64,000 bases of DNA from an uncultured Acidobacteriia bacterium (lineage in GTDB: Bacteria; Acidobacteriota; Terriglobia; Bryobacterales; Bryobacteraceae). The notes beneath the pieces are model-generated. The model saw only the letters and a program-made list of their open reading frames with translations, did not search any database and had not been told where the DNA came from. This document shows positions 1 to 64,000 of the stretch, piece after piece. Position 1 is the first letter of the stretch, and each line of letters begins with the position of its first letter. The translations under genes were made by a program, and so were the position numbers. The DNA is taken from assembly GCA_903828455.1 (NCBI GenBank), contig CAIKMJ010000068.1, positions 1 to 64,000 on the forward strand, in the 5' to 3' direction.

Positions 1-150
1 CTGCCGCAGTCTGTGCCGGCGGCTGGGCTGATCGCTGCCGCAGTCTGTGCCGGCGGCTGGGCTGATCGCTGCCGCAGTCTATGCGGGCGGCTCGGCTGAT
101 CGCTGCCGCAGTCTATGCGGGCGGCTCGGCTGATCGCTGCCGCAGTCTAT
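1..150. repeat. 34-bp tandem repeat, four copies plus a partial fifth
   Basis: Units begin at 1, 35, 69 and 103, with a 14-base partial unit at 137. Copies 1-2 and copies 3-4 form two sequence subtypes that differ at a few positions (ctgtgcc versus ctatgcg). There are no spacers, so it is not a CRISPR. The array starts at the window edge and may continue upstream. Its last units encode the C-terminal tail and stop codon of the minus-strand PEP-CTERM gene. Because 34 is not a multiple of three, each further unit would be read in a different frame. Confidence 0.95.
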
Positions 151-685
151 TAAAGATAACGGCGACCACTCCGAGCCCCGCCAGCCAGAAAGTGGCCGGC
201 TCCGGCGCTGAATCCAGGGACGTCACCGGGGAAGCTGGCGGCGAAGTTACGGGGGACGTTAACAGGGACGTTACCAAAGGTGCTGCGCCGAGAGCCAGGT
301 TGATTTGCGACGTGGCTGAGATCGCGTTGCCTGAGCCCGAGGAAGCCCCGGGGGTCAGCAGCGGCGCGGCGGTTTCATCGGCAAGCAGCACGGCCGCGGC
401 GCCCGGGCCAAACAGATCCACGATCAGCGTGTAGTTATTCCACGGGTCGGAGACGAGGCTGAACCAATAATTGGTCAGCGCGATGGCCTCCGGTGAGGTG
501 AAGTCCAATCCGCCTGAGATGCCGGCGAGCATGTCAATGTTGTTCATTTCGAGGCCGGAGACAGGGTCGGCGAGGGAAGCGGGCGGTGTAATCAGGTCAG
601 CCGACGCGGCCGAACAGGACAGCAACGTGGCCAGAATCGCCGCTGTCAGCCGGGCAAAACGTGGAGGCGCAGGGAAGCCTGTCAT
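113..685 (-). CDS. PEP-CTERM sorting-domain protein
   Basis: A secreted protein of 190 residues. Residues 1-29 form a signal peptide with a hydrophobic core (AAILATLLSCSAASA) and likely cleavage after ASA. The C-terminus from about residue 161 is a classic PEP-CTERM signal: PEPAT, a hydrophobic helix (FWLAGLGVVAVIF) and a basic tail (NRLRQR). In this family exosortase recognises the PEP motif and processes the protein at the cytoplasmic membrane, often in strains making extracellular polysaccharide. The middle region is low in charge, rich in Ala, Ser, Pro and Thr, and was not assigned to a domain. The open frame continues far upstream antisense to other genes; the ATG at 685 is chosen because the signal peptide begins there. 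The tail and stop lie in the 34-bp repeat. Confidence 0.8.
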   Translation of the reverse strand: MTGFPAPPRFARLTAAILATLLSCSAASADLITPPASLADPVSGLEMNNIDMLAGISGGLDFTSPEAIALTNYWFSLVSDPWNNYTLIVDLFGPGAAAVLLADETAAPLLTPGASSGSGNAISATSQINLALGAAPLVTSLLTSPVTSPPASPVTSLDSAPEPATFWLAGLGVVAVIFNRLRQRSAEPPA

Positions 686-775
686 ATTGAACAAAGCCTT
701 CCGTTGCGGAATGCCGGTTCCGGGCGCCGCCGCTTGCCGACCGCCTCGTCCCGGTAATTCCGTCGTTTTTGCTGC

Positions 776-2203
776 ATGAATTTTACTTTGATATCCATTT
801 TGATTCCGCTCTTCAACGAAGAAGAGTACGTCGCGGAGATCCTCTCCCGCGTTGTCGGTGCTCCGTTTCCGGCCGGCTACGAGGTGGAAATTATCATCGT
901 GGATGACGGTTCGGTGGATAGTTCGGCAGATGCCGTGCGCAACTTTATGGCGGAGCATCCGGAGGCGCGCATCGAACTGTTCCGGCATTCGCGAAACCGC
1001 GGTAAGGGCGCCGCGATTCAAACGGCCCTCGCGAAGGCGACCGGCTGCTTTTCCATCATTCAGGACGCGGATCTCGAATACGATCCGCGCGATTATCCGC
1101 GGCTGCTGGCCCCGCTGCTCGAAGGGCGCGCCGACGTGGTTTACGGCTCGCGTTTCCTCGTTACCGGTGAGCGCCGGGTGCTCTACTTCTGGCACTCCCT
1201 CGCCAACCACCTGTTGACGCTGATGGGCAATATTGCGGCGGATCTGAATCTGACCGACATGGAGACCTGTTACAAGGCGTTCCGGACCTCCTTTGCCAAA
1301 AGCGTGCCGCTGCGCAGCAACCGGTTTGGGATCGAGCCGGAAATCACCATCAAGTTCGCGCGCCGCGGGGCGCGTTTTTACGAGACGCCGATCAGTTATC
1401 ACGGGCGCACGTACGAGCAGGGGAAGAAGGTCGGGCTGCGCGACGCGTTCGAGGCCGTCTGGGTGATTCTGCAGGCTCGGTTTACGCCGGACATTTACAC
1501 CGATGCGGGACACGCCGTGCTGGACGCCATGTCCTTCACGCCGCAGTTCAATCGCTGGATGGCGGAGACGATTCTGCCTTTTACCGGCGGCGACGGCGCC
1601 ACGGTGCTCGAAGTGGGCGCGGGCACGGGCAATCTGACACGCTGGCTTTCGCCGCGGCGCGCGCACTATATCGCGACCGACATCAGCGAGGAATACGTGG
1701 GGCAGTTGCGCAGCGCCTTCCGGCACCGGCGGGCGGTGGAGGTGCGGCAACTGGATGCGGCAGGTTCCGACTGGCTGGCGGACGGGCGGCGGGTGGATAC
1801 CGTGATTTGTCTCAATGTTCTGGAACACATCGAAGACGACGCGGCTGCGCTGGCCGCGATGCGCGAAGTGCTGCTGCCGGACGGACGGGCCATCATTCTG
1901 GTTCCTAACGACCCGTCTGCGTATGGGACGCTGGACAAGGCCATCGGCCATTTCCGCCGTTATTCGAAGCCGCAGATGGAAGAGTTGCTGCGGCGAAGCG
2001 GCTTCGATGTGGAGCGCAGCTTCGAATTCAATCGCGTCTCCATGCCGGCGTGGCGTTTCACCGGGCAGGTGATGAAATCGACGCGGCTTTCGCGTTTTTC
2101 GCTGCGTGTGTTCAACCGGTTCGTGTGGCTGTGGCGGCGGATCGACCGGTTTCTGCCGTGGCCGGCGGCCTCGATCGTCGTGGTCGCGCGCAGGCGGGGT
2201 TAG
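776..2203 (+). CDS. Family 2 glycosyltransferase fused to a SAM-dependent methyltransferase
   Basis: A two-domain protein of 475 residues. Residues 1 to about 230 are a GT-A (family 2) glycosyltransferase like dolichyl-phosphate or undecaprenyl-phosphate sugar transferases: an N-terminal LIPLFNEEEYV strand, IVDDGSVDSS, and the DADLEYDP metal-binding region. Residues from about 250 form a class I methyltransferase with motif I VLEVGAGTG (near residue 278) and CLNVLEHIEDD. No membrane helices are obvious, so the product is probably cytoplasmic and acts on a lipid-linked or nucleotide sugar. The two activities on one chain suggest sequential glycosylation and methylation of a surface glycan, but the substrate cannot be read from the sequence. 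It lies 52 bases upstream of purH. Confidence 0.85.
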   Translation: MNFTLISILIPLFNEEEYVAEILSRVVGAPFPAGYEVEIIIVDDGSVDSSADAVRNFMAEHPEARIELFRHSRNRGKGAAIQTALAKATGCFSIIQDADLEYDPRDYPRLLAPLLEGRADVVYGSRFLVTGERRVLYFWHSLANHLLTLMGNIAADLNLTDMETCYKAFRTSFAKSVPLRSNRFGIEPEITIKFARRGARFYETPISYHGRTYEQGKKVGLRDAFEAVWVILQARFTPDIYTDAGHAVLDAMSFTPQFNRWMAETILPFTGGDGATVLEVGAGTGNLTRWLSPRRAHYIATDISEEYVGQLRSAFRHRRAVEVRQLDAAGSDWLADGRRVDTVICLNVLEHIEDDAAALAAMREVLLPDGRAIILVPNDPSAYGTLDKAIGHFRRYSKPQMEELLRRSGFDVERSFEFNRVSMPAWRFTGQVMKSTRLSRFSLRVFNRFVWLWRRIDRFLPWPAASIVVVARRRG

Positions 2204-2255
2204 CGGCGGTTCGCCGGGTGTTCGGGGCCCGCTTGATACTCTGGAAGTTTCCCTT

Positions 2256-3788
2256 ATGCGTGTCCTTCTCAGCGTCACCGACAAGACAGGTGTCCCCGAT
2301 TTCGCCCGCGGCCTCGTCGCCCTGGGCGCCGAACTGATTTCGACCGGCGGAACGGCCAGGCTGCTGCGTGAGTCCGGCATCCCGGTCCGCGATGTGAGCG
2401 AAGTCACCCGGTTTCCCGAAATGCTGGACGGCCGGGTCAAGACGATGCACCCGAACATCACCGGCGCTATTCTCGCCATTCGCGGCAATGCCGAACACAT
2501 GGCGGCGCTGGCCGAGCACGGGATCGAGCCCATCGACATGGTGGTGGTGAATCTGTACCAGTTCGAAAAGATCGCCGCGCGCACGGACGCGAAGCTGGAG
2601 GATCTGATCGAAAATATCGACATTGGCGGGCCCACCATGATCCGGTCGGCGGCCAAGAACTGGCAGGATGTCGCGATTGTGACTTCGGCGGACGATTACG
2701 CGCCGCTGCTCGATGAGCTGCGCGCTTCCGGCGCCATTTCCCGCGAGACCAAATGGCGACTTGCCAAACAGGCTTTCGCCACGACGGCGGCCTACGACCG
2801 CGCCATTACGAATCGGCTCGCGCAGGTCGGGCTGGAAGGCGCAGCGCCGGAGCCTGAAGCGCTGCCGGCGGTGCTGGATATTCGCACGCCGCGCCGCATG
2901 TCGCTGCGCTATGGCGAGAATCCGCATCAGAAGGCGGCGCTGTATTCCGCCGGAACGGCCGGGATTGCCGGCGCCGAGCAGCTTCACGGCAAGGAGCTTT
3001 CCTACAACAACCTGGTGGATCTCGACGCCTGCTGGCAGCTGGTTTGCGAGTTTTCCGGACCGGCGGCCGCGATCATCAAACACACCAATCCGGCGGGCTG
3101 CGCCGAGCAGGCTACGCTCGCCGAAGCTTACCGGAAGGCGCTGGAATGCGATCCGGTTTCGGCGTTCGGCGGCGTCATCGGCCTGAACCGGGAAGTGGAT
3201 GAAGACACGGCGGCGGAGATGGCGAAGCTGTTTGTGGAGGCCATCGCGGCACCCGCTTATTCGGCCAAGGCGCTTTCGATTCTGACGGCGAAGAAGAATC
3301 TGCGGCTGGTGAAGGTGGTCAACGTGGAGGAGCCGCTGGTGGTGAAGAGCATCACGGGCGGCTATCTGGCCCAGACCGCCGACCGCGCCACCTTCGACCG
3401 CGCCACCACCGAGGTGAAGACCAAACGCGCTCCCACGGCAGAAGAGTGGACGGCGCTGGAGTTCGGCTGGAAGGTTGTGAAGCACGTGAAGTCCAATGCC
3501 ATTGTGTATGCCAATGCGGGTCAAACGGCGGCGGTTGGCGCCGGTCAGATGAGCCGTGTGGATTCGGTCAATATTGCCGCCACGAAAGCCCATCTGCCGC
3601 TGGCGGGCACGGTGGTGGCTTCCGACGCCTTCTTTCCGTTTCCGGACGGCCTCGAGGCGGCGGCAAAGTACGGCGCGACGGCGTTTATCCAGCCCGGCGG
3701 ATCGGTAAAGGATGCCGAGGTGATCGCGGCGGCAGACCGGCTCGGCGTGGCCATGGTGTTTACGGGCGTCCGCCATTTCCGCCACTGA
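2256..3788 (+). CDS. purH: Bifunctional AICAR formyltransferase / IMP cyclohydrolase
   Basis: Catalyses the last two steps of purine synthesis, formylation of AICAR and ring closure to IMP, in the cytoplasm. The chain is 510 residues, the normal family size. The N-terminal MGS-like cyclohydrolase domain begins RVLLSVTDKTGV and includes LISTGGTARLL and the DGRVKTMHP motif. The transformylase domain contains RYGENPHQKAALY and IIKHTNPAGCA. The C-terminal part carries DAFFPFPDG and IQPGGSVKD. The frame is open for 50 codons upstream into the preceding gene. The ATG at 2256 is chosen because it gives the conserved N-terminus. A stem (3781-3787 with 3801-3807) overlaps the stop codon. Confidence 0.97.
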   Translation: MRVLLSVTDKTGVPDFARGLVALGAELISTGGTARLLRESGIPVRDVSEVTRFPEMLDGRVKTMHPNITGAILAIRGNAEHMAALAEHGIEPIDMVVVNLYQFEKIAARTDAKLEDLIENIDIGGPTMIRSAAKNWQDVAIVTSADDYAPLLDELRASGAISRETKWRLAKQAFATTAAYDRAITNRLAQVGLEGAAPEPEALPAVLDIRTPRRMSLRYGENPHQKAALYSAGTAGIAGAEQLHGKELSYNNLVDLDACWQLVCEFSGPAAAIIKHTNPAGCAEQATLAEAYRKALECDPVSAFGGVIGLNREVDEDTAAEMAKLFVEAIAAPAYSAKALSILTAKKNLRLVKVVNVEEPLVVKSITGGYLAQTADRATFDRATTEVKTKRAPTAEEWTALEFGWKVVKHVKSNAIVYANAGQTAAVGAGQMSRVDSVNIAATKAHLPLAGTVVASDAFFPFPDGLEAAAKYGATAFIQPGGSVKDAEVIAAADRLGVAMVFTGVRHFRH

Positions 3789-3822
3789 TCCGGTACTACG
3801 CAGTGGCGTGGCCGGAGGTTAG

Positions 3823-3834
3823 TGTACCGGTACA
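3823..3834. promoter_or_regulatory. 12-bp perfect palindrome downstream of purH
   Basis: TGTACCGGTACA is a perfect inverted repeat with no loop, 34 bases after the purH stop. It has the shape of an operator or a restriction-type palindrome. No plus-strand gene starts close by, so its role is unknown. Confidence 0.25.
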
Positions 3835-4002
3835 AATCGCCTATCGAATTCCGCCCATATTGCCGATACTCGTGACTGGGGGAGCATGAATCCGGCTTCG
3901 GCCTGGTCATGCGGAGGTCTCCCGAATACGGCAGGCGGTGCGTTCCTCCAGACGCGCCGCCTGGGTCACACGTCCTGCTTACATCCGGAATTACCCACCG
4001 GG

Positions 4003-4470
4003 CTACTGACTCGGGGGAATGACGGCCGCACGAGCCAGAGCCGGCGGCGGGGGAGCAAAAGGAGCGGCATTTGCAGCAGCCGCCTTTGTTGCGATCTTGC
4101 CTCCCGGTGCCGGGACCGTAGCGGCCTTCTCACCCCGGCTCAGAGTAGCTGCTGTCTTTGCTTTTCCTTCCGCCGAAACCTGAATCAGATTGCGGACTCC
4201 CGCCGCGCCGCTCGTTCGGGCGATGCGGGTGGCAACACCTTTGTGCTGCGTTACGGACGTCTGGCCTTCGATGGTGACGATCCCGTTCTGCACACTGAAC
4301 TTAAAATGATCGGAAGCGACTTTCGATTTGACCATTTTGGCGCGAATCGCAGCCAGAATCTGGCCATCCGCGGATTGAGTCATTGTTTTGTTTACAGCGG
4401 CGGGCGCCGATGCTGCCTGACCTGGTCCCACGAGGGCGGCCAGTGCCAGCGCGTAGATGATCCACTTCAC
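4003..4470 (-). CDS. Exported BON-domain protein
   Basis: A small protein of 155 residues with an N-terminal signal peptide (MKWIIYALALAALVG, likely cut after QAA). Residues about 40-100 resemble a BON domain: ILAAIRAKMVKSKVA, FSVQNGIVTIEGQ and the GAAGVRNLIQV ending. BON domains are thought to bind phospholipid or membrane surfaces, as in OsmY, so a periplasmic envelope-stress role is plausible but inferred. The last 50 residues are Ala/Pro-rich and disordered. The frame stops about 100 bases before the end of ftsK on the same strand. Confidence 0.7.
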   Translation of the reverse strand: MKWIIYALALAALVGPGQAASAPAAVNKTMTQSADGQILAAIRAKMVKSKVASDHFKFSVQNGIVTIEGQTSVTQHKGVATRIARTSGAAGVRNLIQVSAEGKAKTAATLSRGEKAATVPAPGGKIATKAAAANAAPFAPPPPALARAAVIPPSQ

Positions 4471-4574
4471 GCTGACGACAGGCTACAACTTTGCGGCCCG
4501 GCGCGCCATTCCCCCATCGCGCGCCGGGTAATATGCCGGGTGAGAGCCGGATCTGATTGCCGCGACCAGACCGA

Positions 4575-7112
4575 TTACACGTGGTCGACTTCGCGCAGCC
4601 AGTCGGGCCGCTTCAGCACTTCGCGCGGCTTGCTGCCGTCGGGCGGGCCGATGATGCCGTCGCGGTACATCATGTCGAGTATGCGGGCGGCGCGGCCGTA
4701 GCCGAGGCGGAGGCGGCGCTGCAGGGTCGAAGTGGAGGCCTTGCCCATTTCGAGCACGACGCGCATGGCTTCTTCGTACATCGGGTCCTGCTCGGTGGCA
4801 TCCACGACTTCGCCGTCGGTTTCGCTGCCGTCCTCGGCGGGCGGGGCGATCAGGTAGCTTTGGTCGTATTCGGGGCGGGCCTGTTCCTTCCAGAAGTCGA
4901 CGACCTGGTTGATCTCGCTTTCGGTCACGAAAGCGCCGTGCACGCGTGTGAAGCGTGAGGAGCCGGGCGGCAGGAAGAGCATGTCGCCTTTGCCGAGCAG
5001 GTGTTCGGCGCCCATGCCGTCCAGAATGGTGCGGCTGTCGACACGCGTGGCCACGCGGAAGCTGATGCGGGCCGGGAAGTTGGCTTTGATGAGGCCGGTG
5101 ATGACGTCCACCGACGGGCGCTGGGTAGCGAGGACCAGGTGCATGCCGACGGCGCGGGCCATCTGGGCGAGGCGCGTGACGGACTCTTCCACGTTGCGGC
5201 CTTCGAGCATCATGAGGTCGGCGAGTTCGTCGATGAGGATCAGGATGTAGGGGAGCGGCTTCAGTTCGTCGGCCGGATCGGCATCGTCGTCGCCGAACAG
5301 GCTGCGCGGCTCGGCCTGCAGCTTGCGGATCTTCTTGTTGTACTGATCGATGTTGCGGGCGCCCTGTTCGGCGAGCAGACGCAGGCGGCGCTCCATTTCG
5401 AGTACGGCGTTGCGCAGGGCGTTGGTGGCCTTTTTCGGGTCCGTGATGACCGGTGTGAGCAGGTGCGGAATGCCTTCGTAGATGCCGAGTTCGACGCGCT
5501 TGGGGTCGACCATGATCATGCGGACTTCATCGGGCGTCGATTTGTAGAGGATCGACATGACGAGCGAATTGATCATGACGGATTTGCCCGAGCCGGTGGA
5601 GCCGGCGATGAGCGCGTGCGGCATGGTTTCGAGCGAGGCGACTTTGATGCGGCCGTTAATATCCTTGCCCATCGAAATGGTGAGTAGTGACGGCGATTCC
5701 TGGAATTCGTCGGATTCGAAGATGGCGCGCAGGCTGATGACTTCGCGCTTGGTGTTGGGGACTTCGATGCCGATGGTGGGCTTGCCGGGAATGCGTTCGA
5801 TGAGGATCGATTCGGCCTGCAGCCCGAGGCAGAGGTCTTCGGTGAGGTTGGTGATGCGGCTGTATTTGACGCCGGCGTCGGGTTTGTATTCGAAGGTGGT
5901 GACGACGGGGCCGGGGTTGATCTGCACCACGGAGCCGAAGACGTTGAACTCTTCGAACTTTGCCTTGATGGCGGCGGCGGTGTTTTTGAGTTCCTGTTCG
6001 TCGAAGGCGGAGCGGACCGGAATCTCGTTGAGCAGTTCGGTGGAGGGCAGCCGGTAAATCGTGGAGCCCTTCGGCTTGACGGCGGGCCTGGCCGCAGCCT
6101 TGTTGAAGGGGAATTCGTTGTGGTCCTCGCCAGGGGCGGGCGTATCGGCGAGTTGGCGGATGGGAATTTCCTCGGTCATCGCGGGGACGGCCGAAGTGGC
6201 TTCGGGCAGTTCCACGATGGGCGGATCGATTTGGCGGACTGCGGCGTCTGCGGGGTCGTCCCACGGCAGCGTTTCGCTGACGGCGGCAGGCTGGCGGCGG
6301 GTGCGCAGGGACGGGCCGCGGTCGAGTGTCGCGGGGGTGGTGTTCAGGAGTTGCTCAAAGTGCAGACGGGTTGTGGATTCGGTCATCGGCTCGGCTTTGA
6401 CGTCGAGAATCCCTTCTTCCTGGATCAGGTAGCCGGCGCGGATGGCCTCCTTTTCGGCCTTGCGGGCTTCGGCGGCGATGCGGCGGGCTTCCTTCCTTTC
6501 GAGGCGGACTTCGCGGCGGTGTTCGGCCGCGCGGCGCCAGTTGTCGCGCATACGGGCGAAGGCGGCAAAGATCGGACTCAGCCAGCCGAGCAGCTTTTCG
6601 ATGGTGAAGGACGAAATCAGATAGACGGAGACGATGAGTACGGTTACCAGAACTACGCCGGTGCCGGTAGCGTTGAGGCCTCGGCGCAGGGAATCGGCGG
6701 TGAGGAAGCCGACGATGCCGCCGAGCGGGATGGCGCGGTCGAAGATTCGCCAGTCGGGCAGCATGGCGGCCGCTCCGCAGGCGGAAAGAATCATGGTGAC
6801 GGCGCCCAGAATGCGGATCACCGGGGCGCTGATCGCTTCCGAGCGAATCCACTTCCAGCCGAGGGCGAAGAGGAGTACGGGGAAGAGAAAGGCCGGGATG
6901 CCGAACATTTGCAGCGCCAGATCGGCGAGGTGGGCGCCGAACGGGCCAATGAGGTTACTGGTGGGCGCGCCGGTGCCGGCGACGGTATTCCACGAGGGGT
7001 CCTGAGGGTGGTACGATGCTTCGCTCAGGAGGATCAGGATACCGCTCGCAAGGAACACGAATCCTGTCACCTCGTTGAGGCGTTTTGATGGCGTGGGTGT
7101 AAAGAGCCTCAT
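4575..7112 (-). CDS. ftsK: DNA translocase FtsK/SpoIIIE family
   Basis: A septum-located DNA pump that clears chromosome termini and helps dimer resolution. The protein has 845 residues. The N-terminus carries four predicted membrane helices within about residues 14-170. A charged, Pro-containing linker follows (about 175-350). The motor has Walker A GSTGSGKS near residue 505 and Walker B LILIDELADLMM near residue 635, with the family motif LATQRPSVDVITG. The C-terminal gamma winged helix (STLQRRLRLGYGRAARILDMM) is the KOPS-reading domain. The start ATG at 7112 gives a normal N-terminus. It stands alone between the BON protein and the OPT transporter. Confidence 0.96.
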   Translation of the reverse strand: MRLFTPTPSKRLNEVTGFVFLASGILILLSEASYHPQDPSWNTVAGTGAPTSNLIGPFGAHLADLALQMFGIPAFLFPVLLFALGWKWIRSEAISAPVIRILGAVTMILSACGAAAMLPDWRIFDRAIPLGGIVGFLTADSLRRGLNATGTGVVLVTVLIVSVYLISSFTIEKLLGWLSPIFAAFARMRDNWRRAAEHRREVRLERKEARRIAAEARKAEKEAIRAGYLIQEEGILDVKAEPMTESTTRLHFEQLLNTTPATLDRGPSLRTRRQPAAVSETLPWDDPADAAVRQIDPPIVELPEATSAVPAMTEEIPIRQLADTPAPGEDHNEFPFNKAAARPAVKPKGSTIYRLPSTELLNEIPVRSAFDEQELKNTAAAIKAKFEEFNVFGSVVQINPGPVVTTFEYKPDAGVKYSRITNLTEDLCLGLQAESILIERIPGKPTIGIEVPNTKREVISLRAIFESDEFQESPSLLTISMGKDINGRIKVASLETMPHALIAGSTGSGKSVMINSLVMSILYKSTPDEVRMIMVDPKRVELGIYEGIPHLLTPVITDPKKATNALRNAVLEMERRLRLLAEQGARNIDQYNKKIRKLQAEPRSLFGDDDADPADELKPLPYILILIDELADLMMLEGRNVEESVTRLAQMARAVGMHLVLATQRPSVDVITGLIKANFPARISFRVATRVDSRTILDGMGAEHLLGKGDMLFLPPGSSRFTRVHGAFVTESEINQVVDFWKEQARPEYDQSYLIAPPAEDGSETDGEVVDATEQDPMYEEAMRVVLEMGKASTSTLQRRLRLGYGRAARILDMMYRDGIIGPPDGSKPREVLKRPDWLREVDHV

Positions 7113-7198
7113 CCGACTGGCGGCCGGAAGAAAGCTGGAGCACTAATAGTATGGCAGATTCGGGTATTGGCTGTGGGTATGCCCGGTGCCGAGTGGAG

Positions 7199-8917
7199 TT
7201 ATAGCATCGCCTGAATGGCAAAGACGAGTACGACGAGGGCCTCGCCGGAGATGAAGCCGCTCGAAAGAGGCAGGCAGAATTTTCCTTCCGATTCGGCCGC
7301 GATCTTCGACCAGAGCCACTGGCACAGGCCGCCAACGACCATCGGCATCACCGAAATGCCGGGGACGAGCATGCCGATGCCGACGGCGGTAGGAGACGGA
7401 AGGAAGCGGGCGTACTTCGGCTCCAGAACGGTAATGAGAATGCCGAGGGCGACGGCGAGGATCATGGCGGCGAAGCAGCCCTGCGGGAGCTTGCCGAAGC
7501 CCTGGTTGAGGAGTTCGGCGAACCCGGCCCATTTGACGCTGATGGGCGAGCTGAGTCCGTTGCCACCGATGCCGTAGCGGGCCTTGAGGGCGGGGTAGAC
7601 AAGGGCCACGGCGAGCGAGCCGACAGGAACGGCGATGAGCTGCAGGATGGTGAGGCTGCGGTTGCTCGATCCTACGATCTTGCCGGACTTGTAGGTCTGC
7701 ATGAGAGTTTCGCCGTTGACGGCCACGGTGCCGGACATGCCGGAGCCGATCATGTTGACGGTCATGGAGCCGGGCGAGATGAGGGCGAACACGGCCTGCA
7801 TCAGATTCGCCATGGCGCTGACCGGCGCCCAGTTGGTTTCGCCGAGGACGCGCGTGCCGACCAGCATCAGGAAGAACGACAGGATCAGCGAAACAACGGT
7901 GAGCCAGACGGGGAAGCCCAGCGAATAGACCTGGAGAATACAGAGCAGGACGCTGAGGACGCCGACGCCGGTGAGGACGTAGCGGATGGGGAAGTCTGTC
8001 GAGTCGATTTGCGTGGTCGAGAAGCTCTGAAAGGTTTTGGCGACGAGCTTCCATTTGAGAACCAGCGCGGTGATGCCGCCGGCGACCATGAAGCCGGTGG
8101 CCGGCCACATGACCCAGCGGAGGATGGTGGCGAACTGCTGGTCGGCGACAATGCCGCGCGAGAGGAGCATGGGCGGGGCGATCATCCAGCTGGCGATCAT
8201 GCCGAGGCCCATGGAAGCGGCGATACGGGGACCGACCAGCATGCCGGAGCCGAACGAGAGCAGGCTGGCTTCGCTGCCCATGTGGAGCGAGGCGCCGTTG
8301 GGGCCGAAGTACCAGGCGTCGGGCAGGAGTTTCATTTTGTCGCGAACGAGAGCCAGAAGGCCGGAGGCGAACATGCCGATGCCGAGGGCGGCGACGCGAG
8401 GGCCGGCTTCTTTGGGGCCTTCGTCGAGAACAAGGAGGGCTTCTCCGGCGGCCATGCCGTCGGCAAAGGCGAGATCCTCTTCGTCGATGTAATAGCGGCG
8501 GAGCGGGACGGCCATGAGGACGCCGATCAAACCGGCCACGGTAAGCCAGGCGAAGGTCTGCCAGACGGAGAGATGGAGCGAGAAGCCGAGGCCGGGCCGC
8601 GAGTTCAGCATGTCGACGGCGGCGAGTACGACGCACATAAAGCCGGACTGCCCGGCCGACGTGCCGGCGGCCTGTACGAGGTTGTTTTCCACGCGCGTGC
8701 CGCGGACGCCGGTGAGGAAGCCGATGGCGGAGATCAGAATGTAGCCGAAGAAGGCGCTGACGACGGAGATGTTGGGGCCGTAGCCGATCTTGAGGACGAC
8801 GTATGGATAAGAAGCGCCGATGAGGGCGGCGACGAGAAGGGAAACCGCGATGGCGCGGGGCGTGAGGTCGCGGTGCGTTCGTTCTGAAATCAGCGGGACG
8901 GCGGCGCCGGAGTTCAT
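7199..8917 (-). CDS. OPT-family oligopeptide/metal-chelate transporter
   Basis: A polytopic inner-membrane protein of about 572 residues with roughly 14 hydrophobic segments. It shows OPT/YSL family features: the early segment LTPRAIAVSLLVAALIGASYPYV, NLVQAAGTSAGQSGFM, and the late block with VGIGMLVPG. Bacterial OPT proteins import peptides or siderophore-like metal chelates, and the substrate here is unknown. The frame could begin at TTG 8935, but GGAG abuts that codon with no spacing. ATG 8917 is preferred, although its nearest GGAG is rather distant, so the start is uncertain. No substrate-specific neighbours are present. Confidence 0.85.
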   Translation of the reverse strand: MNSGAAVPLISERTHRDLTPRAIAVSLLVAALIGASYPYVVLKIGYGPNISVVSAFFGYILISAIGFLTGVRGTRVENNLVQAAGTSAGQSGFMCVVLAAVDMLNSRPGLGFSLHLSVWQTFAWLTVAGLIGVLMAVPLRRYYIDEEDLAFADGMAAGEALLVLDEGPKEAGPRVAALGIGMFASGLLALVRDKMKLLPDAWYFGPNGASLHMGSEASLLSFGSGMLVGPRIAASMGLGMIASWMIAPPMLLSRGIVADQQFATILRWVMWPATGFMVAGGITALVLKWKLVAKTFQSFSTTQIDSTDFPIRYVLTGVGVLSVLLCILQVYSLGFPVWLTVVSLILSFFLMLVGTRVLGETNWAPVSAMANLMQAVFALISPGSMTVNMIGSGMSGTVAVNGETLMQTYKSGKIVGSSNRSLTILQLIAVPVGSLAVALVYPALKARYGIGGNGLSSPISVKWAGFAELLNQGFGKLPQGCFAAMILAVALGILITVLEPKYARFLPSPTAVGIGMLVPGISVMPMVVGGLCQWLWSKIAAESEGKFCLPLSSGFISGEALVVLVFAIQAML

Positions 8918-8971
8918 GGGGGAACTATAGCGCAACTCCGGCTGGCATTGCGGCGTTTTTGCGCCGGAATC

Positions 8972-9385
8972 TTACGCGATCTGGCTGGTGCAGAAGGCGC
9001 AGCGTTTGGCCGCGATGGCGACGTCGCTGAGGCACTCCGGACATTGCTTCGTGGCCGGGGGCGCGGGCGGTGCCGGCTCTTCCTTCTTCATGCGGGCCAT
9101 GAGGGCGTTAACGGGCAGCACGACGAAATAGTAAACGGCGCCGGCGATGAGCAGGAAGGAGACCAGGGCATTGATGAAGTCGCCAACCGGAAACTTGCTG
9201 CCATTGATTTCGAACTGGATGGCGGAAAAGTCCGGCTTGCCGACGAGGGCGGCGATGAGCGGCGTGAGCAGATCCTTCGTAAAGGCGGTGACGATTGCGC
9301 CGAAGGCTCCGCCGATGACGACGCCGACCGCGAGATCTACCACGTTACCGCGAAGAAGGAATGCTTTGAATCCGCTGTCTGCCAT
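8972..9385 (-). CDS. mscL: Large-conductance mechanosensitive channel with C-terminal zinc-ribbon tail
   Basis: MscL opens under membrane tension and vents solutes during osmotic downshock. The 137-residue protein has the conserved N-terminus FKAFLLRGNVVDLAVGVVIG (TM1), FTKDLLTPL and a second helix ALVSFLLIAGAVYYFVVLPV. The C-terminal end carries two Cys pairs (CPEC and CAFC), a small zinc-ribbon-like tail seen in some MscL proteins and not needed for the pore. An excellent ribosome site (AGGAG) sits 7 bases before the ATG, and a promoter-like pair lies just upstream. Confidence 0.96.
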   Translation of the reverse strand: MADSGFKAFLLRGNVVDLAVGVVIGGAFGAIVTAFTKDLLTPLIAALVGKPDFSAIQFEINGSKFPVGDFINALVSFLLIAGAVYYFVVLPVNALMARMKKEEPAPPAPPATKQCPECLSDVAIAAKRCAFCTSQIA

Positions 9386-9417
9386 GCGTATTTCTCCTGG
9401 GAACTACTGAAGTGCTT

Positions 9418-9448
9418 ATTATCTGCAATCGCCGGGGGTGTTCGTCAA
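9418..9448 (-). promoter_or_regulatory. Candidate sigma-70 promoter of mscL
   Basis: On the minus strand TTGACG (9443-9448) and GATAAT (9418-9423) are separated by 19 bases, slightly longer than ideal. The element lies about 30 bases upstream of the mscL start codon. Confidence 0.4.
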
Positions 9449-9460
9449 CTGCGCTGTGCG

Positions 9461-9784
9461 CTATTCCGCCAGCATGCCGCGGACTTTCTTTTCGACGCCG
9501 GCCTGAATCTTTTCTTCTCCGACGAAGGTGCGGACGAGCGGAGGGAGGTCACATTCGACGGTGATGGTGACTTCGTCGACGAAAACCACGCCAGCGACCG
9601 GCAGAGCGATGAAGCCGAGGCGGGCCATGAGGGAGAAGTCCATCTTCGGGCCGTTCCAGTCTTTCTTGCGGTCCGTTAGTTCGACGGAACCGCCCGAGGC
9701 GTAGTCGAACAGGTGGTCGGCGGAGCGGTCGACGATGTCGATGGCTTCGGCCTGGGTTTTTCCGTGGTGGACGACGACTTTCAT
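9461..9784 (-). CDS. Polyhydroxyalkanoic acid system family protein
   Basis: A 107-residue protein resembling the PHA-granule-associated or polyhydroxyalkanoic acid system family: an N-terminal [20 protein letters not shown], a central [17 protein letters not shown] and an acidic beta strand. The family is found near PHA synthesis genes and elsewhere, and its biochemical role is poorly known. No PHA synthase occurs in the window. It starts with ATG 9784, whose ATGA overlaps the stop of rlmN, so the two are translationally coupled in one operon. Confidence 0.7.
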
Positions 9785-10824
9785 GCGGTGATGGTTTCGA
9801 GGTTATTGCGTTTCAGTTGGCCGCAGGCGGCGAAGATATCGAGGCCGCGCGGGCGTCGAATAAAGCATGGCATGGAGCGCATGACGATTTCCTGGAAGGC
9901 GAGGACGCGTTCGGGATCGGGCGTTTCGTAAGCGATGCCGGGGCCGGGATTGAGCGCGATCAGGTTGACCTTGCAGTTGATGTTGGCGAGGAGTTTGACG
10001 ACGCGGCGGGCGTCGTCATCGGTATCGTTGACGCCTTTGAGCAGAACGTACTCGAACATGAGCGTTTCCCAGTTGCGCAGCGGGTAGGCGCGGCAGGCTT
10101 CCATCAAATCTTTGAGATGGTATTTGCGCGTGATGGGCATGATCTCCTGTCGCATTTCCTCGGTGGATGCGTTGAGAGAGATGGCGAGTTTGGGGCGTAC
10201 TTCGGCTTCGGCGAGTTCGTAGATTTTCGGAATGATGCCGGAGGTTGAGACGGTGATGCGGCGCTCGGCGATGTTGATGCCTTTTTGATCGCAGAGGATG
10301 CGGGTGGCTTTGAGAACGTTGGGGAGGTTGAGGAGCGGCTCGCCCATGCCCATCATGACGATGTTGAAGCGCTTGGTGTCGGCGAGCAGGCCGGCGTCGC
10401 GGGCGGCATAGAGGACCTGGCCGACGATTTCGCCGGCGGTGAGGGAGCGCTCAAGGCCGAGCAGAGCGGTCATGCAGAACTGGCAATTGACGGGGCAGCC
10501 GACCTGGCTGGAGATGCAGAGGGTGTCGCGGCCGTCCATGGGCATGAGGACGGTCTCGACGGTGCGGCCGTCGGCGAGGTTGAGGAGATAGCGGCGGGTG
10601 CCGTCCGTGGAGAGGTAGCGCTGGGCCAGAGTGGGGAGGCCGAGTTCGGCTTCCGAAGCGAGGTGTTCGCGGATGGGCGCAGGGAGGGTGGTGATCTCGA
10701 CGAGATCGGCGACCTTTTGCTGGTAGACGGCGCGGTAGATTTGCTGGGCGCGGTAGGCGGGCTGATCCGGGGGGAGGATCTGCCGCATATCGCTAAGTTC
10801 CATACCCACAATGGGTTGCGGCAT
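9781..10824 (-). CDS. rlmN: Dual-specificity 23S rRNA/tRNA adenine-C2 methyltransferase
   Basis: A radical-SAM enzyme that methylates A2503 of 23S rRNA and A37 of some tRNAs. The chain is 347 residues. The [4Fe-4S] motif is CPVNCQFC near residue 108. Other family marks are MGMGEPLLN, the RITVSTSGI strand, and the C-terminal FAACGQL, whose Cys corresponds to the methyl-carrying resolving cysteine. The frame is open upstream to 10962, but ATG 10824 gives a conventional N-terminus; ATG 10803 is an alternative. An extended -10 box (TGCTAAAAT) ends 7 bases before this ATG and no SD is seen, suggesting a leaderless transcript. Confidence 0.95.
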
Positions 10825-11255
10825 GAATATTATTTTAGCATGGGGCGGAGGGGTGGGTGAATGCGATTCCTCCATCAGTGCAATCAGCAGTGCAATCAGA
10901 AGTTGTCCGAAGGATTCAAACATCTCTCGATCATTCGGCAGCGTTTTGCTCGCGGATTCCAAATTGCCTGTTTTGCCCCGGAAGCCGGATCTCGGCGCTG
11001 AACTTTATCCGTTTAGGCGCACCATTTCCCGCGACGACGTTGTCGTGAGAATGCGTGTTTCTTGTTGGGCGGCGTTCTGCCCCCGCTTTGAGCGTTGCCA
11101 ATGAGGGTGCTGCGAAAAATGTAATGCAGAACGTTGATTCCCGTACAACCGAAGCCTGACTAAAGATCAAAGGCGCCAGGAACAAAGGAGTCAGGGCATT
11201 CGGGTGAACCGCGTTGACATCATGACAGCAGTCTGATTGATGCTATGATGCAGGC
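10825..11255. other. Intergenic region between rlmN and vapBC
   Basis: These 431 bases carry no convincing gene. Short frames on both strands lack start context and resemblance to known proteins. The region contains the promoter of rlmN (-10 at 10832-10837, minus), a 12-bp direct repeat (AGTGCAATCAG-type, about 10876-10902) and the extended -10 of vapB (TGCTATGAT, 11241-11249). Confidence 0.6.
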
Positions 11256-11519
11256 ATGCGGACGACCGTAACGCTTGACGCGGACGTTGAAAAACTGATC
11301 AAAGATGCCATGCGGGAGCGGGACATCTCGTTCAAGCAGGCGCTGAACGATGCGGCGCGGGCTGGGTTGCGCGGCGAAAAGCAGAAGCGCACGGGGAAAT
11401 TCGTTCAGAAAACCTACCGGATGGGCGAAGGGCAGGAATTTCGCTGGGATAAGGCGCTGGCGGCGGCGGACGCGATGGAGGATGAGGAGATTCTGCGGAA
11501 ACTGGCGGTCCGAAAGTGA
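11256..11519 (+). CDS. vapB: VapB-like antitoxin
   Basis: An 87-residue protein with an N-terminal beta strand and helices typical of a ribbon-helix-helix antitoxin (MRTTVTLDADVEKLIKDAM, then SFKQALNDAARAGL). The C-terminal half, rich in charged residues and Trp/Phe, would wrap the toxin. The stop codon overlaps the GTG start of the PIN-domain gene. A TGCTATGAT extended -10 sits 6 bases before the ATG, so transcription may begin at the start codon. The complex would be expected to autoregulate this promoter. Confidence 0.8.
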   Translation: MRTTVTLDADVEKLIKDAMRERDISFKQALNDAARAGLRGEKQKRTGKFVQKTYRMGEGQEFRWDKALAAADAMEDEEILRKLAVRK

Positions 11520-11953
11520 TCCTGCCCGACGCGAATCTGCTGATTTACGCGGTGAACGAAGACGCGGCGCTGCATCGGAAAGCGAGGGCGTGGCTGGAGG
11601 CGGCATTGTCGGGCCCGGAAACGCTGGGGTTCGCGTGGAATGTGCTGCTGGCATTCCTGCGGATCACGACGCGGCCGGGACTGTTTCGAAACAGCCTCTC
11701 TCAGCAGCAGGCGTTCGAGATCATCGCGGCGTGGCTGGAGCAGCCGACTGCGGCGGTGGTGCAGCCGGGACCAAGACATCTGGCTATAATGCGCGGCTTG
11801 CTGGAGCCCCTCGGCACGGGCGGGAACCTGACTTCGGACGCGCATCTGGCGGCCATCGCGATGGAACACGGTGCGGAACTCTGTTCATCGGATGCGGACT
11901 TCGCGCGGTTCGGCGGGCTGAAGTGGCGGAACCCGCTGGCGTCGGTCCACTGA
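11516..11953 (+). CDS. vapC: VapC-like PIN-domain ribonuclease toxin
   Basis: A 145-residue PIN-domain protein. Acidic metal-binding residues are visible in PDANLLIYA (Asp5), in TSDAHLAAIA and in SSDADFARF. The end GLKWRNPL is characteristic of one VapC subfamily. VapC toxins cleave tRNA or rRNA when the antitoxin is lost. The start is GTG at 11516 overlapping the vapB stop by four bases (GTGA), a typical coupled arrangement. It appears intact. Confidence 0.85.
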   Translation: MILPDANLLIYAVNEDAALHRKARAWLEAALSGPETLGFAWNVLLAFLRITTRPGLFRNSLSQQQAFEIIAAWLEQPTAAVVQPGPRHLAIMRGLLEPLGTGGNLTSDAHLAAIAMEHGAELCSSDADFARFGGLKWRNPLASVH

Positions 11954-12030
11954 GAATCCTTCGCAGTCCGGAGCGGCGCGCGGTAGCTTCTGTTCGGCGC
12001 GAAGTGGTACAAACGGAGCAGGTCCATAGC

Positions 12031-13335
12031 TTGTCATCCAATCGAACGGTTCATAAGACGGCGCATCCAGAGCGAGACATCCAGACGACCACACTTCCGA
12101 ACGGTCTCCGCATCATTACGGAAGCGATGTCGCACGTGCGTTCGGTTTCGGCGGGCGTCTGGGTCGGGACCGGGTCCCGGCGGGAGACGACAGAACAGAA
12201 CGGCATCTCCCACTTCATCGAACACATGCTGTTCAAGGGGACGGCGACGCGGTCGGCCGAAGACATTGCGCGTTCGGTGGATTCGCTCGGCGGGAACCTG
12301 GATGCGTTCACGGCCAAGGAGATGGTTTGTTACAACACGAAGGTGCTGGACGAACATCTGCCGCAGGCGCTGGATGTGCTCAGCGATCTGGTGCTGCATC
12401 CGGCGTTCCGGGAAGAGGACATCGAGAAGGAAAAAGGCGTCATTCTTGAAGAAATCAAGATGGATGCCGACAGCCCGGATTATCTGGTTCACGAGATCTT
12501 TTCGTCGAACTTCTGGAAAGATCACGCGCTGGGGCGGCCGATCCTGGGAACGCGCGAGACCGTGAAGAAGCTGACGCGCGAGGGGATCAGCGACTACTAC
12601 AAGAGCGTGTACACGCCTTCCAATCTGCTGCTGACGGCGGCGGGGAATGCGTCGCACGAGCGGCTCGTGGAACTGGTGCGGCAGCGCTTCGAGGGACTCA
12701 AGCCGGCTCCGGCGCCGGAGTTTCAGCCGGCTCCGGCGACCCATGCGCGGATTTCGCTGCGTTCGAAGAAGGAGCTGGAGCAGGTACATCTGTGTCTCGG
12801 CGTGCCCTGCTTCCCGATTCCGCATGCGGATCGCTTCCACTGCTATGTGCTGAATACGATGCTCGGCGGCGGGATGAGTTCGCGCCTGTTCCAGAAGGTC
12901 CGCGAGCAGCGCGGACTGGCGTATGCGGTGCATTCGGAGCTGAGTCCCTATAGCGACACCGGCTGTTTTTCGATTTACGCGGGCACGTCGCTCGAAGCCG
13001 TGAAGCAGGTGGTGCAGCTTGTACTCGATGAATTCCGCGACCTGAAGGAGAATCTGGCGCCCGAGGAGGAAGTGCGGCGGGCGAAGGATCATCTGAAGGG
13101 TTCGCTGATGCTGAGCCTCGAATCGACGTCGAGCCGGATGTCGAATCTGGCGCGGCAGGAGATGTACTTCCACCGGTTCTTCACCATGGACGAACTGGCC
13201 GAAAGCGTGGAAATGGTGACCGCGGAGGATGTGCAGCGCGTGGCGCAGACGTTCTTCGATGCGAAACATCTGGCTCTGACCGTGCTCGGGAATCTGGAAG
13301 GGTTCAAGCTGGGTCGCGAAGAACTGGTCTGCTAA
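12031..13335 (+). CDS. M16-family zinc peptidase (mitochondrial processing peptidase-like)
   Basis: A 434-residue inverzincin. The metal site is the inverted motif HFIEH followed by MLFKGT. The later Glu lies in EKEKGVILEEIKM. The second half contains the RLFQKVREQRGLAYAV block characteristic of this family. No signal peptide is visible, so it is probably cytoplasmic, where relatives degrade peptides or process proteins. The upstream frame is open, but homology begins around QTTTLPNGLRI. TTG 12031 is chosen because AGG lies about 10 bases before it; GTG 12004 is the alternative and lacks an SD. Confidence 0.88.
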   Translation: MSSNRTVHKTAHPERDIQTTTLPNGLRIITEAMSHVRSVSAGVWVGTGSRRETTEQNGISHFIEHMLFKGTATRSAEDIARSVDSLGGNLDAFTAKEMVCYNTKVLDEHLPQALDVLSDLVLHPAFREEDIEKEKGVILEEIKMDADSPDYLVHEIFSSNFWKDHALGRPILGTRETVKKLTREGISDYYKSVYTPSNLLLTAAGNASHERLVELVRQRFEGLKPAPAPEFQPAPATHARISLRSKKELEQVHLCLGVPCFPIPHADRFHCYVLNTMLGGGMSSRLFQKVREQRGLAYAVHSELSPYSDTGCFSIYAGTSLEAVKQVVQLVLDEFRDLKENLAPEEEVRRAKDHLKGSLMLSLESTSSRMSNLARQEMYFHRFFTMDELAESVEMVTAEDVQRVAQTFFDAKHLALTVLGNLEGFKLGREELVC

Positions 13336-13463
13336 CGGCCGCCGCGGGTATCGCGCCGGTTGCGTTTCGGCGGGAAGAATAACGGTTCCGGGGTAATTCC
13401 TCAGTCTGTTACCCTGAGGACAGCGCGGACGCCGGACCCGGAACACCCCGCGCAGGCCGATCC

Positions 13464-15380
13464 GTGCGCTTCACAGCCCCCGACTATCAAAATCCCGATC
13501 TCGCGGCCGAGCACAAGATTCGGGATCGCGACGACCCAAAATTTGCCTCGGCCAAGATGGCCGCGTTCCAATACACGGCGGCGGCGATTTTTCTGTTTTT
13601 GGTCAGTGGCTTCTGGGAATTACAGATCAAGAGCCCGGAAATCTATAGCGAACGCGCCGAGCGCAACCGGATCCGCGCGCTGCCGGTGATCGCGCCACGC
13701 GGCAAGATTCTGGATCGAGACGGCCGCACGATCGTGGACAACCATTCCTCGTGGAGCGTGCTGCTGTCGCGGGAAACGCTGAAGCCGGAGCATCTGCACG
13801 AGATCGCCGACGGTCTGCATCTGGACTACGACGATCTGATGAAGAAGTTCAACCGTTATAAGCGACGGCCCAAGTACGAACCGCTCATCATCAAGGAAGA
13901 GCTGACGCCCGCCGAACTTGCCTTCGTGGAATCGCACCGCGATCCGGAGACGTTCCCGGAAATGGAGCTGATCACGTCGCAGCGGCGCCTGTACCCGGAA
14001 AACGGTATCCTGTCGCACGTTGTCGGGTACACGGGCGAAATCAGCGAATCGGAACTGGATCTTCCTGAGTACGGCAAGTACAACCAGGGACAGATCATCG
14101 GCAAGACGGGAATCGAGAAGCAATACAACGACATGCTGATGGGCGTCGACGGCGAGCGCCAGTCTGTGGTGGACAACCTCGGCCGCGAGCGCCAGGTGCT
14201 CGGGATGAAAGAAGCGAGGCCCGGCCACAATGTGCAGTTGACGATCGATCTCGACCTGCAGGTGGTGGCGGAACTGGCGCTTGAGGGACGGCGCGGCGCG
14301 GTCGTGGCGCTGAATCCGCAGAACGGCGAGATTCTGGCGATGGCGTCGAAGCCGAGCTTCGATCCGAATAAGTTCGCGGTGCGAATTAAATCGAAGGACT
14401 GGCGCGAACTGACCGGCGACCCGGGCAATCCTCTTCTGAACCGTGCGATCCAGGCGCAGTGGGCTCCGGGTTCCACGTTCAAGCCGATTGTGGCGCTGGC
14501 GGGGATGGAAAGCGGCGCGGTTGACGAGAACACGACCTACAATTGCCCGGGCGGCGCCACGTTCTTCGGCCACTATTACATGTGCTGGGGCACCCACGGA
14601 GCCGTTTCGCTGCATAAGGGCATGGCCCAGTCGTGCGATTCCTACTTTTACAACGTTGGGAATAAGACGGGGATTGAAAGTATTGCCTTTTACGCTACAC
14701 AGGCGGGGCTGGGCGCGAAGTCGGGCATCGATCTGCCGAACGAGGCGGCCGGGACGGTTCCCTCGCCGGAGTGGAAGCTGCGCAACTACCGGCAGAAGTG
14801 GTTCGCGGGAGAGACGATTTCGGTCTCGATCGGGCAGGGTGCGCTGACGGCGACGCCGCTGCAGATTGCGCGCGCGATCGGCGGCCTCGCGGCGGGAGGT
14901 GTTTGGCACGTGCCGCATCTCACGCTGTCGGCGACGAAGGACGAGAAGCCGCACGAATGGGCGGTGAACGCAGAGAACGTCCGCAAGATCGTGTATGGAA
15001 CGTACGGCGTGGTGAATGAAGGCGGGACGGGCGGACGTGCGAAGCTGCCGGGCGTCGATGTATGCGGGAAAACGGGTTCGGCGCAGGTGGCGTCGGGCGA
15101 ATACGAAAAGACGCACAAAGATCTGAAAGATAACGCGTGGTTCGTCGGGTTCGCGCCGTGCTACAACCCGGAGATTGTGGTGGCGGTGCTGTGGGAGAAC
15201 GTCGGTCTGCACGGCCAGTTCGCGGCGCCCACCGCGCGGGACGTGATGAAGGCTTACTTCGATAAGAAGGAACGCGCGGCGGAGGCCGAGGCGGCGAGAG
15301 TCGCCGGATCGCAGCAGGCGGTGGCGGGGTTGCTGCCTGGCGCAGGGCCGGTGAATTCGAAGAGCGGGGAGGCGCGTTAG
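13464..15380 (+). CDS. mrdA: Penicillin-binding protein 2 (elongasome transpeptidase)
   Basis: Crosslinks peptidoglycan during side-wall growth together with RodA. The 638-residue protein has one N-terminal membrane helix (about residues 33-53). The dimerisation/pedestal region opens with the conserved RNRIRALPVIAPRGKILDRDG. The transpeptidase domain has the SxxK nucleophile in GSTFKP (near residue 336), SCD (near 390) and KTGSAQ (near 535). The start used is GTG 13464. ATG near 13557 would remove part of the cytoplasmic tail. The gene is one base away from rodA, forming the usual mrdA-rodA operon. Confidence 0.95.
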   Translation: MRFTAPDYQNPDLAAEHKIRDRDDPKFASAKMAAFQYTAAAIFLFLVSGFWELQIKSPEIYSERAERNRIRALPVIAPRGKILDRDGRTIVDNHSSWSVLLSRETLKPEHLHEIADGLHLDYDDLMKKFNRYKRRPKYEPLIIKEELTPAELAFVESHRDPETFPEMELITSQRRLYPENGILSHVVGYTGEISESELDLPEYGKYNQGQIIGKTGIEKQYNDMLMGVDGERQSVVDNLGRERQVLGMKEARPGHNVQLTIDLDLQVVAELALEGRRGAVVALNPQNGEILAMASKPSFDPNKFAVRIKSKDWRELTGDPGNPLLNRAIQAQWAPGSTFKPIVALAGMESGAVDENTTYNCPGGATFFGHYYMCWGTHGAVSLHKGMAQSCDSYFYNVGNKTGIESIAFYATQAGLGAKSGIDLPNEAAGTVPSPEWKLRNYRQKWFAGETISVSIGQGALTATPLQIARAIGGLAAGGVWHVPHLTLSATKDEKPHEWAVNAENVRKIVYGTYGVVNEGGTGGRAKLPGVDVCGKTGSAQVASGEYEKTHKDLKDNAWFVGFAPCYNPEIVVAVLWENVGLHGQFAAPTARDVMKAYFDKKERAAEAEAARVAGSQQAVAGLLPGAGPVNSKSGEAR

Positions 15381-15381
15381 C

Positions 15382-16473
15382 TTGTTCCAGTTTGCCAGGT
15401 TCCGGGATTTCGACTGGACCATGTTCATCGTCGTGCTGGTGATCTGCGGGCTCAGCGTGCTGCAGATCTTCAGCGCCACGCACGACACCGTATGGCAGGG
15501 CTCGTGGTGGAAGCAGCTCATCTATATTTTGGGCGGGCTGGTTTTGATGTGGCTGGTGACGAACATCGATTACCACTCGCTGATGGGACAGGTTTACCCG
15601 GCCTATATCGCTTCCGTGGCCCTGCTGGCGCTGGTGCTGCTGGTGGGCAAGCGCGCGTTCGGGTCCACGCGGTGGATCGCGCTCCCCACGGGAATCCACC
15701 TGCAGATCTCCGAATTCGCCAAGATTGTGGTGGTCGTGCTTGTGGCGCGCTTTCTGACCGAGTTGAAGACGGATGTGATTGAAGCCCGCGAACTGGCGAA
15801 ACTGGCGGGACTGGTGGTGATCCCGATGGCTCTGATCGCCAAAGAGCCGGATCTTGGCACGGCGCTTACCTACATTCCGATTCTGGCGGCGGGCGTTTTT
15901 CTGGCCGGGATGCGCTGGCAGTACTGGCTCACGATCGGGCTGATTGCGCTGGTTGTGGTTCCCGCCGGTTTTACGATGATGCAGCCGTACCAGAAAGCGC
16001 GGATTGCCAGCTTTCTCGATCCCGAGCGCGACCCGCAGGGGAACGGGTATCAGCTGATCCAGTCCAAAATTGCCGTGGGGGCCGGCGGAACCTGGGGGAA
16101 GGGAATTACCAAGGGCAGCCAGACGCAGTTGCGGTTCCTGCCGGTGCCGCACACGGACTTTATTTTCTCCGCTTTTGCCGAAGAACACGGCTTTGTGGGG
16201 GTGATGCTGGTGCTGATTCTTTACTTCATTTTGCTGATGCAAATGGTGCAGGATGCCCAGACAGCCCCGGACCGGGCGGGAATGTATTGTTGCATGGGAG
16301 TGGCGGCGCTCATTTTATTTCATATACTGGTAAATGTAGGGATGGTGGTAGGCCGGATGCCGGTGACCGGAATCCCCTTGCCGCTGATGAGTTATGGCGG
16401 GTCGAGCGTGTGGTCCACGTTCCTGATGCTCGGCCTGGTGAACAGCGTACGAGTACGAAGATTTGTGAATTGA
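15382..16473 (+). CDS. rodA: SEDS glycosyltransferase RodA
   Basis: The peptidoglycan polymerase of the elongasome, an integral membrane protein of 363 residues with about ten helices. Family motifs include GSTRWI, the QISEFAK block, KEPDLGTAL (with the catalytic-loop Asp region), FAEEHGFVG and GIPLPLMSYGGSS at the end. The start is TTG 15382 with a strong GGGGAGG nine bases upstream; there is no better ATG. It follows mrdA directly. Confidence 0.96.
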   Translation: MFQFARFRDFDWTMFIVVLVICGLSVLQIFSATHDTVWQGSWWKQLIYILGGLVLMWLVTNIDYHSLMGQVYPAYIASVALLALVLLVGKRAFGSTRWIALPTGIHLQISEFAKIVVVVLVARFLTELKTDVIEARELAKLAGLVVIPMALIAKEPDLGTALTYIPILAAGVFLAGMRWQYWLTIGLIALVVVPAGFTMMQPYQKARIASFLDPERDPQGNGYQLIQSKIAVGAGGTWGKGITKGSQTQLRFLPVPHTDFIFSAFAEEHGFVGVMLVLILYFILLMQMVQDAQTAPDRAGMYCCMGVAALILFHILVNVGMVVGRMPVTGIPLPLMSYGGSSVWSTFLMLGLVNSVRVRRFVN

Positions 16474-16877
16474 GTCGTTTGGGGCGGATGCGAGGAGTTG
16501 TTTCCGGAGTCCGCCGGGTGAGCAGTAAAAGGTATCTGTCGGGCAGTAGAAGATTTTGAAGCAGCAGATTTTGAAAATTTGAGTTGGGAGCCAAGGAGAC
16601 TCTCGGATCGAACCGGAGCGCGATGCAGGTTCCGGTTTGTGGACGAAAGGCGAGGTGCCGGATGGTCCGGTTGCGCCCAGGTCTCCCGAATCAGCGGTTT
16701 CCCAGTGCCGGCGGCGGTGTCGAGCGTTCTCTCCACCCACCGGCGGGCGTGAGTTCAGGCAGTTCGGTTGGTCGGGGCCGAAAGTCCCCGGGCAATCCTT
16801 ACGCAGGGCGATAGCAAAGTTCGGGTCCAGTTTCACCGGTTCGAGTTCCTCCATGGGAGCCCAGCGGGAGAAATTGC
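16474..16877 (+). promoter_or_regulatory. Long structured 5' leader of the RNase E/G gene
   Basis: About 400 bases without a gene separate rodA from the RNase E/G gene. By eye several GC-rich stems can be drawn. A junction is closed by 16595-16601 with 16680-16686, enclosing 16611-16617/16631-16637 and 16658-16662/16666-16670 (with outer 16649-16652/16674-16677). A second stem pairs 16707-16711 with 16740-16744. A GAAA-capped hairpin pairs 16773-16777 with 16786-16790. In E. coli a long rne 5' UTR mediates feedback by RNase E, so a similar role is plausible, but this sequence is not recognised as a known family. Confidence 0.5.
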
Positions 16878-19800
16878 ATGTCCAAAGAGCTTATCGTCTC
16901 GGCGGGACGCCACGAAACAAGAGTGGCGATCCTCGAAGACGATCAGGTCGTGGAGTTATTCCACGAACGAGAAAAAGAGTATTCGCTAGCCGGTAGTATC
17001 CACAAGGGACGAGTCACGCGGGTTCTGCCCGGCATGCAGTCGGCATTCGTCGACATCGGGCTGGAACGTGACGCGTTCCTCTATGTATCTGATTTTTTTG
17101 AGGACAACGAAGAATACGATGCCGTGGTCAGCACGGTGGAAGATCAGGTCCTCAAACTGGAAAAAGGCGATTCGCCCGCCGGGGAGCGCAGTGCGCGTCC
17201 GGAAGGCAGTTCAGATCGCAGCAGTTCAGATCGCAGCAGTGGAGATCGGGGCGGCGGAGATCGCGGTGGCCGGGATCGCGGCAGAGGCCGGGATCGGGGC
17301 CGGGATCGCGGCGGACGTCCGGAGCGCGGCGATCGGCAAGGCGGAGATCGGCAGGGCGCAGATCGGCAGGGTGGCGATCGGCAGGGTGGCGATCGGCAGG
17401 GTGGAGATCGTGGTCCGCGTCCGGAACGAAGCGAAATTGCGGCCGGTCCGGCTGCAGGCGAAACGGTTTCCCGTGACGGCGCGGCGGCGATCGACGAGGT
17501 TACGCTCGCGGCGGAGAGCCTGATTGCAGGCTCAACGGGCGCGCCGGTGATGGAGGCTTCGGTTACCGAAGGGAGCCCCGCGGTGGAACGCCGTGAAGGC
17601 CGGCCGGAAGGCGATCGTGGCGGAGATCGTGGTGGAGATCGCGGCGGACGCGGACGGCGCGGGCGCAGACGACGTGGCGGACGCGGCGGCGGTTCCGGGC
17701 TGCCCGATTCGAAATTCTTTTCTCCGCAGCACGGCGGACGCGGCGAGCCCGGGCGGCAGGAATCGCTTAGCCCGGCGAGCAACGAAATCGAAGAGATTTC
17801 GGCCGAACCGGATGCTCCCGAAAGCGAGATTGAAGAGACTCCGCGCGCGTACGCTCATGCGCCGGTCGACGATTTCATGGTGCTGCCGGGTGAATCGCTT
17901 GCCAAGTACTCGGGGCCTGAAGCGGAACGCGAATCCGGCGAGGAAGCGCTGGCGGAATCCGCCGAGCCGAGCGAAGAGACGCGGGAAACTGTGGCGATTA
18001 CCGGAGCCCCGGCCGAGTTCGGCGTGGTGGCTTCGTGGGTCGCACAGAAGAAGGCGGCCGATGCTCTGAAGGTTGAGGAGCCCACGGCCGAGTCCTGGGC
18101 TGTGAACGAGGAGAGCGCCGCGACGGCTGAGCCGGCCGAGGCAGCCGAAGTTGTCAGTTCGTCCGACGAAGCGGTTGCGCAGATCGACGCAGCGGCGGAC
18201 GCCGAGGAAGAGGGCGACGAGGACGGCGAATTTGCCGAAAGCGAAATCCTCACCCAGGCGGACGACGACATCGGGATCAGTGCCGGCGAGGTTGCCGAGA
18301 TCGATCTGGGCGCGGAAGTCGCCCTGGCGCAGGAAGAAGACGGCCCGGAACCGGCGCGCATGCCGACCAGCCTGACGGCGACGCTGCGCGAACAGGGCCA
18401 TCGCTATCCGCATCGGGTGTCCCGCCGGATGCGCCGTAAAATGCGCGGCGGCCAGGGCGAAGAGGGCGAAGCCAAACCCGCCGTGGTGGAAGGAGACGAT
18501 GCCGCAGTCGCCGAAGGCTCGGTAACGCTGCCCGGCGAAACGCGGGCGGTCGCGCCTCGTGAGGAACAACGCCGGGACGACCGCCGGCCGGAGCGTGGCG
18601 AACGTGGAGAACGCGGTGAGCGCGGTGAACGGCCCGAACGCGGCGGCCGCGGGGAACGGCCCGAACGCGAGCGGCCGGTGATGCCGTCGATCTCCGATCT
18701 TCTGAAGGAAGGCCAGGAGATCATCGTTCAGATCGCGAAAGAGCCGCTTGGGCAGAAGGGCGCGCGCATCACGTCGCACATCGCGCTGCCGGGGCGTTTC
18801 GTGGTTTACATGCCGACCGTGGAGCACGTGGGCGTGTCGCGCAAGATTCCGAGCGACGAAGAGCGCCACCGCCTGAAGCGCGTGCTGACGACGCACCGCC
18901 AGGGGATCCCGGGCGGCTTCATCTGCCGCACCGCGGCCGACGGCAAGACGGAAGAAGAACTTCGCGTCGATATGCACTTCCTCTACAATCTCTGGCTCGA
19001 CATGCGCCAGAAGGCGGAGAAGAAGCCCGCGCCGCAGTTGCTGCATCATGATCTCGATCTGGTCCAGCGCATTCTGCGCGATCAGCTGACCACGTCTTTC
19101 AAGACCATCTGGGTGGATAACGAAGAGCTGTACGAAAGCGTGCTGCGCTTTGTGGAACGCTTCCAGCCGGCGCTGATCGGGCGGGTGAAGCTGTACACGC
19201 GCTCGAATCCGATCTTCGACGAATTCGGCATTACCGCGGAAGTCGAAAAGGCGCTGCGGCCGAAGGTCTGGCTGAAGTCGGGCGGCTACATCGTGATCAA
19301 CCAGACGGAGGCGCTGGTGGCGATCGACATCAATACCGGCAAGTACGTCGGGAAGTCGAACCGCCTCGAAGACACCATCGTGAAGGTGAACACGGACGCG
19401 ATCAAGGAAATCGTGCGCCAGATCCGGCTGCGCGATCTTGGCGGGATCATTGTGGTCGACTTCATCGACATGGACGAACGCAAGAATCGCCAGAAGGTGA
19501 TGATGGCGCTCGAAGATGCGATGCGGGTGGACCGTGCGCCGTACAAGATACTTCAGTTCAACGATTTCGGGCTGGTGGCGATTACGCGCAAGCGCGTGAA
19601 ACAGTCGCTGGAACGGACGCTGTGTTCGCCGTGCCCGTATTGCGAGGCAGCCGGGTATGTGAAGAGCGCGCACACGGTGATCGGCGAAATTCTGACCGAG
19701 GCGCAGCGGATGCGCAAGGCGCTCGAGACCGAACAGGGCAATCTGGTGCTGCGTGTGAATCCGGAAGTGGCCAAGGTGCTGAAGAGCAACCACAATTCGT

Positions 19801-19889
19801 TCCTGCAGGAGATCGAGGAGATCGTCGGCAAGGCGATTATGGTGAAGAGCGATCCGCTGCTGCACCAGACGAAGTTCGATCTGGCATAG
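16878..19889 (+). CDS. rng: RNase E/G with a large Arg-Gly and acidic insertion in its S1 domain
   Basis: An endoribonuclease for mRNA decay and rRNA processing, 1003 residues. The S1 domain starts normally (residues 1 to about 95, with GSIHKGRVTRVLPGMQSAFVDIG). It is then interrupted by roughly 500 residues: RG/RDRGG/DRQGG repeats (about 112-180), an RGRRGRRRRGG patch near 250-270, a long acidic stretch (about 290-500) and a second RGERGE tract (about 570-600). S1 resumes near GQEIIVQIAKEPLG. The catalytic DNase I-like region carries both Asp residues (VAIDINTG and VVDFIDM). The Zn-link is CSPCPYC. The C-terminus is short, as in RNase G. Confidence 0.92.
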   Translation: MSKELIVSAGRHETRVAILEDDQVVELFHEREKEYSLAGSIHKGRVTRVLPGMQSAFVDIGLERDAFLYVSDFFEDNEEYDAVVSTVEDQVLKLEKGDSPAGERSARPEGSSDRSSSDRSSGDRGGGDRGGRDRGRGRDRGRDRGGRPERGDRQGGDRQGADRQGGDRQGGDRQGGDRGPRPERSEIAAGPAAGETVSRDGAAAIDEVTLAAESLIAGSTGAPVMEASVTEGSPAVERREGRPEGDRGGDRGGDRGGRGRRGRRRRGGRGGGSGLPDSKFFSPQHGGRGEPGRQESLSPASNEIEEISAEPDAPESEIEETPRAYAHAPVDDFMVLPGESLAKYSGPEAERESGEEALAESAEPSEETRETVAITGAPAEFGVVASWVAQKKAADALKVEEPTAESWAVNEESAATAEPAEAAEVVSSSDEAVAQIDAAADAEEEGDEDGEFAESEILTQADDDIGISAGEVAEIDLGAEVALAQEEDGPEPARMPTSLTATLREQGHRYPHRVSRRMRRKMRGGQGEEGEAKPAVVEGDDAAVAEGSVTLPGETRAVAPREEQRRDDRRPERGERGERGERGERPERGGRGERPERERPVMPSISDLLKEGQEIIVQIAKEPLGQKGARITSHIALPGRFVVYMPTVEHVGVSRKIPSDEERHRLKRVLTTHRQGIPGGFICRTAADGKTEEELRVDMHFLYNLWLDMRQKAEKKPAPQLLHHDLDLVQRILRDQLTTSFKTIWVDNEELYESVLRFVERFQPALIGRVKLYTRSNPIFDEFGITAEVEKALRPKVWLKSGGYIVINQTEALVAIDINTGKYVGKSNRLEDTIVKVNTDAIKEIVRQIRLRDLGGIIVVDFIDMDERKNRQKVMMALEDAMRVDRAPYKILQFNDFGLVAITRKRVKQSLERTLCSPCPYCEAAGYVKSAHTVIGEILTEAQRMRKALETEQGNLVLRVNPEVAKVLKSNHNSFLQEIEEIVGKAIMVKSDPLLHQTKFDLA
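17331..17405 (+). repeat. 15-bp in-frame repeat, five copies, encoding DRQGG
   Basis: Five consecutive units of the form GATCGGCAGGGTGGC lie inside the RNase E/G reading frame and encode DRQGG or DRQGA. Because the unit is five codons, copy-number change would keep the frame and only lengthen the disordered insertion. Confidence 0.9.
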
Positions 19890-19913
19890 CGCGCGAAACC
19901 GGACGCAAAAACG

Positions 19914-19949
19914 AAGAGGCCGTGGAGCGATCCGCGGCCTCTTTTGTTT
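19914..19949 (+). terminator. Rho-independent terminator after the RNase E/G gene
   Basis: AGAGGCCG (19915-19922) pairs perfectly with CGGCCTCT (19935-19942), followed by TTTTGTTT. It begins about 25 bases after the stop codon. Confidence 0.85.
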
Positions 19950-20065
19950 GTGCCCGGCGTGTATTTGTGCCCGGCGAGCAGGCTTGTGCCGGAGAAGCGG
20001 TGCGGTCGCACGCCGTTCCACTCCTGTCATCACGCATTTTGCCTGCCCGCAGTAGAATCAAAAGC

Positions 20066-20287
20066 ATGACCGGGAAAGTCAGCGTCGTAATCGAACAGGA
20101 CGACCACGGCTGTTACGCGTGGTGCCCGGAATTAAAGGGCTGCCAGTCCCAGGGGGCCACGGTGGAGGAGACGCTCACGAGCATTCGCAAGGCGATCGAT
20201 TTGTTTCTCCTGACAATGACCGACGAGGAGCGGGCGGCCGTGCTCAGCCGGGAGATTCTGGCCACCGCCATTGAAGTGCATGCCTGA
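20066..20287 (+). CDS. hicB: HicB-like antitoxin
   Basis: A 73-residue protein with the compact HicB fold signature: a beta strand (KVSVVIEQDDHGCYAWCPEL), GCQSQGATVEETLTSIRKAI and a short C-terminal helix. It lacks an extended DNA-binding domain, as in short HicB variants. TAGAAT (20053-20058) lies seven bases before the ATG and there is no SD, so the message may be leaderless. The stop overlaps the next gene. The annotated function, neutralising HicA, is inferred from the pairing. Confidence 0.82.
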   Translation: MTGKVSVVIEQDDHGCYAWCPELKGCQSQGATVEETLTSIRKAIDLFLLTMTDEERAAVLSREILATAIEVHA

Positions 20288-20522
20288 GTGGCCGCGTCTG
20301 ACGGCCGCGGAGGCCGAAGTTCTGTTGCGGAAGGCCGGATTCAGCGCTTCCCGGTCGGACGCCAGCCACCGGATCTACGCAAAGAACGGGCGGCGGGTGG
20401 CGATTCCGTTTCACAATGCTGACACGCTGCACCCGAAAATTGTCCGCCAGACGCTCGAAGCAATCGAGGACACCGCCGGAATTTTCCCGCCGCTTCAGCG
20501 CGCCGGAGAGGTTGAGTTCTGA
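20280..20522 (+). CDS. hicA: HicA-like mRNA interferase toxin
   Basis: An 80-residue protein with the dsRBD-like HicA fold: RLTAAEAEVLLRKAGF, then the catalytic His in SHRIYAKNG, VAIPFHNADTLHPKIVRQTLE. It overlaps hicB by eight bases, starting at ATG 20280; TTG 20271 would add three residues. HicA toxins cleave mRNA and tmRNA. The order antitoxin-toxin (hicB-hicA) is the reverse of the textbook arrangement but is common. Confidence 0.85.
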   Translation: MPEWPRLTAAEAEVLLRKAGFSASRSDASHRIYAKNGRRVAIPFHNADTLHPKIVRQTLEAIEDTAGIFPPLQRAGEVEF

Positions 20523-20622
20523 CACGAATCGGCGGCTCGGTTTGACGGCCACCCGCCTCGTTCCCGCCGCTGGAAACCTCACGCGCTAAAATCTAAATTA
20601 GCCCTGTTGTGCCTTTACATAT

Positions 20623-23451
<2,829 letters not shown>

Positions 23452-23470
23452 CCGGGGTGATCCGAGTCTC

Positions 23471-24436
23471 ATGAAAAAGCTTGCCTGCCTGCTGTTGCTG
23501 GTTGCCGGGTATGCGTCGGCGGCAATTCTGCCCGACACTATCGGCGACTGGAAAAAGGGACCGGGCACGAGGCCGGCGCTGGCCGCGGCAGACGAAAAAA
23601 TCTGGCGCGAGTATGGGCTGCAGGATTCCGAGAGCGCTCCCTACGCAGCCGGAGTGAAGAAGTACACCATCTCGGCGTGGAGATTCGCTGACGCAACGGG
23701 ATCCTACGCGGCGTTTCAGAACATGCGACCGGCCGGAGCAAAGCCCGTCGAGGCGGCCAGCGCGCTGGCGGTGGCAAACGCGGCCGACGAACTGGTATCG
23801 GTAGGAAATTATTTATTCTTCTTCAAAGGCTATAAGCCGAATGCTGAGGAGTTGAATCACGTGGTGGGAACTGCGCCGAAGTATTCGCAGTCGCCGCGCC
23901 CCGTTCTCGCAAAGTATTTACCCGCCGGGCTGGAAGTGAATTCCGAGCGATATATCACGGGTCCGGAGAGTCTGGCGAAATTCTTACCGCAGGTGCCTCC
24001 CGGGACGGTTGCCTTCCACTTCGATGTCGAAGCGCAGGTCGCGCGTTACGGGAAAACCACGCTCGCCGTGTTCTCCTATCCGACGATGGAGATCGCCCGC
24101 GATCGCATTTCGCACTTTCAGGAAATATCCGGCGCTGTAGCAAAACGGACCGGTCCGCTGGTGGTGGTGGCGATCGCGCCCAGTGCCGATGAGGCGGAAC
24201 GAATTCTCTCTCGTGTGAAGTTTCAGGCCGACGTCACGCTGCCGGAACATGTGCCGACGCCGAAGGATAATCCGGCGAATCTGTTTCTGAATATCGTGAT
24301 CCTTTGCGGAGTTCTGATCGGGTTTTGCGTGGTATCCGGACTGGTGGTCGGAGGGCTCCGAATATTGCTGCGTCGCTCTGGCGCGTCGGGCGACGGCGAT
24401 CAGATGATCAGCCTCCATCTGACGAATCGGCAGTGA
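23471..24436 (+). CDS. Exported, C-terminally membrane-anchored protein of unknown function
   Basis: A 321-residue protein with a clear signal peptide (KKLACLLLLVAGYASA) and one C-terminal helix (LFLNIVILCGVLIGFCVVSGLVVGG approximately residues 276-300), giving a type I topology with most of the chain outside the cytoplasm. Two similar halves rich in aromatic residues are visible (FRDATGSYAAFQNM-like and TLAVFSYPTMEIARDR-like), reminiscent of DUF6599-type proteins. It follows secA by 19 bases and may be co-transcribed. No enzymatic motif was recognised. The in-frame region upstream of ATG 23471 overlaps secA and is not used. Confidence 0.65.
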   Translation: MKKLACLLLLVAGYASAAILPDTIGDWKKGPGTRPALAAADEKIWREYGLQDSESAPYAAGVKKYTISAWRFADATGSYAAFQNMRPAGAKPVEAASALAVANAADELVSVGNYLFFFKGYKPNAEELNHVVGTAPKYSQSPRPVLAKYLPAGLEVNSERYITGPESLAKFLPQVPPGTVAFHFDVEAQVARYGKTTLAVFSYPTMEIARDRISHFQEISGAVAKRTGPLVVVAIAPSADEAERILSRVKFQADVTLPEHVPTPKDNPANLFLNIVILCGVLIGFCVVSGLVVGGLRILLRRSGASGDGDQMISLHLTNRQ

Positions 24437-24633
24437 CGCCCGGCGGCCGGGAGCTCGGCCCCGGAGGTCCGAAAAAGCACTGTTTTCGTGCGCTGGTCTG
24501 ATCCATAAGTTCCTTTGGATCGTGCTGTTTGCGGGTATTCAGGGGCATTTCGGGTCGCCCAGGACGCAAGGCGCCGGAAAGTCAAGCGGAATCCGGCAAA
24601 AATATAACGGGCAGCGAAATCAAGTGCTTAACC

Positions 24634-24642
24634 TGTGGATAA
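24634..24642 (-). promoter_or_regulatory. Perfect DnaA box
   Basis: TGTGGATAA is the exact reverse complement of the strong DnaA-binding consensus TTATCCACA. It is single; no second perfect copy was noticed nearby, so this is not an origin. It lies 18 bases upstream of a promoter-like -35 element. Confidence 0.5.
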
Positions 24643-24660
24643 CTTCGGGGAGATTTTCCC

Positions 24661-24688
24661 TTGACGAAGAGTCTCCGGAAACTTTAAT
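24661..24688 (+). promoter_or_regulatory. Orphan sigma-70-type promoter
   Basis: TTGACG (24661-24666) and TTTAAT (24683-24688) are separated by 16 bases; TAATAT at 24685 with an 18-base spacer is the alternative. No plus-strand reading frame follows. A hairpin and a terminator lie within 120 bases downstream. Confidence 0.5.
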
Positions 24689-24695
24689 ATCCAAT

Positions 24696-24806
24696 CACTA
24701 AAGTTTTTGCCGGTTGTAAAGCCGTCGAAAATGATTCTCCCATCGAACTCATTCGGCAAAGCCGAGTGATGAGGCCCACCCCGCAAGCGGTGGGCCTCCG
24801 TATTTT
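24696..24806 (+). ncRNA. Candidate small non-coding RNA
   Basis: About 110 bases from the predicted start after the orphan promoter to a terminator. It contains an 8-bp hairpin with an AAA loop (24750-24757 with 24761-24768, one G-U-type pair) directly followed by the 9-bp terminator stem. There is no start codon with a sensible frame. It sits in a 546-base gene-free gap between the gene ending at 24436 and the nitroreductase gene, which is on the other strand, so it is not a leader of either. It is not recognised as a known RNA family. Confidence 0.4.
24772..24806 (+). terminator. Rho-independent terminator of the candidate small RNA
   Basis: AGGCCCACC (24772-24780) pairs perfectly with GGTGGGCCT (24789-24797) around an 8-base loop, followed by CCGTATTTT. 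The T tract is interrupted, so efficiency is uncertain. Confidence 0.6.
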
Positions 24807-24982
24807 CCGGGTGCTGCCCGCGAGCGTGAACCCTTTGTTTCGGGCGGCACTGCGGCCCCCGCTCCTGCGTCCCGCCAGAGCGATTCAGCCGCTTGAATGC
24901 GACCCGAGTCACCCAAACGCCCCGGCGCGCCGGTCAAGGCCGATCCTGGGCGCAAAAAACGGCATTTCAGCCGCCGGGCCGG

Positions 24983-25561
24983 TTAGATTTCGGCGGGGTT
25001 GCCCCAGGCGCCGTCGAAAACCAGTTCGGAGAGGGGCTTTCGCGAGCGCGCCACCGGGGAGGAGGCACCGTCCTTCAGATGGCCTACTACAAATGAAGCG
25101 CCAATCTCGAAATCGTCCGGGACTGCGAACTCGGTCCGGGCGCGCTCGGCGTCGAAGCCTCCCATAAGGTGAACATAAAGATTTCTGGCGGTTGCTTCTG
25201 CCGCCAGACTGACCCCGGCGGCGCCGGTATCGTGCATGGCGAAGCGATTCGGCAGGCCGTTCTGAGTGAAAGTCTTTCTGGCAGCCGTGAACCCGATGAC
25301 CCAGGCATCCTTCGCCCACGCCTGGTTCTTCTCCGCAAGCAGGGAGAGCAGGCGGGCGAACTGGTCCGGCCTCTCCTGCGTTGCCACCACGAAGCGCCAC
25401 GGCTGTTCATTGAAGCAGGAAGGCGACCAGCGGGCGGCCTCAAACAGGCTGCGAAGTTGGGCGGGGTCCACAGGGCGGCGGGAGAATTCGCGTGGGCTCC
25501 AGCGTTTGGCGATGACGGAATGCAGGCCGGCGGAACCGGGTTCGGGTGTGTTGACGGGCAT
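24983..25561 (-). CDS. Nitroreductase-family FMN oxidoreductase
   Basis: A 192-residue member of the nitroreductase superfamily: KRWSPREFSRRPVD near the N-terminus (FMN phosphate binding), ARWSPSCFNEQPWRF, and the late helix with AAGVSLAAEATARNLYVH. Such enzymes reduce quinones, nitro compounds or flavin analogues with NAD(P)H; the natural substrate is unknown. ATG 25561 gives the conserved N-terminus; the upstream extension to 25711 overlaps the RNase J gene and is rejected. It is divergent from the RNase J gene across a 70-base shared promoter region. Confidence 0.88.
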   Translation of the reverse strand: MPVNTPEPGSAGLHSVIAKRWSPREFSRRPVDPAQLRSLFEAARWSPSCFNEQPWRFVVATQERPDQFARLLSLLAEKNQAWAKDAWVIGFTAARKTFTQNGLPNRFAMHDTGAAGVSLAAEATARNLYVHLMGGFDAERARTEFAVPDDFEIGASFVVGHLKDGASSPVARSRKPLSELVFDGAWGNPAEI

Positions 25562-25631
25562 GGGAGTTTGGATGCAGTTTAACCCAGCCCGGTCGCGCGG
25601 GGTCCGGCAGACGGTAGAATTTGATTTAACC

Positions 25632-27317
25632 TTGAAACACACATTTCCGCTATCCGACAAGAAACTGCAACTGATCCCGCTCGGCGGTCTCGGCGAATTC
25701 GGGATGCACATGATGGCGCTGCGCTACGGCGACGACATCATCGTGATCGACGCAGGCATGATGTTCCCGGAAGCGGAGCTGCTTGGCGTCGATATCGTCA
25801 CGCCCGATCTGACGTATCTCAAAGAGAATCGCCAGCACGTCCGCGCGCTGCTGCTGACGCACGGCCACGAAGATCACATCGGCGCGGTGGCGTTCTTCCT
25901 GGCCGAATTTCCGGTGCCGGTTTATGGGACTGGATTCACGCTGTCCCTGGTGGAGCGCCGGCTGGAAGAATACGATATTGCTGAAGATCCGGATCTGAAG
26001 ACGGTCAGGCCGAAGGACATTGTGGAGATCGGCCCGTTCAAGGTCGAGTTCATTCACGTGACGCACTCCATCGTGAGCTGCGTGGCGATGGCGATCACCA
26101 CGCCGCTCGGTGTGGTGATTCATACCGGCGATTTCAAGGTCGACCCGACTCCGACCGACAACGAGCTTTTCGATCTTCATACGCTGGCCGATTACGGCAA
26201 GCGCGGCGTGCTGCTGCTGCTGTCCGATTCCACAAATGCCGACCGGCCCGGCTACTCCGATTCCGAACGCGCCGTGCGGCCGCGCCTCGAAGACGTCTTC
26301 AATCGCGCTGAAAACCGGCTCTTTGTCTCCTGCTTCAGCTCCTCGATTCACCGGCTGCAGCTGATTCTGGATCTTTCCGAAGAGTTCGGACGCAAGGTGG
26401 CGCTGGTGGGCCGCAGCATGAACTCGGTGACGGAGATTGCGCACTCGCACGGCCTGCTGCAGATTCCCGACAACGTTCTGATCCGCCCGCAGGATGTGGC
26501 CGAGGCGAAGCCGAACAAAGTCACGGTGCTCATTTCCGGCACGCAGGGCGAGCCGATGTCGGCGCTGTCGCGCGTGGCCGTGGATAACCACAAACACATC
26601 TCGATTTCGAAGGGCGACACGGTGGTGCTGAGTTCGCGCATCATCCCGGGCAACGAGAAGACGATCTTCCGGATGATCGACCATATCTCGAAGCGTGGTG
26701 CCGATGTGCTCTACGGCAGCATGAATCCGCCGCTGCACGTCTCCGGGCACGGCTCGATGGAAGAGTTGCGGCTGGTGCTGAATCTGGTGCGGCCCCGTTA
26801 CTTCGTACCGGTGCACGGCGAGTACAGGCAACTGGCCAAGCACGCTCGGCTGGCGTCGCACCTGCACAACGTGGGGCTGGAAGAAACGTTCATTCTTGAA
26901 ACCGGCGACGTGCTGGAGCTCGACAAAATGGGCGCGCGCAAGGCCGGCCGCGTCACCGTTGGCCGCGTCTGCATCGATTCCGGCGCGGTGGGCGAAGTCG
27001 TGGGCGATATGGTGATTCGCGACCGCCGGCTGATTTCGGAAGACGGCATCGTGATGGCGATTATTGCCATCAACAAGCACACGGGCAAGATCGAAGCGCC
27101 GCCGGCGATTGTGAGCCGCGGGTTCGCGCTGGAGGACGACGCCGACTTCATGAAGAAGGCGCGCGAGGCCGTGGCGAAGACCCTTGAAGGCTCCAACGCC
27201 GAAGAAATGATGGACGTCGGCGTGATGAAGGAAAAGGTTCGCGCCGACCTGAAGCGGTTCATCAGCCGCAACGCCGATCGCCGCCCGCTGATTATGCCGG
27301 TCGTGATGGAAATCTGA
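25632..27317 (+). CDS. rnj: Ribonuclease J
   Basis: A metallo-beta-lactamase/beta-CASP ribonuclease with 5'-3' exonuclease and endonuclease activity, 561 residues. The zinc motif is HGHEDHIG near residue 76. Other ligands are in THSIVSC and HTGDFKVDP. The beta-CASP part has SCFSSSIHRLQ, GRSMNS and VHVSGHGS-like (LHVSGHGSMEE), and PVHGEYRQL. TTG 25632 is chosen: homology starts there (LQLIPLGGLGEFG), and TAGAAT ends 11 bases upstream. ATG 25572 would add 20 unlikely residues. Four in-frame stops follow within a tandem repeat. Confidence 0.95.
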   Translation: MKHTFPLSDKKLQLIPLGGLGEFGMHMMALRYGDDIIVIDAGMMFPEAELLGVDIVTPDLTYLKENRQHVRALLLTHGHEDHIGAVAFFLAEFPVPVYGTGFTLSLVERRLEEYDIAEDPDLKTVRPKDIVEIGPFKVEFIHVTHSIVSCVAMAITTPLGVVIHTGDFKVDPTPTDNELFDLHTLADYGKRGVLLLLSDSTNADRPGYSDSERAVRPRLEDVFNRAENRLFVSCFSSSIHRLQLILDLSEEFGRKVALVGRSMNSVTEIAHSHGLLQIPDNVLIRPQDVAEAKPNKVTVLISGTQGEPMSALSRVAVDNHKHISISKGDTVVLSSRIIPGNEKTIFRMIDHISKRGADVLYGSMNPPLHVSGHGSMEELRLVLNLVRPRYFVPVHGEYRQLAKHARLASHLHNVGLEETFILETGDVLELDKMGARKAGRVTVGRVCIDSGAVGEVVGDMVIRDRRLISEDGIVMAIIAINKHTGKIEAPPAIVSRGFALEDDADFMKKAREAVAKTLEGSNAEEMMDVGVMKEKVRADLKRFISRNADRRPLIMPVVMEI

Positions 27318-27367
27318 GAAACGGAAATCTGAGAGACGGAAATCTAAGAGACGGAGACCTGAGCGGG
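27308..27367 (+). repeat. 15-bp tandem repeat across the rnj stop codon
   Basis: Four copies of a unit like GGAAATCTGAGAGAC (27308, 27323, 27338, 27353), the last degenerate. Because the unit is five codons, each copy repeats an in-frame stop: TGA, TGA, TAA and TGA. The end of RNase J has been duplicated together with its stop. Confidence 0.92.
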
Positions 27368-27385
27368 CGCGTGCCGCCCGTCAGG
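27358..27385. terminator. Strong hairpin between convergent genes
   Basis: CCTGA (27358-27362) and CGGGCG (27364-27369) pair with CGCCCG (27375-27380) and TCAGG (27381-27385). The right arm covers the stop codon of the minus-strand amidohydrolase. There is no T tract on the plus strand. It may act as a bidirectional transcription barrier. Confidence 0.4.
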
Positions 27386-28457
27386 CCTTAATCCCGAACA
27401 GCTTCGCCGCCGTCTCGCCCAGAATCGCGCGCTTATCCGCATCGCTCAGGCCTGGCGTCTTCAGGATGTGATCCACCGTCGTCGTGCTCCATGCATACGG
27501 AAAATCGGTCCCGATCATGACCTGGCCGGCGCCGATTTCGGCAACCAGATGCCGGAGCGCCTCGGGCGTGAATACCATGGAGTCCACGTAAATCTGGCGA
27601 ATGTACTCGGAAGCCTTGCGTTTGGCGACCTTGCAGGCATCGGGATAGCGGATGCAGCCGTAGTCGGAACGTGCGATGTAGCTCGGCAGATAGCCGCCAC
27701 CGTGCGCCGCCAGAATCTTCAGTTTGGGGAAGCGGTCGAGCGTTCCGTCGAAGATCAGGTGCGACAGAAAGATCGTGGTTTCGAGCGGATTGCCGATCAC
27801 GTTGAACAGACCGCCGTTGCCGCCGAGCCGTTTATCCATTTCGGGAATGCCCTGCGGGTGTGAGAAGACGACTACGTCGAGCTTTTCGGCCATCTGCCAG
27901 AACGGGTCGTATTTCGGATTCGAAAGTTCATCGCCGTTGCAGTGGCCGCCGATGGCCGCTCCGCGGAGCTTGTATTTGAGAACCGCCTCTTCGAGTTGAG
28001 TCGCGGCGAGTTCCGGGAACTGGAGCGCCACTGACGCAAAGGCCGCAAAGCGATCCGGGTAGTGTGCCACCAGATCGGACAGCCGCAGATTATTCAGCGC
28101 GATCACCTTTGTGGCGGTCGCTTCATCCACCGAATACCAGTTGGGGTTGATACTGAGGACCTGCATGTCGGTGCCCCATTCGTCCATGAGGGCGAAGCGG
28201 GCCGGTTCCATCACCGATTTGTTCGAAGCGTCCACCTTGACGCCCATCAGCGCATTGGCTTCCGGGATGATGACGTGTGCGTGAACGTCGATCGTCTTCA
28301 CCGCGCGTCCGCCAACCGTTACGCGGCGGCGCTTTGGATTGGGGGAGGACGGGACCGCCATCTGGGCGGCGGCTCGATGGGCTGAAAGATTACAGCCGGT
28401 GAAGACGACTCCGGCCGCGGCGGCCGCTTCCGTCAGGAACTGACGTCGGTTTTTCAT
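27381..28457 (-). CDS. Tat-exported amidohydrolase (ACMSD-like family)
   Basis: A metal-dependent TIM-barrel hydrolase or decarboxylase of the amidohydrolase-2 family, 358 residues. The N-terminus has a twin-arginine signal (NRRQFL followed by AAAAAGVVF) and a TGC that could be a lipobox. The metal motif is IDVHAHVI near residue 58. Later ligands are in GGHCNGD, FSHPQG, AAHGGGYLPS and GTDFPYAW. Relatives act on carboxylated aromatic or cyclic compounds; the substrate is unknown. It converges with RNase J. Confidence 0.85.
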   Translation of the reverse strand: MKNRRQFLTEAAAAAGVVFTGCNLSAHRAAAQMAVPSSPNPKRRRVTVGGRAVKTIDVHAHVIIPEANALMGVKVDASNKSVMEPARFALMDEWGTDMQVLSINPNWYSVDEATATKVIALNNLRLSDLVAHYPDRFAAFASVALQFPELAATQLEEAVLKYKLRGAAIGGHCNGDELSNPKYDPFWQMAEKLDVVVFSHPQGIPEMDKRLGGNGGLFNVIGNPLETTIFLSHLIFDGTLDRFPKLKILAAHGGGYLPSYIARSDYGCIRYPDACKVAKRKASEYIRQIYVDSMVFTPEALRHLVAEIGAGQVMIGTDFPYAWSTTTVDHILKTPGLSDADKRAILGETAAKLFGIKA

Positions 28458-28520
28458 GGATGCGCTCCGGGTGCAGTTTATCAGTCCCGGGCGCGGCGGA
28501 GCAAGCGCGGCGGCGCGGTT

Positions 28521-28916
28521 TTAGTGGAGCTGCCAGTCACCCGTTTTAATTCGGGCGCTGATGTCGGAGTCCGATGCCGGCTGGATGCCATTCGGCGCAT
28601 GTTCCAGCACCAGCAGATTGGCGAACTCATTGGGCGCGATCTTCGACCCGGCAGCGGGAACGATCCACTTACCCGTCAGATCGGTACGGTCCGACGCCTG
28701 CGGAACCGGGACATCGCGGCGCGTGCCGACGGCCGTGAACCGGGTGCCGGTGATGACAACCACCGCGTCGTCGATCGGCCGCGCTCCGGCCTCGGTCGTT
28801 ACCGTGGCGCCGAGCAGCACCTTCACGCTGCCGCCGGGACTCTGCTCGCATCCGCCAAGAATAAGCGCGCCAATTGCCAGCACGAAAGATGAGAGTAATG
28901 CGGTGCGTTTCGGCAT
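28521..28916 (-). CDS. Lipoprotein resembling an amidohydrolase lacking its catalytic barrel
   Basis: A 131-residue lipoprotein with signal and lipobox LGGC near residue 23. The following part matches the N-terminal beta-sandwich strand pattern of imidazolonepropionase-like amidohydrolases (VLLGATVTTEAG, DDAVVVITGTRFTAVG, DLTGKWIVPA). Directly after that comes GSKIAPNEFANLLVLEHAP, which resembles the C-terminal sandwich strand (normally G.IAPGK.ADLLVL). The metal-binding HxH and the whole TIM barrel are missing between them. It may be an in-frame internal deletion of a full-length enzyme or a genuine small domain. The frame is intact with a -10-like element upstream. Confidence 0.6.
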   Translation of the reverse strand: MPKRTALLSSFVLAIGALILGGCEQSPGGSVKVLLGATVTTEAGARPIDDAVVVITGTRFTAVGTRRDVPVPQASDRTDLTGKWIVPAAGSKIAPNEFANLLVLEHAPNGIQPASDSDISARIKTGDWQLH

Positions 28917-28989
28917 ACCGGAATATAGAATATCGCACCGCGCGGGGAGGCCGCCGAGCGCGTGCTAATGTGGCCGGAGACTCTTTGTT

Positions 28990-30435
28990 ATGAACCTTTG
29001 TGACCTCTTCGATCTGTCGCTGAAAGGCCGCCGCGACGTGGTGGCGCTGGAATTCCGCGGACGCGCCTGGACGTTCGGCGAAGTGGACGCGCGCAGCAAC
29101 CGCCTTGCGCTTTTGCTGCAGCAGAAAGGCCTCGCCGCCGGCGACCGCCTGTGCGTCTATCTGGCCAATTCGCCGGAGATGATCGAACTGTACATCGCGT
29201 GCGTGAAACTGGGCGTGATCTTCGTGCCCATCAACATTCTCTACCGGGATCGCGAAATCTCCCACATCCTGCACGACGCCGATCCGAAGGCTCTCGTCAC
29301 AGATTCCGAAGTTGCGACCGCGCTTCCGGTCTGGGCGCCCGCCGAACTCACGCGCGAAGCCGAGGCGATGGAAGATCGCCGGCCGGAAGTTGACCTCGAT
29401 GGCGATGCGCCCGCCGGCATCATCTATACGTCCGGCACTACCGGGACATCGAAAGGCGCGGTCCTGTCGCACAATAACTTTGCCGCGAACGCGGTGAACC
29501 TGCTCGCCTGCTGGCGGATTACATCGGAAGACCGCTTCCTGCTGGCGCTGCCGCTGTTTCACGTGCACGGCCTCGGCAACGGTCTGCATTGCTGGCTTAT
29601 CAGCGGGTGCCGGATGCGCCTGCTGGAACGCTTCGAACACCAGTCCGCCGCGGAAACTTTTTGCGAGTTCCGCCCCACGCTGTTCTTCGGCGTGCCGACC
29701 GTTTACGTTCGCCTGCTGGACATTCCGGCCGACAAAGCACGCGAGATCGGTAGTTTCATGCGTCTGTTCGTTTCCGGATCCGCGCCGCTGGCCGCGCAGG
29801 TGATGGAGGATTTCCGCGCGCTCTACGGGCACACCATTCTGGAGCGTTACGGCATGTCGGAAACGCTCATGAACATCAGCAATCCGTATGAAGGCGAGCG
29901 GCGTCCTGGCACGGTCGGGCTGCCGCTGCCCGGCATTTCCGTGCGGCTGCTCAACGCGCAGCATGAACCGGTGGCCGAAGGCGAGACCGGCGAGGTCTAC
30001 CTGCGCGGGCCCAACGTCTTCATGGGCTACTGGCGCCGGGAAGATGCCACGCGCGAAGCTTTCGTGGATGGCTACTTCCGCACCGGTGACATCGCCACGC
30101 GCTCGAAAGACGGCTACTACACGCTTTCCGGCCGCCGCAGCGATCTGATTATTTCGGGCGGCTTCAATATCTATCCGCGCGAGATCGAAGAGTTTCTCTC
30201 CGAACAGCCCGAGATCGAAGAGGCCGCCGTTGCCGCGCAGGCCGATCGCGTGCGCGGCGAAGTGCCGGTGGCCTATGTAGTGCCGGCGGCGGGCTACGAT
30301 GCCGCGGTCATTGAGGCACGCTGCCGCGAGAAACTGGCGTCGTTCAAGATTCCGCGCGAGTTCATCTGCATTGAAAAGCTCCCGAGGAATGCGCTGGGTA
30401 AAGTCCAGAAGCACCTGCTCAAAAAGCCGGCGTAG
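28990..30435 (+). CDS. Acyl-CoA synthetase of the malonyl-CoA ligase (MatB-like) group
   Basis: A class I adenylate-forming enzyme of 481 residues that activates a carboxylic acid with ATP and CoA. The P-loop is YTSGTTGTSKG near residue 147. Other core motifs are RYGMSET, the YFRTGDIATRSKDGYYTLSGR hinge and the lysine-containing PRNALGKVQK near the C-terminus. The short length and the overall pattern resemble malonyl/methylmalonyl-CoA synthetases, but substrate assignment is inferred. GGAG sits about 10 bases before the ATG. It diverges from the lipoprotein gene across 73 bases. Confidence 0.85.
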   Translation: MNLCDLFDLSLKGRRDVVALEFRGRAWTFGEVDARSNRLALLLQQKGLAAGDRLCVYLANSPEMIELYIACVKLGVIFVPINILYRDREISHILHDADPKALVTDSEVATALPVWAPAELTREAEAMEDRRPEVDLDGDAPAGIIYTSGTTGTSKGAVLSHNNFAANAVNLLACWRITSEDRFLLALPLFHVHGLGNGLHCWLISGCRMRLLERFEHQSAAETFCEFRPTLFFGVPTVYVRLLDIPADKAREIGSFMRLFVSGSAPLAAQVMEDFRALYGHTILERYGMSETLMNISNPYEGERRPGTVGLPLPGISVRLLNAQHEPVAEGETGEVYLRGPNVFMGYWRREDATREAFVDGYFRTGDIATRSKDGYYTLSGRRSDLIISGGFNIYPREIEEFLSEQPEIEEAAVAAQADRVRGEVPVAYVVPAAGYDAAVIEARCREKLASFKIPREFICIEKLPRNALGKVQKHLLKKPA

Positions 30436-30474
30436 CGGCTTTCGCAACAACCCGCGTGATATCCTGTTTTTTCT

Positions 30475-30645
30475 GGTAGAGGTGCGGCGGTCAGGAATGC
30501 GCGCTGTAGTTCCCGCAATCACGGGATGCGAGCAGGAGGGGCTTGTCGCCGAAATCGGCGCTGCGGATTGAGCGGCGCGATTGGGGGTCCGGGCTGAATC
30601 CCGGCCACTGTCATCCGGTCCAAAGGGACCGGGTGGAGCGCTATC
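30475..30645 (+). promoter_or_regulatory. Lysine riboswitch (L box)
   Basis: Directly upstream of the DAP/lysine genes. Conserved blocks of the lysine riboswitch appear in order: GTAGAGGTGCGG, TGTAGTTCC, GGAGGGGCTTGTCGCCGAAA, the GCTGAAT hairpin region (GGTCCGGGCTGAATCCCGG), CACTGTCATC and GGTGGAGCGCTATC. The closing stem P1 pairs 30475-30479 with 30641-30645. The RNA binds free lysine and normally turns expression off. The distance from the aptamer to the start codon (about 65 bases) contains no clear T-rich terminator, so control may be at translation or through an unseen terminator. Confidence 0.88.
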
Positions 30646-30709
30646 GGGATAGTGAACTGTTTCTCCATCCTCACTCTCCTCGTACGCGCATCCGGATATT
30701 AAGGCCGAT

Positions 30710-31723
30710 ATGCACGTATTCGAACTAACGCGAGAGCTGATCGAAATACCGTCAATAACTCCGGAAGAAGAGAAGGTCGGACTGTATCTGTACGACTATG
30801 TCTCGCGTCTGGCGGCGGCCCATGGCGGCATTGCCGAAAAGCACGAAGTCGAACCGGGCCGCTGGAACGTCTTCGCCAGTTTCGGCGAGCCGCTGGTTAC
30901 GCTCTCCACGCACATGGATACGGTGCCCCCCTACGTGCCTTTCAGCGAGGATGACGAATTTATCCGCGGCCGGGGAGCGTGCGACACCAAGGGCATCATC
31001 GCTTCGATGCTGATTGCCGCCGAGCGCCTTCTCGAACAGGGCGTGCGTGATTTCGGGTTACTCTTTGTGGTCGGCGAAGAGCGCAACAGCGCCGGTGCTT
31101 ATTATGCGGCGAAGCATCCGCGCGGAGCGAAGTTCATCATCAACGGCGAACCGACGGAAAATCAGCTGGCGCTGGGCTCCAAGGGCGCGCTGCGCTATGA
31201 AGTGGTGGCCAGCGGGCGCATGGCGCACTCTGCATACCCCGAACTCGGCGATTCGGCAATCCATAAGTTGCTCGATGCGCTGGATGCCATCCGCGGAGTA
31301 GAGTTACCTGTGGATGCGGTGCTGGGGCCGAGCACTCTGAACATCGGCACCATTCGCGGCGGACGTGCTCCGAACGTCATTCCCGATGACGCACGAGCCG
31401 AAATCTTTGTACGGCTCGTGGGTGATTCGTCTTCCACAAAAGCGGCACTCGAAAAGGCCGTCGAGGGCAAGGCGCAGCTCAATTTCGTTCTCGAAATTCC
31501 GGCGGTGCGATTAACCGCCGCAGAGGGCCTGCCGACTACGGTGGTCGCCTACACAACAGATATCCCGGCGTTTGAAGGCCAGTGGGGCGAAGCTCTGCTG
31601 TTCGGTCCTGGGACGATTCACGTGGCACATACTCTCGACGAGCGTGTGCCGAAACAGCAGTTACTCGATGCAGTGGAAATTTATCAGAAGTTAGTCAGGC
31701 AGTTACTGAGTCAAATATCATGA
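30710..31723 (+). CDS. dapE: M20 metallopeptidase, probable succinyl-diaminopimelate desuccinylase
   Basis: A dinuclear zinc amidohydrolase of 337 residues. Zinc-ligand motifs are STHMDTVPP, RGACDTKG, VGEERNSAG, INGEP and the C-terminal GPGTIHVAH. The family includes DapE, ArgE and carboxypeptidases. The DapE assignment rests on being the first gene of a riboswitch-controlled DAP operon that also encodes DapD, whose succinylated product needs this enzyme. The alternative is an acetylornithine deacetylase. It overlaps asd by four bases (ATGA). Confidence 0.75.
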   Translation: MHVFELTRELIEIPSITPEEEKVGLYLYDYVSRLAAAHGGIAEKHEVEPGRWNVFASFGEPLVTLSTHMDTVPPYVPFSEDDEFIRGRGACDTKGIIASMLIAAERLLEQGVRDFGLLFVVGEERNSAGAYYAAKHPRGAKFIINGEPTENQLALGSKGALRYEVVASGRMAHSAYPELGDSAIHKLLDALDAIRGVELPVDAVLGPSTLNIGTIRGGRAPNVIPDDARAEIFVRLVGDSSSTKAALEKAVEGKAQLNFVLEIPAVRLTAAEGLPTTVVAYTTDIPAFEGQWGEALLFGPGTIHVAHTLDERVPKQQLLDAVEIYQKLVRQLLSQIS

Positions 31724-32763
31724 GCAAAGTCGAAGTCGGTATTCTGGGCGCCACCGGGATGGTGGGCCAGCATTTCATTAAGTTTCTCGACGGTCATCCG
31801 TTGTTTCGCCTGACGTGGCTGGGAGCCAGCGAACGTTCGGCGGGAAAGCGTTACTCCGATGCCGCCAAATGGCATCTGGGTGGCGGCGCGCCGGAAGCGA
31901 TCGCCGGCCTGAAAGTGGAAGAAGCCAAACCCGGCAATGCGCCGAAGCTTCTCTTCTCGGCGATGGATGCCGGCGTGGCAACCGAAATTGAACAGGCGTT
32001 TGCCGCCGCCGGACACGTGGTCGTTTCGAATTCAAAGAATCACCGGATGGATCACGACGTCCCGCTGCTGGTGCCGGAAATTAACGCCGACCACCTGAAG
32101 CTCCTTCCCACGCAGAAGAAGCGCGGCTGGAAAGGGCAGATCGTGACCAATCCGAACTGTTCCACAATCGTACTCACGCTGGGGCTCGCGCCGTTGCGCC
32201 AGTTCGGCGTCACGAAGATCATTGCGACCACGCTGCAGGCCATCTCCGGCGCTGGATACCCGGGCGTCCCCTCGATGGACATCGTCGCCAATGTCATTCC
32301 TTTCATTGGTGGCGAAGAAGAAAAAATCCAGCAGGAAACCCAGAAAATCATGGGCCACTTCGCCGGCGACCGCATCGAACCGCTGGCCGCAAAAGTAAGT
32401 GCGCATTGCAACCGCGTGCCGGTTGTCGATGGCCACACGGTGACGTTATCGGTGGAGTTTTCCTCGAATCCCACGGAAGCCGATCTGCGCAACGCCTTCG
32501 AAACTTTCAGCGCCCTGCCGCAGGAACGCAATCTGCCGAGCGCGCCGAAGCGTCCGGTCATCTATATGCACGAAAGCGATCGCCCGCAGCCGCGCAAAGA
32601 TGTGGAGCGCGAACGTGGCATGGCGGCCTTCGTGGGCCGTCTCCGTCCGTGTCCGGTGTTCGACTGGAAGTTCGTCGCGCTGGGCCACAACACCGTGCGC
32701 GGCGCGGCCGGCGCGGCCGTGCTGAATGCGGAACTGATGCATTCCGAAGGGCTGCTGGATTAG
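31720..32763 (+). CDS. asd: Aspartate-semialdehyde dehydrogenase (archaeal/fungal type)
   Basis: Reduces aspartyl phosphate to the semialdehyde, the branch point to lysine, DAP, threonine and methionine. The chain is 347 residues. The NADP site is GILGATGMVGQ. The catalytic cysteine is in NPNCST near residue 147. GAGYPGVPSMDIVANVIPF and the HCNRVPV His region are typical of the archaeal/eukaryotic-type enzyme rather than the E. coli type. The start at ATG 31720 overlaps dapE. Confidence 0.95.
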   Translation: MSKVEVGILGATGMVGQHFIKFLDGHPLFRLTWLGASERSAGKRYSDAAKWHLGGGAPEAIAGLKVEEAKPGNAPKLLFSAMDAGVATEIEQAFAAAGHVVVSNSKNHRMDHDVPLLVPEINADHLKLLPTQKKRGWKGQIVTNPNCSTIVLTLGLAPLRQFGVTKIIATTLQAISGAGYPGVPSMDIVANVIPFIGGEEEKIQQETQKIMGHFAGDRIEPLAAKVSAHCNRVPVVDGHTVTLSVEFSSNPTEADLRNAFETFSALPQERNLPSAPKRPVIYMHESDRPQPRKDVERERGMAAFVGRLRPCPVFDWKFVALGHNTVRGAAGAAVLNAELMHSEGLLD

Positions 32764-32772
32764 GCTGCACGC

Positions 32773-34143
32773 ATGATCGTGATGAAGTTCGGCGGCACGT
32801 CCGTCGAATCGGCACAAGCTATCGAACGGGTCGCGGCGATCGTGAAAGCGAACGCCGCGCGTCACCCTGTCGTGGTGGTTTCCGCGATGGGGAAGACGAC
32901 CAATAAGCTGCTGGCGATCGCGCAGTCGGCGATTGAAGGGCGGCGCGAGGAATTCATCCGCCAGTTGCATGACCTCCGCGACTTCCACTCGCGCGAGGCC
33001 CGGCAGGTGGTGCCGCTGGAACGGCGGGCGGAACTCGACCGGGTGCTGGACGATCACTTTCAGGAGTTGACCGAATTAGTCAAGGGAATCGCGGTGTTGG
33101 GTGAATTAACGCCGCGTTCCATCGATGCTATTTCAAGCTACGGCGAGCGTCTTTCGAGTTACGTGGTCTCGCTGGCCTTTAATCATTTCGGACTGCCGGC
33201 AGTGCATGTGGATTCGCGCAAAGTTATTGTGACGGACCGGCGTCACACGCAGGCTGCGCCGATCTTTACGGAGACTTATAAACGCCTCGCCGATACGATC
33301 CCCGCGCTCGCTGCGAGACAGGTCGTGGTGATGGGCGGCTTTATCGGGTCAACCGAAGATGGCGTTACTTCTACGCTCGGACGCGGCGGGTCGGACTTCA
33401 CGGCGTCCATCGTGGGCGCGGGCATCGGCGCGGAGGAGATTCAGATCTGGACGGATGTGGACGGCATGCTGACCGCGGATCCGACCGTGCTGCCCGGCGG
33501 CCATCGCGTCAAAACGATCTCGTTTGCGGAAGCTGCGGAACTGGCGTATTTCGGGGCGAAGGTACTGCATCCGGCCACCGTGATTCCGGCCGTTGAGCAC
33601 AACATCCCCGTGCTGATTCTCAATTCGCGCCGTCCCGATGTGCCCGGCACGCGTATCGTCTCGCAGGCGGTTGCCTGCAGGAACGCTGTAAAATCCATTG
33701 CATGCAAAAAGAAGGTCACGCTGGTGTATGTGTACTCCACGCGTATGCTGATGGCGCACGGCTTTTTGCGGCGAATTTTTGAAGTGTTCGATCGCCACGA
33801 AACCGCCGTCGACATGGTGGCGACCAGCGAAGTCAGTGTGTCTCTGACCATCGACAACACCAGCCGAATCGCGCAGATTCGCGAGGATCTCACTGAATTT
33901 TCCGAAGTTGTGGTGGAAGAAGGCCACGCCACGGTTTGCCTCGTCGGCGACAATATTCGCTACACGCCGGGCGTTGCGGCGCGCGTTTTCGGAGCGCTGC
34001 GCAACGTGAATGTCGCGCTGATTTCCCAGGGCGCATCGTTGCTGAATCTTGGTTTTGTAGTTGCGGAAAAAGATCTGCGGGCGGCGGTGGAGGCATTGCA
34101 TTCGGAATTCTTCACGGAACTGGATCCTGAGGTGTTTGACTAA
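32773..34143 (+). CDS. lysC: Aspartate kinase
   Basis: Phosphorylates aspartate, the first committed step. The protein has 456 residues and a single-chain catalytic domain plus two ACT domains, as in the E. coli LysC-type enzymes. Signatures: MKFGGTSV at the start, VVSAMGKTTN, GRGGSDFTA and WTDVDGM. The ACT region from about residue 310 includes VTLVYVYSTRM and the end NVALISQGAS. Feedback inhibition by lysine is expected from the family. Its TAA stop overlaps dapB by one base. Confidence 0.96.
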   Translation: MIVMKFGGTSVESAQAIERVAAIVKANAARHPVVVVSAMGKTTNKLLAIAQSAIEGRREEFIRQLHDLRDFHSREARQVVPLERRAELDRVLDDHFQELTELVKGIAVLGELTPRSIDAISSYGERLSSYVVSLAFNHFGLPAVHVDSRKVIVTDRRHTQAAPIFTETYKRLADTIPALAARQVVVMGGFIGSTEDGVTSTLGRGGSDFTASIVGAGIGAEEIQIWTDVDGMLTADPTVLPGGHRVKTISFAEAAELAYFGAKVLHPATVIPAVEHNIPVLILNSRRPDVPGTRIVSQAVACRNAVKSIACKKKVTLVYVYSTRMLMAHGFLRRIFEVFDRHETAVDMVATSEVSVSLTIDNTSRIAQIREDLTEFSEVVVEEGHATVCLVGDNIRYTPGVAARVFGALRNVNVALISQGASLLNLGFVVAEKDLRAAVEALHSEFFTELDPEVFD

Positions 34144-34835
34144 TGAAAATTGCCATCGTCGGTTACGGCAAGATGGGGCGCATGATTGAACGCATCGCCA
34201 CCGAACGCGGTATTGAAATTGCGTTAAAGCTGGATGAGTTCAACAACGCCGATTACGCCGGTATTACGGAGGAGAATTTCCGGGGCGTGGACGTTGCGAT
34301 CGATTTTTCGATTCCCGCAGCCGCGGCAGGAAACATCGAGCGAATTGCCGCGCTCGGCGTGAATATGGTGATTGGTACGACGGGTTGGCTGGAGCAGGAG
34401 GCGCACGTCCGGAAAGTTGTCGCAGACACCGGCGTTGGTCTGGTCTGGAGCCCGAATTACTCGGTCGGCGTCAACGCATTCTTCCGTATTGTCCGCGAGG
34501 CGTCGAAGTTACTTTCCGATCAGCCGGAATACGAAGCCTGGGCATGGGAAATTCATCATTCGGCCAAGAAGGACGCGCCGTCAGGGACGCTGCTGAAGTT
34601 AGTCGACGAGATGCGCGCGGCTGCTTACTCGCGGCGCGTTGATGTTTCTTCGAATCGTGCGGGCACGATCGCCGGCACCCACGAAATCGGTTTCGATTCG
34701 GCGGCCGACACCATCACTCTTCGCCATACGGCGCGCAGTCGCGAGGGCTTCGCCTCGGGCGCGGTGCGTGCGGCGGAGTGGGTCGCAGGCAAAAAGGGCT
34801 TTTTTGAGTTTGCAGATATCTTGTTTGAGCGCTGA
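34143..34835 (+). CDS. dapB: 4-hydroxy-tetrahydrodipicolinate reductase
   Basis: Reduces the DapA product with NAD(P)H. The chain is 230 residues, somewhat shorter than the usual 240-270. The N-terminal Rossmann motif is VGYGKMGR. The catalytic and dipicolinate-binding block is EIHHSAKKDAPSGT. The C-terminal part, HTARSREGFASGAVRAAEW, is typical. It is one of six adjacent DAP/lysine genes. Confidence 0.95.
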   Translation: MKIAIVGYGKMGRMIERIATERGIEIALKLDEFNNADYAGITEENFRGVDVAIDFSIPAAAAGNIERIAALGVNMVIGTTGWLEQEAHVRKVVADTGVGLVWSPNYSVGVNAFFRIVREASKLLSDQPEYEAWAWEIHHSAKKDAPSGTLLKLVDEMRAAAYSRRVDVSSNRAGTIAGTHEIGFDSAADTITLRHTARSREGFASGAVRAAEWVAGKKGFFEFADILFER

Positions 34836-34854
34836 ACAGCGCGGGAGGTGGCAC

Positions 34855-35751
34855 ATGTTTACGGGATGCGGAACGGCTCTGGTAACACCGTTCCGGAAGG
34901 ACGGTAGTTTCGATGAAGCGGCCATGCGCAGGCTGGTGCGGCGGCAAATCGATCTGGGCATTGATTTCCTCGTGCCCTGCGGTACGACCGCGGAAAGTCC
35001 GACGCTCGACCGCGCTGAGCATCTTCGCGCCGTCGAGGTGACGATCCAGGAAGCGGCCGGAAGGACACCGGTGCTGGCCGGCGCCGGCGGCAACAATACA
35101 AAGGAAGTTATTGAACTCGCGCGCGAGTGCGGGAAGCTGGGCGCCAGCGGCATCCTTTCCGTGACGCCGTACTATAACAAGCCGACGCAGGAAGGTTTGT
35201 TTCAGCACTACAAAGCGATCGCCGAAGCTGTATCGATCCCGGTGATCCTTTACAGCGTCCAGGGCCGAACCGGCATCAATATTGAGCCCGCAACCGTGGA
35301 GCGGCTTTCCTCCATACCGAATATCATCGGTATCAAAGAAGCGTCGGGGAACATTACACAGATCGCCGAAATCATCCAGCGCGTTCCGCCGGACTTCCTC
35401 GTGATTTCGGGTGACGACGCCATGACGATTCCCGTGATTGCTCTGGGCGGTCACGGCATCATCTCGGTCGCGTCGAACGAAATCCCCGCCGAGATGACCG
35501 ATCTCGCCCGCTGCGCGATCAACGGCGACCTCGCCGGTGCGCGTTCGATCCAGAAGAGGTTCCTCCCCCTGATGCAGATCAATTTCATCGAGGCGAATCC
35601 GATCCCGGTCAAGTGGGCAATGAGTGTGATGGGTTTACTGGAACCTGTCTACCGGCTCCCGATGGTGGAACCTTCGGCCGCAAGTAAGAAGAAGATTGAA
35701 GAAGTTCTGGCGGCATCCGGAGTCCTCGCCGCCGCCGTGGAGGCACGCTAG
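34855..35751 (+). CDS. dapA: 4-hydroxy-tetrahydrodipicolinate synthase
   Basis: Condenses aspartate semialdehyde with pyruvate, 298 residues. The Schiff-base lysine is in GIKEASGN (about residue 161). The active-site Tyr is in LYSVQGRTG, where most relatives read YNVPGRTG, a small local variation. GTTAESPTL and the YNKPTQEGLFQHY strand are standard. The ATG at 34855 has GGGAGG eight bases upstream; a longer frame into dapB is rejected. Confidence 0.96.
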   Translation: MFTGCGTALVTPFRKDGSFDEAAMRRLVRRQIDLGIDFLVPCGTTAESPTLDRAEHLRAVEVTIQEAAGRTPVLAGAGGNNTKEVIELARECGKLGASGILSVTPYYNKPTQEGLFQHYKAIAEAVSIPVILYSVQGRTGINIEPATVERLSSIPNIIGIKEASGNITQIAEIIQRVPPDFLVISGDDAMTIPVIALGGHGIISVASNEIPAEMTDLARCAINGDLAGARSIQKRFLPLMQINFIEANPIPVKWAMSVMGLLEPVYRLPMVEPSAASKKKIEEVLAASGVLAAAVEAR

Positions 35752-35752
35752 T

Positions 35753-36589
35753 TTGCAACAGATTATCGAGCAGCTTTTCGACAACAAGCCGGAGAAGTAC
35801 ACGGCAGACCATTTCGCGGTATTTACAAAATTCCGCGAGGCGCTGAACAAAGGTGAAGTGCGCGCCGCCGAACCCGACGCATCGCAGGAAAGCGGCTGGC
35901 GGGTCAACGGCTGGGTGAAGAAAGGTATTCTTCTCGGATTCCGTCTCGGCTCCATTGTCGATATGTCGATCGACGCCAGCCGCCAGCCTTTCTTCGATAA
36001 GTCAACTTATCCGGTGCATCAGTTCACGGTGGCCGATGGCGTGCGCATCGTGCCCGGCGGCTCCAGCATCCGCGACGGTAGTTACATCGGCCGCGGAGTT
36101 ACCTGCATGCCTCCTATGTATGTCAACGTAGGTGCGCATGTGGAAGACGGCACCATGATCGATTCCCACGCGCTGGTCGGGAGCTGCGCCCAGGTCGGAC
36201 GTAATTGCCACATTTCGGCTGCCGCGCAGATCGGCGGCGTGCTCGAGCCGGTCGGCGCGCTTCCGGTGATCATCGAAGACGAGGTGCTGCTGGGTGGCAA
36301 CACCGGTGTCTACGAAGGTACGGTGGTGAAAAAGGGCGCGGTGCTCGGCACCGGCACAATTCTGAATCGGTCAACGCCGGTCTACGATCTCGTGCGTGGC
36401 CGTATTTACAAGGCGACCGACGAACAGCCGCTGGTGATTCCGGAAGGTGCTGTGCTGGTTGCCGGGTCGCGCGCCGTAACCATCGGGCCTGGCCGCGACT
36501 GGGGAATTTCCATCTACACGGCGGTCATCGTGAAGTACCGTGATGACAAAACCGGTGCGCGCGTCCAGCTCGAAGATCTGCTTCGCTGA
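35753..36589 (+). CDS. dapD: Tetrahydrodipicolinate N-succinyltransferase
   Basis: Uses succinyl-CoA to acylate tetrahydrodipicolinate, committing the pathway to the succinylase branch. The left-handed beta-helix protein has 278 residues, close to the E. coli enzyme. Matching blocks include VKKGILLGFRLG, the hexapeptide repeats, HISAAAQIGGVLEP and the ending YTAVIVKYRDDKTGARVQLEDLLR. The start is TTG 35753 with GGAGG nine bases upstream, two bases after the dapA stop; the longer frame starting at 35696 overlaps dapA. Confidence 0.94.
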   Translation: MQQIIEQLFDNKPEKYTADHFAVFTKFREALNKGEVRAAEPDASQESGWRVNGWVKKGILLGFRLGSIVDMSIDASRQPFFDKSTYPVHQFTVADGVRIVPGGSSIRDGSYIGRGVTCMPPMYVNVGAHVEDGTMIDSHALVGSCAQVGRNCHISAAAQIGGVLEPVGALPVIIEDEVLLGGNTGVYEGTVVKKGAVLGTGTILNRSTPVYDLVRGRIYKATDEQPLVIPEGAVLVAGSRAVTIGPGRDWGISIYTAVIVKYRDDKTGARVQLEDLLR

Positions 36590-36652
36590 CCACCGCTGAA
36601 GCCAGGGCGGCCGCGGCCGCATCCAAAGAAAGACAGCAGGGCCGGATCATTC

Positions 36653-37864
36653 ATGGCAAGCGCGATCAATACTGTCCCGGGAAGGAAGATGAGCGAGGGA
36701 ACGGTGTATCCGATCCTTTTCGCCATTAGTATTTCGCATCTCCTGAACGACATGATTCAGTCGCTGCTGCCGGCGATTTATCCGATCCTCAAGGCAACTT
36801 ACAGCCTTGATTTCGGGAAGATCGGGCTGATCACGCTGACGCTCCAGGTGACGGCTTCGCTGCTGCAGCCTGTGGTGGGACTCTTTACGGACCGTAATCC
36901 GAAACCGTATTCGCTGCCGTTTGGGATGTGCTTTTCGCTGGCAGGTCTTGTGTTGCTGGCAAGAGCGCCGAATTTCGCCTCGATTCTGTTCGCGGCTGCC
37001 ATGGTCGGCATCGGGTCCTCGGTATTTCATCCGGAATCATCGCGAGTCGCACGGATGGCGTCCGGCGGACAGCACGGCCTCGCACAATCGTTATTTCAGG
37101 TGGGCGGAAACGCCGGGCAGGCGCTCGGGCCGTTGCTCGCCGCGTTCATCGTCATTCCTGGCGGGCAGAGCAGTATCCTGTGGTTCACGCTCGCTGCACT
37201 TCTGGCGATTACATTGCTGACTCATGTGGGTCGCTGGTACAAAGAGCGTCAATCGCTGAAAAAGGCCCGCAAGGCGGCTGTCGCGCAGTCGGAGCTATCG
37301 AATCGCAGAGTTGCCTGGTCGCTCGCTGTACTGGTGGCTCTGGTGTTTTCCAAGCATTTTTATCTGGCGAGCATCAACAGTTACTACACCTTTTACCTGA
37401 TCAATAAGTTCCACGTTTCAGTGCAGAATGCAGAGATGCACTTATTCGTTTTTCTCGGCGCAGTGGCTGTCGGCACCATCGTCGGAGGCCCGCTCGGCGA
37501 CCGGATCGGCCGGAAGTATGTGATCTGGGGCTCCATCCTGGGCGTGCTGCCCTTCACTCTCGCAATGCCGTACGCGAATCTGTTCTGGACCGGCGTGCTG
37601 AGCGTCATCATCGGCCTGATCCTCGCCTCCGCATTTTCCGCGATTGTCGTCTACGCGCAGGAACTTGTGCCGGGCAAGGTTGGCATGGTCTCCGGGATGT
37701 TCTTCGGTTTCGCTTTCGGCGTCGGCGGGCTCGGGGCGGCCGTCCTCGGCCAGCTGGCGGACCGCACCAGCATCGAGTTCGTCTACCGCGTCTGCGCATT
37801 CCTCCCGGCTATCGGAATTCTCACCGCATTCCTTCCGAATCTTGAGCGTCAGAAGGCCGCCTGA
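36653..37864 (+). CDS. fsr: MFS efflux protein, fosmidomycin-resistance (Fsr) type
   Basis: A 12-helix inner-membrane exporter of 403 residues. Close resemblance to E. coli Fsr is visible in SHLLNDMIQSLLPAIYP, LITLTLQVTASLLQP, GIGSSVFHPESSRVARMASGG and AQSLFQVGGN. Relatives extrude fosmidomycin and other small molecules; the physiological substrate is unknown. ATG 36653 is used; ATG 36689 would remove twelve residues. It trails the DAP operon by 63 bases and may or may not be co-transcribed. Confidence 0.88.
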   Translation: MASAINTVPGRKMSEGTVYPILFAISISHLLNDMIQSLLPAIYPILKATYSLDFGKIGLITLTLQVTASLLQPVVGLFTDRNPKPYSLPFGMCFSLAGLVLLARAPNFASILFAAAMVGIGSSVFHPESSRVARMASGGQHGLAQSLFQVGGNAGQALGPLLAAFIVIPGGQSSILWFTLAALLAITLLTHVGRWYKERQSLKKARKAAVAQSELSNRRVAWSLAVLVALVFSKHFYLASINSYYTFYLINKFHVSVQNAEMHLFVFLGAVAVGTIVGGPLGDRIGRKYVIWGSILGVLPFTLAMPYANLFWTGVLSVIIGLILASAFSAIVVYAQELVPGKVGMVSGMFFGFAFGVGGLGAAVLGQLADRTSIEFVYRVCAFLPAIGILTAFLPNLERQKAA

Positions 37865-37929
37865 TCCCGGGTCCGGGCTCGCGGGCAGGTCCTTTTGCAG
37901 AGGTGCCGTCTGCTTGGTAGAGTGTCTGT

Positions 37930-38613
37930 ATGTCTTCCGCACTGGAAATTCTGAACGAACATATCGATGCTAAGCATCTGCTGAAACACCCGTTTTATGT
38001 GGCGTGGAGCAAAGGCGAGCTGACGCTTGAAGATCTGCGCTTTTATGCGCAGCGGTACTTCGCGCACGTTCGCGCCTTTCCCGCCTACCTGAGCGAGATG
38101 CACAGCCGCTGCTCCGATCTGCAGACGCGGCACATCATTGCGGCCAACCTTGCCGATGAGGAAGGTCACGCACCCACGCACCCCGACCTCTGGCTGGATT
38201 TCGCCGCAGGCCTCGGCGCGTCGAAACAGGAAGTGCTGAACGCTCCGGTTGCGCCGAAGATGCAGGCCATGATCGATGCGTTCACCACCGCCGCCCGCAT
38301 GGATACCGGTCTCGCCGCTGCCGCCCTTTATTGCTACGAAAAGCAGATTCCGCAGGTGGCCGGCGCGAAGATTTCCGGGCTGGAAGAAAAATACGGCATC
38401 ACCGATGCCGACACGCTCCGCTATTTCCGCGTGCATGAAGAAGCCGACGTGGAACACGCCGCGCAGTGGGAAACCATCATCGCCGGTTCCAATAATTCGC
38501 CGGAAGCGGTGGCGCAGGTCGCCGACCAGGTTCTAACCGCCCTGTGGGACGGCCTGAGCGAAATCTATGACGGCTGCAGCCGTCCGGCCGGCGCTTCGGC
38601 GATGGTCTGTTAG
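37930..38613 (+). CDS. CADD-family protein (predicted p-aminobenzoate synthesis)
   Basis: A 227-residue, haem-oxygenase-fold protein of the CADD family, named after Chlamydia protein CT610. Matching stretches are HPFYVAWSKGELTLEDLRFYA, SRCSDLQTRH, CYEKQIPQVA and FRVHEEADVEHA. The chlamydial protein makes p-aminobenzoate from its own tyrosine in a self-sacrificing reaction with a dimetal centre. The corresponding residues appear kept: Tyr23, Lys in VAGAKISGLEEK, and metal ligands Glu and His in DEEGHAPTH and VHEEADVEHA. A role in folate supply is inferred from that relative; no folate gene is adjacent. A TAGAGT box lies upstream. Confidence 0.8.
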   Translation: MSSALEILNEHIDAKHLLKHPFYVAWSKGELTLEDLRFYAQRYFAHVRAFPAYLSEMHSRCSDLQTRHIIAANLADEEGHAPTHPDLWLDFAAGLGASKQEVLNAPVAPKMQAMIDAFTTAARMDTGLAAAALYCYEKQIPQVAGAKISGLEEKYGITDADTLRYFRVHEEADVEHAAQWETIIAGSNNSPEAVAQVADQVLTALWDGLSEIYDGCSRPAGASAMVC

Positions 38614-38690
38614 TCAAGGTCTGCTCATCGACAGCAACATAGGACGACGACCGAGACAACGACGACCGAAACGACGACGGACAAAAAAAC

Positions 38691-38730
38691 AACGAGGGCG
38701 GCTCATCCGAGTCCGCCCTCGTTTTCTTTT
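38691..38730. terminator. Bidirectional Rho-independent terminator
   Basis: AACGAGGGCGG (38691-38701) pairs with CCGCCCTCGTT (38713-38723), an 11-bp stem. T-rich tails are present on both strands: TTTTCTTTT on plus, and the complement of ACAAAAAAAC on minus. It serves the convergent CADD and PDZ genes. Upstream, 38642-38680 has imprecise repeats of ACGACGACCGA. Confidence 0.9.
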
Positions 38731-38756
38731 CTGGCTCCGGTATCGGTCTGCGGTCC

Positions 38757-39605
38757 CTACAGCACCTGGCGGTCGGACGTCTCGCCCTTGCTCTGCGGCG
38801 CAACGTCCACGTCGATCCGCATCTCTTTGTGGTTGCGGATCACCGTGAACGTCACCGTCTTCTTCCCGCTGGTCCGCACCAGTCCGGTGATCTCGCGCGG
38901 CGCAGTCACCGGCGCGCCGTTGACTTTGGCCACCACGTCGCCGGCATGCAGTCCTGCCTTTGCCGCGGGTGTATTGGCCGCCACGCTGCGCACCAGAACT
39001 CCTTCCTTGACGCCGAAGTAATCGGCCAGTTGGCCCGTGAGCGCCTCGCCTTCGAAGCCGACCCGCGCACTGTTGCCGCGCAGCGCGTCGAGCTTCTCAT
39101 CGAGGTTCGGCGGCAGCGTCGGCATGGCCGGCATGGGCGGCATCGCGCCGTCCGGCCCGGGCAGGAACAACGGACGCCCCGCGCGTTCATCCAGCGTTGC
39201 CGTCAGCGTCTGTTTCGCGTTGTTGCGCCATACCGTCAGCCCGACCTTTGCGCCCGGCTGCTGCTCCGCAATCCCCCGGATGAACTGCTCCACGTCGTCG
39301 AAGCTCTTACCGTTCACCTCAAGGATGACGTCGCCCTCCTTCAGGCCGGCCTTCGCCGCCGCACTGCCTTCTTCCACGCGCTTGACTTCCACGCCGCGCC
39401 CGTCTTTCAGGCCCAGCGCCCGGATGCGCTCATCGGTGAGCGCTACCACGCCCACTCCCAGATAACCGCGCGAAGCAATCTGTCCGAATGTTGCCGACCT
39501 CGGGGCCTGCGGCACACGCGTTTGCGCGAACGAAGCTGCCGGTGCAAAAAACAGCGCGGCCAGAAGCGGCGCCGCCGGAATCACACAGGATTTGAAACTT
39601 TTCAT
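38757..39605 (-). CDS. Exported protein with two PDZ domains
   Basis: A 282-residue periplasmic protein. Residues 1-28 are a signal peptide. The first PDZ domain (about 50-140) has GYLGVGVV and GLKEGDVILEVNG. A proline-rich linker of about 30 residues follows. The second PDZ domain (about 190-270) has GVLVRSVAANTPAAKAGLHAGDVVAKVNG. Unlike HtrA/DegP there is no trypsin-like protease domain, so it likely acts as a binding or chaperone module. It lies downstream of the sigma/anti-sigma pair on the same strand, about 70 bases away, and may be part of that regulon. Confidence 0.8.
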   Translation of the reverse strand: MKSFKSCVIPAAPLLAALFFAPAASFAQTRVPQAPRSATFGQIASRGYLGVGVVALTDERIRALGLKDGRGVEVKRVEEGSAAAKAGLKEGDVILEVNGKSFDDVEQFIRGIAEQQPGAKVGLTVWRNNAKQTLTATLDERAGRPLFLPGPDGAMPPMPAMPTLPPNLDEKLDALRGNSARVGFEGEALTGQLADYFGVKEGVLVRSVAANTPAAKAGLHAGDVVAKVNGAPVTAPREITGLVRTSGKKTVTFTVIRNHKEMRIDVDVAPQSKGETSDRQVL

Positions 39606-39674
39606 AACGTCTCCGCTTCTATCGACGCGCCGCTTCCCCGTTCGTCACGCATTCCCGCTTCAGCGCGTGCCGGC

Positions 39675-40622
39675 TCAGTACGTTCCGACAGACGCGCGCA
39701 TCGCCGTCAGCAGCTGCTGCACGCGCGCCCGCACGTAGTTATCGTCTTCCTGTTGCACCACTTCCTGCAGAAGCCCCACGATCGATTCATCCCGCTGCGC
39801 GCTCAGCACATCGATGGCGCCGCTGCGCACGCCGGCGTTCTCATCCATCAGAAGCACATTGGCCAGCATGCGCCGAACCGCTTCATCCGCCGCCTGTTGC
39901 CGCAGCCCCTGCAGCGCCTGCAGCCGGATCGCCGCGCTCGGGTCGTGCGAGGCCGCCTCAATCAGCGCCTGCCGCACCTGCTGTGACGACGCCTGATTCT
40001 GCAGCATGGTGATCGACTGTGCCCGAATCCCCGGGTTATTTTCCTCGCGCACCGCGCTCACCAGCAGTTCCTGAATCCGCGGATCGTCCAGCCGCCCCCG
40101 CACCACATGCCGCGCCACGTCATCCACCGCAATCGCGATCTCTCCATTGCCCGACTGCGGCTCCACCGAACGCACCGTCGAAAACATCGGCTGCGCCAGC
40201 GACGCCGAACTGTACTCCGCCGTTGCCGCCGCCCCGCCCAGCGACTGCGGCGTGAAACGCGCGGCCAGAAATCCAAGCGCAAATAACGCCATCGCGCCCG
40301 CCGGAACCCGCAGCCGGATCGGCACACGGAACGAACTCACCACGTCGCTCCACCAGCGCGACCACGCCGATGCGTTCTGCGTCTCCGCTTCCAGCCGCGC
40401 GCGCAGTTCCGCCCGGCACGACGTCAGCAGCGCCGGGTCGGCCACGGCATTCGCATAGTCCGGCCGCAGATCGAGCGCATCCAGAAACTTCCGGTGCCGC
40501 TCCATCTCTTCGCGGCACGTCGCGCACCCGGCCAGATGGCTTTCCACGCGCTCTTCGGTTTCCGGCGAAACTTCGCCGTAGGCGTAAAGCGGAATCTCAA
40601 GGACAATTTCTTCGCAGCTCAT
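39675..40622 (-). CDS. Anti-sigma factor with zinc finger and HEAT-like repeats
   Basis: A 315-residue protein translated from an ATGA overlap with the sigma gene. The N-terminus has a zinc-binding anti-sigma motif (HLAGCATC). One membrane helix lies near residues 105-125 (VPAGAMALFALGFLAARF). The exported half contains several HEAT-like or helical repeats (SAVREENNPGIRAQSITML, ALIEAASHDPSAAIRLQAL). In this family the N-terminal domain sequesters the ECF sigma factor at the membrane until a signal arrives. HEAT repeats as the periplasmic sensor are less usual. Confidence 0.82.
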   Translation of the reverse strand: MSCEEIVLEIPLYAYGEVSPETEERVESHLAGCATCREEMERHRKFLDALDLRPDYANAVADPALLTSCRAELRARLEAETQNASAWSRWWSDVVSSFRVPIRLRVPAGAMALFALGFLAARFTPQSLGGAAATAEYSSASLAQPMFSTVRSVEPQSGNGEIAIAVDDVARHVVRGRLDDPRIQELLVSAVREENNPGIRAQSITMLQNQASSQQVRQALIEAASHDPSAAIRLQALQGLRQQAADEAVRRMLANVLLMDENAGVRSGAIDVLSAQRDESIVGLLQEVVQQEDDNYVRARVQQLLTAMRASVGTY

Positions 40623-41251
40623 ACAAATGCTTCCAGACTTGCTCTCATTTTTTGTGTGGCGCGGAACAGGCAGTTCTTCGCCGCCTCTTCCGTGCACCCC
40701 ACAATTTCTCCAATCGCACGCAGCCGCAGCCCTTCGTAGTGCCGCAGCTCAAATACGGTTCGTTCCCGCGGCGTCAGCCCGCCCAGCGCCGCCTCGATCT
40801 TTCCCGAAAGCTGCCGGTTCCACATGACGCGCTCGGGATTTGCGGCCGTGCCTGTTTCCGGCGCCTGCGCCAGCCGGTCCACCGGCCCCTCTTCTGTTTC
40901 AACAACGCCCGATTCCTCTTTCCGTACCTTGCGCCGGCGCAACTGGTCGAGACAAGTATTGGTCACGATCCGGTACAGCCACGTGTGGAACGAGCAATCG
41001 AAGCGGAACTGCGGCAGATTCCGGTGCGCCTTGAGGAAGGCTTCCTGATACACGTCGCGCGCCTCTTCCGGCGAGCGCAGCAGATTCATCGCGATTCGCA
41101 GTACGCCCTGGTCGTAAGTGCGCACCAGACGTTCAAAGGCGTCGCCGTCGCCGTGTTGCGCGGCGCGGATCAGCGCGATTTCATCCAGAGGTGTGGCCAG
41201 TCCGGCACTTACCGTTTCGGCGGCGTCGTGCATGTTTCGAGCTCTTGGCAT
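40619..41251 (-). CDS. ECF-type RNA polymerase sigma factor
   Basis: A 210-residue extracytoplasmic-function sigma factor. Region 2 has the conserved block DVYQEAFLKAHRNL and the -10-reading RFDCSFHTWLYRIVTNTCLDQLRRR. Region 4 has the GLTPRERTVFELRHYEGLRLRAIGEIVG helix-turn-helix. ATG 41251 is preferred because GGAG sits eight bases upstream; ATG 41290 and 41233 are alternatives. It is coupled to the downstream anti-sigma gene. Confidence 0.92.
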   Translation of the reverse strand: MPRARNMHDAAETVSAGLATPLDEIALIRAAQHGDGDAFERLVRTYDQGVLRIAMNLLRSPEEARDVYQEAFLKAHRNLPQFRFDCSFHTWLYRIVTNTCLDQLRRRKVRKEESGVVETEEGPVDRLAQAPETGTAANPERVMWNRQLSGKIEAALGGLTPRERTVFELRHYEGLRLRAIGEIVGCTEEAAKNCLFRATQKMRASLEAFV

Positions 41252-41382
41252 AATAGACGCTCCGCGGCGGAAAAGGTCACGGTTCATCACAACACTACAT
41301 AAATTTTTTTTCCTTTGGAATCAGCGCCCGCCCTGGGTACTGCCTCCGCAGGCTTCGCGCGGCCCGCCAGAATAGGGGCGCA

Positions 41383-42162
41383 ATGTCCGTTCCAGTCGCT
41401 TCTGAATTCACCGGCGCTTCGCTTGCCCTCTCGCAATCCGCCATTGACCGCGCCGCTGCCGATCTCCGCACCGGCCCCGCCGAACTCTGGACCGTATTCA
41501 CAGTCGAAACGAGCGGCTGCGGCTACCTCGCCGACCGCCGGCCGCCCATCCTCTTCGAGCGCCATGTCTTCCATCGCCTCACCGGCGGCGCTCACGACGA
41601 TGGCGACATCAGCGCCCCCACCCCCGGCGGCTACGGGCCCGCCGGAACTCACCAATACGACCGCCTCCTCCGCGCCGCCGCTCTCGATCGCGATGCCGCC
41701 CTGCGCAGCGCCTCCTGGGGGCTGGGGCAGATTATGGGCGAAAACTTTTCCGTCGCCGGCTTCGCTTCCGTGGAAGATATGGTGGCTGCTATGTGCCAGT
41801 CCGAAGACCAGCAACTGCGTGCTTTCGTCGCCTGCCTGAAGGCGAACCATCTGGATGCGCCGCTGCGCGACCGCGACTGGTCCGCCTTCGCCCGCCGCTA
41901 TAACGGGCCGACCTTCGCCACCAACCAGTACGACACGAAACTCGCGGCGGCTTTCGAGCGGCTCTCCGCCTCCGCGCCGGACCTCGATATTCGCGCCGCC
42001 CAGCTCTATCTCGCCTTCCGCGGCCTCTATCCGGTGAACGATGTCGATGGTCTCGCCGGCAGCCGCACTCATGCCGCCGTCTGCGACTTTCAACTCGCCG
42101 CCGGCCTGCCGGTCACCGGCGCTCCCGACCTCGCCACGCTCGCCGCCCTGCTTCCGGCCTGA
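41383..42162 (+). CDS. Muramidase-like protein with peptidoglycan-binding domain (endolysin-like)
   Basis: A 259-residue protein. The first about 190 residues match the N-acetylmuramidase (DUF3380) fold: FTVETSGCGYLADRRPPILFERHVFHR with the likely catalytic Glu, SWGLGQIMGENF and ARRYNGP. The last 60 residues look like a peptidoglycan-binding helical domain (LAGSRTHAAVCDFQLAAGLPVTG). There is no signal peptide, which is unusual for a cell-wall hydrolase and typical of phage endolysins. No other phage gene is nearby. Whether it acts on the host wall or is released on lysis is unknown. Confidence 0.8.
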   Translation: MSVPVASEFTGASLALSQSAIDRAAADLRTGPAELWTVFTVETSGCGYLADRRPPILFERHVFHRLTGGAHDDGDISAPTPGGYGPAGTHQYDRLLRAAALDRDAALRSASWGLGQIMGENFSVAGFASVEDMVAAMCQSEDQQLRAFVACLKANHLDAPLRDRDWSAFARRYNGPTFATNQYDTKLAAAFERLSASAPDLDIRAAQLYLAFRGLYPVNDVDGLAGSRTHAAVCDFQLAAGLPVTGAPDLATLAALLPA

Positions 42163-42239
42163 GGCTCCTGCCGGGACGCGCTGGCTGCAATTCACCATCT
42201 CCGGGATGTGCCATAATGAGGCCACTTCCGTTGACGCCG

Positions 42240-43448
42240 ATGTCGAAGACCTTTCTGATCTGTGCTCTTGCCGTCACCGCGGCCTCGGCGCTGTGGGCGC
42301 AATCCACGTCCGGCGGTGCCAGTCAGGCGCCGCCCGCGAGCACCGCCCCGCGCGGCAACTCGTCCTCTTCGCCCCCCGCCGCGCCATCGCTCGGCGACAC
42401 CTCCTCGCCCATGTATGTATCGGGAAGGGTCGTGACCGGCGACGGCTCCGAACTGCCGCAGAACGTCGCCATCGTGCGGGTCTGCTCCAACATCCGCCAT
42501 ACCCTCGGCTACGCCAACGCAAAAGGCCAGTTCAATGTTCGGGTTAACAGCGGCGCTATCTCGTCGGACGGCATTGCGGACGCCTCCGAACCCGGCCGCA
42601 ATGACGGTCCTTTCGGTTCGGTCGGGACGGGCACGTCTTTATCCGGCGCCACCCTTGGCGGTTCGGCTGCGAGCCAGTACCCGCTGGTTGGTTGTGAACT
42701 GCAGGTCAGCGCCACCGGCTTTCGCGCGCCCCCCATCGATCTTTCCAGCCGCCGCCCTCTCGATGAATCCGAAGTCGGCACGATTGTCCTCACTCGCGTT
42801 GCCGCCGTGGACGGCACCTCTGTCAGCGCAACCACCCTCAGCGCGCCCAAAGCTGCCCAGCAGGCCTTTCAAAAGGGTGAGGACTGGCTGCAGAAATCGA
42901 AGCCCGAACAGGCAGTGAAAGAATTTGAAAAGGCGACCTCGCTCTATCCGAAGTTCGCCGCTGCCTGGCTCGATCTCGGCCGCGCCCGCGCCCGCCTCAA
43001 GGACGATCCCGGGGCCGTCGCCGCGCTTCAAAAGTCGGTTGACGCCGATCCGAAACTGGCCGACTCCTGGACCGAACTCGGCCTCGCCCAACTTCGCCTG
43101 AAAAACTGGGAAGACGCCTCGAAGAATCTCGATCGCGCCGTTCACCTCAATCCCGCCGGCTACCCGCAGCTCTGGTTCTTCAATGCTGTCGCCAACTTCA
43201 ACGCGCAGCACTTCGAGGCGGCCGAAAAGAGCGCGCGAGAAGCCCTGCGCCTCGATCCCAACCACAGCGAGCCCCGCTCCGATCAGATTCTCGCCATGGT
43301 TCTTTACGAGAAGAACGACGTGCCCGGCGCTCTCGATGCCCTGCGTTCCTATCTGAAGTACGCCAAAGATCCGCCCGACGCCGCGCAGGTGCAGAAGCAG
43401 ATCGGCGAACTCGAAAATATTCTCGCCACGCCGGCCACCACCAGATAG
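42240..43448 (+). CDS. Exported TPR protein
   Basis: A 402-residue protein with a signal peptide (SKTFLICALAVTAASALWA). Residues about 40-190 contain a beta-rich part, with YVSGRVVTGDGSELPQNVAIVRV and two Cys, like a carboxypeptidase-regulatory-like domain. The C-terminal half has four to five TPR units (AVKEFEKATSLYPKFAAAWLDLG, LADSWTELGLAQLRLKNWEDA). ATG 42240 is chosen for the signal peptide. It probably scaffolds envelope protein interactions. Confidence 0.78.
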   Translation: MSKTFLICALAVTAASALWAQSTSGGASQAPPASTAPRGNSSSSPPAAPSLGDTSSPMYVSGRVVTGDGSELPQNVAIVRVCSNIRHTLGYANAKGQFNVRVNSGAISSDGIADASEPGRNDGPFGSVGTGTSLSGATLGGSAASQYPLVGCELQVSATGFRAPPIDLSSRRPLDESEVGTIVLTRVAAVDGTSVSATTLSAPKAAQQAFQKGEDWLQKSKPEQAVKEFEKATSLYPKFAAAWLDLGRARARLKDDPGAVAALQKSVDADPKLADSWTELGLAQLRLKNWEDASKNLDRAVHLNPAGYPQLWFFNAVANFNAQHFEAAEKSAREALRLDPNHSEPRSDQILAMVLYEKNDVPGALDALRSYLKYAKDPPDAAQVQKQIGELENILATPATTR

Positions 43449-43475
43449 CCCGGGTGGCTTATAGTGGGAATAGCC

Positions 43476-43736
43476 ATGAAACGCAAGCCAGCGGCTCAGC
43501 CCGAGCCCCCCGTCCAGGATGACGCCGTAGCGCCTGAAATTCTGGCTCCGGAAATCAGCCTGGACACTCGCCGCGCCCTGTCTCCTTTGCGCCCGTTGAA
43601 AGTTGCTGCGCCGAAGTGTACGGTTTGCGGATCCGACTGTGTCCCGGGCGCCAGTGAGCAACTCTGCTGGGTCTGCCGCCGCCTGAAGATCAGCGCGTGG
43701 CGCGACTCCGATCAGCAGCCTGCGATCCAGGAATAG
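43476..43736 (+). CDS. Small Cys4 protein
   Basis: An 86-residue protein with a Pro/Ala-rich N-terminus and a CTVCGSDC ... CWVC arrangement that could hold a zinc ion. The rest is charged. TATAGT sits ten bases before the ATG. It shows coding-like composition and follows the TPR gene by 27 bases. The function is unknown. Confidence 0.5.
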   Translation: MKRKPAAQPEPPVQDDAVAPEILAPEISLDTRRALSPLRPLKVAAPKCTVCGSDCVPGASEQLCWVCRRLKISAWRDSDQQPAIQE

Positions 43737-43773
43737 CCTTCGCGGCCTGACCGCGGACTCTGCCGAAAACCGG

Positions 43774-44724
43774 CTAGCGCATCGTTCCGAGCTTGCGCCG
43801 CACTGCCTCTTCGTAAACCCAGCCGCCTGCCGCCACGTCCTCCACAGCAAGTCCGTTCGACTTGAAGATCGTGATCTCGCTGTCAGCTGTCCGACCCGCT
43901 CTCTTGCCGGCTGCGATGTCGGCCAGTTCCACCGCCGGCAGTTCAGCCGCCTGCATTTCTTTCTGCGCCAGCAGCAGGTCGCCCGCCTCCAGTTGCCCCA
44001 CCTCCACCGAATCGACGGCCACCAGAGATGCCCGGCCAATCACCAGGTCCGCCGGCAACTCGCGCCGGTGCGCCCAGTTGGATCCCGCCGCATTGATGTG
44101 TGTGCCCGGTGAAATCCACGAAGTTTCCAGTACCGGAGTCTTCGCGTTCGTCATCGTGATTACGATGTCCGCCGCTTCCACGCACTCCCGCGCCGTCTCC
44201 ACCGCGCGCACCGAAACTCCCAGCCGTGCCGACATCCGCTCCGCGAAGCCCTCCCGCTTCACCGCATTGCGGCTCCACACGCGGACTGCCGTGAGTCTGC
44301 GCACCGCCGCCACCGCCTCCAGTTGCGTCTCGGCCTGAAATCCGCTCCCGATCACTCCGGCGACGCATGCGTCTTCGCGCGCCAGCAGCCTGGTCGCCAC
44401 GCCGCTCGCCGCGCCCGTACGGATCTGGCCCAGCCGGTTCGCCTCCATCGTCGCCAACGGCACGGCGTCCCCGGACCGGTACAGCAGAAACTCGAAGTGC
44501 GCGCCCGACTTCGCATTCACCGAGTACACCTTGATCCCGAAATACTCCGCCGTCCCCGCCGCCATGTAGTGCAACACCGACCCGGTCGGCAGCACTACGC
44601 GCCGCCGCGGCTGATTCACGGCCGTTCCCGCCGCCATTTGCCGGAACGCGCCTTCCACCAGTTCGATGGCCTTGCCCATTGGCAGGCACGCCGCAACGTC
44701 TTCTTCGGAAAGATAAAGTTTCAT
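43774..44724 (-). CDS. Ornithine cyclodeaminase / mu-crystallin family protein
   Basis: A 316-residue NAD(P)-binding enzyme: LSEEDVAACLPMGKAIELVEGAF, the RLGQIRTGAASGVAT block, GVIGSGFQAETQL (dinucleotide loop), and the motif ITMTNAKTPVLE. The family contains ornithine cyclodeaminase, alanine dehydrogenase and ketimine reductase; the substrate is not assignable. The start ATG overlaps the ABC-F stop by four bases, so they are co-expressed. Confidence 0.88.
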   Translation of the reverse strand: MKLYLSEEDVAACLPMGKAIELVEGAFRQMAAGTAVNQPRRRVVLPTGSVLHYMAAGTAEYFGIKVYSVNAKSGAHFEFLLYRSGDAVPLATMEANRLGQIRTGAASGVATRLLAREDACVAGVIGSGFQAETQLEAVAAVRRLTAVRVWSRNAVKREGFAERMSARLGVSVRAVETARECVEAADIVITMTNAKTPVLETSWISPGTHINAAGSNWAHRRELPADLVIGRASLVAVDSVEVGQLEAGDLLLAQKEMQAAELPAVELADIAAGKRAGRTADSEITIFKSNGLAVEDVAAGGWVYEEAVRRKLGTMR

Positions 44725-46715
44725 CGGTTGGCTTCAATGATGCCCGAGACTTCTTCCCACTCCGTCAGCAGATTCTGCATGTCCGTGCGGCGCGATTCCA
44801 GCAGTTCGGCGATCTCGATGCTCATCTCCGCGCTCTGGAAATTCGAGAGCGCTGCTTCGAAATCCGCAATCTCCACTTCAAGCCGCGTGATCTCGTCTTC
44901 GATCGCGCGCTGCCGTTCCTTCATCTGCCGCAGCTTGATCGGATTCAGCCGCCGGCTCTTCTCTTCCTCGGCCTTCGCCGCCGGCTTCTGCTGCTGTTGG
45001 GCCGCCTGCTGCGGGGCCCGCTGCTGCTGCCCCTTTTGCGTCGCCTGCGTGTTCCTGGCTTCCTGCTTCGAACTCTGCGGTGCCGCGGTTGCAGGCGCCG
45101 CCGCCGCTCCGCCGCCCTCCTTGCGCCAGACGTATTCTTCGTAGTTGCCAGGATACAGATGCACTCCGCCGTCGGCGACTTCAATCACTCGCGTGGCCAG
45201 CTTGTCGATGAAATACCGGTCGTGCGAAACGAACACCACCGTGCCGCTGAACTTCTCCAGCGCCGTCAGCAGCACGTCCTTCGCCCGCATGTCCAGGTGG
45301 TTCGTCGGTTCGTCCAGCAGCAGGAAGTTGCCCGGCATCATCAGCATCCGCGCCAGCGCGTAGCGGTTGCGTTCTCCGCCCGAAAGCACGCCGATGCGCT
45401 TAAATACGTCGTCTTCACTGAACAGGAAGCAGCCCAGGATGCTGCGCAGTTCCGTGTTCGTCGCCCGCGGAGCCACGCGGCCGAGGTCGTCCAGCAGCGT
45501 TGATTCCACATCCAGCGCCTTGTACTGATCCTGCGCGAAGTAATCCACCACAACGTTGTGCCCCAGCACATACTCGCCGGACGTCAGCGGCTCCGCGCCG
45601 GAAAGCAGCTTAATCAGCGTCGACTTACCCGCGCCGTTCACGCCCACCAGCGCCACCCGGTCGCCCCGTTCGATGTTGAAGTTCGCGCCCGCAAACACCA
45701 CCTTCTCGCCGTAGCTCTTGGAGACGTCCTTAAACTCCGCCACGATGCGCCCGCTCGGCTTCGGCTGCGGAAAGCTGAAGTGAATCGTCTTCTCATCGGG
45801 CGGAATCTCAATCCGTTCGATCTTCTCCAGTTCCTTGATGCGGCTCTGTACCTGCTTGGCCTTCGTCGCCTGGTAACGGAACCTGTTGATGAAAGCTTCC
45901 AGCGCCTCGATTCGCTCCCGCTGCGCCGCGTAGGCTGCTTCGAGCTGCGTCCGCCGCTCGTCTTTCTGTTGCTCGAACTTCGAATACCCGCCCGTGTAAA
46001 AGTGAACTTTCTTATTCCAGATCTCGACGATCTTCGTGACCGTCACATCCAGAAAATAACGGTCGTGCGAGATCAGCACAAACGCATTCGGATAATTCGC
46101 CAGATACGATTCCAGCCAGTTCCGCGCCTCCAGATCGAGATGGTTCGTCGGCTCGTCCAGCAGCAGCAGATTCGGCTCTTCCAGCAGCAGCTTGGCCAGC
46201 GCGATGCGCATCTGCCAGCCGCCGGAAAACTCCTCTACCCGCCGCTCCCAGTCCGCGCGGCTGAACCCCAGCCCTGACAAAACCGACCCGGTGCGCGATT
46301 CAATGTTGTAGCCGTCCTTGGCGCGGAACTCAGCCTCTGCCTGATGAAACCGGTCGGCCACCTGCTGGTATTCCGCCGATTCGTGATCCAGTTCCGCCAT
46401 CCGGTGCGAAAGCTCCTGCTGCTCGGCCTCCAGCGCATGAATGCCGGCGAACACCGACATGCACTCGGCGAACACCGTGCGACCCGTGAGATGGATGCCG
46501 TCCTGCGGCAGATAACCGGCGCGGATGCCTTTCCCGATGCTCAGCGTGCCTTTATCGAGTGTTTCGATCCCGTCCAGCACCTTCAGCAGCGTGGACTTGC
46601 CTGTGCCGTTGGCTCCCACAATGCCGGCACGCTCCTTCGGCGTGATCAGCCAGTTGACGTCTTCGAACAGAGTTTTGGGGCCGAAGCGTTTGCCGGCTTC
46701 GGAAAGTTGAATCAT
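44721..46715 (-). CDS. ABC-F ribosome-associated ATPase (Uup-like)
   Basis: A soluble tandem-ABC protein of 664 residues with no membrane domain. Walker A motifs are GANGTGKST and GVNGAGKST, signatures FSGGW and LSGGERNR, and both Walker B regions read LLDEPTNHLD. A linker of about 80 residues separates the cassettes. The C-terminus has a Gln/Ala-rich segment and a coiled coil (RRLNPIKLRQMKERQRAIEDE), similar to Uup and Abc2-type proteins. ABC-F members act on the ribosome; resistance or housekeeping cannot be told apart here. Confidence 0.9.
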   Translation of the reverse strand: MIQLSEAGKRFGPKTLFEDVNWLITPKERAGIVGANGTGKSTLLKVLDGIETLDKGTLSIGKGIRAGYLPQDGIHLTGRTVFAECMSVFAGIHALEAEQQELSHRMAELDHESAEYQQVADRFHQAEAEFRAKDGYNIESRTGSVLSGLGFSRADWERRVEEFSGGWQMRIALAKLLLEEPNLLLLDEPTNHLDLEARNWLESYLANYPNAFVLISHDRYFLDVTVTKIVEIWNKKVHFYTGGYSKFEQQKDERRTQLEAAYAAQRERIEALEAFINRFRYQATKAKQVQSRIKELEKIERIEIPPDEKTIHFSFPQPKPSGRIVAEFKDVSKSYGEKVVFAGANFNIERGDRVALVGVNGAGKSTLIKLLSGAEPLTSGEYVLGHNVVVDYFAQDQYKALDVESTLLDDLGRVAPRATNTELRSILGCFLFSEDDVFKRIGVLSGGERNRYALARMLMMPGNFLLLDEPTNHLDMRAKDVLLTALEKFSGTVVFVSHDRYFIDKLATRVIEVADGGVHLYPGNYEEYVWRKEGGGAAAAPATAAPQSSKQEARNTQATQKGQQQRAPQQAAQQQQKPAAKAEEEKSRRLNPIKLRQMKERQRAIEDEITRLEVEIADFEAALSNFQSAEMSIEIAELLESRRTDMQNLLTEWEEVSGIIEANR

Positions 46716-46753
46716 GGTCTTTTAAGGAGTCCGGCTGCCAGGCCGCGCGCGGC

Positions 46754-47410
46754 CTACAGCCAGTACTGCCATTGTCCCGCATAGATCACGTACGCCGCCA
46801 GAACGCCGTTGGTGACCGCGTGCGCGAGGATGCAGTCCCACAGGTTGCGCGTGCGGATCATCCACCAGTTGTAGATCACGCCCGTCACCAGACCCACGTC
46901 CCAGAACGAGCCGTGCTCGGAGGCGAACAGCAGCGCCGTGGCCCAGAACGCGAGCGGCGCATAAGTCCCGAGCGCGACACTTTCGAAATCGTTTGAGCTG
47001 ATCAGCCACCGCATCATCCAGCCACGCCAGAAGAGCTCTTCGAGCAACGGCACCGCAATCACACTCACCGCGATGCGAATCGCAAGGAACACCGGATCGT
47101 TCTTCGCAGCCGGCGGCGTGTTGCCCGCCGGATGCCCCATCACCGCATTATCGAAAAGGATGAAGTGGTGCCACGAAGACGAAATCAGGTCCGGCCCGAT
47201 CCAGACAACAAACACCGCGACGCCGAGCAGAATGCTCTGCAGCGGTTTCGACGGCCCCCCGCGCAGCGCGTCGCGCGAATAGACAGCAATGGCAATGAGC
47301 GGCAGCACCAGCCGCGCCCACACCGGCACCGCTATTGTCGACTGCAGCGCCAGCAACGCGATGAAGATCGCAAAAGGAAGAACCCACGGAATGGCAGGAT
47401 GGCGTCGCAC
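46754..47410 (-). CDS. CPBP-family intramembrane protease, PEP-CTERM-associated type
   Basis: A multi-helix membrane protein of 218 residues of the CAAX-protease-related group often linked to exosortase systems. Catalytic motifs are LLEELFWRGWMMRWL, the FASEHG motif and LAHAVTNG. The presence of a PEP-CTERM protein at the start of the window supports, but does not prove, a shared pathway. No exosortase itself is in the window. Confidence 0.75.
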   Translation of the reverse strand: MRRHPAIPWVLPFAIFIALLALQSTIAVPVWARLVLPLIAIAVYSRDALRGGPSKPLQSILLGVAVFVVWIGPDLISSSWHHFILFDNAVMGHPAGNTPPAAKNDPVFLAIRIAVSVIAVPLLEELFWRGWMMRWLISSNDFESVALGTYAPLAFWATALLFASEHGSFWDVGLVTGVIYNWWMIRTRNLWDCILAHAVTNGVLAAYVIYAGQWQYWL

Positions 47411-47524
47411 GCTTCCAGAATACTAGTAATTTGTGCCCCGCCTGGCGTCCGGCACTCCCGATGCTGGCTGGCCGTGATACTCTCAAAAAACTCCGAGCCA
47501 GCCAATCTCCAGCCGGAATCCTTT

Positions 47525-48361
47525 ATGATGCGATGCACCGCCCGCAGTCTGCTTCTGTTTGCCGTCAGCGTCGTCGCGCAGGCCCAGTGGATCAGCTATC
47601 CCGACGCCTCGCTTCCCCGCGGCAAAGACGGCAAACCCGACCTCGCCGCCAAAGCCCCCCGCACGAAGGACGGCCAGCCCGACCTTTCCGGCATCTGGCA
47701 ACCCGAAGGTGCCTCGCGCGAAACACTCTTTCATTACTTCGGCGACGGCATCAACGGCCTTGGTGAGGACGACCCAACCGTCTACTTCATCAACTTTCTC
47801 GCCGACGTCAAGCCCGACGATCCGCTCTTCCTCCCCGCTTATAAAGCCGCCATGGCCGCCCGCGGCAACGGTCTCGGAAAGGCCCATCCCGCCACGCGCT
47901 GTGAGCCCTGGGGCATGCCGATTGTCGATACCCGCCCCAGCCCTGCGCGCATCGTGCAGACTCCCGGCCTTATCGTCGTCATGTACGAAGAAAACATGAG
48001 CCACCGCGAAATCTTCCTCGATGGCCGCAAACACACGCCTGACCCGCAGCCAACCTGGCTTGGCTACTCCTCCGGCCGCTGGGAAGGCGACACGCTTGTG
48101 GTGGAAACGGCCGGTTTCAATAACCGTTCACTGCTCGATGGCTTCGGCCATCCGCATTCCGACGCCATGCGCATTACCGAACGATTTCATCGCCTGAGCA
48201 TCGGCCGCATGGAACTCCAGCTCACGCTCGAAGATCCGAAATTCTTCTCGCGCGCCGTGACGGTGAAATTCAATCTGCGACTGCTGCCGGATACCGATCT
48301 CATCGAATCCTTCTGTGTGGAAAACGAGAAGGATCTGCAGCACATGGCTGGCGGCCGCTAA
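47525..48361 (+). CDS. Exported protein with PDLSGxW motif, unknown function
   Basis: A 278-residue protein with a signal peptide (RCTARSLLLFAVSVVAQAQ). The mature part contains the repeated KDGKPDLAAKA and KDGQPDLSGIW motif, then a beta-rich domain (WEGDTLVVETAGFNNRSLLDGFG). Similar proteins are common in acidobacteria, where they are often paralogous and unassigned. ATG 47525 and 47528 are adjacent; the first is used. The ORF that continues upstream overlaps the opposite-strand protease and is not real. Confidence 0.75.
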   Translation: MMRCTARSLLLFAVSVVAQAQWISYPDASLPRGKDGKPDLAAKAPRTKDGQPDLSGIWQPEGASRETLFHYFGDGINGLGEDDPTVYFINFLADVKPDDPLFLPAYKAAMAARGNGLGKAHPATRCEPWGMPIVDTRPSPARIVQTPGLIVVMYEENMSHREIFLDGRKHTPDPQPTWLGYSSGRWEGDTLVVETAGFNNRSLLDGFGHPHSDAMRITERFHRLSIGRMELQLTLEDPKFFSRAVTVKFNLRLLPDTDLIESFCVENEKDLQHMAGGR

Positions 48362-48378
48362 GCCGCCGGAGTACCTGC

Positions 48379-49833
48379 TTACACCGTCTTTTCGCCGCGC
48401 CGCTTCACGTCGATATTCAGCCGCTTGATCTTCTGATTCAGCGTCGACAGCGGCACCCGCATCGCCTCCGCCGCCTCCGTCTGGCTCCAGTTGCAGCGGT
48501 CCAGATGCTCCACAATCGTCCGCCGCTCGAAGTCCGCCACAATTTCGAACAGCGACGCATCCGACGGCAGCGCCCCGTTTTCCGACCGCCGCAGCCGAAT
48601 CCCGCCCGCGTGCAGTAAATAATCCGGCAGCACGTCCAGCGGAATCACCACCGACGCCGCCAGCACCACGGCCCGCTCCACTACGTTCTCCAGTTCGCGC
48701 ACATTGCCCGGCCACGAATGATCCAGCAGCAACTGCATCGCTTCGGGTTCGAAGCGCAGCGTCGTGCGGTTTTGATCGTCCAGATACTTCTCGTTTTCCC
48801 GGCAGAATTTATCGAGGAAGTGCTGGATCAGCAGCGGAATATCCTCGCGCCGGTCGCGCAGCGGCGGCAGATTGATGTTGATGACGTTGAGCCGGTAGTA
48901 AAGGTCCTCGCGAAACTTTTTTTCCTCCACCATCTTCCGCAGATCGGCATTGGTGGCCGCCAGAATCCGCACGTCCACTTTGATAACTTCGTTCGAGCCG
49001 AGCGGCGTGAACTCCTTTTCCTGAATCACGCGCAGCAGCTTCGACTGCGTCTCCGGCCCGATCGTCCCCACCTCGTCGAAAAAGATCGTGCCCTTGTTTG
49101 CGACTTCGAACGCGCCCTTCTTGTTGTGCACTGCGCTGGTAAACGCCCCGCGCACGTGTCCGAACAGCGTCGATTCCAGCAGATCGCTCGGCAGCGAGCC
49201 GCTGTTTACCGGCACGAACGCATGATCCACGCGCGGCGAATTGGCGTGAATCGCCTTCGCGATCAGTTCCTTGCCCGTGCCCGTCTCGCCCGTGATCAGA
49301 ATAGTCGAACGGCTCGTGGCCACCTGGCTCACCAGATCGAGCACGCGCAGCATTCGCTCGCTCTTGCCCACAATATTGGGGAAGCTGTAACGCTGTTTCA
49401 GCGCCCGCTTCAGCTGCGTGTTTTCATCGACGAGCCGCTGGCCGGCAATGACACGGTTGATCTCCAGCAGCAGCTTGTCGTTGTCCCACGGCTTGGCCAG
49501 ATAATCGTCGGCCCCCAGCTTCACCGCCTGTACCGCCGCTTCCACCGTCCCGTACGCCGTGATCATGAAGATCGGCGTGTGCCGGTCGCGTTCGCGCACG
49601 TCGCGCAGCACTTCCATGCCGCTCTTGCCCGGCATCATCAGATCGAGCAGCACCAGATCGTAGGCGCGCGATTCCAGCTTTCGCTCGCCCTCCGCCGCTC
49701 CCGGCGCCAGGTCGACTTCGTAGCCGTTCAGATCGAGCAGCGTTTCAAGGCTCTCGCGAATCTCAATCTCGTCGTCGATGACGAGGATGCGTCCTTTAGT
49801 TGAAGATCCCACTCTGTCCCTTGTCGCCATCAT
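48379..49833 (-). CDS. NtrC-family sigma-54-dependent response regulator
   Basis: A 484-residue transcriptional activator. The receiver has the phospho-acceptor Asp64 in LLDLMMPG. The AAA+ domain has GETGTGKE (near residue 183), GAFTSA (sigma-54 contact loop), and the FDEVGTIG Walker B. The C-terminal Fis-type helix-turn-helix is in the last 50 residues (NWSQTEAAEAMRVPLSTLNQKIKRL). It follows the histidine kinase by 24 bases and is its cognate partner by context. It would be expected to bind enhancers of sigma-54 promoters. Confidence 0.93.
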   Translation of the reverse strand: MMATRDRVGSSTKGRILVIDDEIEIRESLETLLDLNGYEVDLAPGAAEGERKLESRAYDLVLLDLMMPGKSGMEVLRDVRERDRHTPIFMITAYGTVEAAVQAVKLGADDYLAKPWDNDKLLLEINRVIAGQRLVDENTQLKRALKQRYSFPNIVGKSERMLRVLDLVSQVATSRSTILITGETGTGKELIAKAIHANSPRVDHAFVPVNSGSLPSDLLESTLFGHVRGAFTSAVHNKKGAFEVANKGTIFFDEVGTIGPETQSKLLRVIQEKEFTPLGSNEVIKVDVRILAATNADLRKMVEEKKFREDLYYRLNVININLPPLRDRREDIPLLIQHFLDKFCRENEKYLDDQNRTTLRFEPEAMQLLLDHSWPGNVRELENVVERAVVLAASVVIPLDVLPDYLLHAGGIRLRRSENGALPSDASLFEIVADFERRTIVEHLDRCNWSQTEAAEAMRVPLSTLNQKIKRLNIDVKRRGEKTV

Positions 49834-49857
49834 GACGTTGCCATCGTCGGCTTGCCG

Positions 49858-52803
49858 TCACCCGGCATGAACTTCCTTCCGTACCGAGGCCGGGAACTCC
49901 AGCCGGAACGTCGTGCCCCCGCCGGGCCGCGAAAGCGCTTCAATCAGGCCGCCGTGCTCCTGAATAATTCCGTACGTTACCGAAAGCCCCAGCCCGGTGC
50001 CCTTCTTTTCCGATTTCGTGGTGAAGAACGGATCGTAGATGCGGCTCAGATGCTCCGGCGCAATCCCGTGGCCGGTGTCGGACACATCCACGGCAATCGC
50101 CTTCTCGCCCGTCGCCGTCACCACGGTCATCGTTTCCACTTCGAGCACGCCGCCCGGCTCCATCGCATCGCGGGCGTTCATAAATAAATTGAGGAACACC
50201 TGCTGCAGCTTGCCGGGATTGCCTTTGATCGGCCCCAGCGCCGCGTCCAGCCGGATCCGCACCTCGACCCCCGTCTTGCGCATCTGGTGTTCCAGCAGCG
50301 ACAGCGTTTCTTCGATGACGCGGTTCAGCTGCACCTCGCTCATGTCCGCCGAAGGCGTCCGCGAAAACTTCAGCAGCGAATTGACAATCTCGCTCGCCCG
50401 GAACGTCTGCCGCGCGATCTTTTCCAGCATCCGCGACTTCTGCTCGTCGTCGGCCACCTGCCGCGCCAGCATCTGCGCGTAGGTCGAAATCACAGTCAGC
50501 GGCGTATTCACTTCGTGCGCCACACCAGCCGCCAGCAGCCCGATGCTCGAAAGCTTATCGGCCTGCACCAGCCGCCGCTCCAGTTCCGCGCGGTCCGTAA
50601 TATCGTCGAAAATCACCAGCCGCCCGATCCGCTCGTTCTCCCGCGAAAACAGCGGCGCGATCGCCACGTTCATCGTCGCTTCGCCCCGCGCCATGTCGAC
50701 GCCGATCTTGTCCAGATTATGGATGCGCATCTCCCCGCGTGTGCGGTCAAATTGTTCGACGAGCCCCGCCGGAAAAAGTTCCTGCAGGGTTCGCCCCACC
50801 GCGTCCGCGCGTCCAATGCCGCTCAGCCGTTCCATCTGCGTGTTCCAGCTCTCCACCCGGTCGTCCAGCCCCGCCGCCAGAATTCCCACGTTGATCGATT
50901 CAACGATGTTCTCGCTGAACTCCTTCAGGCGCTCGTATTCATCCACCTTTTGGCGCAGCGAGCGGTACAGGCTCGCATTCTCCGCCGCGATCCCGACATA
51001 GTTGGCCAGCGTCAGCAGCAGTTCCACGTCGTCGCTCGAAAGAAATTCGCCGGTCTCGGTCCGGCTCACGCCGAGGAACGCGATGGTCCGTCCGCGGACC
51101 GTGCAGGGCAGATAGTAGTTGAGGTCGAGATCGGCAATCGTCTGCCGGATCGGCAGCGGCCACGCCGCCGCCACCGCGTCCAGATGATACCGGGTGCGCT
51201 CGAAGAAAATATACGGCGAACGCCTCGGCCAGTTCAGAAAACTCAGGTCCAGCGATTCGGAGGAACTCAGCGGCCGCGCGCTCGATCCCATCGACATGCG
51301 CAGCTTCCAGCCCGTCTGTTCCGCTGCCTCGCCGCTCTCTCCGTTGCCGTCGCCGCCCTCGTTCTCCGCCGTCTGATTCTCCGCGAGGAAAAACGCCACG
51401 TGCCGGATCGAGAGCGTCTGCATCAGCCTGTCCGCCACCGATTGCAGCATCGAATCCAGATCCGTCTCCGAATTCAGTTCGCGCGCGAATTCGATCAGCG
51501 TCCGCCGGTAGTCGTAACGGTCGCGGTAGAAATAACGGTCCAGCCTCTCCTGGATCCAGTTGCGCAGCGGCTGGAAAAGGAACGTTGCGATCAGCATCAC
51601 GCTGATCAGGCCGGTGCTGCCGAGGTCTTTAAAATTCTTCTGTACCAGGCTGCCGAGCGAAAACACCAGTCCGTAAAACGCCGCCAGCACGATCAGCGTC
51701 GCCAGCGTATAAGCGTAGCCGCGGCGGAAGATCACGTCCACGTCCATCAGCCGGTAGCGCGCAATCGCATACGCGATGGTGAGCGGAATCAGCGGCAGCG
51801 TGATCACTGAATAATTCAGGTACGGGCTGAGCGGGAGATCGAAGACATACGGAACCGCGTACAGGGCCGCGAACGGCGCGAACCCGAACACCATTCCATT
51901 GCGCAGCCACTTCAGCTGCTGCCGGATCACCGGATCTTCCGCCTTCCGGCAGCCGGATTGCAGCACTGCCGCGCACCCCAGATACGTCAGCGTCAGCAGC
52001 CCCATCCATGTCCGGTCCAGCGCCTCGCGGATCACCAGCGACGACACGCCCGGCGCCGCAATAAAGCCGGTCGCAAACGCTACCGTCAACAGCGTCAGCA
52101 AGGTGCCCGGCGCGTAAAGGGCGGTCCACGTCCAGCGCCGGTACCATTCTCTGGGTTCGGGAAAAATCAGGCAGAAGTGCAGGAAAAGCGCCGGTGCCAG
52201 CCATCCGCAAACGAGGTTGCCCCAATAAATCACCTGATCGAAGGCATTCAGCTTGCCCGTGTAGTGAAAGCAGTAAAAGACAAACGAAACCAGGCAAAAG
52301 ATGTAAAAATGCCTCGCCTTTGCGGCGCTGCCGCGGCGGAAATAAATGAACAGGCCGATCGCCAGGTAGGCGAGCCCCACCAGATATTGATACGTAATCG
52401 CGACCCCGCGCGCCGCCTCGCCCACAATGACGGCCACCGGCACGTCCACCCGCGCCCGGTGTACCACGTAGGCGGCCTTCGCCCACGCCCCCACATACGC
52501 CAGTCGCCGCGGAATGTCTTTGGTGTCGCGGATCGGCGCGCTCTGGATCGAAACCAGCACGTCGCCGACTCGAATGCCCGCCCGGTCGGCCGGTCCGCCG
52601 GCCAGCACCCGCAGCGCAACCACCCGGTTCTCCCCGCTTGCCGCTCCCCGGTCCGCCGCCGTCTGGTCCGCCCATGTCACGCCGTCGTCCGGCAGGCGAA
52701 ACCGCTGGATCTGTTGATAATTCAGCACGGCAGCCACGCCCGCCGCGATCGTGAGCACGGTCAGTATTGCGGTCGAAAGCTGAAATTTCAGTTCCTGCAG
52801 CAT
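49858..52803 (-). CDS. Sensor histidine kinase with PDZ, membrane, GAF and PAS domains
   Basis: A 981-residue sensor. An N-terminal helix precedes a PDZ-like domain (about 60-125: VALRVLAGGPADRAGIRVGDVLVSI). Seven or eight membrane helices follow (about 135-410), then a GAF domain (about 450-640), a PAS domain (about 650-740, ESINVGILAAGLDDRVESWN), HisKA with phospho-His in GVAHEVNTPL (near residue 763), and an HATPase (NPGKLQQVFLNLFMNARDA, DTGHGIAPE, GTGLGLS). The combination of an external PDZ with a 7TM-like sensor is uncommon. A GGCCGG/CCGGCC hairpin lies 25 bases upstream of the ATG (52828-52845). Confidence 0.9.
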   Translation of the reverse strand: MLQELKFQLSTAILTVLTIAAGVAAVLNYQQIQRFRLPDDGVTWADQTAADRGAASGENRVVALRVLAGGPADRAGIRVGDVLVSIQSAPIRDTKDIPRRLAYVGAWAKAAYVVHRARVDVPVAVIVGEAARGVAITYQYLVGLAYLAIGLFIYFRRGSAAKARHFYIFCLVSFVFYCFHYTGKLNAFDQVIYWGNLVCGWLAPALFLHFCLIFPEPREWYRRWTWTALYAPGTLLTLLTVAFATGFIAAPGVSSLVIREALDRTWMGLLTLTYLGCAAVLQSGCRKAEDPVIRQQLKWLRNGMVFGFAPFAALYAVPYVFDLPLSPYLNYSVITLPLIPLTIAYAIARYRLMDVDVIFRRGYAYTLATLIVLAAFYGLVFSLGSLVQKNFKDLGSTGLISVMLIATFLFQPLRNWIQERLDRYFYRDRYDYRRTLIEFARELNSETDLDSMLQSVADRLMQTLSIRHVAFFLAENQTAENEGGDGNGESGEAAEQTGWKLRMSMGSSARPLSSSESLDLSFLNWPRRSPYIFFERTRYHLDAVAAAWPLPIRQTIADLDLNYYLPCTVRGRTIAFLGVSRTETGEFLSSDDVELLLTLANYVGIAAENASLYRSLRQKVDEYERLKEFSENIVESINVGILAAGLDDRVESWNTQMERLSGIGRADAVGRTLQELFPAGLVEQFDRTRGEMRIHNLDKIGVDMARGEATMNVAIAPLFSRENERIGRLVIFDDITDRAELERRLVQADKLSSIGLLAAGVAHEVNTPLTVISTYAQMLARQVADDEQKSRMLEKIARQTFRASEIVNSLLKFSRTPSADMSEVQLNRVIEETLSLLEHQMRKTGVEVRIRLDAALGPIKGNPGKLQQVFLNLFMNARDAMEPGGVLEVETMTVVTATGEKAIAVDVSDTGHGIAPEHLSRIYDPFFTTKSEKKGTGLGLSVTYGIIQEHGGLIEALSRPGGGTTFRLEFPASVRKEVHAG

Positions 52804-53060
52804 TGGCCTGGAAGGCGCGCGACGGCCGGCCGGTTCCTGCCGGCCAGTGCCCCTGCGTGCTTCTTCTTATAGCATCTCAGGTGCCACTATAATTTTGTGG
52901 ATTCGAATCTTCGCTGCTGAAAAGAAATTAGTTACCGTGGTTACCGGACAGCCGATTCCATTTTTGGAATAAGCGTCGCGGGAATGCTGCCGGGAATCGG
53001 AAGCCGGGACGGGCAGTGGAAGCCGTGGAGCAGCGCGGCGTTTGCCGGCCGCGCCGTGGT

Positions 53061-53492
53061 TCAAAAATCGAGCGCCTTCCGCCGGGCGCGCATCCACTTC
53101 ACGAATTTCGCCGGCGCTTCCATCGTCGAAAGCCGGCTCTGCCGGACCAGCGACCAGTCATCGAACAGCCCGCTCTCTTTAATCTCCCGCAGCGTCACCG
53201 GCGGTTCGATCGCGCAGCGATACCGGAAGTCGGCCACCGCCAGTTTCGGATTCACCGGGTCCGGACGCCCGTCGCCGACAACGTCGGCTACGGCTACGAC
53301 GGCCGCCTCTCCCATGCTGTGATAGATGAAGACGCGGTCTCCCGACCGCATCGCGCGAACGGCCTGCAGCGCCTGCGCATTGCGCACTCCGTCCCATGTC
53401 GTTTGCCCGTCTTTGGCGAATTGTGCCGCCGAATACGTGTCCGGATCCGTCTTGGCGAGGAAGTACGACCCTTTCCAGGTTGCGCTAGCCAT
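53061..53492 (-). CDS. EVE-domain protein
   Basis: A 143-residue protein of the EVE/PUA-like fold: WKGSYFLAKTDPDTYS, DGQTTWDGVRNAQA, the MRSGDRVFIYHSMGE strand, and the LVRQSRLSTMEAP end. EVE domains are thought to bind modified nucleic acid bases and are linked to RNA metabolism or defence, but no such genes adjoin it. ATG 53492 fits the family start; 53513 adds seven residues. A TATACT -10 lies 10 bases before it. Confidence 0.8.
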   Translation of the reverse strand: MASATWKGSYFLAKTDPDTYSAAQFAKDGQTTWDGVRNAQALQAVRAMRSGDRVFIYHSMGEAAVVAVADVVGDGRPDPVNPKLAVADFRYRCAIEPPVTLREIKESGLFDDWSLVRQSRLSTMEAPAKFVKWMRARRKALDF

Positions 53493-53550
53493 TAATAACT
53501 TAAGTATATTCATTTGAGGCTCTAAGCTTGGTACGATTTATACAGGAGCC

Positions 53551-54396
53551 ATGAAGCTGTTGCTGAGGATCTCGTTACCGATCGCGTGTGCCGCCATGTT
53601 CTTCTGTGCTGCCACTGGTGTGGCACAGCAGATTGAAGGAACACCCGCCGCGGCGGGTCCTGCCGTCGGCGGAGCGCTGGAATCCACGCGTCCCCCGATG
53701 CCGGACTCCGACCCGCTGTCTGCACCGGCGCCGCCCGGCGCGCTAACCCAGTCGGCGGATGCAGCAGATGCAGCAGCAAAGGACGCAGCGGGCAAGGACG
53801 CAGCGGGCAAGGACGCAGCAGGAGATGCAGCCAAAGCTCCGGACGCCGTGCAGATGCCGAACGCCGCCGAACTTCTTCCTCCTTCGCGGCGCGCCGAGAC
53901 TGCCTCTTCCGATAAGTCCACCGAAGGGCCTTACGTGATCGGCCCGCTCGACGTGCTCTACGTACGGGTGTGGGGCAATCAGAACCTGACTGGACTTGTA
54001 GATGTACGGCCGGATGGCATGATCTCCATGCCGCTGATCGGCGAAATCAAAGCCGACGGCGTGACCGTGAGTGTGCTGCGCGAATCGTTGCGGGCCAAGC
54101 TTGAGGATTTTCTGATCAAGCCGGAAGTCGACGTTCAGGTCACGAAGGTCAACAGCAAAAAGTTCTACATTTTCGGTGAAGTTGGCAAACCCGGTGAATT
54201 TCCGCTGGTGGGCGCGCTGACGGTGCTGGACGCTTTGTCCAACGCTGGCGGTTTCCGCGACTTCGCCAATCAGAAGAAAATCTATATTCTGCGCGGCACC
54301 AAAAAACTCCCTTTCAATTACAAGGAAGTGAGTCAGGGCAAGCACATGGAGCAGAACATCAAACTGGAGAATGGAGACCGGATCTTTGTTCCCTGA
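53551..54396 (+). CDS. Polysaccharide export outer-membrane protein (Wza-like)
   Basis: A 281-residue exported protein with an N-terminal signal and a disordered Ala/Asp-rich segment (KDAAG repeats). The polysaccharide biosynthesis/export domain begins near residue 130 (YVIGPLDVLYVRVWGNQNLTG, DGMISMPLIGEIKADG) and is followed by an SLBB-like part (KKFYIFGEVGKPGEFPLVG). It would form the export channel together with the Wzc-like protein next to it. No clear lipobox is seen. Confidence 0.88.
   Translation: MKLLLRISLPIACAAMFFCAATGVAQQIEGTPAAAGPAVGGALESTRPPMPDSDPLSAPAPPGALTQSADAADAAAKDAAGKDAAGKDAAGDAAKAPDAVQMPNAAELLPPSRRAETASSDKSTEGPYVIGPLDVLYVRVWGNQNLTGLVDVRPDGMISMPLIGEIKADGVTVSVLRESLRAKLEDFLIKPEVDVQVTKVNSKKFYIFGEVGKPGEFPLVGALTVLDALSNAGGFRDFANQKKIYILRGTKKLPFNYKEVSQGKHMEQNIKLENGDRIFVP
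53779..53823 (+). repeat. 15-bp in-frame repeat, three copies, encoding KDAAG
   Basis: Units AAGGACGCAGCGGGC begin at 53779, 53794 and 53809 (the third is imperfect). They lie in the disordered N-terminal segment of the Wza-like protein and preserve the reading frame. Confidence 0.9.
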
Positions 54397-54459
54397 TGGC
54401 ACAAGCCGTCGCCGGGATGCCGAGATGAACCGTCGGGCAGAAACACGGAGTAAATTACG

Positions 54460-56199
54460 ATGACAGCCACAGCCAATTCCGGCTATATCGCCATTTCGCG
54501 GCGAGCCCTGGACCTCGAAGATTACATCGACGTCGCTCGGCGGCACGTTTCCTGGATCGTCGGACCCACCTTCGCCGGTCTCGTGATCGCCATCGTGACC
54601 GCGTTTTTGCTGCCCAATACCTACATTTCCACCGCGGAAATGCAGATTACCCCCGCTCAGATTTCGCAGAATATCGTGGCGACCACGATTAACCAGCAAC
54701 TGACCGAGCGGATCATGCAGATGGAGAACGAAATCCTGAGCCGCACCAGCCTGTCCGGGCTGATTCAGGATCCGCGTCTCGATCTGTACAAGTCGGACCG
54801 GCAGAGCAAGCCGCTCGAAGACGTGATCGAAGAGATGCGCAATAAGGACATCAAAATCCAGATTGTCTCTCTGCCCGGCGACGACCGGCGGCGGGCTTCG
54901 GCCTTCACTGTTTCGTTCTCGTACCCGGACCGGCTGAAGGCCCAGCAGACGGTACAGGCGCTGATCACCAAGTTTCAGGACGCGAACCTGACGTCGCAGA
55001 GAACCCAGCAGGACGTGGTGAAGTCCTTCGTCTCCGATTCGCTGAACGAAGCCAAGGCCAACCTCGACAAGCTGGATGAGGAACTCACCCGGTTCCGCGT
55101 GGAAAATCAGGGCAAGCTGCCCGAGCAGTCGCAGCTCAACATGGCGCAGTTGACGGCCCTGCAGAACCAGGCCAACGCCGCCAATGACAGTCTCAACCGT
55201 CTGGCGCAGAACAAGGTCCAGCTGGAGACGCATCTGCAGACGCTGAAAAGCCAGCAGGAACTGCTCACGGTGTTTGACCGGGAATCGCAGAACAGCGAAC
55301 TGCCGGCCTCCGTGCAGACCCGCCAGCAGAACGAACGTCTGGTGGCGCTCAACCGGCTGATTCAGGATACCGAGTCGCAGCTGAACCAGCTGCATCAGGT
55401 GTATAAGTCGACCTATCCGGATATTCGGGATGCGGAAAACAGGCTGAACGTTCTGCGCAAGGAGCGGGATGACCTGAAGGCGCTGCAGGAAGCAGAAGAT
55501 GCGGCGGCGCGGGATGCCGAAGCCAAGGCCCGGGCCGAAGCCCAGAAGGCGCGCACGGCCGCGGCGAGAAAGGCTACCAATTTCGCCGTCGCCAAATCCG
55601 AAAGCGAACTGCAGGGCCAGATCGATGCCACGGCAGCCGATCTCCAGTCGCTCGAGATGGAGCGCAAGACCCGCAGCAAAGATCAGGCCGAAATCGAAAA
55701 GCAGATCGCCAACTACCAGGAACGTCTGGCGGCCACTTCCGGCATCGAAGCCAAGTATGCCGATCTGGTGCGCGACGAGCGCGCCGCGGCGGAAAAGTAC
55801 CAGACACTGCAGGGCAAGCAGCAGCTGGCCGATCAGAACGGGGAACTGCTCCAGCGCAAAGCCGGTGAAAATCTGGACGTACTCGATCCGCCGTCACTGC
55901 CTGTGCAGCCGGCCAAGCCCAACCGCTGGCTCATCGTGGGTTCGGGAACGGCAATCGCATTTGTGCTGGGTCTCGCGCTGGCCGGTGTTCAGGAGGCCAA
56001 GGACACGTCGCTCAAGAATCTGAAAGATGTTCGGGCCTATACGAATTTGCCGGTGCTGAGCAGCATCCCGCTGCTCGAAAACACCATGGTGGTGCGCCGC
56101 AAGAGACGAATGACCTATCTCATCTGGTCGGCCGGCATCGTAATCGGAGCCATCGCCGTAGCCGCCTCGCTGTACTACCACTACACGTATGCGGTCTAA
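54460..56199 (+). CDS. Chain-length determinant / Wzc-like polysaccharide co-polymerase
   Basis: A 579-residue inner-membrane protein with a Wzz-type topology. The first helix is about residues 32-52 (WIVGPTFAGLVIAIVTAFLL). Long coiled coils lie in the periplasm (about 180-460). The second helix is about residues 490-512 (WLIVGSGTAIAFVLGLALAGV), and a further hydrophobic stretch lies near the C-terminus (LIWSAGIVIGAIAVAASLY). The PNRW motif precedes the C-terminal helix. There is no kinase domain; the separate BY-kinase gene follows. Confidence 0.88.
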   Translation: MTATANSGYIAISRRALDLEDYIDVARRHVSWIVGPTFAGLVIAIVTAFLLPNTYISTAEMQITPAQISQNIVATTINQQLTERIMQMENEILSRTSLSGLIQDPRLDLYKSDRQSKPLEDVIEEMRNKDIKIQIVSLPGDDRRRASAFTVSFSYPDRLKAQQTVQALITKFQDANLTSQRTQQDVVKSFVSDSLNEAKANLDKLDEELTRFRVENQGKLPEQSQLNMAQLTALQNQANAANDSLNRLAQNKVQLETHLQTLKSQQELLTVFDRESQNSELPASVQTRQQNERLVALNRLIQDTESQLNQLHQVYKSTYPDIRDAENRLNVLRKERDDLKALQEAEDAAARDAEAKARAEAQKARTAAARKATNFAVAKSESELQGQIDATAADLQSLEMERKTRSKDQAEIEKQIANYQERLAATSGIEAKYADLVRDERAAAEKYQTLQGKQQLADQNGELLQRKAGENLDVLDPPSLPVQPAKPNRWLIVGSGTAIAFVLGLALAGVQEAKDTSLKNLKDVRAYTNLPVLSSIPLLENTMVVRRKRRMTYLIWSAGIVIGAIAVAASLYYHYTYAV

Positions 56200-56250
56200 A
56201 ATGCCAGCTGCCACGACACCAGATATGCCCGGGAAGAGAGCAGGTCGCTT

Positions 56251-57264
56251 ATGAGCCGTGTTCATGACGCATTGAGGAGAGCGGAGCAGATGCTCGGGAC
56301 ACCCGAGCCGGGCAGCATGCCGCTTCCCGACGACCCTTCCTCGCTCATGCTGCAGGACGACGGTCCGCTCCCCGGCGGTCCGGCGATGATGGACGTACCG
56401 CTGAGCAACTATCCCTCGGCGGGCGGCGGTCAGGGCGTGATCCGGTCCGATGCCAGGGTGCTCGACGTCGATTGGCGCAGCTTCCTTGGCCGCTGCCGCG
56501 TGATCCCTTTCTCTCCCGCGCCGGAAACGCATCTGATCAGCAACGAGCGTCCGCATGAAGTGCCGTCGGAAGAATTCCGCAGCCTCCGGACTCGTCTGAA
56601 CCATCTGCAGAGCCAGCAGGACCTGCACTCGATCGTGGTGACCAGCGCGTCGCCCGCCGAAGGCAAGACTTTCACCGCCGTCAATCTCGCGCTCACCCAG
56701 GCGCAACTGGAATCGCCCGTGCTGCTGGCCGATCTCGATCTGCGGCGCCCTGTGGTGCATAACCTTTTCCAGTGCGAACGCACTCCGGGATTTTCCGACT
56801 TCCTGCTGGCCGAAAAGCCGCTCGAAGAGTGTGTGCGCCGCATCGGGGGGACCAACCTCTACTTCCTGCCCGCCGGTTCGCAGGTGAAGAATCCGCTCGA
56901 ATTGCTGAACATGCGGCACGTCCGGCACACGCTCGAAGGTCTGCGCAAGATCTTCAACTGGGTGATCCTCGACACGCCGCCGCTGCTGTTTTCCGCCGAC
57001 GCCAACCTGCTTGCGACTCTTACCGACGGCACGCTGATGGTGGTGCGCATCGGTTCGACGACCTACGACAACGTCATCCGCGCGATGCAGACGCTTTGCG
57101 AAAACAACGTGCTGGGCATTGTTGCCAACGGCGCGCGAGCCGGCGAACTGTACAGCAAGTACACGTACTACTACTCGAAGCACGAGAACGAAGACGCTCC
57201 CGTTGCCGAAGACCTCGCGGAAGAAGAAATCGCCTCCGAAGAAGCCGCGCCGCCTGAAGAGTAG
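56251..57264 (+). CDS. Cytoplasmic BY-type tyrosine kinase (CpsD/CapB-like)
   Basis: A 337-residue ATPase. The Walker A is SPAEGKT (near residue 133), A' is LLADLDLRRP, and Walker B is ILDTPP. The C-terminal tail has a Tyr cluster (YSKYTYYYSK), the autophosphorylation target in this family. It controls the length and export of the extracellular polysaccharide through the Wzc-like partner. The first 100 residues, before the kinase, look disordered. Confidence 0.88.
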   Translation: MSRVHDALRRAEQMLGTPEPGSMPLPDDPSSLMLQDDGPLPGGPAMMDVPLSNYPSAGGGQGVIRSDARVLDVDWRSFLGRCRVIPFSPAPETHLISNERPHEVPSEEFRSLRTRLNHLQSQQDLHSIVVTSASPAEGKTFTAVNLALTQAQLESPVLLADLDLRRPVVHNLFQCERTPGFSDFLLAEKPLEECVRRIGGTNLYFLPAGSQVKNPLELLNMRHVRHTLEGLRKIFNWVILDTPPLLFSADANLLATLTDGTLMVVRIGSTTYDNVIRAMQTLCENNVLGIVANGARAGELYSKYTYYYSKHENEDAPVAEDLAEEEIASEEAAPPEE

Positions 57265-57276
57265 CCGCGGCTTCGT

Positions 57277-57801
57277 CTAGCGGACTCCGAAACCGAGCGC
57301 GGTAATATGCGCCAGATGGTGGTCGCCGTGCCACGCATAGAGCGCCAGATTTTTCTCCAGCGTGACCGGCCCCAGCTGCGGATGCACGAAACGCCGCTTC
57401 CAGTCTTCTTCAGCAATTCCATTCAGCAGCACCACCCAGCGTTTGTGCAGGCAGTCCAGCAGGCACAGTGACGTCTCAACGGGCGTGCCCGCCACGTCGC
57501 CGAGGCGCGCCCACGCTGCCTCATCATAGGGCTTGATCACCGGTTCGATTTCCGTCAGTGCCAGCTTGAAGCGGATGAAAGCATTCATGTGGCTGTCGGG
57601 AATGTGATGGATGACCTGGCGGACCGTCCAGCCGCCTTCGCGGTAGGGCGTGTCGAGCTGCGCATCGGTCAAAGCTTCGACGGCCTGCCGCACGCGACCG
57701 GGCAGCGCGGCAATGCGGGCGATGTATTCGGCGCGCGCCGCGGCGGGCACGGTCAGCGGCCACTTGAACGGGCCGATGGGGAAACGCGGGTCGGCGGTCA
57801 T
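57277..57801 (-). CDS. DinB/YfiT-family metal-dependent protein
   Basis: A 174-residue four-helix protein of the DinB/YfiT superfamily. Metal-binding His are in VIHHIPDSHMNAF and WHGDHHLAHI. YfiT relatives are thiol-linked transferases or hydrolases; the substrate is not known. It overlaps lysA by four bases and is the last gene of the operon. Confidence 0.82.
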   Translation of the reverse strand: MTADPRFPIGPFKWPLTVPAAARAEYIARIAALPGRVRQAVEALTDAQLDTPYREGGWTVRQVIHHIPDSHMNAFIRFKLALTEIEPVIKPYDEAAWARLGDVAGTPVETSLCLLDCLHKRWVVLLNGIAEEDWKRRFVHPQLGPVTLEKNLALYAWHGDHHLAHITALGFGVR

Positions 57802-59039
57802 GCGGATTCTCCACGGATGAGATCGTCGTAAGTTTCGCGGCGGCGCACGATGCGCCATGTGCCGTTCTCCACCAGCACTTCGGCCGGGCGGGGACGCGAA
57901 TTGTAGTTCGAGGCCATCACAAAGCCGTAGGCGCCGGCCGAGCCGAGGGCGATGTATTCGCCCGGCTGAATATCCGGCAGGTCGCGGTCGAGCGCGAGGA
58001 AGTCGCCGGATTCGCAGACGGGGCCGACGACATCGACGACGGAGCGGTTGAGTTCGGGCGCGTGACGCAGCGGCATGATTTCATGGTGCGCTTCGTAAAG
58101 CGACGGCCGGATGAGATCGTTCATAGCCGCATCGACGATGACGAATTCCTTGGACGGACTCTTCTTGCGATAGAGCACGCGCGTGAGCAGCACGCCCGCG
58201 TTGCCGACGATGGAGCGGCCGGGTTCGACCATCACGCGAAGACCGCTTTCTTCGATGCGGGCGCTGAGGTCGGCGATGAACTTCTGAATCGCGGGCGGCT
58301 GGTCGGCTGCCTGATACGCGATGCCGAGGCCGCCGCCGAGATCGACGTGGTCGATGGGCAAGCCGGCCGACTGCAGGCGAGAGACGAGAGCGAGCACTTT
58401 GCCGGCGGCTTCGAGTATCGGTGCGTAGTCGAGAATCTGGGAACCGATGTGGCAGCTGACGCCCGACGCGCGCAGATGTTTGAAGCCGCGGGCGCGATGG
58501 TAGACGGCTTCGGCAACTTCGATATCGATGCCGAACTTATGGTCGCGCAGCCCGGTGCTGATGTAAGGGTGAGTGACGGCATCGACGTCGGGATTGACGC
58601 GCAGGGAGAAGTGCGCGACCTTGCCCATGCGGCCGGCGACTTCGTCGATCAGGGCCAGTTCGCCTTCCGACTCGCTGTTGAAATTGCCGACGCCCTTTTC
58701 GAGCGCGAATTCGATTTCGGTTGCGGTCTTGCCGACGCCGGAGAAGACGACGCGCGACGGGTCGCCGCCGGCGGCGAGAACACGATGGAGTTCGCCGCCC
58801 GATACGATGTCAAAACCGCTGCCGGCTCTGGCGAGCAGCGAGAGAATGGCGAGCGTGGAGTTGGCCTTCACGGCATAGCAGACCATGTGAGGCAGGCTGC
58901 CAAAGGCGGCGTCGTAGTCGCGGTAGGCGTCGAGGATGGCGCGCGCGGAGTAGACGTAGCACGGCGTGCCGGCTTCACGGGCGATCTGTTCGAGATCGAC
59001 GCCGTCGCAATCGAGGCGGTTGTTTTGGTAGCGGAACAT
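57798..59039 (-). CDS. lysA: Diaminopimelate decarboxylase
   Basis: A PLP enzyme of 413 residues that makes lysine from meso-DAP. The PLP-binding lysine is in YAVKANS (near residue 57). CHIGSQI and the EPGRSIVGNAG motif follow, then GPVCESGDFLALDR near the C-terminus. It lies 22 kb from the DAP operon and is not preceded by a riboswitch of its own. Its start overlaps the GAF/SpoIIE phosphatase stop by one base. Confidence 0.95.
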   Translation of the reverse strand: MFRYQNNRLDCDGVDLEQIAREAGTPCYVYSARAILDAYRDYDAAFGSLPHMVCYAVKANSTLAILSLLARAGSGFDIVSGGELHRVLAAGGDPSRVVFSGVGKTATEIEFALEKGVGNFNSESEGELALIDEVAGRMGKVAHFSLRVNPDVDAVTHPYISTGLRDHKFGIDIEVAEAVYHRARGFKHLRASGVSCHIGSQILDYAPILEAAGKVLALVSRLQSAGLPIDHVDLGGGLGIAYQAADQPPAIQKFIADLSARIEESGLRVMVEPGRSIVGNAGVLLTRVLYRKKSPSKEFVIVDAAMNDLIRPSLYEAHHEIMPLRHAPELNRSVVDVVGPVCESGDFLALDRDLPDIQPGEYIALGSAGAYGFVMASNYNSRPRPAEVLVENGTWRIVRRRETYDDLIRGESA

Positions 59040-60790
59040 CAGGCTTTCACTCGCATGACGATCAGGGTCTGGTCGTCGAAACGTTCGGTATTGAAGCGGT
59101 CGAGATCCTGGAAGATTTCCTCGACGATGCGGTTCGGTTCCATGTTTTCGCAGCGGCGCACGACGTCGGCGAGGCGGTGGCGGCCGTACTCTTCGCCGGA
59201 CGGGCTGAGGTGGTCGGTGACGCCGTCGGAGAAGAGCACGACGAGGTCGCCGATGCGGGCTTCGAAGACGATCTCGTCGTATTCGCGGCCGGGCAGCAGG
59301 CCGAGCGGGACGCCTTCGGCGCGCATTTTATGGATCTCGCCGGCGCGGCAGACGAGCGGCGGAGAGCCGCCGGCGTTGCAGATGGTGAAGGTACCTTCGT
59401 GGGCGCTCCAGAGGACGAGCAGCAGGGTGACGTAGCGGCCTTCGACCTTGCGCTGCATGAGGGCGTCGTTGAGCACCTTCATCAGTTCGGCGGGGCTGCG
59501 GCGGCGCGGCGCAAGGGTACGCATGCGGCCATTGACCATGGCGCCGTAGAGAGCCGCGGCGGCGCCCTTGCCGCTGGAGTCGCCAAAGGCGATGACGTAG
59601 TGGGCGTCGGGGTGTTCGAAAAAGTCGTAGAGGTCGCCGGAGATTTCGCGCGCGGGGCGGAGACCGATGGCGGATTCGAGCCGCTCCATGGGCGGCGCTT
59701 CGGGCGGGAGGAGAACGGTCTGGAGGTCGAAGGCGGCGCGCAGGTCGTCCTGCATGCGGCGTTCGCTGTCGGCGATTTCGGCGTAGAGGCGGGCGTTTTC
59801 GAGCGCGATGGCGATGGACGGAGCGAGCAGCGTGAGGGTGCGGGCGTGCTCGTCGGTGAAGTAGCCGAGGCGTTCGCTTTCGAGATTGAGGACGCCGACG
59901 ACGCGGTCGTGGGTGATGAGCGGGACGGCGACTTCGGAGCGGATGCCGGGCAGCGCGTCGATGTAGCGCGGGTCGGTGGAGGTGTCGGTGACGCGGATGG
60001 CTTCGCGCGATTTGGCGACGGCGCCGGTGATGCCGCGGCCGAGCGGGATGTTGTCGAGCGTCACGCCTTTGTCGAAGCGAATGCTGAACCGATGGCGGAG
60101 CACGCGCTGCGCTTCATCGATGAGGAGGATGCTGAAGGCGTCGTAGTTGATGAGCGTGCGGACCGAGGACGCTACCTTGCCAAGGAGTTCGTCGAGATCG
60201 AGGATGGAGGAGAACTCCTGCGAGAGGCGCGAGAGGGTGCGGAGCGTGCGGTACTGGCGCTCGGAGCGGCGGAAGAGGCGCGCGTTGTCGATGGCGCTGG
60301 CGGCGCGGCCGGCGATGAGGCGCAGCATGGCGCGGTCATAGTCGCCAAAGGCACCGGGGCGGATGGCCTGGACGTCGATGACGCCGACCAGACGGTCGCG
60401 GGCGAGCATGGGGACGGCGAGTTCGGAGCGGATGAGGGTGGAGCCGAGATACCGCTCGTCCATCTGGGTGTCGGGGACGACGATGGCGTCACGAGTGGCG
60501 GCGGAGATGCCGACGATGCCTTCGCCGAGCGGGATGGTGAGATTGCGGGCGACCTCTTCGCGATGGCCGACGCTGTGCCGGATGTGCAGGTCACGCGTCT
60601 TTTCCATATAAAGCAGGACGGAGAAGAACTCGTATGGGATGACGCGGCGCACGACAGCGGCGAGGTTGCCGAGCAACTGATCGAGGTCGATGGTTTCGGA
60701 GGTGACGGAGGCGACTTCGAGGAGGAAGTCGAGCAGTTCGCTTCGCTCCTTGAACCGGACGGCCGGCCTGGTACGCGAGGAGGGCGGCAT
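59039..60790 (-). CDS. Two-GAF SpoIIE-type protein phosphatase
   Basis: A 583-residue soluble regulator. Two GAF domains cover about residues 30-180 and 190-345 (both contain ELAVPML- or EVAVPLI-like strands). A PP2C/SpoIIE domain from about 375 has ISGDLYDFF and GDSSGKGAAAALYGAM, and the FDDQTLIVMRV end. Such enzymes dephosphorylate anti-anti-sigma partners; no STAS partner is nearby. It is separated by two bases from deoC. Confidence 0.88.
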   Translation of the reverse strand: MPPSSRTRPAVRFKERSELLDFLLEVASVTSETIDLDQLLGNLAAVVRRVIPYEFFSVLLYMEKTRDLHIRHSVGHREEVARNLTIPLGEGIVGISAATRDAIVVPDTQMDERYLGSTLIRSELAVPMLARDRLVGVIDVQAIRPGAFGDYDRAMLRLIAGRAASAIDNARLFRRSERQYRTLRTLSRLSQEFSSILDLDELLGKVASSVRTLINYDAFSILLIDEAQRVLRHRFSIRFDKGVTLDNIPLGRGITGAVAKSREAIRVTDTSTDPRYIDALPGIRSEVAVPLITHDRVVGVLNLESERLGYFTDEHARTLTLLAPSIAIALENARLYAEIADSERRMQDDLRAAFDLQTVLLPPEAPPMERLESAIGLRPAREISGDLYDFFEHPDAHYVIAFGDSSGKGAAAALYGAMVNGRMRTLAPRRRSPAELMKVLNDALMQRKVEGRYVTLLLVLWSAHEGTFTICNAGGSPPLVCRAGEIHKMRAEGVPLGLLPGREYDEIVFEARIGDLVVLFSDGVTDHLSPSGEEYGRHRLADVVRRCENMEPNRIVEEIFQDLDRFNTERFDDQTLIVMRVKA

Positions 60791-60792
60791 GG

Positions 60793-61485
60793 TCAGGCCT
60801 GGGCGGGGGCGTCGGAAGTCTGGCCGCTGGCCTGGACGATGGCGACGCTGGCGCTGGCGCCGACGCGCGATGCGCCGGCAGCGACCATGGCGCGAAGCGA
60901 CTCAAGAGTACGAATGCCGCCGGAGGCTTTCACGCCCATATCGGGGCCGACGGTGCGGCGCATGAGTGCGACGTCGGCGGCGGTGGCGCCGGAGGTGCTG
61001 AAGCCGGTGGAGGTCTTGACGAAATCGGCCTTCGCATTCTGAGCGAGACGGCAGGCGAGAACCTTCTCATCGTCGGTGAGGAGGCAGGTTTCGATGATGA
61101 CTTTGAGGATGGCGCCGCCGGCGTGACAGGCCTGGGCGACGGCGCGGATATCGGCTTCGACGACGCCGTTTTCGCCGGAGCGGAGCGCGCCGATGTTCAT
61201 CACCATATCGACCTCGCGGGCGCCGGAGTGGACGGCCTGCATGGTTTCGTGAACCTTGGTTTTGGTGTCGCTGGCGCCGAGCGGAAAGCCGGCGACGGCG
61301 CAGGTGAGGACGGGCGAACCGGCGAGCTGAGAGACAACGAAGGGCACCCAATACGAGTTGACGCAGACGCTGGCGAATTCGTATTGACGCGCTTCGGCGC
61401 AGACCTGGCGCACGGCGTCGCTGGTGGCGTCGGGCTTGAGGATCGTGTGGTCGATGAGGCGTGCGATGGCGCGATCAAAGGACAT
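60793..61485 (-). CDS. deoC: Deoxyribose-phosphate aldolase
   Basis: Splits deoxyribose 5-phosphate into glyceraldehyde 3-phosphate and acetaldehyde, 230 residues. The Schiff-base lysine is in [11 protein letters not shown]; the second lysine lies in [21 protein letters not shown] is the typical start. The ATG at 61485 is used; the frame open to 61989 gives no resemblance and is rejected. It is the first gene of the four-gene minus-strand operon. Confidence 0.95.
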
Positions 61486-62081
61486 GGTTTGCGGCAAACG
61501 CGTGGAAGTACCAGCGTAGCAGAGGGCGGAACGGTACGAGTGGCGCGGCGGGTTTGGGCACAGGTGGAGCGCGGGAGGCATCGGGAGGGCGTGATTACGG
61601 CCGATTTTAGTAGGGCCGGCCGGCGGCCTGTTGGAGCGGATCGGGGATTTTTGGCGCCTGCGAGATGAGGGGGCCGGTGGCGGAGACCAGGTTCGGGCCG
61701 GAATCGCGATGGAGCGGGATGGTGACGGGCGTTGTTTTGGATTTTGAAAAAACGAACCCGGCTTTTGAAAAAACGAACCCAGCTTTTGAAAAAACGAACC
61801 CAACTGGACTGGCAGTCGCTTGTTTGGGGGGCGGTTTTCAGGGCGCGCTGGTCCGGCGTGACGATGGTGAGTCGGGCGGTGACGCCGCTTCTGACGGCAG
61901 GGGTGCGCGGGCTGGTGGATTTTTTCGCGTTGGCCACGGGGTTCGTTCATTCTCAATCGAGACATGCCTGTCGGATACACGAGTAGCACGCGGGGACGCG
62001 GATGCGGTGGGGGATTGCGGTAAGTCAGTGACAGAGTTGGGGAAATAAATCCGGCGCGGGCGTTACCATAAATTTTTCGGC
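61486..62081. other. Intergenic region between deoC and the phosphatidyltransferase
   Basis: About 600 bases. Frames on both strands are weak and no gene was recognised. It contains the 21-bp repeat listed separately. The 62060-62081 stretch, cataaatttttcggc, is AT-rich and precedes the next start codon. Confidence 0.6.
61742..61804. repeat. 21-bp tandem repeat, three copies
   Basis: Units TTTTGAAAAAACGAACCCAGC begin at 61742, 61763 and 61784 and differ only at one or two bases near the end. The sequence is AT-richer than its surroundings. It is intergenic. Repeats of this look are suspected to be dispersed in genomes of this kind, but that needs a genome-wide count. Confidence 0.9.
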
Positions 62082-62696
62082 ATGCAGAGACCGCAGTGGG
62101 TGACGATCCCGAATCTGGTGACGCTGGTGCGCGTGGCGATGACGCCGTTCATTTTGCTGCAACTGGGGCGGGGGAATTACCTGGTTGGGGGCTGGATGTT
62201 CGGCGCGGCGGCGGCGACGGACATTCTGGACGGATGGCTGGCGCGGCGGTTCGGGCAGCGGTCGCTGTTTGGTGGGTCGAAGGCGGGGCAGTATTTCGAT
62301 CCGGTGGCGGATAAGCTGCTGTTGACGTCCATCTATTTAGGGTTGGCGATGGGGGGGGCGGTGCGGTGGTTCGTGGTGTGGGTAATCTTCGCGCGCGACC
62401 TGTGGATCCTGGGACTTTCGGGCGTGGCGCTGCGCTTTACAAATTTTCGCAATTTGCAGCCTAGTAAGTGGGGGAAGGGCAGCACGTTTGCGCAGATCAT
62501 GGCGGTGGTGGCGGTGACGGCGGGCCGCGCTTACGCGAACGCTGATTTTACAAGGGTTGGGGATGCGTTGCTGTGGGTGGTGGTGGCGCTGGCGTTTCTG
62601 AGCGGCGGCGATTACACGCTGCGCGGGATGGCGTGGCTGCGCGGCGGCGGGGGATTCACCAAGAGTGGCGTTGACGGGCGGGTTGGGTCGGAGTAG
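62082..62696 (+). CDS. CDP-alcohol phosphatidyltransferase (PgsA/CLS-like)
   Basis: A 204-residue integral membrane enzyme that transfers a phosphatidyl group to an alcohol. The family motif reads DILDGWLAR ... [10 protein letters not shown], so the catalytic Asp residues are kept. Between AR and the G there are about 13 residues ([13 protein letters not shown]), compared with about eight in typical PgsA, an unusual insertion. The start at ATG 62082 lies in an AT-rich context. Confidence 0.88.
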
Positions 62697-62735
62697 GCTT
62701 AAAGTCGGAAGTGGCTGAAGGCGCCGCGACGAATT

Positions 62736-63329
62736 ATGAGCAGCTACAAACCGGCTCGCCATTACATTTCGTTTGGAATTGTGGCACTCGCGCTGGCGGG
62801 TTTCTCGGGATGGCTGGGTTTGTCGTGGGCACCGGCGTTCTGTCCGGCAGTGCTGTTCTTCCTGACGGCCGCGCTGTTACTGGCGCTGGCGTTCCGGCCG
62901 GTGATCCAGGTGGGGGAAGCTTACATCGAAGTGGGCAAGCGTCTGATCCCGTGGCACGATGTGCGGCGGGTGGACAGGACGGGGTGGATTTCGCCGCTGG
63001 TGGTGAAGCTCACGCTTTTCGACGATGAAGTGATCACGCTGATTTACCCGGGCGAGGTGGATTGCTGCAAGCATTTGCTGCGCACGCTGCGGCAGATGGC
63101 GACGGCGGCGACGATCGACGGCGTTCCGTACCGGCAATATTGGGGAGAACTGCTGGGGGCGGCGGGCGATGCGCCGTTGCTGGCGAGCGCACCGCGCTAC
63201 CGGGTACTGCGCCCGGAAGACGAAGAAGAAGTGGAGCGTCTGTACTTCCTGCTGAAGACGGTGGGCCACATCGATTCGGGCAGTTCGGGGCCGGGTGGCG
63301 CGGGGCGAAACTCGGGCGATGAGCGCTAA
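62736..63329 (+). CDS. Two-helix membrane protein of unknown function
   Basis: A 197-residue protein with two N-terminal membrane helices (about 10-30 and 32-53) and a cytoplasmic beta-rich part (VIQVGEAYIEVGKRLIPWHDVRRVDRT) that resembles a bacterial PH-like domain. A Glu-rich segment and a Gly-rich tail close the chain. It overlaps the next gene by 11 bases. Confidence 0.6.
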   Translation: MSSYKPARHYISFGIVALALAGFSGWLGLSWAPAFCPAVLFFLTAALLLALAFRPVIQVGEAYIEVGKRLIPWHDVRRVDRTGWISPLVVKLTLFDDEVITLIYPGEVDCCKHLLRTLRQMATAATIDGVPYRQYWGELLGAAGDAPLLASAPRYRVLRPEDEEEVERLYFLLKTVGHIDSGSSGPGGAGRNSGDER

Positions 63330-63945
63330 GGCGCCGGCAGCGCGCGTTCGACAAAAAACAATCCGAAAAATTTTACTGGTGGCGCTGGTGGCTGTGCTGG
63401 CGGGCGGCTGGGTGCTGCGCGAGAGCATTCTCCGGGGGCTGGGGCAGGCGCTGGTGCGATCGGAAGCTCCGCAGAAGGCCGATGCCATTGTGGTGCTGGG
63501 CGGGGACTGGCGGGGGAGCCGCATCCTGAAAGCGGCCGAACTGGCGCGCGAGGGCTATGCGCCGCGCGTGCTGGTGAGCGGGGTGCGGGGGATGTATGGC
63601 AATTCGGAGGCGGACCTGGCGATTGAGTTCGCGGTGCGGCACGGCGCGCCGAGGGAGATTTTCACGGCGGCGAGAGGAGACGTGGTGAGCACGGCAGGGG
63701 AGGCTGAGGAAGACGTCGGAATACTGCGCCGGATGGGGGTGCACTCGTATCTGCTGGTGACGAGCGACTACCACACGCGGCGGGCGGGCCGGAACTTTGC
63801 GAGGCTGGCGCCGGAGATGGAGATGCGGACGGTGGCCTCGGGCGATCCGGTATGGAACGGCGGCGAGTGGTGGCGCACGCGGGAAGGCCGCAAGACGTGG
63901 CTGCTGGAGATGTCGAAGACGGTGGCCGACACCTTCGGGATGTGA
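63319..63945 (+). CDS. YdcF/ElyC/SanA-family (DUF218) envelope protein
   Basis: A 208-residue protein with one N-terminal membrane helix (about 18-38) and a DUF218 domain outside: ADAIVVLGGDWRGSRILKAAEL, PRVLVSG, VVSTAGEAEEDVGIL and VTSDYHTRRAGRNF. Relatives ElyC and SanA influence envelope integrity and vancomycin barrier function. ATG 63319 is used. Nothing is seen in the last 55 bases of the window. Confidence 0.82.
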   Translation: MSAKAPAARVRQKTIRKILLVALVAVLAGGWVLRESILRGLGQALVRSEAPQKADAIVVLGGDWRGSRILKAAELAREGYAPRVLVSGVRGMYGNSEADLAIEFAVRHGAPREIFTAARGDVVSTAGEAEEDVGILRRMGVHSYLLVTSDYHTRRAGRNFARLAPEMEMRTVASGDPVWNGGEWWRTREGRKTWLLEMSKTVADTFGM

Positions 63946-64000
63946 ACCGGCGCTGATCTGCCGCGGCGGGCGGGCGTATCAGGGGCGATAGAAGCCGGAG

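Follow-up and report, generated by a model that had tools for sequence, protein, structure and literature searches.

A small RNA gene of one Acidobacteria family, predicted to pair with the ribosome-binding site of a Lys/Ala-rich peptide mRNA

RESULTS

A gene-free gap carries a putative promoter, three hairpins and an exposed linker. The window, by which we mean the whole stretch of 64,000 nucleotides analysed here, contains a gene-free gap of 546 bases, as a sequence-only reading of this DNA had described. It spans 24437-24982, its limits being set by gene calls at 24436 and 24983. The upstream neighbour (23396-24436, + strand) encodes a DUF6599 protein (PF20244, E 2e-07) and its synteny with the element is kept in relatives. 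The downstream neighbour (24983-25711), which forms the right flank of the gap, lies on the opposite (-) strand, also in agreement with the earlier description.

The promoter scan found one promoter-like site where 0.1 were expected. Its -35 element, TTGACG, lies at 24661-24666 (+ strand), where the sequence-only reading had placed it. The -10 element of that reading, TTTAAT at 24683-24688 with a spacer of 16, was out of register; the scan gives TAATAT at 24685-24690 with a spacer of 18, and relatives agree with the longer spacing (17 or 18). Terminator-like sites alone were not above chance (two found, 1.5 expected), and the scan found no + strand terminator-like site between the gene end at 24436 and position 24771. 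We regard the observation as settled because the element is conserved in relatives.

The predicted sRNA extends from 24697 to 24806 on the + strand. Its start is placed 7 nt past the -10 element and its end in the terminator tail (24804-24806), positions that give a length of about 108-110 nt and fit an earlier prediction of about 110. The folding energy of 24697-24804 is -46.3 kcal/mol, whereas shuffled sequences average -26.3 (z -6.2; none of 200 shuffles as good), and 24690-24806 gives a z of -5.2. The predicted fold consists of hairpin 1, an open linker, hairpin 2 and a terminator hairpin. By folding and alignment, hairpin 1 (24703-24732) is conserved in sequence. It runs into the exposed seed UGAUUCUCCC (24732-24741), identified from locus counts and target leaders as the complement of GGGAGAAUCA. 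A second contact segment follows (24742-24748), which reads AUCGAAC in the window and has ACAUC or ACGUA in other clades. Hairpin 2 (24749-24769) is variable in sequence and carries the AAA loop and 8-bp stem noted previously, or 9 bp when the pair 24749-24769 is counted. The intrinsic terminator hairpin (24771-24798), supported by the terminator scan and by relatives, had also been recognised, with a stem given as 9 bp; the stem is present, has 10 bp and is followed by CGTATTTT. Hairpin 1, the most conserved of the hairpins, was absent from the sequence-only reading, as were the unpaired UGAUUCUCCC, the target and the family-wide distribution.

Scanning the whole window with Rfam 15 at the gathering threshold returned a lysine riboswitch only. 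This riboswitch (RF00168, 73.9 bits, 30469-30651, + strand) lies directly after an AMP-binding enzyme gene. Under permissive settings the gap yielded three matches, all below threshold; the best at the locus scored 16 bits where the cut-off is 120.4.

The sRNA gene is conserved across one family. Of 61 relatives searched with blastn, 21 carry the element. When 22 loci are aligned, TTGAC is invariant, and after it come a -10 element, the block CCAATCA, hairpin 1, UGAUUCUCCC and two hairpins whose stems are kept and whose sequences vary. The downstream neighbour varies among these 22 first loci. The covariance model R1 represents the 57-nt core alone (24691-24747, + strand; hairpin 1 and the exposed linker), with promoter and terminator outside the model. 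The sequence-only reading had proposed a search of relatives for the same structure; R1 matches 100 of the 121 family genomes and 65 of the 76 genera. Two places were matched in genome G021, both at contig ends, and one in every other matched genome. A laxer R1 rescan of 23 matchless genomes gave six matches at E up to 1. In a class-wide draw, R1 matched 85 of 399 genomes, comprising 83 of 101 from the family itself and 2 of 298 from elsewhere (family totals counted from the match listing). Both matches outside the family are weak (E 5e-4 and 0.0025), yet each has a DUF6599 homologue upstream.

Promoter and terminator are conserved together with the core. From a larger number of R1 matches, 98 loci were fetched for counting; a weak second match in L010 had been dropped beforehand from a set of 99, and two of the 98 (L018 and L022) are the contig ends of G021. 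Outside the model, a TTGA[CT] -35 element is present in 98/98 loci and is paired with a -10 element (TANNNT, spacing 16-19) in 97/98, while a terminator lies within 85 nt in 96/98 loci versus 110 of 557 control windows. These comparative counts support the earlier claim of a stand-alone sRNA with its own promoter and terminator. Inside the model, UUCUCCC occurs in 95 and GAUUCUCCC in 86 of the 98 loci. In 91 of 97 loci, a gene upstream and on the same strand encodes a DUF6599 homologue. An exact-pattern search of named genomes matched 30 stretches, that of the cultured Acidobacteriaceae bacterium KBS 96 (KB906767.1) included, with titles that are mostly Bryobacterales, Bryobacteraceae, Terriglobia, Solibacter or other Acidobacteria, and one Opitutaceae. 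From these titles, the family is probably Bryobacteraceae.

RNAalifold, applied to 30 of the 98 loci that were hand-picked as alignable, gives the same three hairpins with 25 pairs, nine of which show double changes. Covariation in hairpin 1 is weak (two pairs; 155 of 500 shuffles reach as many) because its sequence is too conserved. Judged by this comparative evidence, 24697-24806 is a real, previously unnamed sRNA gene of one Acidobacteria family.

DnaA-box-like words occur upstream of the promoter. We find TGTGGANAA or TTWTNCACA-like words upstream in 48 of the 98 loci, often at fixed positions; they resemble the DnaA-box consensus. None occur in a mostly coding control stretch 300-400 bases upstream. 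In the window, the DnaA-box-like word TGTGGATAA at 24634-24642 (+ strand) is, by its sequence, a possible regulatory site for the sRNA promoter; the strict form of the word occurs three times in the 64 kb. Another word pair, the inverted-repeat-like TAAG (or CAAG)-N17-TTA, lies about 60-100 bases upstream of the core. Its gap is exactly 17 in 35 of 98 loci, no other value between 10 and 25 being seen in more than one locus, and it is indistinct in the window itself. This pair is possibly a regulator site.

The predicted target is a gene for a very small Lys/Ala-rich peptide. The linker resembles an anti-Shine-Dalgarno sequence, and we therefore searched for GGGAGAATC-N0-11-ATG. Across 15 genomes this pattern gave 110 sites (111 matches) and the reversed pattern five. 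When the frames were read, 13 of the 110 sites, in nine genomes, were found to start Lys/Ala-rich genes beginning MKNATKKA (six) or MATKKA (seven). Among the remaining sites, the largest homologue group obtained by BLAST grouping has three members.

The MKNATKKA gene was collected by its coding start alone, without use of the leader. It is present at 52 places in 51 of the 121 family genomes, and in the class draw it occurs in 41 of 399 genomes (41 of 101 from the family versus 0 of 298 others). Its leaders contain GGGAGAATC in 30, GGAGAA in 48 and GATGT in 42 of the 52 cases, against 0, 3 and 4, respectively, of 304 control leaders, these being the leaders of long frames within the sRNA loci. 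L291, one of these 52 genes, is a paralogue with a longer product (62 amino acids) and a different leader. Peptides are mostly 18-32 amino acids long, and 52 in the genome of the window. This 52-residue variant matches PF07382 (HC2) at E 1.2e-05 and 26 bits (cut-off 40), a match that is driven by composition.

The seed UGAUUCUCCC is complementary to GGGAGAAUCA in the Shine-Dalgarno region of the peptide gene. The target is encoded away from the sRNA, on other contigs (C41 as against C68 in G000, the genome of the window), and the complementarity is interrupted and located at the ribosome-binding site. The 16 peptide gene loci that were printed share three features: a promoter with TTGAC, a hairpin at the 5' end and, past the stop codon, another hairpin with a T-run. 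Leaders of the MKNATKKA gene (L256-L305) are strongly conserved, with a 5' hairpin and GATGTTAGGGAGAATCAATCG.

Some other genes have similar leaders. MATKKAA genes recur as a second target in genus g1, where the leader pattern finds them in 7 of 15 genomes. As a family-wide second target they were rejected: of six places found by the start, two have the motif. Three of 15 genomes have GGGAGAATC before the ATG of a small protein family with a coiled-coil start and a basic, SEAARKR-like end (L149, L155 and L245). Another possible target is a transporter-like gene of G000 and G009 (L151 and L211), which carries AAAGGGAGAATCGTTATG.

Occurrence of the two partners is not identical. The seed variant UUCUCCU is found in G024 (L007), where the start pattern finds no peptide gene. 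Seven genomes have the peptide gene and no sRNA match even at E 1, and most of these are fragmented assemblies. GGGAGAATC is kept in five of them (G034, G080, G084, G089 and G124) and absent from two (G065 and G150). Incomplete assembly or a diverged sRNA may account for the five.

The sRNA and the leader change together between clades. Pairing was analysed in the 48 genomes that hold both the sRNA and the peptide gene. Four of these (G005, G013, G015 and G016) were entered by leader pattern and not by coding start; all belong to genus g1, and this genus contributes a single genome to every draw of the genus-level shuffle test. At the second contact, ACAUC/ACGUC in the sRNA and GAUGU/GACGU in the leader are both present in 35 of the 48 genomes and both lacking in nine, with one side only in four (G013, G083, G105 and G147). 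The sRNA word ACGUA and the leader word UACGU occur in the same three genomes (genera g9, g62 and g80), and the other 45 have neither. By inspection, g15 pairs CAUCGAA with UUCGAUG; G139 places UCUGUUCUCC opposite GGAGAACAGA, with seed and leader both changed; and g19 has an 18-pair run interrupted by a single bulged base.

We show that cognate pairs score better than shuffled pairs. Over 30 genera, the cognate mean is -25.99 versus -23.71 (sd 0.52) for the whole leader and -7.97 versus -6.66 (sd 0.27) for the second contact, with 0 of 5000 shuffles as good in either case. For the seed alone, 196 of 5000 were as good. Three control stretches of the same mRNA gave no cognate advantage in the shuffle test (2982, 3411 and 869 of 5000 as good). 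Reading the leader backwards, a nonsense control, likewise gave cognate pairs an advantage (4 of 5000 as good), and therefore part of the cognate signal is clade composition. Kinship was handled only by taking one genome per genus in the shuffle test, and because the genera are related, the compensations represent few events. At the level of single genomes, 35 of 48 beat the mean non-cognate value for the second contact and 13 do no better (G015, G061, G063, G105, G110, G111, G127, G133, G134, G138, G147, G149 and G160).

Within the genome of the window, the pairing is not outstanding among window genes. It reaches -21.4 and -20.2 kcal/mol for two candidate leaders, the second being that of the second target, and 5 of 35 window genes, each given its best start, score -21.4 or better (mean -15.8, sd 4.1). 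The second contact is weak in this genome (-2.5 kcal/mol). Across genomes, the predicted sRNA-leader pairing is well supported by the comparisons above.

The family generally encodes Hfq. An hfq gene was found in 115 of 121 family genomes, including that of the window (G000, contig C40), and in 13 of 13 genomes of the same genus. It was found in one of six genomes of the sister family f3, and no R1 match occurred among the f3 members of the class draw. This distribution of hfq and sRNA between f3 and the family itself is suggestive only.

DISCUSSION

The sRNA probably represses translation of the Lys/Ala-rich peptide. We propose a trans-acting, base-pairing sRNA that acts through the ribosome-binding site of the peptide mRNA, probably with Hfq, and we assign this reading a probability of roughly 0.77. 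The sRNA would be transcribed from its own sigma-70-type promoter and end at its own terminator. Hairpins 1 and 2 would keep the linker open, so that UGAUUCUCCC and the second segment could pair with GGGAGAAUCA and the bases just upstream in a small mRNA encoded elsewhere. The predicted product of that mRNA is a Lys/Ala-rich, putatively histone-H1-like peptide (MKNATKKA..., mostly 18-32 amino acids). Pairing would mask the ribosome-binding site and thus repress the peptide; we infer repression in preference to activation or sponging. Hfq would be a probable binding partner. Comparison of sequences supports the gene, its conservation and architecture, the complementarity and the clade-specific covariation. 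As to mechanism, the simplest reading is that the ribosome-binding site is occluded.

The pair might also serve chromosome biology. A DnaA-box-tuned sRNA dedicated to a histone-H1-like micropeptide mRNA could tie chromosome compaction to replication state, an extension that we consider doubtful. If true, Acidobacteria would have invented the IhtA/HctA logic of Chlamydia independently, using a micropeptide for chromatin protein.

The peptide mRNA could instead be chiefly a sponge or decoy for a real sRNA that chiefly regulates other mRNAs, those with ribosome-binding sites of GGGAG type. A seed as short as this one, and resembling an anti-Shine-Dalgarno sequence, could pair with many mRNAs; several window genes score equally well in their own genome, and the transporter-like gene of G000 and G009 carries the motif. 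The peptide mRNA is also small and in the 16 printed loci has a promoter and a terminator of its own, and the passages of PMC8216469 that concern C-rich sRNAs provide a precedent from Bacillus, where RosA sponges the C-rich sRNA RoxS. However, Lys/Ala-rich genes recur as no other homologue group does, and the contact sits on the Shine-Dalgarno sequence of a sequence-conserved open frame, as it would in a repressed mRNA. A mainly sponging role is unlikely.

Other readings question the sRNA gene itself. The transcript could be a 3'-UTR product of the DUF6599 gene that arises when read-through RNA is processed, in which case the promoter-like site would be secondary. The constant same-strand synteny (91/97 loci) and the lack of a + strand terminator-like site from that gene to 24771 speak for this origin. 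Read-through from the gene ending at 24436 may be an extra source of transcript, but it leaves the conserved promoter unexplained: the -35 element is kept in all 98 loci and the spaced -10 in 97, both outside the search model. We hold this origin to be quite improbable. More improbable still is that the core functions solely as DNA or as a promoter region, or serves as the leader (attenuator or riboswitch) of a downstream gene. The DnaA-box-like words upstream of 48 of the 98 loci would suit such a role, but the next gene is on the opposite strand, the 22 first loci do not share one downstream neighbour, and hairpins 2 and 3 are kept despite sequence change, 9 of 25 consensus pairs being doubly changed in the 30 hand-picked sequences. 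Least probable of all is a small protein from the 12-codon frame that the window contains (ATG at 24731), since ATGATTCTCC occurs in just 22 of 98 loci and the sequence that follows is not conserved.

Repression of the peptide by a trans-acting sRNA, our preferred reading, has several implications. The predicted target is backed by clade-specific covariation, which supplies natural mutant pairs. The analysis also reveals a gene, restricted to this family, for a very small Lys/Ala-rich peptide, together with what may be a second and unrelated instance of sRNA control over a histone-H1-like product. We found no description of a trans-acting Acidobacteriota sRNA with its target in the open-licence literature of PubMed Central, and none of this RNA itself in open-licence papers.

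Comparison with known systems

Several non-coding RNA candidates have been described from Acidobacteria. A table in PMC2864571 names Acido-1 (RF01686), Acido-Lenti-1 (RF01687) and Solibacter-1, the last of which is assigned to Solibacter usitatus and has no Rfam number there. Acido-1 and Acido-Lenti-1 have no match at the sRNA at the gathering score, nor up to E 10. 6S RNA (RF00013) is likewise a small, stand-alone, widely distributed RNA. This identity was rejected, with no match at the locus; 8 of 21 genomes have 6S-like matches below threshold at other places, and that in the genome of the window is on another contig (36.9 bits against a cut-off of 46.4).

RsaE is grouped with RoxS and FsrA among the C-rich sRNAs of Firmicutes. 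RNAs of this type resemble ours in presenting an unpaired C-rich stretch to G-rich ribosome-binding sites, and those of Bacillus pair through similar linkers, according to the parts of PMC8216469 devoted to them. They differ in phylum, fold and promoter, our locus has no Rfam match, and one dominant conserved target is predicted here; homology is not claimed.

The closest functional analogue is IhtA/HctA of Chlamydia, also without a claim of homology. The sections of PMC4355289 on IhtA describe it in Chlamydia trachomatis as a trans-encoded sRNA of three stem-loops that represses hctA translation. Our RNA would share with it the trans-encoded origin, the three stem-loops and pairing at the translation start region; the IhtA target is a highly basic, histone-H1-like protein, to which the Lys/Ala-rich peptide is a possible counterpart. 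IhtA uses its loop 1 to pair over the AUG, and a section heading of that paper denies contact with the Shine-Dalgarno sequence, whereas here the unpaired linker after hairpin 1 would contact GGGAGAAUCA and the bases upstream. The acidobacterial RNA belongs to another phylum and its predicted target is a far smaller peptide; the likeness is one of description. The RNA family is new, and the kind of mechanism is one already known.
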